From: an uncultured Pseudomonadales bacterium | GTDB lineage: Bacteria; Pseudomonadota; Gammaproteobacteria; Pseudomonadales; Azotimanducaceae | Reading direction: 5' to 3' | Length of the DNA stretch: 37,501 nt | Assembly: GCA_905182155.1 (NCBI GenBank) | Contig: CAJJAX010000014.1 | Coordinates: 1 to 37,501 of the forward strand | Shown: positions 1-37,501 of the stretch, in pieces | Layout of the letters: every line of letters begins with the position of its first letter | Position numbering within the stretch: the stretch's first letter is position 1 | Notes under the pieces: generated by a model | Told to the model about the DNA's origin: nothing | What the model saw: only the letters and a program-made list of their open reading frames with translations | Database searches by the model: none | Translations under genes and position numbers: made by a program

Positions 1-830
1 GGCGAATTGGCAAAGGCCTGCCCTGCCAGCAAGGACCCCAGTAGCATATCGGATCGCGCGGCTATATCACGAGGTGTGTGCACTGCAGTTTCCAACGCAG
101 CCCCCATCAAGCGCAAGGCCTGTTGGGCCAAGACCTTTGAAAGCGGGTTGTTATTGGCACTCATCGACGCATAGGCCTCGATCGCATGAACCATAGCGTC
201 AATACCGGTGGCGGCCGTGACATGCGCGGGCAAACCAAGCGTTAGTTCAGGATCTAACAGCGCAATATCGGGTATTAGAACGGATGATACCACGCCCATT
301 TTTTCACTTTTACCAGTGGTCACAATCGAAATGGGCGTTACCTCGGACCCTGTCCCAGAAGTGGTTGGAATTAAAATCAATGGTAAGCGCGTGCCAGTAA
401 TATTTCCCACACCGTAGATATCTTTCAAGCTTTGATCATCCATTGCAAGCACCGCCGCAAGCTTGGCCACATCCAATGAAGAGCCACCGCCAAAGCCGAT
501 AACCGCATCTGCATCAGCCTCTTTGGCGGCCTCGGCTGCGGCTAAAACCACCGCTTCGGGCGGATCGGGCAGTATAGAAGGGACATCTTTCATGGAATGA
601 ACGGCTATATCCGCTCTGTTTTCAAGCAAAGCAACCTCAAGCTCTTTTACAAAAACACCTTTGCCGCCAATTTGACTGAGCGGTGAAACCTTGTTGCGAT
701 CACCCTCGGTCGTCATACCGATGATTTCCACATCAATTTGTGGATGGGCAGCTTGCAGCGGATCGGCGACGTCATTGGCTTGCCAAAGGGCCAAGGGACT
801 TTTGCGCGTGGCAAGACGAATCGTTCTCAA
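1..830 (-). CDS. Chimeric ORF: HemC N-terminus fused in frame to iron-containing alcohol dehydrogenase (partial, runs off left edge)
   Basis: Translating the minus strand from TTG at 830 gives one open frame to base 1; an in-frame TGA lies just upstream (842-840). Residues 1 to about 85 are hydroxymethylbilane synthase (HemC, haem synthesis): [13 protein letters not shown], then [20 protein letters not shown] and HSMKDVP, whose Asp (residue 82) is the catalytic aspartate of the family. From about residue 88 the protein is an Fe-ADH (group III alcohol dehydrogenase): DPPEAVV, the nucleotide-binding [26 protein letters not shown], and [10 protein letters not shown] with the metal-binding Asp and His. 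HemC lacks its last two thirds, including the dipyrromethane-cofactor Cys; the dehydrogenase lacks its first 60 or so residues. The join lies near 565-580. HemC divergent from argH is a normal gammaproteobacterial arrangement, so the dehydrogenase half is the foreign part. It is either a real deletion fusion or an assembly misjoin; neither half looks able to work as its family does. Confidence 0.8.
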
Positions 831-1026
831 GGGCGGGCCTCAAAGTTTAAAACCGCAACACTAACTTGGACGGGTTGGCGAGTAAACCTTCATTTATAGA
901 ATGATGCCAGGCAGCCCCTCTCCCGTAATCGGTTGCCGTCGCCGCGAATTCATCCTGTTTCACCAACTTGAAAACCCTTGGCCCGCCATTGCCGGCGGAT
1001 CCCGCCAACTCTGATTCAGCAACTGT

Positions 1027-1032
1027 TATACT
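1027..1032 (+). promoter_or_regulatory. Candidate -10 box for argH
   Basis: TATACT lies 28 bases before the argH GTG in the divergent hemC/argH spacer (831-1060). No good -35 hexamer is seen at 16-18 bases, so this is weak. The rest of the spacer shows no gene or clear structure. Confidence 0.25.
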
Positions 1033-1060
1033 CTGGCTTTTTAGCATCAGGGAAATCCCA

Positions 1061-2431
1061 GTGAGCCAAGGCAATCAAAAACTGTGGAACGGTCGCTTTA
1101 CCGAGGCAACCGATGCCTTTGTTGAAGCATTTACCGCGTCAGTCACTTTCGATTTCGAGTTGGCTTTGTTCGACATCGAAGGGTCAGTGGCCCTCGAATG
1201 CTTGGTTTACCGCTGCGGCATCATCGATGCTTTGCTGCGGCGCACCAGACAATGGCAGATCCAGACCGCGTCTGATCTTGATCATAAGTCGTACCCAATT
1301 GAAGATGTGCATATGAACATCGAGGCCGCGCTCACTGAGCGGATTGGCGAGCAGGGCAAGGCGCTGCACACGGGTCGCAGTCGCAACGATCAAGTGGCAA
1401 CCGATGTCAGAATGTACCTCCGGCACAACATCGACCTGATACTAGAGCAGATTCGGCATTTACAACGCGGGCTCCTTGGCCTTGCCGAAGGTCATTGTGA
1501 AACCATTATGCCCGGGTTTACCCATTTGCAGGTCGCGCAACCCGTGGTCTTTGGACATCATCTAATGGCCTGGTATGAAATGCTGCGGCGGGATGCGGAT
1601 CGATTAACGGACTGTCGTCGCCGGGTCAACACGCTGCCTCTGGGCGCCGCCGCACTGGCCGGCACCAGCTTTCCAATCGATCGCGCCCTGGTCGCCGAGT
1701 TGCTCGATTTTGAGGCCGTTGCAGAAAACTCTCTGGACGCGGTTAGCGATCGCGACTTTGCCATTGAGTTCACCAGCACCGCAAGCCTGTTGATGATGCA
1801 TCTATCGCGCTGGTCGGAGGAGATGATTTTGTGGGCATCGCCACAATTTGCCTTTATCGAGCTGCCGGACCGATTTTGTACGGGTTCATCGATCATGCCT
1901 CAGAAGAAAAATCCCGATGTGCCTGAACTGGTCAGAGGGAAATCCGCTCGGGTCTTCGGCAGTCTGATTGCGTTGCTCACCCTAATGAAGAGTCAACCGC
2001 TGGCCTATAACAAAGACAATCAGGAAGACAAAGAGCCACTCATCGATACAGTCCGAACCCTGCAAGACTGTTTGCGCGCTTTTGGCGACATGATCCCCAA
2101 TATCAAAGCCCAGCCAGACAATATGCGGGCTGCCGCAGAACGTGGCTTTGCCACGGCAACCGACCTTGCTGATTACCTGGTTCGGAAAGGGCTGGCTTTC
2201 CGAGACGCGCATCACGTTGTGGGTCGCTTGGTCGGCCTCGCGGTTGATCGGGGTGTCGATTTGGCAGCATTGAGCCTTGTTGATTTCGAGACCGAAAGCG
2301 ATCGAATCACGGAGGATGTCTACTCAGTACTCACCTTAGAAGGATCGGTTGCCGCCAGATCGCACATTGGGGGGACAGCGCCCGATACCGTTCGGGCAGC
2401 AATTAAGCGGGCTAAGCATCAATTAGGGTAA
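1061..2431 (+). CDS. argH: Argininosuccinate lyase (with an abnormal N-terminal stretch)
   Basis: Cytosolic enzyme that splits argininosuccinate into arginine and fumarate, the last step of arginine synthesis. The family start [20 protein letters not shown] follows a GTG at 1061, preceded by a purine-rich CAGGGA; an ATG in the same frame at 968 would add 31 unrelated residues. [13 protein letters not shown] and the signature [12 protein letters not shown] are intact. Between DIEGSVA and EDVHMNIEA (about 1185-1300) the translation does not look like ArgH and is about five residues shorter than the family. Pieces of the expected sequence (RML, then FTAA) appear in the other two frames, so several small indels that cancel out are likely here. 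The stop overlaps the convergent cyaY 3' end by 20 bases. Identity is certain; whether the enzyme is active as written is not. Confidence 0.93.
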
Positions 2432-2753
2432 AAGCCTGGGTCGCCGTACCAGATTGCTCCGTCACGACCCGATTTAAAAGCGCCGGCAAGCCCTCTTGCG
2501 TCACGGCGCAAAACCAGTGGTTTTGCTGCTGTTTAAGATGAAACCCCCCGGATTTAGCGGCCACCCAAATTTCTTGTTGGACCGGCTGACGACTGATCAC
2601 AATCTGAGACCCATCCTCGAAGGTGAGGGTCAGCTGGCCATTGGCGCCATCCACGTCGACGTCTTGCGGCAGATCATCGATGCAATCTTCAATCAACATC
2701 ATGAGCGCATCCAACTGACGATGATACTGCTGTTCTATCGAGCCTTGAACCAA
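2412..2753 (-). CDS. cyaY: Bacterial frataxin, iron-sulfur cluster assembly protein
   Basis: CyaY is a small acidic iron-binding protein that modulates the IscS/IscU iron-sulfur assembly machine in the cytosol. The family fold is recognisable: an acidic first helix ([16 protein letters not shown]), then [27 protein letters not shown] and an amphipathic C-terminal helix with LLNR. I place the start at TTG 2753 because GGGAG sits seven bases upstream; an in-frame TTG at 2771 is the alternative and would add six residues. The gene is divergent from lptM, the usual gammaproteobacterial arrangement, and convergent with argH, with the 3' ends overlapping by 20 bases. The length of about 113 residues is normal for the family. 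Confidence 0.88.
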
Positions 2754-2782
2754 ATCCCTTCTCCCTATCAACCACCGAACGC

Positions 2783-2790
2783 AGTATACT
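2783..2790. promoter_or_regulatory. Candidate shared -10 palindrome between cyaY and lptM
   Basis: The palindrome AGTATACT gives a TATACT box on both strands in the 63-base cyaY/lptM spacer. No convincing -35 hexamer is seen on either strand. Confidence 0.25.
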
Positions 2791-2816
2791 CAACGTTTCC
2801 GCCTTTATCGTGTGCT

Positions 2817-2924
2817 ATGCGAACAATCATCATCATTCTTTGCCTCATCCTGACGAGCTGCGGTCAGAAGGGTCCACTCTATCCGCCAGAACCCAATACC
2901 GAGAGGGTAAAGGATGGCGCATGA
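2817..2924 (+). CDS. lptM: LptM/YifL-type small lipoprotein
   Basis: A 35-residue lipoprotein. It begins MRTIIIILCLI, a short hydrophobic signal, and has the lipobox LTSC followed by GQKGPLYPP, the hallmark of the LptM (YifL) family. In Escherichia coli LptM assists maturation of the outer-membrane LPS translocon LptDE. The lipidated Cys is residue 15. The stop overlaps the lysA start as ATGA, so the two genes are translationally coupled. The position directly before lysA-dapF and opposite cyaY is the conserved location of this family. The gene is easily missed because it is so short. Confidence 0.88.
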   Translation: MRTIIIILCLILTSCGQKGPLYPPEPNTERVKDGA

Positions 2925-4211
2925 ACGGCTTTAACTACCAAACCAGCCGCTTGCACTGCGAGGATTATCCCCTCGACAGCTTAGCAAAAGACTATGGGAC
3001 GCCGTGTTTTGTTTACTCGGCCAGTGCCATGGCCTCAGCGTATCACGCCATCAAAAATGCTTTTGAGCAACATAAGCCCCTTATTTGCTATGCGGTGAAA
3101 GCCAACTCCAATCTAACGATTCTCAAACTGTTGAGCGATTTGGGCGCAGGCTTTGATATTGTCTCAGGGGGTGAACTCGCCCGAGTTCTAAGAATTGGCG
3201 CGGACCCAAGCAAAGTCGTCTTTTCTGGCGTTGGTAAGCAAGCAGACGAGATCGAGGCGGCAGGTTGGCATTAAGTGTTTTAACGTCGAATCCGAAGCCG
3301 AACTCGAACGTATTAGCCGCATCGCAAGCGAGCTCGGCGTTGTTGCACCCATTTCACTGCGGGTCAATCCAGACGTGGACCCAAAAACCCACCCCTACAT
3401 CTCAACCGGCTTGAAGGAATCAAAGTTCGGGATCCCGATGGATCAAGCGCTACAACTTTATCGCACCGCTCAAACCCTAACGGGCATTGCGATCAAGGGC
3501 ATTGATTGTCATATCGGCTCGCAAATCACACAGCTTGCGCCCTATCTGGACGCCCTCGATAAAATGTTCGAACTTATTGACCAACTTGCCGATCAGGGCA
3601 TTGCCCTTGAGCATTTCGACATCGGTGGGGGCATGGGGGTTCGTTATGAGCAGGAACCCGATTTTCCGCTCCAGGCGCTGTCAGATGCGCTCCAGCAGAA
3701 AATGGCGGATCGAGACCTTCGCGTCATCTTAGAGCCAGGCCGATACATCATTGCCAATGCTGGCGTACTGCTGACCGAAGTGCTCTACACAAAACACAAT
3801 GCGACACGGGCCTTCGCCGTGGTCGATGCGGCAATGAACGATTTGATTCGGCCAGCGCTCTATGACGCCGTGCAGGCCGTGCATCCGGTTGTGGAACAAT
3901 TCAACCCGTCAGGGCACTTTGAAATTGTGGGTCCGATTTGTGAAGCCGGTGATTTTCTTGCGAAGCACTGTCTCATTGACCTGGAACAGGGGGCACTCAT
4001 TGCGCTCGCCACGTCCGGCGCTTACGGCATGTCGATGAGCTCTAATTACAATACCCGGTGCCGGGCTGCTGAGGTTCTGGTTCACGGTGGGCACGCACAA
4101 TTGATTCGACGACGCGAGACCATCCAGGACCTCCTCGCCGCAGAAACCAATCTCGACACCTCGACCACCGCACCAAATTTAACGACAACATCAACCATCC
4201 GCGCACGCTAA
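2921..4211 (+). pseudogene. lysA: Diaminopimelate decarboxylase, interrupted by one frameshift
   Basis: PLP enzyme that decarboxylates meso-diaminopimelate to lysine. The first part (2921 to about 3268) has YAVKANSN with the PLP Lys and DIVSGGELARVL; the second part (about 3269-4211, next frame) starts VGIKCFNVESEAELER and continues with HIGSQI, DIGGGMGVRY, LEPGRYIIANAG and VGPICEAGDF. The break falls after VGKQADEIEAA, where relatives have about two more residues before VGIKCFNVES. The shift fits a loss of about five bases between two GCA triplets at 3267-3271, though a one-base insertion would also fit the frame. The C-terminus carries an extra Thr/Ser-rich tail (TSTTAPNLTTTST). dapF follows after nine bases. 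All catalytic motifs are intact on both sides, so an assembly error is plausible. Confidence 0.9.
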
Positions 4212-4220
4212 GGCCCTGGT

Positions 4221-5069
4221 ATGATCGTCAACTTCTCGAAAATGCACGGCGTTGGCAATGACTTTGCCGTGATCGATTTGGTGACCCAAGCGGGGGCTTT
4301 AAGTCCGAGCGGCGTGAAGGGCCTTGCCCATCGGCATACCGGTGTTGGGTTTGATCAATTGCTGACGATTGAGCCCCCAACCACCCGCACAGCGGATTTT
4401 TTCTACCGCATTTACAACGCCGACGGCTCAGAGTCGGGCCAATGCGGTAACGGCGCACGCTGCGTTGCTAAGTTCATCTACGACAAGCAACTATCCCCCA
4501 AATCAGAGCTCGTGTTGCAAACAAGTACGGGTCAGTTGACCACCCAACGGGTTTCAAGCCAATACTTTCGAGTCAACATGGGCCCACCCGAACTGGACCC
4601 GGCAGCCATTCCCTTTCAACCCGGTCCAGGCGAGCAGGCGCCTTTTAGCGCCGCGTTTCAGGACGGTTCACAATACCCGTTTGGCATTGCGAATCTTGGT
4701 AATCCGCATGCCGTCCTGGTGGTTAACCGCGTTGACGACCTCGATGTTGCCGGTCTTGCTGCAGAATTTCGCACCCAAAAGCACTTTGAGGCGGGGGTTA
4801 ACGTTGGGTTTATGGCTTTGACCTCGGACGCCGTGATCACGCTACGCGTGTCAGAACGCGGCGCTGGCGAGACCCTGGCTTGTGGTTCTGGCGCCTGTGC
4901 GGCAGTTGCGGTTGGTCGGGTGATGAACCTTTTGGCAGACACTGTTTCGGTCGAGATGCCGGGCGGGGCGGTCAAGGTCACTTGGCCAGGCCCAGGACAA
5001 GACCTTTGGCTCGCCGGGCCCGCAATTCGAGTCTTCGATGGTAAACTTAAAATCAATGATCGGTCTTAA
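4221..5069 (+). CDS. dapF: Diaminopimelate epimerase
   Basis: Interconverts LL- and meso-diaminopimelate, supplying both lysine (through the adjacent lysA) and peptidoglycan cross-links. It is a PLP-independent, two-cysteine enzyme. The first catalytic Cys is residue 75 in SGQCGNGARC, the second is Cys221 in GAGETLACGSGAC. Other family motifs are MHGVGNDF at the N-terminus and NPHAV near residue 161. The length of 282 residues is close to the usual 274-276. It starts nine bases after lysA and is followed nine bases later by the DUF484 gene, in one plus-strand operon from lptM to yigB. Confidence 0.97.
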   Translation: MIVNFSKMHGVGNDFAVIDLVTQAGALSPSGVKGLAHRHTGVGFDQLLTIEPPTTRTADFFYRIYNADGSESGQCGNGARCVAKFIYDKQLSPKSELVLQTSTGQLTTQRVSSQYFRVNMGPPELDPAAIPFQPGPGEQAPFSAAFQDGSQYPFGIANLGNPHAVLVVNRVDDLDVAGLAAEFRTQKHFEAGVNVGFMALTSDAVITLRVSERGAGETLACGSGACAAVAVGRVMNLLADTVSVEMPGGAVKVTWPGPGQDLWLAGPAIRVFDGKLKINDRS

Positions 5070-5078
5070 GGAGCAGTC

Positions 5079-5756
5079 ATGAGTGACGAGGTCACCTACG
5101 CCCAGGTTCAACACTATTTGAAGGACCATCCCGACGATTTAGAGCGACTCGTGTTGGAAGCCAACCCCGAAACCAAGGGTGCGGTCTCGCTTGCCGGACA
5201 CAAACTACAACTGGTGTCCGAAAAACTAGCCTTGGCAGAACAGCGGGTTCATGAATTTATAGACGTTTCTAAACAAAACCAGACCCTCTTTCAGCTTTGT
5301 CACCAACTCGTTCAACAACTGCAAAAACCCCAGTCGATTCAAACCGCGACCGCTCAACTCGGCAAGATTTTGAAGGCAACCCTCGATACCCAAGACTACC
5401 ATCTGTTTATTTTCCGAGATCAGGCCGAACCAGACTGCACGGCCACCAGCTTTCTTACCCAAGCAACCTTTCAAGAAGCCGTCGGCGGCTTATTTAATCC
5501 AGACAAACCAATTCTTGGGGTGGTTCGGGCAGAAGAATCAAACCGCCTTTTCCCCAATGTCGACCATGACCTTTCATCCTGCGCCATTATTCCGCTGGTA
5601 AGTGATCACTTAGTCGGCGCGCTAACCATTGGTAGCCAAGACAGCAATGGCTTTCATCGAGATCAAGATACCTTGTTTATTCAATTTATTGGCGATTTCC
5701 TTGCCGGTCTCATTGCGCATCGGTTTTTCGCCGACGATCCGCGGCAAGAGGCCTAA
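5079..5756 (+). CDS. DUF484 family protein (GAF-like)
   Basis: 225 residues of the DUF484 family, almost always encoded between dapF and xerC in gammaproteobacteria. The N-terminal part (YLKDHPDDLERLV, then a helical stretch to about residue 85) looks coiled-coil-like; the rest has the alternating pattern of a GAF-type sensory fold. AGGAGC precedes the ATG by about six bases. The molecular role is unknown; constant linkage to the recombinase XerC hints at chromosome segregation or division but nothing in the sequence shows it. No catalytic motif is visible. Confidence 0.88.
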   Translation: MSDEVTYAQVQHYLKDHPDDLERLVLEANPETKGAVSLAGHKLQLVSEKLALAEQRVHEFIDVSKQNQTLFQLCHQLVQQLQKPQSIQTATAQLGKILKATLDTQDYHLFIFRDQAEPDCTATSFLTQATFQEAVGGLFNPDKPILGVVRAEESNRLFPNVDHDLSSCAIIPLVSDHLVGALTIGSQDSNGFHRDQDTLFIQFIGDFLAGLIAHRFFADDPRQEA

Positions 5757-5760
5757 GCCC

Positions 5761-6711
5761 TTGACCCGATTGGCGGAGCAAGTTGATGCCTTCTTGTCTC
5801 ATCTTAAAAATGAGCGCCGTTTATCAACCCATACGTTAGCCGCCTACCAGCGTGATCTGAACGCACTCTTAAACTATGCCCTTAATGCAGCCATCGATCA
5901 GGCTCAGGATCTTAAAGCGTCCGACATCCGAGGCCTCATCAGCCAAGGGCACCGCAAAGGTCTTTCCGGTCGGTCGCAACAACGAAAGCTATCGGCCTTG
6001 CGGACTTTTTTTGACTACCTTGCCCGTGAATCAGGTGTTGATCTCAATCCAGCGCAATTGGTCAGTGCCCCCAAAACCCCTCGACGCCTGCCCAAGACAC
6101 TCGATGCCGATCAGGTCTCAAAGCTCTTGATGGTCCAAGCGGTCAGCTGGCACGAAATACGAGACAAAGCGATTTTAGAGCTGTTTTATTCCTCGGGACT
6201 CAGATTGTCAGAACTCACGGCTTGCAACAAAAGCAGCCTATCGTGGGATGAAAATACCGTTTTAGTCCGAGGCAAGGGCAACAAAGAGCGGATTTTACCG
6301 ATCGGACGTTATGCCCAAACCGCGCTCACGGATTGGTTGAAAGTCCGCGACAACGCGCCCGTTAAAGGTGCGCTGATTGATGCCGACGCCTTGTTCATTA
6401 GTCAGCGCGGCAAGCGGGTCAGTAACACCAATGTCCAAGCTCGAATTAATTCTTGGACCCGTAAGCAAGGCAATGGTCTGCACGTTCATCCGCATATGCT
6501 CAGGCATTCCTTCGCGAGCCATATCCTCGAATCCAGCGGAGACCTTAGAGCGATTCAAGAACTGCTCGGTCATGCAGACATTAGCACGACACAGATTTAT
6601 ACCCACCTGGACTTTCAGCATCTCGCCCGCGTTTATGATCAAGCCCACCCAAGAGCGGCCCGGCGCTCTAAAGCGAGTGGCGCTGAGGCAGTACCTGAGG
6701 ACAAAACATGA
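5761..6711 (+). CDS. xerC: Tyrosine recombinase XerC
   Basis: Site-specific recombinase that acts with XerD at dif to resolve chromosome dimers. It has an N-terminal SAM-like DNA-binding domain (LSTHTLAAYQRDLNALL) and a C-terminal catalytic domain with the Arg of SGLRLSELTA, the Lys of VRGKGNKERI, His and Arg of HMLRHSFASHIL, and the final His and nucleophilic Tyr of LGHADISTTQIYTH. I choose TTG at 5761, four bases after the DUF484 stop, because the N-terminus then fits the family and AAGAGG lies about nine bases upstream. A longer in-frame ATG at 5629 would overlap the DUF484 gene with unrelated residues. The C-terminal tail is slightly long and charged. The stop overlaps the next gene as ATGA. 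Confidence 0.94.
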   Translation: MTRLAEQVDAFLSHLKNERRLSTHTLAAYQRDLNALLNYALNAAIDQAQDLKASDIRGLISQGHRKGLSGRSQQRKLSALRTFFDYLARESGVDLNPAQLVSAPKTPRRLPKTLDADQVSKLLMVQAVSWHEIRDKAILELFYSSGLRLSELTACNKSSLSWDENTVLVRGKGNKERILPIGRYAQTALTDWLKVRDNAPVKGALIDADALFISQRGKRVSNTNVQARINSWTRKQGNGLHVHPHMLRHSFASHILESSGDLRAIQELLGHADISTTQIYTHLDFQHLARVYDQAHPRAARRSKASGAEAVPEDKT

Positions 6712-7424
6712 TCAAGGTGATTGGGTTCGATTTAGACAACACCCTCTGGCCTGTTAAACCGGCCATTATGTACGCCGAAGGACAACTCAAAGACTATCTT
6801 GCAGCCCTCAGCCCAGCCATCGATTACCCGCCGCAAGACATCCAATTTTTGCGAGCAACCGTCTTAGCAGAAAATCCCGATTACAGTTATCGATTAACCG
6901 ACCTTCGCCGGGCGATACTCCACACCCTCGTGCAGCGCAATCCGGCCCATCGCAACAAGGCCCAAGGTATTGCAGACCGTGCCATGGAAGTCTTCCTGAA
7001 GGCCCGTAACCACGTTACGTTGTATCCAGGCGCTGATGCAGCACTGCGGGCGCTTGCCCGCACCTACGCTTTGTGCACGCTGACCAATGGCAATGCGGAT
7101 GTTGGGCAGCTGCCCATTGGCAACTTATTTCAGTTAAAGCTATCGGCAGAGGACGTTGGGGCGCCCAAGCCAAACCCTGCTTTATTCTTGGCAGCCCTTG
7201 AGCAGTTTCAGTGCCAACCCGATGAGATGATCTACGTGGGCGATGATCCTGTTTTAGATGTCGACGCGGCGTCGAAGCTCGGGATCTATACCATTTGGAA
7301 AGCAACCGATGAGACCTTCGCCGCGGCAGAAGCCACCAATGCCTCAGAAACCATCGTCGATCTCACAGCGCTACCCGACGCGATCGCGCGGATTAATGCC
7401 CGGATAAGCACCGAGCGCGAATAA
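6708..7424 (+). CDS. yigB: HAD-family phosphatase, YigB type
   Basis: 238-residue haloacid-dehalogenase-fold phosphatase. Motif I is DLDNTLW (residues 8-14) with the nucleophile and acid/base Asp, motif II is TLTNGN, motif III the Lys of GAPKPNP, and motif IV GDDPVLDVDAA. It lies directly after xerC, where Escherichia coli has yigB, whose product dephosphorylates 5-amino-6-(5-phospho-D-ribitylamino)uracil in riboflavin synthesis. The assignment to that substrate rests on synteny and is inference. The start overlaps the xerC stop by four bases. The 3' end overlaps the convergent thrC by 32 bases. Confidence 0.85.
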   Translation: MIKVIGFDLDNTLWPVKPAIMYAEGQLKDYLAALSPAIDYPPQDIQFLRATVLAENPDYSYRLTDLRRAILHTLVQRNPAHRNKAQGIADRAMEVFLKARNHVTLYPGADAALRALARTYALCTLTNGNADVGQLPIGNLFQLKLSAEDVGAPKPNPALFLAALEQFQCQPDEMIYVGDDPVLDVDAASKLGIYTIWKATDETFAAAEATNASETIVDLTALPDAIARINARISTERE

Positions 7425-8764
7425 AGTCCTTCAGTGCGTCAGGGTCGTCGGTAATCTTGGTTTTTCGGGTTTCTAAACCCAATAACGCGTCCAGCGATGA
7501 ATGCTGATTAACAACGCCGGGTATCGCCGAATCAACCGTGTCATCGAACTTAGCCGGGTGGGCGGTTGCCAAACAAACCATCGGCACAGTCGGGTCCCGG
7601 TGCTTTTGCGCCAAATGAAAACCAACCGCCGTATGCGGATCCGCAAGATAATTAAACTGGTGCCAGATCCCTTGAATACTCTGCAAGGTTTCGTCATCGG
7701 TGACCGCATCCGCGGTAAACCAATCAAAAAACCCGTCTGGTTGATTCAGCGACGCGCATTTTTCAGTCTGGAACCGGTTCATGAACGCCGCGCAGTCGGT
7801 TGCATTCTCGCCCAACTGGTAATACAGGTAACGCTCAAAATTACTGGCAACTTGTATATCCATCGCTGGGCTATTCGAGAACCGAACCTCACCGCGCTCG
7901 TAAACACCGGACTGGAAAAAGCGTGCCAAAATATCATTCTCGTTTGTGGCGAGCACCAATTTTCGCAATGGCAAGCCCATTCGTTTGGCAATAAACCCAG
8001 CAAAAATATTTCCAAAATTGTTTGCTCCTTGAAATGCTAATGGGTTGGCCAAGTTGATTGTATGCAGAAAAATAGTAAACCACTTGCGCTAGCACTCTCG
8101 CCCAGTTGACCGAGTTAACCGCTGCAAGTTGATAACTGTCTTTGAATTCTAAGTCTGAAAAAATCGTTTTCAATAACGACTGACAATCATCGAAACTACC
8201 GTTGATGCCAATGTTGTGAACGTTGGCATCGAGTACCGATGTCATTTGAAGTTCCTGCAATGGGCTTGTTTTGCCTTCAGGAAACATAATGTAGACATCG
8301 ATATTGTCTTTGCCTCGCACCCCAGCGATTGCAGCACTACCCGTATCGCCACTGGTTGCGCCGAGAATATTCACACGACTTCCCGACTCCTTCAGAATGT
8401 GTTCGAACAACTCACCGAGAAACTGCAGTGCGATGTCTTTAAAGGCCAAGGTTGGCCCGTGAAACAATTCGAGAATCTGCACATCGCCCACAGCAACGAG
8501 CGGCGCGATCTCTGGGTGCTCAAAATGCTCATAGCTGCGCAGCACGAGGTCTTTGAATACCGCCTCATCAATATCTCCGACGAAGGGCGCCATGACTTCA
8601 TACGCAAGTTCCGGGTAAGACAGGCCCTGCCAATCGGCAAGGCGTGCGCCAACATCGGGAATAGAATCTGGGACGAGCAGGCCACCGTCAGTCGCCAAAC
8701 CCATCATCACGGCTTGGCTAAAGGACAGACCGCTCACCCCACCTCGTGTACTTCGATACTTCAT
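7393..8764 (-). pseudogene. thrC: Threonine synthase, interrupted by one frameshift
   Basis: PLP enzyme that makes threonine from O-phosphohomoserine, the product of ThrB (20786-21730 here). The N-terminal part (8764 to about 8040) starts MKYRSTRGG and holds GPTLAFKDIALQF with the PLP Lys, GATSGDTGSAAI and NSVNWARVLAQ. The C-terminal part (about 8035-7393, other frame) begins NNFGNIFAGFIAKRMGLP and ends normally. Between QLGQPIS and NFGN, where relatives read FSVPTGNFG, the sequence is about two bases short; restoring two bases after ATTTCA would give ISISVGANNFGN, close to the family. A GTG at 8785 is a less likely start. Both halves are well conserved, so either a recent lesion or a sequencing error. 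Confidence 0.88.
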
Positions 8765-8793
8765 GCAGACCAAGCCTTTTAACACTGACCGAT

Positions 8794-8799
8794 ATTATA
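8794..8799 (-). promoter_or_regulatory. Candidate -10 box for thrC
   Basis: A perfect TATAAT on the minus strand, about 30 bases before the thrC ATG, would give a short leader. The -35 region at 17 bases is poor (TGTCGC), so an activator or read-through from the PII gene may matter. Confidence 0.35.
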
Positions 8800-8810
8800 A
8801 TCTGCTATCG

Positions 8811-8829
8811 CATCGAGCGACACTCGATG
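8811..8829. repeat. Inverted repeat between the PII gene and thrC
   Basis: CATCGAG and CTCGATG form perfect 7-base arms around CGACA. There is no T-run, so it is not an intrinsic terminator. It lies just upstream of the candidate thrC -10 box and could be an operator; this is inference. Confidence 0.4.
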
Positions 8830-8888
8830 AGGTGTGGGTTGGCTCGATTTTAGCCCAGTGCTTAATAAACCAGAGCTTAAACTAGCGC

Positions 8889-9740
<852 letters not shown>

Positions 9741-11204
9741 ATGTCGTCAGCATGCGTTCTCGCCCAAGCTGTCATTGGCTTAACCGCTCAAACGATTGAG
9801 ATAGAAGCCACCATCAGCAATGGCTTACCGCAAATCAATATCGTTGGCATGAGTGAACATCGCGCCAAACACTGTCGAGAGCGCATCCGCTCTGCCATCG
9901 AGCACTCCGGGTTTAAAGTGCCTGACCGACGCATTGTGGTGAACCTCGCGCCCAGCGATGTGGCTAAGGAACATGCGGGCTTTGACCTGCCCATGGCACT
10001 GTCGATTCTCATTGCCAGCCAACAACTCCAAGCGGAACGATTCAAAGGACTTTGCGCCATGGGAGAATTGAGCCTGACAGGGGACGTTAGAGCCGTGCCA
10101 GGACTATTGATCGCGGCCCTGGCCTGCCAAAAACAAGGCCTCACGCTGCTGCGTTCGAATCAAGCCCAGATGGGCTCAGGCCCTGGTCTCGGCCCTTGCC
10201 TGGTCGTCAATCAACTGGCAGATCTGAAATTACCGTTAAAGCCAACAACGCCGCCGAAGGCTGACGTGCGCGTTGAACCCAATCCAAACGGATTATCCCT
10301 TGATGATATCAAAGGACAATCAACCGCAAAGCGCGCGTTGATCATTGCTGCCACAGGCGGCCATCACCTCCTGCTGTTCGGCCCGCCCGGGTCCGGTAAA
10401 ACCATGCTGGCCAAACGGATGCTCGGACTCATGGCCCCCATGACCGAGCAAGAGGCGGTAGAAGTCGCTTGTATTCAATCGGTAACCGCCGGAACGTTAC
10501 CCGGGCCGCCGATCGAGCGGCCCTTTCGTGAAGTGCATCACTCGACCTCTGCTGCGGCATTAATTGGCGGTGGCAGTCCACCGAGGCCCGGCGAAATTAC
10601 CTTGGCTCATCTCGGTGTCCTACTGCTCGATGAGCTGCCAGAGTTTTCACATTCGGTAATGAACCAACTTAGGCAACCCCTTGAAAGCGGCAGCATCGAC
10701 ATCAGTCGGGCACACTACAGAGTTCGATTCCCTGCGAACTTCCAATTGATCGCTGCCATGAACCCCTGTCCTTGCGGATGGCTCGGCAGTCGAAGGCCTT
10801 GCCGTTGTTCGGTTGAACAGATTACTCGGTATCGAAATCGGATTTCAGGGCCGATTCTGGATCGAATTGACCTTCAGGTTGAAGTCCCAGCCCTAGATCC
10901 GGAAACCCTTCTTCAGGCTGCTCCGCAAACCAGCTGGGTTGAGCACCACAGAGCAGCGGCCCAAATCAAGAAGGCCCGTGCTTTTAGGTCAGAACGATTG
11001 CAAGCTTCGTCGTTGCCGCATGCCAGCGAACCCATGGATGCCGGGGCAACGCAGTTTCTAGTGCGCGCCGCTCAAAACCTGCATTTTTCAGCCCGGGCGA
11101 TTCAAAAATTAATTCATGTCGGCCGAACAATTGCGGATCTTGATTGCGCAACGATCATCACTAGATCGCAGTTAGAAGAGGCCCTAATGCTTCGGCAAAG
11201 CTAG
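9741..11204 (+). CDS. comM: ComM/YifB family AAA+ ATPase (Mg-chelatase-like)
   Basis: ComM is a hexameric branch-migration helicase that promotes integration of transformed DNA. The N-terminal domain has NGLPQINIVGMSEHRAKHC and RIVVNLAPSDVAKEHAGFDL; the AAA+ core has Walker A GPPGSGKTMLAKRM, Walker B VLLLDELPEF, and AAMNPCPCGW followed by a Cys-rich loop; the C-terminal part has FSARAIQKLIHVGRTIADLD. The start MSSACVLAQAVIGL at 9741 follows TGGAG; an ATG at 9687 would add 18 unrelated residues. The length of 487 residues is slightly short of the usual 500. With dprA in the same window, it points to at least part of a natural transformation machinery. Confidence 0.93.
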   Translation: MSSACVLAQAVIGLTAQTIEIEATISNGLPQINIVGMSEHRAKHCRERIRSAIEHSGFKVPDRRIVVNLAPSDVAKEHAGFDLPMALSILIASQQLQAERFKGLCAMGELSLTGDVRAVPGLLIAALACQKQGLTLLRSNQAQMGSGPGLGPCLVVNQLADLKLPLKPTTPPKADVRVEPNPNGLSLDDIKGQSTAKRALIIAATGGHHLLLFGPPGSGKTMLAKRMLGLMAPMTEQEAVEVACIQSVTAGTLPGPPIERPFREVHHSTSAAALIGGGSPPRPGEITLAHLGVLLLDELPEFSHSVMNQLRQPLESGSIDISRAHYRVRFPANFQLIAAMNPCPCGWLGSRRPCRCSVEQITRYRNRISGPILDRIDLQVEVPALDPETLLQAAPQTSWVEHHRAAAQIKKARAFRSERLQASSLPHASEPMDAGATQFLVRAAQNLHFSARAIQKLIHVGRTIADLDCATIITRSQLEEALMLRQS

Positions 11205-11223
11205 CCGGCGCGAGCCCTCAGTC

Positions 11224-11631
11224 TTATTGGACAGACGCTACCATGTAATCGACCACCGCCCGAATATCGTCATCTGAGCAATCAAAGCACATCCCGCGTG
11301 CTGGCATAGCAGGCGCGAGCCCATTGATACCGCTGGCGTAGAGGACATCCATGCCTTTTTCAAGACGCGGCGCCCATTGCTCCGAATTTGCTAAGGTTGG
11401 CGCCCCGGCAATACCAAGGTCGTGACAGGTTGCGCAGCTGCGCTTATAAATCGCATCCGGTGCTTCTGATCCAGAACTCGCGACCGACGTTGTTTGGGTT
11501 ACTGCACAGGTATCGCCCTGTAGACAAACCTCACCAACCTTATGAATTCGGGCGATAATTTCATCGTCTATTGGCCCCGCAAATGCGAGGATGGAAATGA
11601 ACGCAATTGGCAGCATTAGCAGTTTTTTCAT
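11224..11631 (-). CDS. Periplasmic cytochrome c5 family protein
   Basis: 135 residues with a cleavable signal peptide (MKKLLMLPIAFISILAFA) and one haem-attachment site CATCH in YKRSCATCHDLGIAGAPTL. A C-terminal CFDC, as in cytochrome c5 where such cysteines form a disulfide, and PAMPARGM supplying a likely Met ligand, support class c5. It is a probable electron carrier in the periplasm, feeding oxidases such as the cox complex encoded further along. It lies downstream of the IMP dehydrogenase gene on the same strand, 51 bases away, with no clear terminator between them. Confidence 0.9.
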   Translation of the reverse strand: MKKLLMLPIAFISILAFAGPIDDEIIARIHKVGEVCLQGDTCAVTQTTSVASSGSEAPDAIYKRSCATCHDLGIAGAPTLANSEQWAPRLEKGMDVLYASGINGLAPAMPARGMCFDCSDDDIRAVVDYMVASVQ

Positions 11632-11682
11632 CGAAGCCGGTCCTTTGGAAAATTCGCGCGTGGAGTATATCCGAAAATACAG

Positions 11683-13212
11683 TTAGTTACCCCAGTCGGA
11701 TTCATCAACATCACGATTCCCAGAGAACTTAAAGACATTTGAAGTCCCGGACTCAACGATGGATTGTTCAGACACTAAGGTAATGATCGCTTGATCTTCA
11801 AAAGCCTTTAAGGAATCTGCCCCAAGGTTGATCATGGTGCTTTTTAGCTTGTGAAGCGTCGTCTCTAAGACTTCCGCCGTTGAACCAATTAAAGGAACAA
11901 AGGCGTCGACCCCCTCTTCGAACATCATCTTTCGACTGCTCATGCCCTCGCTGTAGCGCTGCCAATTTTGTGCTCGAACGGTACCCTCACCCCAGTAGGG
12001 CTTATACATCTGCCCATTGATCGATATTTTTGACGTCGGGCTTTCCTCTGTCATGGCAAAGTAGCGACCCATCATCACAAAATCCGCCCCCATGGCCAAC
12101 GCCATGACGACTTGCGTGTCGTTGGCCAAACCGCCATCTGAACAAATTGGGATATAGATACCGGTTTCTTCATAGTACGCATCGCGCCGGGCAACGACCT
12201 CGAGCAGGGCGGATGCCTGGCCCCGACCAATCCCTTTTTGTTCTCGCGTGATACAGATCGACCCACCCCCGATGCCAACCTTGATGAAGTCCACCAGCCC
12301 AGACAACGCCAGATAATCGAAGCCCTCCGCTGACACCACGTTGCCACCGCCGATCACCACCTCTGAGCCAAAGTGCGCTCTGATCCAAGTCAAACCATCC
12401 ATCTGAAACTCTGTAAACCCATCGGATGAGTCAAAACACAACGCATCGGCGCCGGCCGCCACCAGCGCTGGCACGCGCTGCTCGTAATCATGGGTATTGA
12501 TCGCAGCCCCAACCCGCAACCGCTTGCCTTCATCCAACAACTCCAGCGGATGCCTCTGATGATCGACATAATCCTTTTTAAAAACCAATGCCGACAACTG
12601 GCCTGCTGCCGTTAATATCGGCAGGCAATCCTTCTTATGACGATGTAACAGCCGATTCGCCTCTCTAAGAGAAATCCCTTCAACCCCGAAGATGACATCG
12701 ACTTTAGGGGTCATATGGTCTTTAACGAGATTCTGAAGGTCATCCTCAAACTCCCAAAAATCCTGGTCCGTAATCAAACCCAAAAACTCGCCCTGGGATG
12801 ACCCGTCACGGGTCACGGGAATCGTCGAATGTCCGCTACGCGTCATCAGCTCGAGCACCTCTTGCAAGCTGGCGCCCGGCTGAATATTGGCGCCGCTCAC
12901 CACAAAGCCCGCTTTATGTGCCTTGACCTTTTGAACCATGTCGACCTGGCTTTCGATACTTTGCGAACAGAAAATCATGCTCATCCCGCCCTGGCGGGCC
13001 AACGCAATGGACAGGTCCACACCAGACACCGCCTGCATACAGGCTGATACAATCGGAATGTTAATGGACAGAGATCCGATGGCCCCATTGTCCGATCGGG
13101 ACAGAGGCGCCGATAAATCGATTCGATCAATATGCTGTTCGCGACGCGTCAGCCGAGGCAGCAACAAGTACTCACCAAACGTTCGTGAAATATCATCAAG
13201 AATCTTGGCCAT
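11683..13212 (-). CDS. guaB: IMP dehydrogenase, long uncommon class
   Basis: Oxidises IMP to XMP, the first committed step to GMP. The 509-residue protein has a TIM barrel interrupted by a CBS-domain pair (about residues 97-210), the catalytic Cys320 in VGIGGGSICITREQKGIGRG, PICSDGG for phosphate binding and a flap with YWGEGTVRAQNWQRY. The start SRTFGEYLLLPRLT and the GGGSICITREQKGIGRG loop match, from memory, the IMP dehydrogenase type known from Firmicutes and Bacteroidetes, not the roughly 488-residue gammaproteobacterial GuaB whose loop reads GPGSICTTR. No guaA is adjacent. AGGAG precedes the ATG. It may be a second or horizontally acquired copy, or the only one; the window cannot tell. 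Confidence 0.88.
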   Translation of the reverse strand: MAKILDDISRTFGEYLLLPRLTRREQHIDRIDLSAPLSRSDNGAIGSLSINIPIVSACMQAVSGVDLSIALARQGGMSMIFCSQSIESQVDMVQKVKAHKAGFVVSGANIQPGASLQEVLELMTRSGHSTIPVTRDGSSQGEFLGLITDQDFWEFEDDLQNLVKDHMTPKVDVIFGVEGISLREANRLLHRHKKDCLPILTAAGQLSALVFKKDYVDHQRHPLELLDEGKRLRVGAAINTHDYEQRVPALVAAGADALCFDSSDGFTEFQMDGLTWIRAHFGSEVVIGGGNVVSAEGFDYLALSGLVDFIKVGIGGGSICITREQKGIGRGQASALLEVVARRDAYYEETGIYIPICSDGGLANDTQVVMALAMGADFVMMGRYFAMTEESPTSKISINGQMYKPYWGEGTVRAQNWQRYSEGMSSRKMMFEEGVDAFVPLIGSTAEVLETTLHKLKSTMINLGADSLKAFEDQAIITLVSEQSIVESGTSNVFKFSGNRDVDESDWGN

Positions 13213-13428
13213 CAGGCGCTCCTAAACATTGATTCAGATCGGACCGATGGGTCCAATCAATGAGGTGGGGGTGGATTTTATTTCGCGCAGAAACTCGGCG
13301 AGGGAGGCCCCTCAAAGACAAACGGTAACGTTTTAAAACTGGTTTCTTAGGCGCCATGACGAATTTTATTCGAAGGGCCTGCGCAATTCAATGCAGCGCG
13401 GGCTATGCCGTGCATTTTTACAGGGTGC

Positions 13429-15003
13429 TTAGCGCGCAGGCTGGCGCAACCGGTCAGCAAGCTGGTGCTTTAAAATCTTTCCCGAGGGGGCGGCAGGCAA
13501 ATGGTCAAGCACCTGGATTTCATCCGGCAACTTATAACCGGCCAAGCTAGATCGCAGTTGTTGGTTGACCCAAACAAGATCAAGGGCGAGCCCTGGTGGG
13601 CTGGTTTGTACAAAGGCCACAATTCGCTCATTGCCCGTAACCGCTTGCCCCATCACCGCCGCCTGAATAATCTCAGGCAGCCTCAGCAACGCCGCTTCAA
13701 CTTCAGGCGGATACACGTTGAAGCCATTTTTAATAATGAGTTCTTTAATTCGACCCACAATCTCCAGGGCCCCATGGATATTAATTCGGGCTAAATCACC
13801 CGTTGCCAACCAGCCATCGCTCAAAATCGCTTTGGTTTGTACTGCATCTCGATAGTATCCCGCCATAATGTTGGGCCCTCGAACTTGGAGTTCACCAATC
13901 CCATCACCTGACCCTAAGGAATCAATAATTTGATAGTCAACGCCCGGAATCACAAAGCCGACCGAGGTATCCGTCAACGGCGCATAGAGCCGGGTCTGGG
14001 CAATAGTGGGCCCAGATTCCGTCAGCCCATAACCGTTGTGCAAGGGTAAACCAAAGCGTTCCTCGACGGCTGTTTTCAAGGTCGGGTCAAGCGGTGCACC
14101 ACCCGAAAACATAAAGCGCAGAAAAGGATACCGCGAGGACGGGTCCGCATCACGGCTGACCAATTGGGTATACATTGCCGGCACGCCTAGAAACCCGGTA
14201 ATTGATGCGTCAACTAACCGCGCCAAAACCGCCTCAGCGGAAAATTTGGCCATTAACTCGAGACTCGCACCCTGAGCAAGGACCGAGCAAAGCACCGCTG
14301 ACAACCCAAACGCATGGGATAGGGGCAGTGCCGTCAACACCCGATCTGCCCGGCCAAGGCCACGCAACTTACCGGAGACCAATCCGGTAAACATCAAATT
14401 TAGATGCGTGAGCATGACCCCTTTCGGGGCACCCGTGGTGCCGGTTGTGTAAATCATCACGGCAACATTCTCAGCAAGCGGGTGGTTGTCTCGATCCGTG
14501 ATTGATGACTGAGCGTCATCAGACCAATGAAGCCCGAGTGCCGATAATAGGCCTGTCGTCAAAAGGTTTTGTATGAGATTGGAGATCGGCGTGGCCACTG
14601 CCGTAATGACCGCAAGCGGTAGCGCGTGGGCAATAATTTTTTGACGCTCGAATTCGGACAATCTAGGACTAATGACAACGGCCGATGCGCCAAGACGATT
14701 GAGGGCCAAGAAACTTAAGACAACACCCAAACCATTTTCTAATTCGAGCACAACCCGGTTGCCCGGACGAACGCCTAGATTCTTAAATTCTTCAGACAGC
14801 GCAAAACTCAGTTGCGCGACCGCGCCATAAGACAATGCTTGCTGGTCTGCGCTTAGACAGCGGGCGTGCGGATCAAGGCGTGCCCAATGCTCAACAGCGG
14901 CAATGGGCGTGACGAAAACCTGCGCGGCGATGTCAGCAGTTGCGGTTCCAAGCACAGCCTCATCAGCCGCTCGGATTTCTTCAGGCTGCCAGCAGTGACT
15001 CAT
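13429..15003 (-). CDS. AMP-dependent acyl-CoA synthetase/ligase
   Basis: 524-residue member of the ANL adenylating superfamily. The P-loop-like A3 motif is YTTGTTGAPKGVMLTH, followed by NGYGLTESGPT (A5), GWLATGDLARI (A7), GRIKELIIKNGFNVYPPEVE (A8) and the catalytic Lys of PSGKILKHQL (A10). It activates a carboxylic acid as an acyl-AMP and then a CoA thioester; the chain length or aromatic nature of the substrate cannot be read from the sequence. It lies 12 bases downstream of dsbA and probably shares its transcript. The 216-base gap to the IMP dehydrogenase start shows no gene. Confidence 0.88.
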   Translation of the reverse strand: MSHCWQPEEIRAADEAVLGTATADIAAQVFVTPIAAVEHWARLDPHARCLSADQQALSYGAVAQLSFALSEEFKNLGVRPGNRVVLELENGLGVVLSFLALNRLGASAVVISPRLSEFERQKIIAHALPLAVITAVATPISNLIQNLLTTGLLSALGLHWSDDAQSSITDRDNHPLAENVAVMIYTTGTTGAPKGVMLTHLNLMFTGLVSGKLRGLGRADRVLTALPLSHAFGLSAVLCSVLAQGASLELMAKFSAEAVLARLVDASITGFLGVPAMYTQLVSRDADPSSRYPFLRFMFSGGAPLDPTLKTAVEERFGLPLHNGYGLTESGPTIAQTRLYAPLTDTSVGFVIPGVDYQIIDSLGSGDGIGELQVRGPNIMAGYYRDAVQTKAILSDGWLATGDLARINIHGALEIVGRIKELIIKNGFNVYPPEVEAALLRLPEIIQAAVMGQAVTGNERIVAFVQTSPPGLALDLVWVNQQLRSSLAGYKLPDEIQVLDHLPAAPSGKILKHQLADRLRQPAR

Positions 15004-15015
15004 TCGATCTCGGCG

Positions 15016-15654
15016 TTATTGGCGTTCTAAATCGATGAGATACTCAGCAACTTTCAGCATCTCTTGAGTGCTGCCTGCAGAACCCGCTTCAATACGATAC
15101 TTCCCCTGCACGATAAGCGTTGGCACCCCTGTGGCACGATAGGCACGGCCCCGAGCATCTGCCATTCGCAAGCTTGAGGTGACCCCAAAACTATTAAAGA
15201 CCTTAACAAAGGCTAACGGATCAACCCCGAGCTCTGATAAGAACTCTGCCATATCTTCTGGACTTCGGATATTCCGCCGCTTTAAGTGGATGGCATTAAA
15301 GATTTCGAGGTGCATTTTATCCAGGAGATCCATGGCGAGCAGGGTGTAGTAAGTCTGAGCCAGCAACGTGTACCCCTGATTCCACATCGCAGGCGTTCGC
15401 GTAAACGTCACATCCTCTGGCAACGTCGCGACCCACGCGCCCAATATTGGCTCGAACTGATAACAATGGTTACACCCGTAAGAGAAGTATTCCGTTACTT
15501 CAATGCCCTTGGTGCTCACCACGACCGGCGTCGGCAATTCAAAGTAGTGGACCCCAGCCTCGTACTCAGCCTGAGCACTGACGCTAAACAGCGCCAACAT
15601 GAGCGCAGGCACGACCGCGAACCGCTTAATTCCGAAGAGGATTGATTGACTCAT
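15016..15654 (-). CDS. dsbA: Thiol:disulfide interchange protein DsbA
   Basis: Periplasmic oxidant that introduces disulfides into exported proteins and is reoxidised by DsbB. A signal peptide (ALMLALFSVSAQA) is followed by the thioredoxin fold with an inserted helical domain. The active site is Cys61-Asn-His-Cys64 in YGCNHCYQFEP, and the cis-Pro loop is TGVPTLIV. Most DsbA proteins have CPHC; Asn in the second position is uncommon and may shift the redox potential. Cytochrome c4 lies directly upstream on the same strand with a 43-base gap, as in pseudomonads, where the cytochrome, dsbA and engB are neighbours. Confidence 0.94.
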   Translation of the reverse strand: MSQSILFGIKRFAVVPALMLALFSVSAQAEYEAGVHYFELPTPVVVSTKGIEVTEYFSYGCNHCYQFEPILGAWVATLPEDVTFTRTPAMWNQGYTLLAQTYYTLLAMDLLDKMHLEIFNAIHLKRRNIRSPEDMAEFLSELGVDPLAFVKVFNSFGVTSSLRMADARGRAYRATGVPTLIVQGKYRIEAGSAGSTQEMLKVAEYLIDLERQ

Positions 15655-15697
15655 TTTGAACTCCTGTTAATCCGACTGACTGAACGACCGGGCCTTG

Positions 15698-16303
15698 TTA
15701 TGGTCTCAGGCCCGCGATGTAAGATGACACAGCTTTAATTTCTGGATCGCTCAGGTCCATGGCAGAAATGCGCATCATTTTGCTATCCCCATCGTTCCCG
15801 CGGGCACCCGATCGAAAGGCCTTCAATTGCGCTTCCGTATACTCAGCCCATTGGCCTGCGAGCATTGGGAACTTTGCCAAACCATTACCCTGACCCGTGG
15901 GCGAGTGACAGCCGGTGCAGGCCGCCACTTTTTTTCGAGCAATCCCCGCCTTATATATCGACTCACCTAAGGCAACAAGGGCAGGGTCCGCGGCCCCTTG
16001 GGCCGGCGCTTGGGCCGCATAATACGTGGCCAAATCCGCAAGATCCTGAGGCTTCAATCCATCCAGAATTCCCGTCATCAGCACGGCGCTCCGAGCGCCC
16101 GACTGGATATCAACCAGTTGCTTATACAGATAGGACTCACTTTGACCCGCAATATTAGGAAAACTTCCCGCTGGGCTGTTACCGTCTGTACCGTGGCAGG
16201 CAACACAAGTTGCCGTTAGTCCTTCTCCACGCGTCACATCGCCCGCGGCAAGCACGCCGGCACTCACGAGAACAAGACCAAGCGTCATTATCAATTTATA
16301 CAT
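15698..16303 (-). CDS. Dihaem cytochrome c4
   Basis: 201 residues with a signal peptide (LIMTLGLVLVSAGVLA) and two cytochrome c domains. Each has one haem site, CVACH and CTGCH, and a downstream Met (near MTGILDGL and KMMRISAMDL) as the likely second axial ligand. Cytochrome c4 is a periplasmic, membrane-associated electron donor to terminal oxidases, consistent with the caa3-type oxidase genes at 24956-29253. It is the first gene of a likely c4-dsbA-acyl-CoA synthetase transcript, driven by the promoter at 16392-16420, and is divergent from engB. Confidence 0.93.
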   Translation of the reverse strand: MYKLIMTLGLVLVSAGVLAAGDVTRGEGLTATCVACHGTDGNSPAGSFPNIAGQSESYLYKQLVDIQSGARSAVLMTGILDGLKPQDLADLATYYAAQAPAQGAADPALVALGESIYKAGIARKKVAACTGCHSPTGQGNGLAKFPMLAGQWAEYTEAQLKAFRSGARGNDGDSKMMRISAMDLSDPEIKAVSSYIAGLRP

Positions 16304-16391
16304 GGCACACCTTCGTTTAACGTTACCGAGTCAACCCGGAGAATTGCTTTAAATCAGCTCCGACTAAAGCGCGTCACTCAGCGGATGCGCT

Positions 16392-16420
16392 ATTATATCT
16401 GAAACCGTCTAGCGTGACAC
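16392..16420 (-). promoter_or_regulatory. Sigma-70 promoter for the cytochrome c4-dsbA transcript
   Basis: On the minus strand GTGTCA (4 of 6 to consensus) is followed after exactly 17 bases by a perfect TATAAT. The start would be near 16385, giving a leader of about 80 bases. Confidence 0.5.
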
Positions 16421-16442
16421 ATCAGGTCACTAAGTAATCACT

Positions 16443-17039
16443 ATGCAGCAGTTCAATTATCAATCCGCTCAATTTATAACCAGTGCCGCACAAATGAGCC
16501 AGTGCCCGGTCGATGAGGGCGCAGAAGTTGCGTTCTGTGGTCGTTCAAATGCCGGTAAATCGAGCGCCATCAACACCCTAACCCGGCAAAAAAAACTAGC
16601 TCGAACCAGTAAAACACCCGGCAGGACCCAGTTGATCAACTTCTTTGGGATCACCGAGACGACCAGACTGGTGGACCTGCCAGGATACGGCTACGCAAAG
16701 GTCCCCTTAACACTCAAACAATATTGGCAAACCCATCTGGACACCTATTTTCGATCAAGACAGAGTCTAAAAGGCGTCATTTTGCTCACCGATATCCGGC
16801 ACGCGCTCAAACCTTTTGATGAAATGATGTTGCAATGGTCGGAATCTGCTGGGCTACCCATTCATGTCTTGCTCACCAAAGCGGATAAGCTCGCCCGAGG
16901 CGCGCAACAAAATGCACTACTCAAGGTGAATCGAAGTTTGCCAGAACACGCCCAAGCACAAACCTTTTCTGCACCCAATGGCCAAGGCCTAGAGATCCTG
17001 AAGGATGTTTTAGACGGTTGGTTATCGGTTGAGGCATAA
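16443..17039 (+). CDS. engB: Ribosome biogenesis GTPase EngB/YihA (YsxC)
   Basis: 198-residue TRAFAC-class GTPase needed for assembly of the large ribosomal subunit. G1 is [10 protein letters not shown]2 lies in [13 protein letters not shown]3 is DLPGYG, G4 is LLTKADK, and G5 is near FSAPNGQG. Divergent from cytochrome c4/dsbA and convergent with polA, the usual neighbourhood. The sequence coding its last 10 or so residues (from about 17008) appears again, decayed, 441 bases further on as part of a tandem duplication that also covers the following small-RNA locus. Confidence 0.95.
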
Positions 17040-17043
17040 AAAC

Positions 17044-17168
17044 CACTACCACCGCCACCTGATCCAGGTGGGGCTCGAGACTTCGGTAAAATGGGGAAAA
17101 CCGAAGTTTCTGCCAAAATGTTGAAACACAAATAATCAGACCGAGCAAAGTGGAAATAGTTCCGCAAA
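17044..17168 (-). ncRNA. Candidate small RNA, copy 1 (Spot 42/ErsA position)
   Basis: On the minus strand a TAAAAT box (17180-17175) is followed by about 27 diverged bases and then the 71-base block 17141-17071. That block folds into ACTTCGG/CCGAAGT (17080-17107) with a 14-base loop containing UUUUCCCC. Downstream is a CCACCTG/CAGGTGG hairpin, but the T-run (five T) comes 12 bases later, so the terminator is weaker than in copy 2. It sits between polA and engB on the polA strand, as Spot 42 does in Escherichia coli. The ends are estimates. No sequence identity to Spot 42 or ErsA is claimed. Confidence 0.55.
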
Positions 17169-17336
17169 CCTGAAATTTTAGGAAAATACTTTAGCCGAAG
17201 ACTATCCGCGCCGGACCTCATCGAGACAGCGGACTCAACCCTTGCGGGACCCGCGCTGAACCCAATCGCGGGATTACGCGGCGGATCGGGAATCCTCATC
17301 AGTGCCAAAAAAAGACGGCCGAGGCCCTAAAACGCC

Positions 17337-17430
17337 TTAATGCGCGCCCGTCCAAGCTTTTAAAAACCCCAACTTCAACCTGATGCGGCAGGCTTACGCG
17401 CCGTTGCGCTGCGGATTAAACGGATAAAAA
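17337..17430 (-). pseudogene. Fossil copy of the polA 3' end
   Basis: Read on the minus strand, ATCCGTTTAAT, AGGTTGA.GTTGGGGTTT and GGCGCGCA-like pieces line up in order and spacing with the last 90 or so bases of polA. The copy has an internal TAA and no start. It is the left-unit polA tail left by the tandem duplication. Confidence 0.75.
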
Positions 17431-17448
17431 GGGGGCGCCAGTTTGGAC

Positions 17449-17480
17449 CCTTAGACGGTTTGTGATCGGTCTAGACAAAA
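17449..17480 (+). pseudogene. Fossil copy of the engB 3' end
   Basis: TTAGACGGTT..T.ATCGGT..AG matches the last codons of engB (LDGWLSVEA) 441 bases upstream, now with stop codons. It directly follows the polA fossil, marking the junction between the two duplicated units. Confidence 0.65.
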
Positions 17481-17599
17481 AAAACCCCACTCGTAATGGG
17501 GATTACGAGCGGGGCTCGAGACTTCGGTAAAATGGGGAAAACCGAAGTTTCTGCCGAAACGTTGAAACACAAATAATCAGACTGATCACGATATCCATA
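17473..17599 (-). ncRNA. Candidate small RNA, copy 2 (Spot 42/ErsA position)
   Basis: Same architecture as copy 1: a TAAAAT box on the minus strand (17611-17606), a diverged 5' part, the 71-base block 17582-17512 (69 of 71 bases identical to copy 1), and the hairpin with arms 17521-17527 and 17542-17548. A strong intrinsic terminator with eight T follows immediately, so the predicted RNA is about 125 bases with a defined 3' end. The single-stranded U- and C-rich loop could pair with G-rich ribosome sites. The 5' end is inferred; no good -35 box is visible. Confidence 0.65.
17477..17514 (-). terminator. Intrinsic terminator of sRNA copy 2 / polA
   Basis: On the minus strand CCCC-G-CTCGTAAT, a CCCC loop, ATTACGAG-T-GGGG and then eight T. 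The stem has 8 perfect pairs, one mismatch and 4 more G-C pairs. It lies 255 bases past the polA stop, right after the conserved sRNA block. Confidence 0.85.
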
Positions 17600-17767
17600 T
17601 TTTCAATTTTAGAAAAATACTTGATCGAAAGCCCGTCGTGCGCTGGGATCAACGCCACCGTGGCCTAAAATACGACCGGATCCCTGCAGCGTGCAACCGC
17701 ATTTTTTCGGCCGGAGCCTGCAAGTCCTGCCCTTGACCCACAACGATGGACCCAGTCTCAAAACGCC

Positions 17768-20452
17768 CTAGTGCGCGCCTTCCCAGTCTTTCGAAACCCC
17801 AACCTCAACCTCAAGCGGTATGCTCAGTTCTGCTGCACCGCACATTAAACGGATAACGGCCGCTTCGGTCTCATCCACCGCCGCTTCTGCGACTTCTAAA
17901 ACCAACTCATCGTGAACCTGCATAATTATCAGGGCCGACGAACCCGAGGTATTCAACCAGGCCTGCACCGCAATCATGGCGCGTTTAATGATATCCGCCG
18001 CCGTCCCCTGCATTGGGGCATTGATCGCGGTGCGCTCAGCGGCTTGACGCATTTGAAAATTAGACGACTTAATTTCAGGTAAGTACAAGCGTCGGCCAAA
18101 CCACGTTTCGACATAGCCTTGGTCTGCAGCTTGTGCGCGAATTGCTTGCATATAACGTTGAACGCCCGGATAACGCTGGAAATACAAATCCATGTACGTC
18201 TGAGCGTCAACCCGAGGAATGCCTAACTGCTTCGATAAGCCAAAAGCCGACATGCCATAAATCAGTCCGAAGTTAATGGCTTTAGCACTGCGCCGTTGAT
18301 CTTGGGTGACCGCATCAAGCCCAACACCGAACACTTCGGCGGCCGTCGCGCGATGAATGTCCAAACCTTGCTGAAAGGCCGCCGTCAGGCCCTCATCGCC
18401 AGACAAGTGGGCCATGATTCTGAGCTCAATCTGGGAATAGTCCGCCGCCAACAAACACCGTCCGGGCGGCGCAATAAACGCCTTTCTAACCCGCCTGCCC
18501 GCCGCAGTACGAATCGGAATATTTTGTAAGTTCGGGTCGGTACTGGACAGTCTGCCCGTTGCTGCAACCGCCTGCTGGTAGGACGTGTGCAACCGGCCAC
18601 TCTGGGGCCTGACAAGCTTCGGCAACTGATCCGTGTAGGTGGACTTTAACTTGCTCAACCCTCGGTGGGTAATGACCACTTTTGGCAAGGGATAATCCAG
18701 GGCTAATTCCTGCAAGACGCTCTCGTTGGTCGAGGGTTGACCCTTTGGCGTTTTCTTGAGTACCGGCAACTGCAACTTTTCAAACAAAATGGCTTGTAGT
18801 TGCTTGGGTGAACTCAAGTTAAATTCCTCACCCGCAAGATCGAAGGCGGTAACCGTTAAATCAGCCAGCTCGCGCGTAATTTCTTCAGACTGCTGGTCTA
18901 ACATCGTGCAATCAATCAAGACCCCATTGCGTTCAATTTGCGACAGCACGCGGATCAAGGGCACTTCAAGATTTTGGTATACCGGTAACAATCGGTTGTC
19001 CCCTGAAATTTTCGGCCAGAGGGCCTCGTGCAACTGGTAGGTAATGTCCGCATCTTCAGCGGCGTAATGTCCCGCCGCTTCAAGCTCGATCTGATTAAAG
19101 GTGCGCTGTTTGACCCCCTTGCCAGCAACCTCTTCAAACTTGACCGTCTTGCGGTTTAAATACTTCTGAGCCAAATCATCCATATTGTGACGGGTGGCCA
19201 CGCTGTTATACACATAAGACTCCAGCATGGTATCTGCGATCGGAGCGTTGATCGTTAAGCCATACCGAGCCAGGATACTCATATCAAATTTCAAGTTTTG
19301 ACCAATGACCAATTTCTTTGGATCGTTGAGAAACACCGATAGCTGGTCTAACACATTGGGTCGTTCTAACTGTTGTGGCGCGTCAGGATAGTCGTGCCCG
19401 AAAGGGATGTAGGCTGCGCGCCCCGGGCTCGTGCAAATTGACACGCCGACGATTTCAGCGTCCATGTAATTTAGCCCGGTGGTTTCGGTATCGAAGGCAA
19501 ATTGTTCAACCGCTGCAATGCGATCCAACCAAACATTGAGATGGTCCTGGGTTAACACCAGATCGTAATCTGCTGGGACCGCTTCCGGCACCGCTTCGGG
19601 CGGCGCGCCCAACGCCTCTCCCCAGCTGCGCAGCTCATAGGCTTCATAGGACGCACGCAGCGCCTCTAGATCGGGCGAACTCGGCAGAAGATCTCCGACG
19701 TCTGGCAGTTCTAGCGCCGTTCGGATCGTTGCAAGATCATAAGACAGCGGCAGATGGGTCAGTGCCTCGCGCAAATAGTCGCCCACCTTGCCGGTAATTT
19801 GGTCTGCATTGGCCATAACGCCGTCGAGACTGGTATAGGCTGCGAGCCATTTAACCGCGGTCTTCGGCCCGCATTTAGGCACACCTGGAATGTTATCAAC
19901 GGTATCCCCAACGAGGGCGAGGTAATCAATGATTTGATCTGGACGGACCCCAAATTTGGTCATGACCCCGGCCTCGTCCAGATACTGATCAGTCATCGTA
20001 TTCATCAAGGTCACGTTCGGGTTGACGAGCTGGGCCATATCCTTATCGCCCGTTGAGATCAGCACCTGCTGACCTTCGGCTGCCGCTCGCCAGGCGAGGG
20101 TACCAATCACGTCGTCGGCCTCAACGCCCGGCTCAACAACCAGTGGCAGCCCCATCTGCTCGATGATGCGGTGGATCGGCTCAATCTGAGACCGAAGCTC
20201 ATCCGGCATCGGCGGTCTATTGGCTTTATATTCAGGGTAAAGGTCGTTGCGAAAGGTTTTCCCTTTCGCATCAAAGACCACCACGATATTCGACTCTTGA
20301 AAATCCGATTGCAGCCGCCGAATCATGCTCAGCACGCCTTTGATTGCCCCGGTTGGCTGTCCCGATGACGTCATCAATGGCGGGAGCGCGTGAAAGGCCC
20401 GAAATAGATAAGATGAACCGTCTACTAGGATTACGTTAAACTTATTCGACAT
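17768..20452 (-). CDS. polA: DNA polymerase I
   Basis: 894-residue repair and Okazaki-fragment polymerase with all three domains. The 5'-3' exonuclease is at about 1-290 (VDGSSYLFRAFHA, GVEADDVIGTLA, STGDKDMAQLV); the 3'-5' proofreading domain follows with its DxE intact in AFDTETTGLN near 320; the polymerase domain has motif A DYSQIELRIMAH near 670, the O-helix RRSAKAINFGLIYGMS and motif C MQVHDELV near 845. AAGGGG precedes the ATG. It is divergent from the DUF2782 gene with a 36-base gap and convergent with engB. Its last 90 or so bases are duplicated in the downstream region. Confidence 0.97.
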   Translation of the reverse strand: MSNKFNVILVDGSSYLFRAFHALPPLMTSSGQPTGAIKGVLSMIRRLQSDFQESNIVVVFDAKGKTFRNDLYPEYKANRPPMPDELRSQIEPIHRIIEQMGLPLVVEPGVEADDVIGTLAWRAAAEGQQVLISTGDKDMAQLVNPNVTLMNTMTDQYLDEAGVMTKFGVRPDQIIDYLALVGDTVDNIPGVPKCGPKTAVKWLAAYTSLDGVMANADQITGKVGDYLREALTHLPLSYDLATIRTALELPDVGDLLPSSPDLEALRASYEAYELRSWGEALGAPPEAVPEAVPADYDLVLTQDHLNVWLDRIAAVEQFAFDTETTGLNYMDAEIVGVSICTSPGRAAYIPFGHDYPDAPQQLERPNVLDQLSVFLNDPKKLVIGQNLKFDMSILARYGLTINAPIADTMLESYVYNSVATRHNMDDLAQKYLNRKTVKFEEVAGKGVKQRTFNQIELEAAGHYAAEDADITYQLHEALWPKISGDNRLLPVYQNLEVPLIRVLSQIERNGVLIDCTMLDQQSEEITRELADLTVTAFDLAGEEFNLSSPKQLQAILFEKLQLPVLKKTPKGQPSTNESVLQELALDYPLPKVVITHRGLSKLKSTYTDQLPKLVRPQSGRLHTSYQQAVAATGRLSSTDPNLQNIPIRTAAGRRVRKAFIAPPGRCLLAADYSQIELRIMAHLSGDEGLTAAFQQGLDIHRATAAEVFGVGLDAVTQDQRRSAKAINFGLIYGMSAFGLSKQLGIPRVDAQTYMDLYFQRYPGVQRYMQAIRAQAADQGYVETWFGRRLYLPEIKSSNFQMRQAAERTAINAPMQGTAADIIKRAMIAVQAWLNTSGSSALIIMQVHDELVLEVAEAAVDETEAAVIRLMCGAAELSIPLEVEVGVSKDWEGAH

Positions 20453-20488
20453 GACTCAATCACCCCTTAAATCTGTGACAACCATACT

Positions 20489-20782
20489 TTGAATATTCGC
20501 TCATTATCAATCCTCATCCTGCTGCTTGCTGTCGCCAGTACAACACGCGCCGCAATCTCTGAGGCTGACCTACGCGCCGTCGATGAGACCATCACACTGG
20601 TCGAAAATGGCGAGGATCAGCGCATTTTTGAATTCCGGCAGAACGGCATCTTAATGATGATCAAAGTCATTCCCCAACGGGGTCGACCCTATTATCTTGT
20701 CCCGGCGTCAGGACAAGCGCACTTCACCGATTTGACCGATCAAAAGCATCTCTACCCGCAATGGACTTTAATTGAGTGGTGA
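20489..20782 (+). CDS. DUF2782 small exported protein
   Basis: 97 residues with an N-terminal hydrophobic signal (SLSILILLLAVASTTRA) and a small C-terminal domain (EFRQNGILMMIKVIPQRGRPYYLVP) typical of DUF2782. The family is commonly encoded between polA and thrB in pseudomonads, as here. The function is unknown; the protein is probably periplasmic or membrane-anchored. The start is TTG at 20489, the only reasonable one before the signal, with no strong ribosome site. thrB follows after three bases, so the pair is cotranscribed. Confidence 0.82.
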   Translation: MNIRSLSILILLLAVASTTRAAISEADLRAVDETITLVENGEDQRIFEFRQNGILMMIKVIPQRGRPYYLVPASGQAHFTDLTDQKHLYPQWTLIEW

Positions 20783-20785
20783 CCC

Positions 20786-21730
20786 ATGGGCGTCTATACC
20801 TCGATAACCGCTGAAGAAATCAAGACTCACCTTGAGGGTTACGACCTTGGCGAGCTAGATTACTTTGAAGCCATCACGGAGGGTATCGAAAACAGTAATT
20901 ATTTGATTTCAACCCGTCGGCTGGACCATGAGTTTCTGTCAATCCTGACCCTAGTCGAGGGCAACAATGCCGCTAAGGTTTCAGAAGTGTCCGCCGTCAT
21001 GAAGCATCTGGCCCATTATGGGCTCCCGATCCCGAACCCCAGACAATCTCGCGTCACTGACCGACACCCTGACCTTCAGGGTAAGCCGACCTTATTGATG
21101 GTCAAGCTGCCCGGTGCGCATCTCAACACCGTCAGTCCTGAGCATTGTCGGCAACTGGGCGCAATGCTTGGCCGCTTTCATACCATTGCGACCGCCTATC
21201 CTTTTGAAATCAAAAATGCGTTCGATAGTGCTTGGATGGAACAGGCCTTGAGCACAGTGAAAACGCACTTATCCGAGTCAGAAACCTCCCGCTTGTATGC
21301 CACCATTGATCGCTATCAAGAACTTGAGAGCAGCAACCTGCCCCAAGGGCTCATTCACGGCGATCTGTTTAAGGACAATATTTTGTTCAAAGACAACGCA
21401 TTGGTCGGCGTCTTGGATTTTTTCCACATCGGGCAAGATCTCTGGCTCATGGATCTTGCCATCGCGCTCAACGATTGGTGTATGGATGAGCAAGCCCAGT
21501 CAATGCCAGCCCACACCGCCGCAATGCTCGAAGGCTACCATGAGCACCGTCCACTTGAGTCTGAGGAGCGCCGCGCACTCAATGCCGTTCGGCAAATCGC
21601 TGCCGCCCGGTTCGCGCTGACCCGATTTGGAACGCATGCGGATGGCCACTTTCGAAAAGATCCCTTTGAGCAACTGATGCGCCTTGAGCACTTACGGCAA
21701 GAGAGTGCGGTCGCTACAGACCTATTATAA
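20786..21730 (+). CDS. thrB: Homoserine kinase, type II (APH fold)
   Basis: Phosphorylates homoserine to O-phosphohomoserine, the substrate of the ThrC encoded at 7393-8764. It is the aminoglycoside-phosphotransferase-like type found in pseudomonads, not the GHMP-type ThrB of Escherichia coli. The N-terminus MGVYTSITAEEIKTHL and GIENSNYLI fit the family; the catalytic loop is LIHGDLFKDNILF near residue 190 and the metal-binding segment is GVLDFFHIGQDLWLMDLAIA. The stretch LTLVEGNNAAKVSEV is less typical than the usual LTLFE segment. The 3' end overlaps the convergent SCO gene by 17 bases. Confidence 0.93.
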   Translation: MGVYTSITAEEIKTHLEGYDLGELDYFEAITEGIENSNYLISTRRLDHEFLSILTLVEGNNAAKVSEVSAVMKHLAHYGLPIPNPRQSRVTDRHPDLQGKPTLLMVKLPGAHLNTVSPEHCRQLGAMLGRFHTIATAYPFEIKNAFDSAWMEQALSTVKTHLSESETSRLYATIDRYQELESSNLPQGLIHGDLFKDNILFKDNALVGVLDFFHIGQDLWLMDLAIALNDWCMDEQAQSMPAHTAAMLEGYHEHRPLESEERRALNAVRQIAAARFALTRFGTHADGHFRKDPFEQLMRLEHLRQESAVATDLL

Positions 21731-22343
21731 TTTGCTGTAACTGCGCAGGTTGATGCGGTGCTTTAATGAACCCGGCATACCGACCCGCTTGATCCAAAAC
21801 GACAATCGAGCCGGTATGGTCAACGGTATAACCGCCCGGCTCAGCCCCAGGAACCTTTCCAAATGCCACATTCAGTTGAATTGCCAATTGCGTGATTTGC
21901 TCATGCGCGCCCGTGATGCCGCTAAAGTCCGAATTAAAACTAGCAAGATATCGCGCGAGCTGTGCGGGCGTATCCTGCTCTGGATCAACGGTCACTAAAT
22001 GGATTTGGGGTGGCGCTTCAAGGTTCAGCACGGCCTGGTTTAACACGGCGAGGGTCGTCGGGCAGATATCCGGGCACGCCGTAAAACCAAAATACAAAAG
22101 ATCCCATTGGCCTTGAAAATGCAGCGGCAAGACCCTTGCGCCTTGCTCGGTTACCAGCTCGGGTATCGTGATATTGCGAGGCTGCTCAAACCGGATATAG
22201 CCAAGTTTTGCCGCTTGCTCGGCACTCAAAGCAACATCCCGCGTGACATAATTTAAAAAGATCAGGCTCAGCATCACAACAATGATCCCAACCAAAATAC
22301 CAAGGGTCTTTCGAATGCCTGCTTTTTGACCGTCGTTATGCAT
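21714..22343 (-). CDS. SCO1/SenC copper chaperone for cytochrome oxidase
   Basis: 209 residues with an N-terminal membrane anchor (ILVGIIVVMLSLIFLNYV) and a thioredoxin-like periplasmic domain. The copper ligands are Cys90 and Cys94 in ACPDICPTT and His176 in DHTGSI. SCO proteins deliver copper to, or reduce, the CuA site of subunit II, encoded at the far end of the same cluster. The start overlaps the ctaB stop by eight bases, so it is the last gene of the assembly operon. Confidence 0.95.
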   Translation of the reverse strand: MHNDGQKAGIRKTLGILVGIIVVMLSLIFLNYVTRDVALSAEQAAKLGYIRFEQPRNITIPELVTEQGARVLPLHFQGQWDLLYFGFTACPDICPTTLAVLNQAVLNLEAPPQIHLVTVDPEQDTPAQLARYLASFNSDFSGITGAHEQITQLAIQLNVAFGKVPGAEPGGYTVDHTGSIVVLDQAGRYAGFIKAPHQPAQLQQIIIGL

Positions 22344-23238
22344 AGGGGGTTGGCATCAAATAGTGATCTAGCAATAACGCCGAAAATAACACCGCAAGAT
22401 AAACAATCGAGTACTTAAAGGTCTCCATTGGCGCATTGGGATTGCGATCGAACATCATCACCAATGCCCAGTACAAAAACCCGGCTCCTAGGGCGAGGGC
22501 TACAACCAAATACAGCAAATTACTCATGCCAATGACAAAGGGCAGAACAGACACCACCAACAAAATAATGGTGTAGAGCAGGATGTGTAATTTGGTATAC
22601 GCAACACCATGGGTAATCGGCAACATGGGAATATCGACTTTTTCATAATCGCTCAACCGATCGATCGCCAACGCCCAAAAATGCGGTGGCGTCCAGGCAA
22701 AAATAATCAACACCAGTAACAGGGCATTGTGGTGAACCTCACCTGTAACAGCGGTCCATCCCAAGAGCGGTGGTGCTGCGCCAGCTAAACCTCCGATGAC
22801 AATATTTTGGGGCGTTGCACGCTTCAAAAACATGGTGTAAACAAACGCGTAGCCTACTAGTGACGCTAAGGTTAGCCAAGCAGTAAGTACATTAGTGAAA
22901 ACCAACAAAATCGCCATTCCAAGCATACCGGTAATAAGCGCAAATATAACCGCATTCTCGGTTTTGAGGCGTCCCTGAGCAAGCGGACGATTCAAGGTAC
23001 GCGCCATCTTGTCATCCACGTGCCGGTCTACAATATGGTTAACCGCCGCCGCCGAGCCTGCGACCAACGCAACGCCGACCAGGCAATACACAATTAAATC
23101 AAGCGGTAGCGCTTCATTGGTGGCTAAAAACATCCCCACCAAGGTACACAACAGCATTAACAATACAACGCGCGGTTTGCACATCTCATAGTAGTCGTGC
23201 CATCCAGAGAAGGCTTTGGCTTGAAGAACATCGCTCAT
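22336..23238 (-). CDS. ctaB: Protohaem IX farnesyltransferase (haem O synthase)
   Basis: UbiA-family integral membrane prenyltransferase that converts haem B to haem O for the oxidase. The first Asp-rich motif is NHIVDRHVDDKMARTLNRPLA and the second is near DRLSDYEKVDIPMLP; about seven to nine hydrophobic segments are visible. 300 residues is the normal length. In pseudomonads a haem A synthase gene (ctaA/COX15) precedes it; here only 72 bases separate it from the SCO-like gene and no ctaA is present. Confidence 0.95.
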   Translation of the reverse strand: MSDVLQAKAFSGWHDYYEMCKPRVVLLMLLCTLVGMFLATNEALPLDLIVYCLVGVALVAGSAAAVNHIVDRHVDDKMARTLNRPLAQGRLKTENAVIFALITGMLGMAILLVFTNVLTAWLTLASLVGYAFVYTMFLKRATPQNIVIGGLAGAAPPLLGWTAVTGEVHHNALLLVLIIFAWTPPHFWALAIDRLSDYEKVDIPMLPITHGVAYTKLHILLYTIILLVVSVLPFVIGMSNLLYLVVALALGAGFLYWALVMMFDRNPNAPMETFKYSIVYLAVLFSALLLDHYLMPTPYA

Positions 23239-23310
23239 AAAAAGGGTATCGGGCGTTTGGACTTGTGGATTGTAACGGATGCGGTCTCTGAATTCATTGA
23301 CAAGACGCCC

Positions 23311-23889
23311 TTAGCCTATATTCGAAACTTTCATTAAGTGCTTTAAATCAAGCAACAAGGGCTTATCCACTTTCGAGGCAGGGTAAGCCAGAATGAGCTG
23401 ACCCACCGGATCAACCAAGAAAACGTGATAGCCCTCTGGCGCCTGGCTCATCGAGGACACCGCCGTGAGCTGCGCCAGTAACTTGGCATCTATGATCAGT
23501 TGCAAATCTGGATAATCCGCTTTCATCACCTCGCCTTCCGCTGGCGAAAATGGCGTTGCGCGAACCAGGCCACGACCAAGACGGTCGGCATTTTTACCCA
23601 AGGCAATATTGATCTGGCGGGTTTGGTGTAACACCTCCTGCAGCGTTTCTGCACAGGTTTGCGAACACGCCGCAGCCATCGGCATCAGGAGCTGCCAACG
23701 CCCTTCCGTTGCCATCAAATCAGAAACATCAATGCTCGGTTGAACCAGCTCACCTCGGTTGGTGGTCGTTTTTGGGATCAGGTCCGGTGCGAAGAAAAAC
23801 AAACCATAGGCAATCAACATCGGAACGAACGCAGTGGCTGCGATCAACAAGAGTTTTCGACGACTGCGCGCAAGTTCCATATCCGTCAT
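23311..23889 (-). CDS. Membrane-anchored protein of the cox cluster with a SCO-like CxxxC
   Basis: 192 residues: a membrane anchor (LLLIAATAFVPMLIAYGLFFFA) followed by a periplasmic domain with AAACSQTCAETL, whose CxxxC recalls SCO copper proteins, though the His ligand is not obvious. The same position after SURF1 is occupied in pseudomonads by an uncharacterised protein. It probably helps oxidase assembly; this is inference from context. I take the start MTDMELARSRRK at 23889, which overlaps the SURF1 stop as ATGA; a longer frame to 24018 would overlap SURF1 and lacks family character. Confidence 0.75.
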   Translation of the reverse strand: MTDMELARSRRKLLLIAATAFVPMLIAYGLFFFAPDLIPKTTTNRGELVQPSIDVSDLMATEGRWQLLMPMAAACSQTCAETLQEVLHQTRQINIALGKNADRLGRGLVRATPFSPAEGEVMKADYPDLQLIIDAKLLAQLTAVSSMSQAPEGYHVFLVDPVGQLILAYPASKVDKPLLLDLKHLMKVSNIG

Positions 23890-24602
23890 GACGACGCTCC
23901 TTGTTTTTGACGACTGAACGTAAAATATACAAACATCCCAACCAGGGCTAAGGCCATGGCAAACCACTGCACCGCGTAACCCTGATGTTTGGCTGGTAGC
24001 ATCACGGTCGTTACCCAATTTCTGGGCAGACCATTAGGATCCGCCGCGTCCAAACGAACCACGAAAGGCTGCACCTGACGCGCAAGTAGACCCGACAGGA
24101 TGCCCGGGTCCTGAGTTGGCACGACTCGAGGCCAACCGCTATAGGCCAATTCTTGATCCCGGTTCATCCAATCCGAGCGGTAAATTCGTCCAGAGGTCGT
24201 GAATCGATTCCGCAGCGGTGGAACGCGGGGCAATACGGCGCGCGATGCGCCGGCCGCGACAAAGCCGCGGTTAATCAACACGGTGCCGCCTTGGGACAAC
24301 CGCATCGGATGGACAACCTCGAAGCCAACTCGGCCATCCAGCACAACATTGTCCAGTAAAAAAACCTGCTCAACATCAATCTCACCCTTGAGTCGGACTC
24401 GGCGCCCATTTGAACGCTGCGAATCCGGCAACCCATCAAGCTGCACGGTGGGGAGATTCATAAACTTTGCGTGTTGTTCGATCTGCTCCGCTTTCTCAAC
24501 CGCCCGCTCCAGCTGCCAAAACCCCAAGGTTATGAACAGCGCTGTAAAGACGACGGTAAACAACAGGAGTCGAAGATTAATTTGTGCTCTAATCGCCATC
24601 AA
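23886..24602 (-). CDS. SURF1 family cytochrome oxidase assembly protein
   Basis: 238 residues with the family layout: an N-terminal transmembrane helix (LLLFTVVFTALFITLGFWQLER), a periplasmic domain with LDNVVLDGRVGFEVVHPM and VLINRGFV, and a C-terminal helix (WFAMALALVGMFVYFTF). GFWQLERA and NRGFV are SURF1 signatures. SURF1 helps insert haem A into subunit I. The gene is divergent from the small DUF2909 gene and overlaps the following gene by four bases. Confidence 0.93.
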   Translation of the reverse strand: MMAIRAQINLRLLLFTVVFTALFITLGFWQLERAVEKAEQIEQHAKFMNLPTVQLDGLPDSQRSNGRRVRLKGEIDVEQVFLLDNVVLDGRVGFEVVHPMRLSQGGTVLINRGFVAAGASRAVLPRVPPLRNRFTTSGRIYRSDWMNRDQELAYSGWPRVVPTQDPGILSGLLARQVQPFVVRLDAADPNGLPRNWVTTVMLPAKHQGYAVQWFAMALALVGMFVYFTFSRQKQGASS

Positions 24603-24655
24603 GTCGACCTCTTTCGCCCGAGAGACGTATCACCGTATTGCCTAGGGATTGCAAC

Positions 24656-24883
24656 ATGCTGCTCAAAACAATCATCGTTTTATTACTGATCGCAAATATT
24701 ATTGCTTTAGGTACCGCGTTTTACGCAATGATGCACGATATGGGTGATGAGAAGGGGACTCGAACCGCTAAATTCTTAACAATTCGGGTGTCACTCGCAG
24801 CGCTTTTGCTCGTTGTTGTGGTCTACGGGATCCTGACCGGGCAGCTGGGCATCGCTGCGCCTTGGCATCCGCCTTTATCCTAA
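24656..24883 (+). CDS. DUF2909 small twin-transmembrane protein
   Basis: 75 residues, essentially two transmembrane helices (TIIVLLLIANIIALGTAFYA and LAALLLVVVVYGILTGQLG) joined by a short charged loop. DUF2909 proteins are regularly encoded between coxC and SURF1; the role is unknown but linkage suggests oxidase assembly. The ATG at 24656 follows AGGG; six more codons upstream are possible but not family-like. It is the only plus-strand gene inside the cox cluster and is convergent with coxC. Confidence 0.82.
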   Translation: MLLKTIIVLLLIANIIALGTAFYAMMHDMGDEKGTRTAKFLTIRVSLAALLLVVVVYGILTGQLGIAAPWHPPLS

Positions 24884-24909
24884 CGATCGTCCCTTTAACT
24901 GCCTACGCC

Positions 24910-24932
24910 AGGCCCTATGCGCGACAGGGCCT
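24910..24932. terminator. Possible hairpin between DUF2909 and coxC
   Basis: AGGCCCT and AGGGCCT form a perfect 7-base stem with a 9-base loop in the 72-base convergent gap. No T-run follows on either strand, so termination would be inefficient or the hairpin serves RNA stability. Confidence 0.35.
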
Positions 24933-24955
24933 TCACCGTCGTGCGACCTAACCCG

Positions 24956-25870
24956 TTAGGTGCCCAGTATATAAACCAGAACAAACAATAGCAGCCAAAC
25001 GACGTCGACAAAGTGCCAATACCAAGCGGCTGCTTCAAAACCAAAATGATGCTCTGGTGTAAAGTGTCCTTTAAGACCTCTAAACAGCATAACCATGAGC
25101 ATGATGGTACCGATGGTGACATGAGCACCGTGAAAACCGGTCAACATAAAGAAGGTCGATCCAAAGATGCCTGAGCTTAACGTCAGTCCATAGTGACTAT
25201 AAGCTTCGTAGTACTCAATCCCCTGACAGACCAAGAACGCCACACCGAGCGCGACCGTCACAATCAACCAGCCGATAATTTTTTTCCGCTCGCCATGATT
25301 GATAGCATGATGCGCGAAGGTCACCGTGAAGCTGGATGTCACGAGTAGCAGCGTGTTGACGAGCGGCAATCCCCAAGCACCAATTACGCCCGCTGGCGCT
25401 GGAAACTGCTCTGGATTTGGGTTATTCAGCAGTGGCCATTGCGGCACGTAGTCAGGCCAAAGCATAATGCTAGGACCCCGTCCCCCCACAATATCATCCG
25501 TTTCGCCAATCCAGCCCACGACCCAAAAGCGGACATAAAACAGAGCGCCAAAGAAGGCTGCAAAGAACATCACTTCAGAAAAGATGAACCAACTCATCCC
25601 CCAGACAAAGGATCTGTTCAATTGCTGGCTGTACATTTTGGCGTTATTTTCTTCAATGACCTTAGAGAACCAGAAGAACAGCGTGGTTGCCATAATCACA
25701 CCACCCATCGCAAGGACGGTGGTACCAAAGTTACCGTCCGATCCAGACTGAATCTCATTCAGGAGGCTACCGCCCCCATAGACCGTCAGGAACAAACCCA
25801 AGGAAGCAAAAATGGGAAGGGGGCTATTATGGGGCACATAATAGCTTTCATAGGTCGAGTCAGCGGACAT
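24956..25870 (-). CDS. coxC: Cytochrome c oxidase subunit III
   Basis: 304-residue integral membrane subunit with seven hydrophobic segments. Family features include WFIFSEVMFFAAFFGALFY with the conserved Glu, FTVTFAHHAI, FHGAHVTIGTIML and the C-terminal AAWYWHFVDVVWLLLFVLVY. It stabilises subunit I and lines a proton-uptake route. It follows ctaG after 24 bases in the coxB-coxA-ctaG-coxC order typical of proteobacterial aa3/caa3 oxidases. Confidence 0.97.
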   Translation of the reverse strand: MSADSTYESYYVPHNSPLPIFASLGLFLTVYGGGSLLNEIQSGSDGNFGTTVLAMGGVIMATTLFFWFSKVIEENNAKMYSQQLNRSFVWGMSWFIFSEVMFFAAFFGALFYVRFWVVGWIGETDDIVGGRGPSIMLWPDYVPQWPLLNNPNPEQFPAPAGVIGAWGLPLVNTLLLVTSSFTVTFAHHAINHGERKKIIGWLIVTVALGVAFLVCQGIEYYEAYSHYGLTLSSGIFGSTFFMLTGFHGAHVTIGTIMLMVMLFRGLKGHFTPEHHFGFEAAAWYWHFVDVVWLLLFVLVYILGT

Positions 25871-25894
25871 CTAGATTCTCCATTAAATCACTGA

Positions 25895-26452
25895 TTATTC
25901 AGCAGCAGCTGATGCCGTCATATCCGTTATATCAAACAACGTATACGACAAGGTCAGCGTCTGTACAGATTCTGGCAAGTACGGATCAATGATAAACCGC
26001 AGCGGCATATCAATGGATTCACCCGTGGCAAGAACCTGCTGTTCAAAACAAAAGCACTCTGTCTTGTGAAAAAACTCCGCCGCTGATGATGGCACCAGCG
26101 ATGGAATCGCTTGGGCTATCATTGGTCGCCCAGTCGTATTTTTCGCATAGAAAGTGGTTTGGTTCATCTCGCCAGGTCGGACTTTCATCGTCCGCACTTC
26201 TGGCCTAAACGACCACGGCATACTGGCATTATTATTGGTTAAAAACTGCACCGTGACCCAACGGTCGGCGTCGACCGCAATACCGTCTTCCGGCACGACA
26301 TAAGCGCTCGCTGTCTTACCATTGGCACCCGTCACTTGACAATAAACGTCATACAACGGTACCAACGCAAAGCCAAACACAAACATACCCAGAACCACGC
26401 CAACTAATTTTAGCGTGGTTCGCGCTTGTGGATTCTGTTTCGTTATTGACAT
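25895..26452 (-). CDS. ctaG: CtaG/COX11 copper chaperone for the CuB centre
   Basis: 185 residues: one N-terminal membrane helix (LVGVVLGMFVFGFALVPLYDVYC) and a periplasmic immunoglobulin-like domain with the copper-binding CFCFEQQVL. YCQVTGANGKT is a further family signature. COX11 delivers copper to CuB of subunit I, encoded directly upstream (14-base gap). The length is typical. Confidence 0.95.
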   Translation of the reverse strand: MSITKQNPQARTTLKLVGVVLGMFVFGFALVPLYDVYCQVTGANGKTASAYVVPEDGIAVDADRWVTVQFLTNNNASMPWSFRPEVRTMKVRPGEMNQTTFYAKNTTGRPMIAQAIPSLVPSSAAEFFHKTECFCFEQQVLATGESIDMPLRFIIDPYLPESVQTLTLSYTLFDITDMTASAAAE

Positions 26453-26466
26453 CCGCGCTTACTCAA

Positions 26467-28066
26467 TTAAGCCATGGAGCGTTCGGGTAGCTCGGGCGGC
26501 GTTGAAAAAGTGTGATAAGGCGCAGGCGAGGCGATAGTCCACTCAAGCCCCTCAGCCCCTTCCCAAACTTCGTCAGTTGCTTTTTTGCCACCCATGATGC
26601 ACTTAATCACGATGAACAAGAATAGCAGCTGACTGAAGCCAAAGATAAAGGCGCCCACGCTGGACACCATATTCCAGTCCGCAAATTGCAGTGCGTAGTC
26701 GGGGTACCGCCGAGGCATCCCAGCAAGCCCGATAAAATGTTGCGGAAAGAACGTGACGTTCACGCCCACAAAAGACAACCAAAAATGGGTCTTGCCGAGG
26801 GTTTCGTCGTACATGTTGCCGGTCCACTTGGGCAACCAATAATAGGCTGCCGCCATGATGCTGAAGATCGAGCCTGGCACTAAGACATAGTGAAAATGCG
26901 CCACAACAAAGTAAGTGTCGTGGTATTGAAAGTCCGCTGGAACGATGGCCAACATCAATCCAGAAAGCCCGCCAATCGTGAACAAAATCACAAAGGCCAC
27001 GGCAAACAACATCGGGGTTTCAAACGTCATCGAACCCTGCCACATCGTGGCCGCCCAATTAAACACTTTTACGCCGGTCGGCACGGCAATCAACATCGTC
27101 GCATACATGAAATACAACTCGCCCGCAATCGGCATCCCAACCGTGAACATGTGATGAGCCCAAACGATGAAGGACAAGAACGCAATTGATGCAACCGCAT
27201 AAACCATAGAGGTGTACCCGAACAATTGCTTACGAGCGAAAGTTGGAATGATTGCTGACACAACACCAAAGGCTGGCAGAATCATGATATAGACTTCTGG
27301 GATGCCCAAAGAACCAGAACACGTGCTGGAATAATACCGGATCACCACCACCGGCAGCATCAAAGAAACTCGTACCGAAGTTTATATCCATCAGCATCAT
27401 GGTCACAGCGCCTGCCAATACTGGCATGACAGCTACCAGTAAGAAAGCAGTGATTAACCAGGTCCAAACGAACAAAGGCATTTTCATGTATGTCATGCCA
27501 GGAGCACGCATGTTCATAACCGTAGCGATAATGTTGATCGAGCCCATAATTGATGAAATTCCCATTAAGTGCACCGCGAAAATAAAGAAAGTGACGCTGG
27601 GCGGCGCATATTCGGTCGACAAGGGTGCATAAAAGGTCCAGCCAAAGTTCGGCGCACCACCTTCCATAAAGAGCGTGCTTAACAGCATGCTGAAGGCAAA
27701 TGGCAAAATCCAAAAGCTATAGTTGTTCATTCTCGGCAGTGCCATATCCGGCGCGCCAATCATCATTGGCACCAACCAATTCGCAAGACCGACAAACGCT
27801 GGCATCACGGCGCCGAACACCATAATTAGACCGTGCATGGTCGTCATTTGGTTGAAAAACTCCGGTACAACCAGCTGTAAGCCCGGTTGGAACAGTTCTG
27901 CACGGATCACCAGCGCCATACAGCCGCCCGTTAAGAACATGATAAAACTGAACCAAAGGTAAAGCGTGCCTATATCTTTGTGGTTAGTCGTTAGGACCCA
28001 ACGCATGAGTCCCTTATCGGGGCCATGATGATGATCGTCGTGATGATTTTCGATAACTGCGCTCAT
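26467..28066 (-). pseudogene. coxA: Cytochrome c oxidase subunit I, interrupted by a one-base insertion
   Basis: Catalytic haem-copper subunit. The N-terminal part (28066 to about 27300) has [23 protein letters not shown] with a haem ligand His, and ends in [15 protein letters not shown]. The C-terminal part, in another frame, resumes [12 protein letters not shown] and has FIVWAHHMF (CuB ligands) and VVAHFHYVL (haem ligands). The break is inside HPEVY, the motif of the His-Tyr cross-link. Removing one C from the CCC read on the minus strand at 27301-27299 restores [11 protein letters not shown] exactly. Everything else is intact and about 532 residues long once joined, so an indel error in a short homopolymer is the simplest reading. 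Confidence 0.93.
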
Positions 28067-28075
28067 CCCTTTCTC

Positions 28076-29253
28076 CTATTCTTCGCTACTAATCAGTGCA
28101 TTAACGGCTCGGGGCTGCACCAGATCGCCCACATTATTACCCCATGCATTTCTTTCATAGGTTACGACCGCTGCGATTTCCGCCGGGTTCAATTGCGCGG
28201 CAAAGGCTTGCATCGCGGACCCTGGCTTACCGTTTACCACGATGTCTATGTGTGCATCGATGGGGCCGATTGCCAGGCCTTGTCCAACCAAGGACGGAAA
28301 CGCTGGCGGGATGCCTTGACCATTGGGCTGATGACAGGATTGGCAGGCCTGAGCATAAACCTGCTCGCCGGTTTCCATCAATTCAGCCATCGACCAAGTC
28401 TTCCCAACCGTCTCATAAACCTGCAGCGCTTCTTGCTGCTTCATAGCAAGCCAGGTTTCGTACTCGGCTTGCTCAACGGCTTTGACCACAATGGGCATAA
28501 AGCCATGATCTTTACCGCACAACTCCGTGCATTTACCTCGATAGATCCCAGGTTCTTCTACAACCGCCCAAGCTTCGTGGACAAATCCTGGAATAGCATC
28601 CTTCTTCACCGCAAAATCAGGCACCCACCAAGAATGGATCACATCGTTAGCAGTAATCAAAAAGCGAATTTTCTTACCAACTGGAATAACAACAGCTTCG
28701 TCTACCTCTTCTAAGTAATGCTCACCCTTTGGTGAGCGGTTGTAATATTCATCGGGGGGCGTCAGTAAGCTGCTAATGAATTTAACCTCTTGAGTTGGGT
28801 CATCACTCAAGTAGGTGTACTGCCACTTCCATTGCAAGCAACGACTTCAATATCAATGTCAGCGCCAGAGGCATCATACATGTCCCGAAGCGTGCTGGTT
28901 GCAGGAACCGCCATCCCAATCAGAATGAAAATTGGGATGATCGTCCAGGCATATTCTAATTTGGTGCTGTGCGAAAACGTGGCCGGCTCATGCCCAAGCG
29001 ACTTTCGATGCACGAGCATTGACCAAATCATGACGCCAAAAACGAGGACACCAATCACCACACAAATGGTAAAAATAAGCATGTGCAGGTCGTAGACCTC
29101 GCGCGAGATTGCGGTAACCCCTTTGGTCATGTTCAAAGCAGACCAATCCGCCAGTGCCTGCCAGCTTGAACTCAAGGCAGCCAGTGCGATCAACCACTGT
29201 AGAGAAGATTTCAATCGCTGACCCTCTCCTACTTTGCTTTCTTTTCTTGCCAT
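28076..29253 (-). pseudogene. coxB: Cytochrome c oxidase subunit II with fused cytochrome c, interrupted by a one-base deletion
   Basis: Electron-entry subunit. It has a signal and two transmembrane helices (CVVIGVLVFGVMIW; WTIIPIFILIGMAV), then the CuA domain with WKWQYTY, HSWWVPDF and KCTELCGKDHGFM (CuA Cys, His, Met ligands), then a C-terminal cytochrome c domain with CQSCH, which makes this a caa3-like subunit. The first frame ends after ADIDIEVVA; the second resumes QWKWQYTYL. Only two bases (28836-28835) separate the GCT (Ala) and CAA (Gln) codons, so one base is missing there; a CC to C loss would give VVACQWKW. I take ATG 29253, nine bases after GGAG. Confidence 0.92.
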
Positions 29254-29300
29254 GTCTCGCAACTCCAACCTAATTGACGATTAATTTTTTGGACCACTCA

Positions 29301-29326
29301 TGGTTGCCGCGCAACCAGGCTTTTTC
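29301..29326 (+). terminator. Terminator-like hairpin upstream of coxB, plus orientation
   Basis: TGGTTGC-CGC-GCAACCA, a perfect 7-base stem, is followed by GGCTTTTTC. It would stop plus-strand transcription, but no plus-strand gene precedes it. It could protect the cox leader from antisense reading, or end an unrecognised antisense RNA. Confidence 0.4.
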
Positions 29327-29365
29327 TAGATTCAGTCTCTATTGAAACAACGATCTTTATTTAAA

Positions 29366-29390
29366 CAGCGTTGCACGTTAAACAACGCTG
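29366..29390. repeat. Inverted repeat in the coxB leader
   Basis: CAGCGTTG and CAACGCTG are perfect 8-base arms around a 9-base loop. On the minus strand it is followed by TTTAAAT, so weak attenuation is possible. Confidence 0.5.
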
Positions 29391-29410
29391 CCCGCACAAA
29401 CCCTTTATTT

Positions 29411-29427
29411 GACCTTCTAAGAAGGTC
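29411..29427. promoter_or_regulatory. 17-base palindrome in the coxB leader, possible operator
   Basis: GACCTTCT-A-AGAAGGTC is perfectly symmetrical about a central A. The size and symmetry suit a dimeric repressor or activator site; I do not recognise the regulator. Confidence 0.4.
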
Positions 29428-29613
29428 CATCTTTCGGCCATCGACCGCCGAATTATCATTGTTCTACGACCGAAATGCATCAAAGGGCTCTCGTCAACGA
29501 CGGTTATTGATGCCGCTTATCGGTCTAAATTACTGGCGCCTGACCCCCCACTGGGGCATTGCCTGACCGTGGATTACGGCCAATTCTTAGATCATCAGAA
29601 TCCTGCGGGCGCA

Positions 29614-29642
29614 AGTATAGCTGTGAGAATGGCTGCCCTCAA
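29614..29642 (-). promoter_or_regulatory. Candidate promoter for the cox operon
   Basis: Minus strand TTGAGG (4 of 6), 17 bases, then TATACT (5 of 6). The -35 box overlaps the yheV stop codon region. Transcription would start near 29607. Confidence 0.4.
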
Positions 29643-29836
29643 GTCATTGGGAACTTTAGACGCACGATTTCATCGGGCCCTTGGGGGGCAGCTGCCGTCA
29701 CAGCTGCTGGTCGCGTCTCTGTAAACGCGCAATCAACGCAGCAAACGCGATCATCGACACTTTCTGAATCGAGATAAAGGCTATCTTCGGCGCCACACGC
29801 TTGGCACCGAGCCCCTGCGATAAAGCGTCTGCTCAT
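29639..29836 (-). CDS. yheV: YheV family putative zinc-ribbon protein
   Basis: 65 residues beginning MSRRFIAGARCQACGAEDSL with a second pair of cysteines in CCVDCA, giving a CxxC...CxxC putative zinc ribbon. This is the YheV (DUF2387) family, encoded directly after prlC in Escherichia coli as here; its function is unknown. The start overlaps the prlC stop by four bases, so translation is coupled. Confidence 0.85.
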   Translation of the reverse strand: MSRRFIAGARCQACGAEDSLYLDSESVDDRVCCVDCAFTETRPAAVTAAAPQGPDEIVRLKFPMT

Positions 29837-31872
29837 CGCAGGATGCCTTCCTGATGGAGCAGCGCCGCAATCGACGGTGCTCGCCCACGAAAATCAACGA
29901 ACAAGTCTAAGGCGTCCCGCGCGCCGCCCTGCTCTAACACCGTTGTTAAAAAGCGCTCACCCGTTTGTCGATTAAAAACGCCTTCTTCTTTGAATTTTGA
30001 AAAGGCATCCGCGCTCAGCACTTCTGCCCATTTATAACTGTAGTAGCCAGCGGCATAGCCCATCACATCGCCGAAGATATGACTGAAGCCATTTTGGAAC
30101 CGGTTCATTGTCGAAATTGGCATCACCGAAACCGCAGCCCTCACCTCATCGAGGATGGTCTGCAAGGTGCCTGGATTGCCGTCAAATTCATTGTGGAGCC
30201 TGAAATCAAAGAGTGAGAATTCCAACTGCCGCACCATCTGCATACCCGACTGAAAGTTGCGTGCTTGCTGCATCTTACTCAGCAGCGCAAGCGGGAGCGG
30301 CTCTCCGGTCTCGACATGCCCAGAAATAAGATTAAGCGCCTCGGGATCCCAACACCAGTTTTCAAGAAATTGACTTGGGAGTTCCACCGCATCCCACGCG
30401 ACCCCGTTGATGCCGGAGACAGACGCGCAATCAACTTGGGTGAGCATGTGATGGAGCCCATGACCGAATTCATGAAACAAGGTCACCACATCATCATGAC
30501 GCAAGAGCGCAGGTTGATCGTTAACCGGGGGCGGAAAATTACACGTCAAAAAGGCAACCGGCAGGGTTAACCCTTGCTCCGGATCTCGGCGCCGATTTCG
30601 ACAGTCTGCCATCCACGCCCCACCGCGCTTTTTCGGCCGAGCGTAAAGGTCAAAGTAAAAGCGCGCGAGCGGCTCCCCTTGACGGCTGATCAAATAGGTT
30701 GTGACCTCTGGATGCCAAACCGACATGTCTGCAACGGCTGTGACCGCCACACCAAAAATCCGATGAACAATCTCAAACAAACCATCGATGACTTTTTGAG
30801 CTGGAAAATAAGGCCTGAGGTCCTCATCCGATAGATCAAATCGGTGGCGCTTCAATCTTTCCGCACAAAACGCGACGTCCCACGGATGAATCTCGGTTAA
30901 TCCTAAGTGATCCAGGCCAAAACGGGCGATTTCCTCAAAATCCTGCTCAGCCACAGATTTAGAATGATCCGTCAGGTCAGACAAAAAAGTCATCACGGCC
31001 GCCGGGTTCTCAGCCATTTTGGTCGCAAGACTCAGCTCAGAGAACTGCTCAAAGCTGAGCAATTTTGCCAGCGCGAGCCGATCCTCTAAAATGTCCTGTA
31101 TTAACCCGGTGTTATCAAACTGCCCAGCATGAGGACCCAACTCAGACGCCCGTGTTGTAAAGGCCTCGTAAACCTCTTGGCGCAGCCCTTGATCCTGCGC
31201 ATGGGTCATCACGGCCGAATAACTCGGACTGCTCAAGTCCAGAAGAAAGCCCTCTTGCCCCTTGGCTTTTGCCGACTGTTGCGCCAGCGCGATCGCGGTC
31301 GGGGGTAATCCCTGCAAGCCAGCCTCATCGGCAATGAGCTTCTGCCAAGCATCGGTGGCATCCAAGATCTGCTCGGAAAATAAACTGGTCTTTTCGCTCA
31401 GCCGCTGTTTTAAGTCTCCGTACCGCTTTCGATCATCCTCGGCCAATGCCACACCGGAAAGGCGGAAATCGCGCAACGCATTGGCAACGGCTTTACCTTC
31501 AGCGGGCGTCAACCCCAAAGCGGTTTGCTGGGCCTCAATCGCATGATAAATCCGGAGTAGGTCCCGGTCTTGACCGAGCTCAGTCTCATAGGCGCTGAGC
31601 AAGGGCAGACACGTGTTGTAAGCCGCCCTTAAGGCATCATGACTCATCACGGCATTTAAATGCGCGATCGGTGCCCAGGCCTCATTTAAACGCGCATCGA
31701 GTCGTTCAAGCGCGTGGAAGGCTTGAACCAGGTCATTTGGGTCGACCGCCTGCTTAATCGAAATTAATGCGGCACGATTGTCTTTCAGGATGGCCTCGAT
31801 GGCCGGTACCACTTGGTCAGCCGAGATCAAATCAAAACTGGGAAACGGACTTTCTAAAAGCAAAGCATTCAA
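29833..31872 (-). CDS. prlC: Oligopeptidase A (M3 metallopeptidase)
   Basis: 679-residue cytosolic zinc peptidase that degrades short peptides, including cleaved signal peptides. The zinc site is FHEFGHGLHHML (HExxH), with the third ligand Glu about 25 residues on in WDAVELPSQFLENW. FYFDLYARPKKRGGAWM and YYSYKWAEVLSADAF are family signatures. The length matches the usual 680. aroE lies upstream on the same strand with a 23-base gap. Confidence 0.96.
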   Translation of the reverse strand: MNALLLESPFPSFDLISADQVVPAIEAILKDNRAALISIKQAVDPNDLVQAFHALERLDARLNEAWAPIAHLNAVMSHDALRAAYNTCLPLLSAYETELGQDRDLLRIYHAIEAQQTALGLTPAEGKAVANALRDFRLSGVALAEDDRKRYGDLKQRLSEKTSLFSEQILDATDAWQKLIADEAGLQGLPPTAIALAQQSAKAKGQEGFLLDLSSPSYSAVMTHAQDQGLRQEVYEAFTTRASELGPHAGQFDNTGLIQDILEDRLALAKLLSFEQFSELSLATKMAENPAAVMTFLSDLTDHSKSVAEQDFEEIARFGLDHLGLTEIHPWDVAFCAERLKRHRFDLSDEDLRPYFPAQKVIDGLFEIVHRIFGVAVTAVADMSVWHPEVTTYLISRQGEPLARFYFDLYARPKKRGGAWMADCRNRRRDPEQGLTLPVAFLTCNFPPPVNDQPALLRHDDVVTLFHEFGHGLHHMLTQVDCASVSGINGVAWDAVELPSQFLENWCWDPEALNLISGHVETGEPLPLALLSKMQQARNFQSGMQMVRQLEFSLFDFRLHNEFDGNPGTLQTILDEVRAAVSVMPISTMNRFQNGFSHIFGDVMGYAAGYYSYKWAEVLSADAFSKFKEEGVFNRQTGERFLTTVLEQGGARDALDLFVDFRGRAPSIAALLHQEGILR

Positions 31873-31895
31873 CGGACAACTCCTTGTGAACAGAT

Positions 31896-32702
31896 TTAAC
31901 TGGCGATTTCAGCCCGAACGACTTGGGTATCGGGCGATAGCCCAAACCAAATGTGAAAGGCTGCGGCAGCCTGCTCAATTAACATCCCAAATCCATCGGC
32001 TCGATGCCGAGCGCCCAAGCTCGCGGCCCATTGCAGAAAAGGCGTTTCAGTATGGCTATAGCTTAGATCATAGCAAAATGACTCGGGCCCAATGATGCGG
32101 CTTGGTAGGTCCGGCACGCTACCTTTCAGCCCGGCAGCCGTGGCATTGATGATTAAATCGTATTGCCCGTCCAACTGCGCACTGGTTTTTGCCTGCAGAC
32201 CCGCACTCCGGGATAACCCCGCCAACTGTTCCGCGCGCTGATGGGTTCGGTTCCAGAGGTGCAAGGTCTCTGGGGCTTCCCCGATTAACGCAGAAACCAC
32301 CCCTTGGGCCGCCCCGCCGGCGCCAATTAAAAGCACCTTTCGATCTTGGATTGATTGCTGCAGATGATCTTTCAGATCTGTCATCAGGCCTTGCGCATCC
32401 GTGTTATAGCCATGAACCGCACCATCGGGCGAGAAATCTAAAGTATTAATCACACCGAGACTGGCCGCCCCGCCTTTAATCTCATTACAAAGCGCCAACG
32501 CATCCGCTTTAAAGGGGACGGTAATATTACAGCCCCGAGCCCCCTGGCGGACTAATTCGGCCACCGCCTCGGCAAGCCCCTGCTCTGGCACCAACACTTT
32601 TTGATAATCCAACGCGATCCCGAACTGTTGGGCAAACAAACCATGGATCTCGGGCGATCGGCTGTGCCCGATTGGGTTACCCAGCACGGCAAGTTTGATC
32701 AT
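31896..32702 (-). CDS. aroE: Shikimate dehydrogenase
   Basis: Reduces 3-dehydroshikimate to shikimate with NADPH in aromatic amino acid synthesis. Substrate site NPIGHSRSPEIH, catalytic Lys in CNITVPFKADAL, Asp in NTDAQGL, the nucleotide loop IGAGGAAQGV and NRTHQRAE for NADP. 268 residues, typical. Its start overlaps the tsaC stop by four bases, placing it in the purE-tsaC-aroE run. Confidence 0.95.
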   Translation of the reverse strand: MIKLAVLGNPIGHSRSPEIHGLFAQQFGIALDYQKVLVPEQGLAEAVAELVRQGARGCNITVPFKADALALCNEIKGGAASLGVINTLDFSPDGAVHGYNTDAQGLMTDLKDHLQQSIQDRKVLLIGAGGAAQGVVSALIGEAPETLHLWNRTHQRAEQLAGLSRSAGLQAKTSAQLDGQYDLIINATAAGLKGSVPDLPSRIIGPESFCYDLSYSHTETPFLQWAASLGARHRADGFGMLIEQAAAAFHIWFGLSPDTQVVRAEIAS

Positions 32703-33268
32703 CCGGACGCCTGCGGCCGAAACACCTGGCCGGTGATCAGATCGATGATTTCGCTTGGACCCGTCTGGCCCCCTAGGGCGCCAGGAATAATAAAATCGAC
32801 TTCTGCTGCAAACTGTTCGGTTACCTCACGCGCCGTTAAAGCTGCTGGGTCGCCGGATCGATTGGCAGATGTGGAAACCATTGGCCCGCCGAGCATCCGG
32901 CACAAGGATTGAACAACCGGGTGGGAAGAGACCCGCAGCGCAACCGTTGTATGCGCGCCTCGGATGAAGACAGGGCTGATTCCCTGATCCGGCACTAAGA
33001 ACGTCACCGGGCCAGGCCAGGACTGACTTAGTCGCTCAATATGAGCTTGACTTAAATTGTCTAAGTAAGGCGCAAACTGATCCATCGAGGCCGCCACGAG
33101 AATCAGCCCTTGGTCAACCGACCGCTGCTTAATGCGTAAAATTCGCTGTACCGCTTGCTCGGAGTCTGGCGAACAGCCAAAGCCCCAGACGCCTTCAGTC
33201 GGATACGCGATCACCGCGCCGGCCAAGAAGGTTTGCCGATCGCAAGCATCTGTTTGTGATCGGTTCAA
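32699..33268 (-). CDS. tsaC: Threonylcarbamoyl-AMP synthase (YrdC/Sua5 family)
   Basis: Makes threonylcarbamoyl-AMP from threonine, bicarbonate and ATP for the t6A37 modification of ANN-decoding tRNAs. YPTEGVWGFGCSPDSEQAV, ILRIKQRSVDQGLILV with the Lys-Arg pair, and STSANRSGDPAA are the YrdC motifs. 189 residues is the short TsaC form without the Sua5 extension. It overlaps purE and aroE by four bases at either end. Confidence 0.93.
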   Translation of the reverse strand: MNRSQTDACDRQTFLAGAVIAYPTEGVWGFGCSPDSEQAVQRILRIKQRSVDQGLILVAASMDQFAPYLDNLSQAHIERLSQSWPGPVTFLVPDQGISPVFIRGAHTTVALRVSSHPVVQSLCRMLGGPMVSTSANRSGDPAALTAREVTEQFAAEVDFIIPGALGGQTGPSEIIDLITGQVFRPQASG

Positions 33269-33768
33269 AGGTAGCGTTGCCCAATCGCCTCGGATTTTTC
33301 AAGAATGGCTTGGGCATTTTCAAGTCGCTCACGTTGCAACGCGTCAGCAAGGCTCGCATCCGATAACGCCATCATTTGTACCGCCAAATAACCGGCATTT
33401 TTTGCGCCCGCTTTACCAATCGCAACGGTTGCCACCGGTATGCCGCCTGGCATCTGGACCGTTGACAGTAGCGCATCAAACCCTTGTAAGGGGCCCGCAT
33501 CAATCGGCACGCCAATCACAGGCCGAGTGGTTTGGGCCGCAATGGCGCCCGCTAAATGGGCTGCCATACCCGCACCCGCGATGAACGCCTGGCAACCGCG
33601 AGACTCGGCGCTTTGAACATACGCCTGGGTTTCAGTCGGTGTGCGATGCGCAGAGGTGACCTTAACCTCAATCGCCACGCCAAACCGCTTGAGGATATCC
33701 ACTGCCGCGTCCATAACCGGCAGATCTGAGTCAGAGCCCATTAATATCGCTACAAATTTCGTTTCCAT
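33265..33768 (-). CDS. purE: N5-carboxyaminoimidazole ribonucleotide mutase
   Basis: Class I PurE, converting N5-CAIR to CAIR in purine synthesis. LMGSDSDLPVMDAAVDILKRFG and SAHRTPTETQAY with the catalytic Ser/His, then AGAGMAAHLAGAIAAQTTRPVIGVP, are family motifs. ATG 33768 follows GGAG; the longer frame to 33849 adds 27 unrelated residues. No purK is adjacent; instead tsaC follows directly, an arrangement less usual than purEK. Confidence 0.94.
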   Translation of the reverse strand: METKFVAILMGSDSDLPVMDAAVDILKRFGVAIEVKVTSAHRTPTETQAYVQSAESRGCQAFIAGAGMAAHLAGAIAAQTTRPVIGVPIDAGPLQGFDALLSTVQMPGGIPVATVAIGKAGAKNAGYLAVQMMALSDASLADALQRERLENAQAILEKSEAIGQRYL

Positions 33769-33795
33769 GAATTGTCTCCAGCCTTTGAGCGCTTG

Positions 33796-33801
33796 ATTAT
33801 A
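33796..33801 (-). promoter_or_regulatory. Candidate -10 box for purE-tsaC-aroE
   Basis: A perfect TATAAT on the minus strand, 28 bases before the purE ATG. No good -35 box is seen. No PurR-like site is recognised. Confidence 0.35.
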
Positions 33802-33867
33802 AGCATTCCTTTGCGAATCAGCACGTCGGACGGACCTAAATCTGGTCACGCGTCATCAAATCCACCC

Positions 33868-33900
33868 GGCGCGGGGTATCCGCGCCCTCGTCTCGGGCGC
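33868..33900 (-). terminator. GC-rich hairpins after dprA
   Basis: GGCGCGG/CCGCGCC (7-base arms) and the overlapping GCGCCC/GGGCGC (6-base arms) are alternative hairpins just past the dprA stop. Only a poor T-run (GGATTT) follows on the minus strand, so termination is uncertain. Confidence 0.35.
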
Positions 33901-33914
33901 TCACAGCCTGGCCG

Positions 33915-34814
33915 TCAGCGCACTCTGAGTTGATAAACGGTCCCAAGATGTTCAATCCGACCAGAGAGCTCGAGGTTGGCCAGTTCACGGACCAAGGCAT
34001 CGATCGACCCATCGAAGTTCGCTAAGAGCTCCGAAAAAACCATCGGGCCTGCGGTTAATAGAGCCAGCAGTTCTTGATGGTGATCTGCTAAAGGCAGGGC
34101 CCTAGACCCGTCGGGCACGGGTAGATTCCCTTTGATCTGTTCAAAAAGTTGCGGCATTTCCCGGTACAGGTCCGTAATCGAATCCATCAGGTGCGCGCCC
34201 TGCCGGATCAGCTCATGGCAACCCGAGGCCGCGCCTGCCACCACAGGGCCCGGAACCGCGAAAACTTCTCGGCCTTGCTCAAGGGCCAATTTTGCCGAGA
34301 TTAAGGAGCCACTTCGGGTGCGAGCTTCAACCACAATCAGCGCATCCGACAGGCCCGTAATAATTCGATTGCGGGCGGGGAAGTGGTAGGGCAGGGGCTC
34401 AGTCTGATTCGAATATTCTGAAACAAGTAGGCCACGACTCGCAATCTCTTGAAAAAGCGCCTGGTTTTGCTTGGGGTACACCACGTCGCAACCCTGACCC
34501 AATACGGCAATGGTTTGACCACCCACGGCTAAAGCCCCACGATGGCTGGCGGCATCGATACCGCGGGCAAGGCCACTCACAACGACAAATCCAAGCGCGG
34601 CTAACTGCCGGGCTAATTGCTCGGCAAACTGCAACCCATGCCAGGAGGCTGCTCGACTGCCCACCATCGCAATCTTCGGTCCAACACCAAGATCCAACTC
34701 GCCCACAAGATATAATTGCTTAGGTGGGCTCGCTATTTCACGAAGCTCGCGGGGAAACCCGTCTGGGTTTAACCGTCGAGGTGCCGATTTTGAAAGGGGG
34801 CTAGGGGGCATCAT
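33915..34814 (-). CDS. dprA: DNA-processing protein DprA, lacking the N-terminal domain
   Basis: DprA loads RecA on incoming single-stranded DNA during transformation. The Rossmann-like core is complete: VGSRAASWHGLQFAEQLA, SGLARGIDAASHRGAL, AVLGQGCDVVYP, NRIITGLSDALIVVEA and SGSLISAKLALEQGREVFAVPG, then a C-terminal winged-helix-like domain. The 299 residues start only about 25 before the core (FPRELREIASPPKQLYLVG), so the usual SAM/helix-hairpin-helix N-terminal domain is absent; only 91 bases separate the start from the LysM gene, with no room for it upstream. Confidence 0.93.
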   Translation of the reverse strand: MMPPSPLSKSAPRRLNPDGFPRELREIASPPKQLYLVGELDLGVGPKIAMVGSRAASWHGLQFAEQLARQLAALGFVVVSGLARGIDAASHRGALAVGGQTIAVLGQGCDVVYPKQNQALFQEIASRGLLVSEYSNQTEPLPYHFPARNRIITGLSDALIVVEARTRSGSLISAKLALEQGREVFAVPGPVVAGAASGCHELIRQGAHLMDSITDLYREMPQLFEQIKGNLPVPDGSRALPLADHHQELLALLTAGPMVFSELLANFDGSIDALVRELANLELSGRIEHLGTVYQLRVR

Positions 34815-34905
34815 CGGCGGGCCTACCGTCTCTAAAGCCCGCCATCTTCGCGTCTAATCCGGTCACAGCTGACAGCGCGTCGCCGCCAGCCTGCACAACA
34901 AAAGG

Positions 34906-35958
34906 CTAGGGGCTTTGTGCGAGAAAGCCAATTTTGACAGCGGAGGTCGCTTTAAGGACCAGTGCGTAGGCGATTTGATCCAACGTTTGATAAACCAACA
35001 TCTGCCCAATCGATTGATCGGGCAACGTAACCGGTTGACCTGTTACAGGATCCTTCACCGTCTCGCCGGGACGGGCAACCGCAAGCAGATCCCCCACCGC
35101 CAGGCCATCGGTCAAGCCAAGATCGATCGTAACCACCGCATGCGCCGCAGCAATGGTCCCATCCGATCTCAGACCAATAATCTGTCCTGACACGGCTCTG
35201 GCCGGAGGCTGGGGGAATAACGTCGCGTCCAAACCGAGGCTCTCGGAAATCATGATGCGATCGCCGGGTGTAACTTCTTCAGTAACACCGGTAATTTTAA
35301 GCATCGCCAAGCCCTCTTGCTCAGACAAAAGCCGCGCTTGACCCACTTCCTCGGCTTCGAGCCCAATTGCCGCACCGGTCGCGGGATCCACGTATCGCTG
35401 CCCAGATTGATAAATCTTAAAAGATGACACCCCCGTCGCAAGCGCACCTCTCACATAAATAAGATCCCCGGTTTTCAACAAAGTCTTACCATCAACACCC
35501 CCTAGAATGTAAGGCATGCGATCAAAGTCTGCTGCATCAACAATTTTGACTTTCGCCAACCAGGCTTCGATTTGACCCAGGGCCAACGCTGGGACCGCAG
35601 TCGTCGTATTGGTTCTTCGGATACTGGGAACTCGCTTCACCAGCGCTGGATCAACCCGAACACCCCGCTGTAACCTTAAGCGAGGCTGCCCATCGATCAT
35701 CACCAGGAAGATCTCGTCACCCGGGTAGATCAAGTGTGGGTTCGCAATATCGGTATTGAGCGCCCAGATTTGCGGCCACTGCCAAGCCGCCTCCAAATAG
35801 ACCGACGCGATGTCCCAAAGGGTATCCCCTGTCTTAACAACATAACGTTCCGGCGCATCTGCTTTCATGTCCATCGCATGAAGCGAGGCAATCGGCCCAA
35901 CCATTGCGAGGCAAAAAATGAGCAATGTAGCGCCAGAGACCGTGCGGGCTTTGAACAT
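34906..35958 (-). CDS. LysM-domain exported protein
   Basis: 350 residues with a signal peptide (ATLLIFCLAMVGPIASLHA) and one N-terminal LysM peptidoglycan-binding domain (YVVKTGDTLWDIASVYLE, WALNTDIANPHLIYPGDEIFL). The remaining part is a beta-rich region of unknown role. This family is almost always encoded between def-fmt and dprA in gammaproteobacteria, divergent from def. It is probably a periplasmic or outer-membrane-associated envelope protein; no catalytic motif is visible. Confidence 0.9.
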   Translation of the reverse strand: MFKARTVSGATLLIFCLAMVGPIASLHAMDMKADAPERYVVKTGDTLWDIASVYLEAAWQWPQIWALNTDIANPHLIYPGDEIFLVMIDGQPRLRLQRGVRVDPALVKRVPSIRRTNTTTAVPALALGQIEAWLAKVKIVDAADFDRMPYILGGVDGKTLLKTGDLIYVRGALATGVSSFKIYQSGQRYVDPATGAAIGLEAEEVGQARLLSEQEGLAMLKITGVTEEVTPGDRIMISESLGLDATLFPQPPARAVSGQIIGLRSDGTIAAAHAVVTIDLGLTDGLAVGDLLAVARPGETVKDPVTGQPVTLPDQSIGQMLVYQTLDQIAYALVLKATSAVKIGFLAQSP

Positions 35959-36096
35959 ATGCGATTTCCTTTTGCGATTCGCGGTACAATTTACAGTATC
36001 TGCGACGCGTGCTGATTAATTGGGGCTTTTAATATCATAACGTGCAATCAAACCGCTCGACATTAGAAATACCAACAAAATAACATTGATCGTTCT

Positions 36097-36609
36097 ATGA
36101 CAACACCGCTTTTAACGATATTGGAATTCCCAGATGTACGGCTTCGAACCAAGGCTGCGACCATCGACACCGTGACCGGCGCCACAGCGGCACTGGCCGA
36201 CCAGATGCTCGCGACCATGTATGATGCGCCGGGCATCGGCTTGGCCGCAACGCAAGTAAACGTCCATCAAAGACTGATTGTTTGCGACGTCTCGGAAGAC
36301 AAACAATCATCGCTGGTTTTCATCAACCCAAGGTTAATAAAAGGTGAGGGCAGCATCGAAACCCAAGAGGGCTGTTTGTCGGTCCCAGGATTCTATGAAA
36401 GCGTCTTTCGACACGAGAAAATTTTAGTTGAAGCCCTCGATCGAGACGGCGCGGTTTTTCAACTCGAGGCTGACGACTTGTTAGCGGTTTGTATTCAGCA
36501 CGAGATGGATCATCTAGAAGGCAAACTCTTTGTCGACTACCTGTCACCCGCTAAACGGCAATTACTCAGGAAAAAGCTCTTGAAGCAACAAAAGCTGCAA
36601 CGGCAATGA
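36097..36609 (+). CDS. def: Peptide deformylase
   Basis: Removes the formyl group from the initiator Met of new proteins. 170 residues with the three motifs [16 protein letters not shown] (metal-ligand Cys) and QHEMDHLEG (HExxH with the two His ligands and catalytic Glu). The stop overlaps the fmt start as ATGA. Divergent from the LysM gene with a 138-base spacer containing AT-rich stretches (CTTTTAATATCATAAC) but no promoter I can assign with confidence. Confidence 0.97.
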
Positions 36610-37501
36610 TCCGCATCCTTTTTGCTGGCACGCCAGCTTTCGCGGTCGAGCACCTTCGAGCCATGGTCGAACACCCAGGCACTGAGGTCGTGGGCGTTGT
36701 GACCCAACCCGATCGGCCCGGCAAGCGCGGCAAAACCCTCATCGCATCGCCCGTCAAACAATACGCGCTTGCGCATCAACTCACAGTGTTGCAACCACCG
36801 CGCCTTCGGGCCAAACACTTGCAGGGGATCGCTTTTGATCTATTGGTCACCGTCGCATACGGTCAGATTCTCAAACCAGAGGTTTTGGCTTTACCCCGCA
36901 TTGGCCCGATTAATGTTCACGCATCCTTGCTACCACGTTGGCGCGGCGCCGCACCAATTCAGCGCGCCATTCTCGCCGGCGATCAAACTTCCGGCGTGAC
37001 CATCATGAAGATGGCCGAAGGTTTAGATACCGGCCCCATCATCAGCATCCGGCCTTGCACCATTGACCCGGATGAAACCAGCGGCTCTTTATTCGAAAAA
37101 CTCGCTGGCGTAGGCTGTGAGGCCCTCGTTACCGCAATCGAGACGATTACCAAAACGGGCCTAGTTGCCGACCCCCAACCGGAAGCGGGCATCTGTTATG
37201 CCGATAAAATCCTGAAAACCGAAGCGAAAATCGACTGGTCGATGAGCAGTGAGCGAATCTGCCGCCAAATCAGGGCATTCGTTCCCGAACCGGTTGCCTT
37301 TACAACCCAAGGTGGGACCCGATTTCGATGTTACGGCGCCAAGGTCGCGGCAAGCTCCTTAAACGCGCTAGAAACGACAACCGCGCCGGGCACCATTCTC
37401 GAAAAATCGAAGGCGGGCATCCGGGTCCAATGCGGGGTTGGCCAACTTTATATCACCCAACTGCAAGCACCGACCGGTAAAGGCACCATTGTCCAAGGCT
37501 C
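36606..37501 (+). CDS. fmt: Methionyl-tRNA formyltransferase (partial, runs off right edge)
   Basis: Formylates initiator Met-tRNA with 10-formyl-THF, the partner of Def. The N-terminal catalytic domain begins [16 protein letters not shown] and has [11 protein letters not shown], then [20 protein letters not shown] with the catalytic Asn and His, and [16 protein letters not shown] with the Asp. The C-terminal tRNA-binding domain starts near [10 protein letters not shown] and is cut by the window end after about 298 residues of an expected 310-315. The frame is open to base 37501. Confidence 0.96.

Follow-up and report, generated by a model that had tools for sequence, protein, structure and literature searches.

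The window, by which we mean the whole stretch of 37,501 nucleotides that was analyzed, very probably holds between engB and polA an in-place tandem duplicate of an ErsA-like stress small RNA (sRNA) gene, read from the polA strand, whose two copies have decayed in complementary ways. The kind of sRNA is itself known; what is new is the copy number of the ErsA-like gene. The features of the locus are as follows.

16443..17039, + strand: engB (YihA/YsxC GTPase), running convergently to the sRNA genes (TIGR03598, 234.4 bits, cut-off 124.45)
17040..17071, - strand: degenerate 3' end of sRNA copy 1, with a hairpin at 17055-17071 that has no adjacent U tract; the canonical CCCC-loop terminator is lost
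17070..17142, - strand: conserved core of copy 1, 70/73 identical to copy 2
17080..17107, - strand: hairpin 1 of copy 1, 8 pairs, CCCC in the loop (model R1, 47.6 bits over 17036-17120)
17136..17163, - strand: copy 1 promoter of sigma-E/AlgU type, GGAACT-N16-GTCTGA, a pattern match
17338..17427, - strand: polA 3'-end fossil, located between sRNA copies 1 and 2 (67/90 identical to the polA end; score 40 versus a shuffle maximum of 13)
17451..17477, + strand: engB 3'-end fossil (22/27; score 17 versus a shuffle maximum of 13)
17469..17580, - strand: sRNA copy 2, ErsA-like (RF01719, 46.0 bits; R1, 80.3 bits over 17477-17561)
17482..17517, - strand: intrinsic terminator of copy 2 (16 pairs, CCCC loop, T run)
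17521..17548, - strand: hairpin 1 of copy 2, from folding
17577..17604, - strand: promoter remnant of copy 2, with the -10 box GTCTGA kept and GAAAAT at the -35 position; fails the strict and the loose pattern
17768..20452, - strand: polA (DNA polymerase I), on the same strand as the sRNA genes and upstream of them (NF004397, 1163.6 bits, cut-off 720)

The repeated unit consists of the end of engB, the small-RNA block and the end of polA, and it occurs twice between the two genes. A repeat search paired the core copies (17070-17147 and 17511-17588; 78 nt, 95% identity) and an engB-side piece (17010-17049 and 17451-17490) at a spacing of 441, and two polA-side pieces at spacings of 430 (17348-17394 and 17778-17824) and 429 (17405-17427 and 17834-17856). 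Similarity outside the core reached a local score of 60 (at most 17 in 1,000 shuffles), and both gene fossils exceeded every one of 300 shuffles, so the tandem duplication with engB and polA fossils proposed in the initial annotation is real. Its near-identical block with diverged flanks was also recovered: the core is 70/73 identical between the copies, and the other segments are 50 to 81% identical (engB 3' end, 26/32; terminator, 14/28; promoter/spacer, 11/21; AT block, 23/29; spacer to polA, 78/130; polA 3' end, 72/100). The conserved block takes in the -10 box together with the RNA's 5' part. The copies had been described as differing in their 5' parts; the 5' part of the RNA is in fact common to both, and the differences lie in the -35 region and in the terminator at the 3' end.

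Next, we compared the block with known RNA families. Copy 2 matched RF01719 (ErsA/Pseudomon-1 RNA, Pseudomonas) with an E value of 1.6e-7 without reaching the gathering cut-off of 50 bits, and copy 1 scored 19.8 bits, far under it; because both scores lie below the cut-off, we call the window sRNA ErsA-like and do not file it as a member of ErsA. The Spot 42 model gave no match up to E 10 in the Rfam search of the window, and weak matches to sX13, PyrR, anti-hemB, snoZ5 and RybB were set aside as chance. We then constructed a model (R1) from 50 units, none from a row titled Pseudomonas, and ran it on 41 of the 42 loci titled Pseudomonas (L112 was left out). R1 found 38 of the 41 at E <= 1e-3, each match being on the polA strand and no more than about 350 bases past engB. 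Judged from its sequence, the window block resembles a gene for an ErsA-type sRNA, encoded on the polA strand, and not Spot 42. Where either RNA had been expected at this site, the ErsA half of the expectation held and the Spot 42 half did not; the proposal of two paralogous sRNA genes is supported by the RF01719 similarity, the recovery of Pseudomonas ErsA by R1, covariation, promoter motifs and relatives.

ErsA is transcribed in dependence on AlgU/sigma-22 and regulates algC, amrZ, oprD and anr in an Hfq-dependent manner. The window genes resemble it in adjoining engB on the strand opposite to engB, in their hairpin and terminator with C-rich loops, in a sigma-E/AlgU-type promoter motif and in model similarity in both directions. 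They differ in scoring under the RF01719 cut-off, and some relatives of the window carry two to four tandem units, whereas a single match was seen in each of the 19 genomes with a match in family f21 (to which G056 belongs, with 121.3 bits for RF01719). Spot 42 of Escherichia coli, which is encoded next to polA, shares the site but not the model.

Both hairpins of the RNA covaried. The 50-row alignment derived from 58 nhmmer matches, of which L023 (cut), L032 and L035 (same as L045 and L046) and L031 (in which four consecutive T were not found) were removed; from the remaining 54, the alignment omits L028 (truncated), L040 (close to L039) and the two L172 units, which contain N. CCCC occurred in the hairpin-1 loop of 50/50 units and in the terminator loop of 43/50. 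On this free alignment, 11 of 18 pairs covaried, all in the terminator; on a model-fitted alignment of 91 matches, 18 of 18 pairs changed on both sides with 96.5% of cells paired, a level reached in 0 of 500 shuffles. Two covarying hairpins, as in ErsA, were found on the model-fitted alignment, with window copy 1 lacking the terminator hairpin. Its 3' end folded at -15.0 kcal/mol (RNAfold), versus -24.7 for copy 2, which does adjoin the strong polA-strand terminator that the initial annotation had placed there; hairpin 1, given there as 7 bp, folds with 8 pairs.

We also evaluated promoters, using the sigma-E/AlgU consensus, in 80 units (72 of the 91 alignment rows plus 8 units from other loci, leaving out L039, a partial L164 match and 17 Pseudomonas-type rows). 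The strict pattern was present before 63 units (0.26 expected) and the loose pattern before 76 (5.86 expected). Window copy 1 has the motif and copy 2 lacks it. Several results count against the sRNA reading: a scan for sigma-70-like promoters found 0 (1.1 expected), and a simple terminator scan found two sites, both at copy 2, which is no more than in shuffles (2.0 expected). Also against it, RpoE was not found above its curated cut-off in the window's genome, which is 72.69% complete (best sigma factor, 60.3 bits versus 236.15); it passed in 10 of 15 genomes of the genus, and an Hfq gene was present in 14 of 15, the window's own among them.

Copy number varied across relatives. Among 58 genomes of the family in which a match was found, 11 carry two to four tandem units: four in G107, three in G072, two in G084 and two in each of eight genomes of the window's genus, the window's included. 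Placed on the tree, this variation needs at least four changes. Two units also occurred in one genome of another family. At its cut-off, RF01719 matched in 0 of the 37 genomes searched of the window's family, and R1, built in part from those same 37, matched in 19. That relatives carry one to four units suggests repeated in-place duplication of the gene in the window's family. The idea that gene fossils prove a single shared duplication was rejected: among nine multi-unit loci only the window's exceeded the highest shuffle, and the engB fossil of L168 equaled its 95% shuffle.

In the tree of units most supports were below 80, too low to assign orthology among the copies. Supports for the window's placement were 28 to 55 in the engB-plus-polA DNA tree, and deep nodes of the protein tree were weak (36 to 59). 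At fourfold sites the window was 51 to 55% identical to three relatives that share 63 to 66% among themselves, and it therefore lies outside them. Mean identity of the G107 and G072 units was 84% within versus 77% between genomes; concerted evolution was nevertheless rejected as general, since the G072 copies (71 to 79%) resemble one another no more than they resemble G107.

At the gene level, the window holds two highly similar sRNA genes in one genome, as sibling sRNAs do. PrrF1/PrrF2, OmrA/OmrB and NmsRA/NmsRB are not known to be related in sequence to the window sRNA. In PMC4211561 and PMC5362039, these pairs are likewise closely similar genes side by side, OmrA and OmrB being adjacent with differing promoters and the NmsRs bearing UC-rich anti-Shine-Dalgarno stretches; they differ in lying at another locus, and the window's family varies from one to four units. 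Among the literature matches listed, no report of a duplicated ErsA was found. The ErsA-like gene with its sigma-E-type promoter extends the ErsA type beyond Pseudomonas into another family of the same order. With one to four copies of a single putative stress RNA at one address, nature supplies a graded series in which dosage, conversion and division of labor among sibling sRNAs become testable.

We propose that the ancestral unit was self-contained: a promoter of sigma-E/AlgU type was followed by a short 5' linker, by hairpin 1 with its CCCC-bearing loop and by a terminator hairpin whose loop was usually C-rich too. By analogy with ErsA and the NmsR siblings, envelope stress would free RpoE/AlgU, the RNA would be made and bound by Hfq, and its C-rich loops would base-pair with mRNAs close to their ribosome-binding sites. 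Within the family of the window, the gene seems to have multiplied in place more than once, to two to four units. Copy 1, on the engB side, keeps its promoter motif but has a weak terminator, and copy 2, on the polA side, keeps its terminator without the -35 box; the presumably transcribed core stayed near-identical while the copies decayed in opposite ways. Given the lost -35 box, copy 2 is probably expressed weakly, produced as the 3' end of the polA transcript, or in the course of being lost.

That last outcome, with copy 2 a dying relic, copy 1 the sole working gene and the core identity stemming from conversion before the -35 loss, is a plausible reading that we do not favor. Of the 23 units from multi-copy loci that were checked, copy 2 is the only one without even the loose pattern of the promoter, and the stretch upstream of the -10 box is 11/29 identical between the copies; however, the terminator and hairpin 1 of copy 2 are intact, and it outscores copy 1 with R1 (80.3 versus 47.6 bits). 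Purifying selection alone, with no conversion, is a somewhat unlikely cause of the core identity. It fits hairpin 1, which is 81 to 100% identical in the orthologue pairs compared and 76 to 100% between other paralogues, but the 5' linker is 32/34 identical between the window copies, above five other paralogue pairs (15/41 to 29/34) and pairs between genomes (18/41 to 31/34), a modest excess over a short stretch. We consider it unlikely that copy 2 is a processed 3' end of polA mRNA and copy 1 the stress-induced gene, a division of labor by promoter loss: copy 2 follows the polA stop at a distance of about 190 bases, shares its strand and carries the gap's sole strong terminator in that orientation, yet this follows from location alone. 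A broader scheme, in which an sRNA gene under a sigma-E promoter adjusts its dosage by multiplying and being lost in place time after time, short-tract gene conversion homogenizes the core while promoters and terminators drift, and the window gene has split into a stress-induced copy and a second one that shares its targets but is released from the polA mRNA 3' end, is speculative and rather improbable.

As for the duplicated ErsA-like gene itself, a mere duplicated polA terminator or repeat element would suit a locus downstream of polA whose copy 2 ends in a terminator, but it is very improbable given the sigma-E-type pattern before 63 of 80 units, the covarying hairpin 1 and the model similarity to ErsA. 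An assembly artefact is scarcely credible: the draft genome comprises 49 contigs at 72.69% completeness, and the two apparent copies in G125, rejected as a tandem case, proved to be two contigs carrying variants of one locus (566/595), but the window units differ by 19 to 50% outside the core on one contig, and other genomes carry their arrays on single contigs.

The engB-polA gap of the window is the site of a tandem duplication. A repeat search of the window showed that the block at 17070-17147 is 95% identical to 17511-17588, at a spacing of 441, and that fragments from the end of engB and from that of polA also recur in the gap, at spacings of 441 and 429-430. NCBIfam confirmed the flanking genes as EngB and PolA. 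The two putative sRNA units are as follows:
17070-17142, minus (polA) strand: core of copy 1, the engB-side sRNA unit
17469-17580, minus (polA) strand: copy 2, the polA-side sRNA unit
In a segment alignment of the units, identity was 70/73 in the core, 26/32 in the engB end, 72/100 in the polA end, 78/130 in the spacer, 11/21 in the promoter and 14/28 in the terminator. With the core left out, the local score was 60, and 1,000 shuffles reached at most 17.

A search of the whole window at Rfam gathering scores found no family. We then used E-values over 16900-18000, and copy 2 matched RF01719 (Pseudomon-1/ErsA) over its full length (46.0 bits, E = 1.6e-7), with copy 1 at 19.8 bits (E = 0.37). 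We also collected engB-polA gaps from genomes of the genus and family, located units by iterated nhmmer, and built a model, R1, from 50 aligned units, none of them from a row titled Pseudomonas. R1 was run against 41 loci titled Pseudomonas and matched 38 of them (E ≤ 1e-3; the exceptions at this threshold were L047, L053 and L110), on the polA strand and about 350 bases or less past engB; seven loci titled Halomonas, Modicisalibacter or Onishia were also searched and gave no match. Across 91 matches, all 18 pairs checked in hairpin 1 and the terminator had changed on both sides in an alignment fitted to the model; in a free alignment 11/18 covaried, every one in the terminator.

Next, we looked for the strict promoter pattern [GT]GAA[CT][TA]-N15-18-GTCNNA, which we take to be the sigma-E/AlgU consensus, within 110 bases before each unit. 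It preceded 63/80 units (0.26 expected from shuffled letters), and a loose pattern preceded 76/80 (5.86 expected). The four units without the loose pattern were window copy 2, L038, L129 (where the promoter box falls within the model match) and L031 (where the box contains an N). CCCC was present in the hairpin-1 loop of 50/50 units and the terminator loop of 43/50. An Hfq gene was found in 14/15 genus genomes, the window's own among them, and RpoE above the cut-off in 10/15; RpoE above the cut-off was not found in the window's own genome, which is 72.69% complete. The gene, promoter motif, structure and copy number of this ErsA-like RNA are observed here; most likely, by analogy, envelope stress would act through sigma-E to have the RNA transcribed, and the RNA would act with Hfq, its C-rich loops pairing near ribosome-binding sites. 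In the excerpts cited, Pseudomonas aeruginosa ErsA is a 132-nt, sigma-22-driven RNA acting with Hfq on algC, amrZ, oprD and anr (PMC5819304, PMC8575079, PMC7264166), and the Neisseria NmsR siblings carry UC-rich anti-Shine-Dalgarno stretches (PMC5362039).

Two units occupied the gap in 8/15 genus genomes (G000, G001, G003, G005, G009, with its pair spread over two contigs, G011, G012 and G013), and a single unit with both flanks seen in four (G004, G007, G008 and G014). The other three gave no count: contig ends cut the gap in G002 and G010, and G006 had no match. Family-wide, 58/206 genomes reached E ≤ 0.001 with a match that was in some cases weak. Tandem units in the gap were carried by 11 of the 58, including four units about 236 apart in G107, three in G072 and two in G084. 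At least four copy-number changes were required on a 33-tip tree with four tips scored unknown. In an order-wide sample, 64/390 genomes had a match; G308, from another family, had two units beside engB, each with a promoter, in a fetched stretch without a polA match, and all 19 matching genomes of family f21 had one match each. A second, dispersed copy occurred in G110 and G091, in stretches fetched without engB or polA:
L203:2008-2101, dispersed ErsA-like unit with a loose sigma-E-type promoter match
L205:1948-2044, dispersed ErsA-like unit with a loose sigma-E-type promoter match
Tandem sibling sRNAs are already known, according to the cited excerpt (PMC4211561), as is ErsA itself; among the literature matches listed, we found no report of an ErsA-type RNA being multiplied in place repeatedly.

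Separately, the computed engB-polA gap was only -7 to 12 bases in 11 family loci (L131, L133, L143, L145, L148, L153, L154, L155, L158, L161 and L162), leaving no room there for the RNA. Nearly all 31-mers of family loci L032, L035 and L042 were common to contigs L045, L046 and L051.

Within the window pair, each copy has lost what the other kept. Copy 1 retains a promoter, GGAACT-N16-GTCTGA, and has a weak 3' end (fold of -15.0 kcal/mol, no adjacent U tract), whereas copy 2 has GAAAAT where the -35 box would lie and keeps a terminator of 16 pairs (-24.7 kcal/mol). A simple terminator scan gave 2 sites against 2.0 expected, no better than shuffles. In the other multi-unit genomes (G012 left out), 20/21 units had the strict promoter and 21/21 the loose one. 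Fourfold sites were 51-55% identical between the window and three relatives, which, together with the low spacer identity, indicates that the duplication is old, dating near the split from these relatives. The linker was identical at 32/34 positions between the window copies and at 15/41 to 29/34 in five other paralogue pairs; a fresh core amid old flanks suggests conversion or strong constraint, on small numbers. Hairpin 1 of both window copies keeps an A missing from seven units in four near relatives; L210, the second unit of G009 and outside that alignment, is one T shorter but keeps an A, so this is not a clean mark.

In near relatives the two units are separated by a repeat array (L167:939-1250 and L169:953-1164) of about 9-14 copies of a 22- to 25-base repeat, AACGCTAAGGGCTTTT...; no array of this type was seen in the inspected stretch of the window. 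In L039 and L040, short repeats, GTAGTAAAGCTTTTGGTA, lie upstream of the unit and extend into hairpin 1, a pattern that resembles multiplication of the 5' part by slippage.
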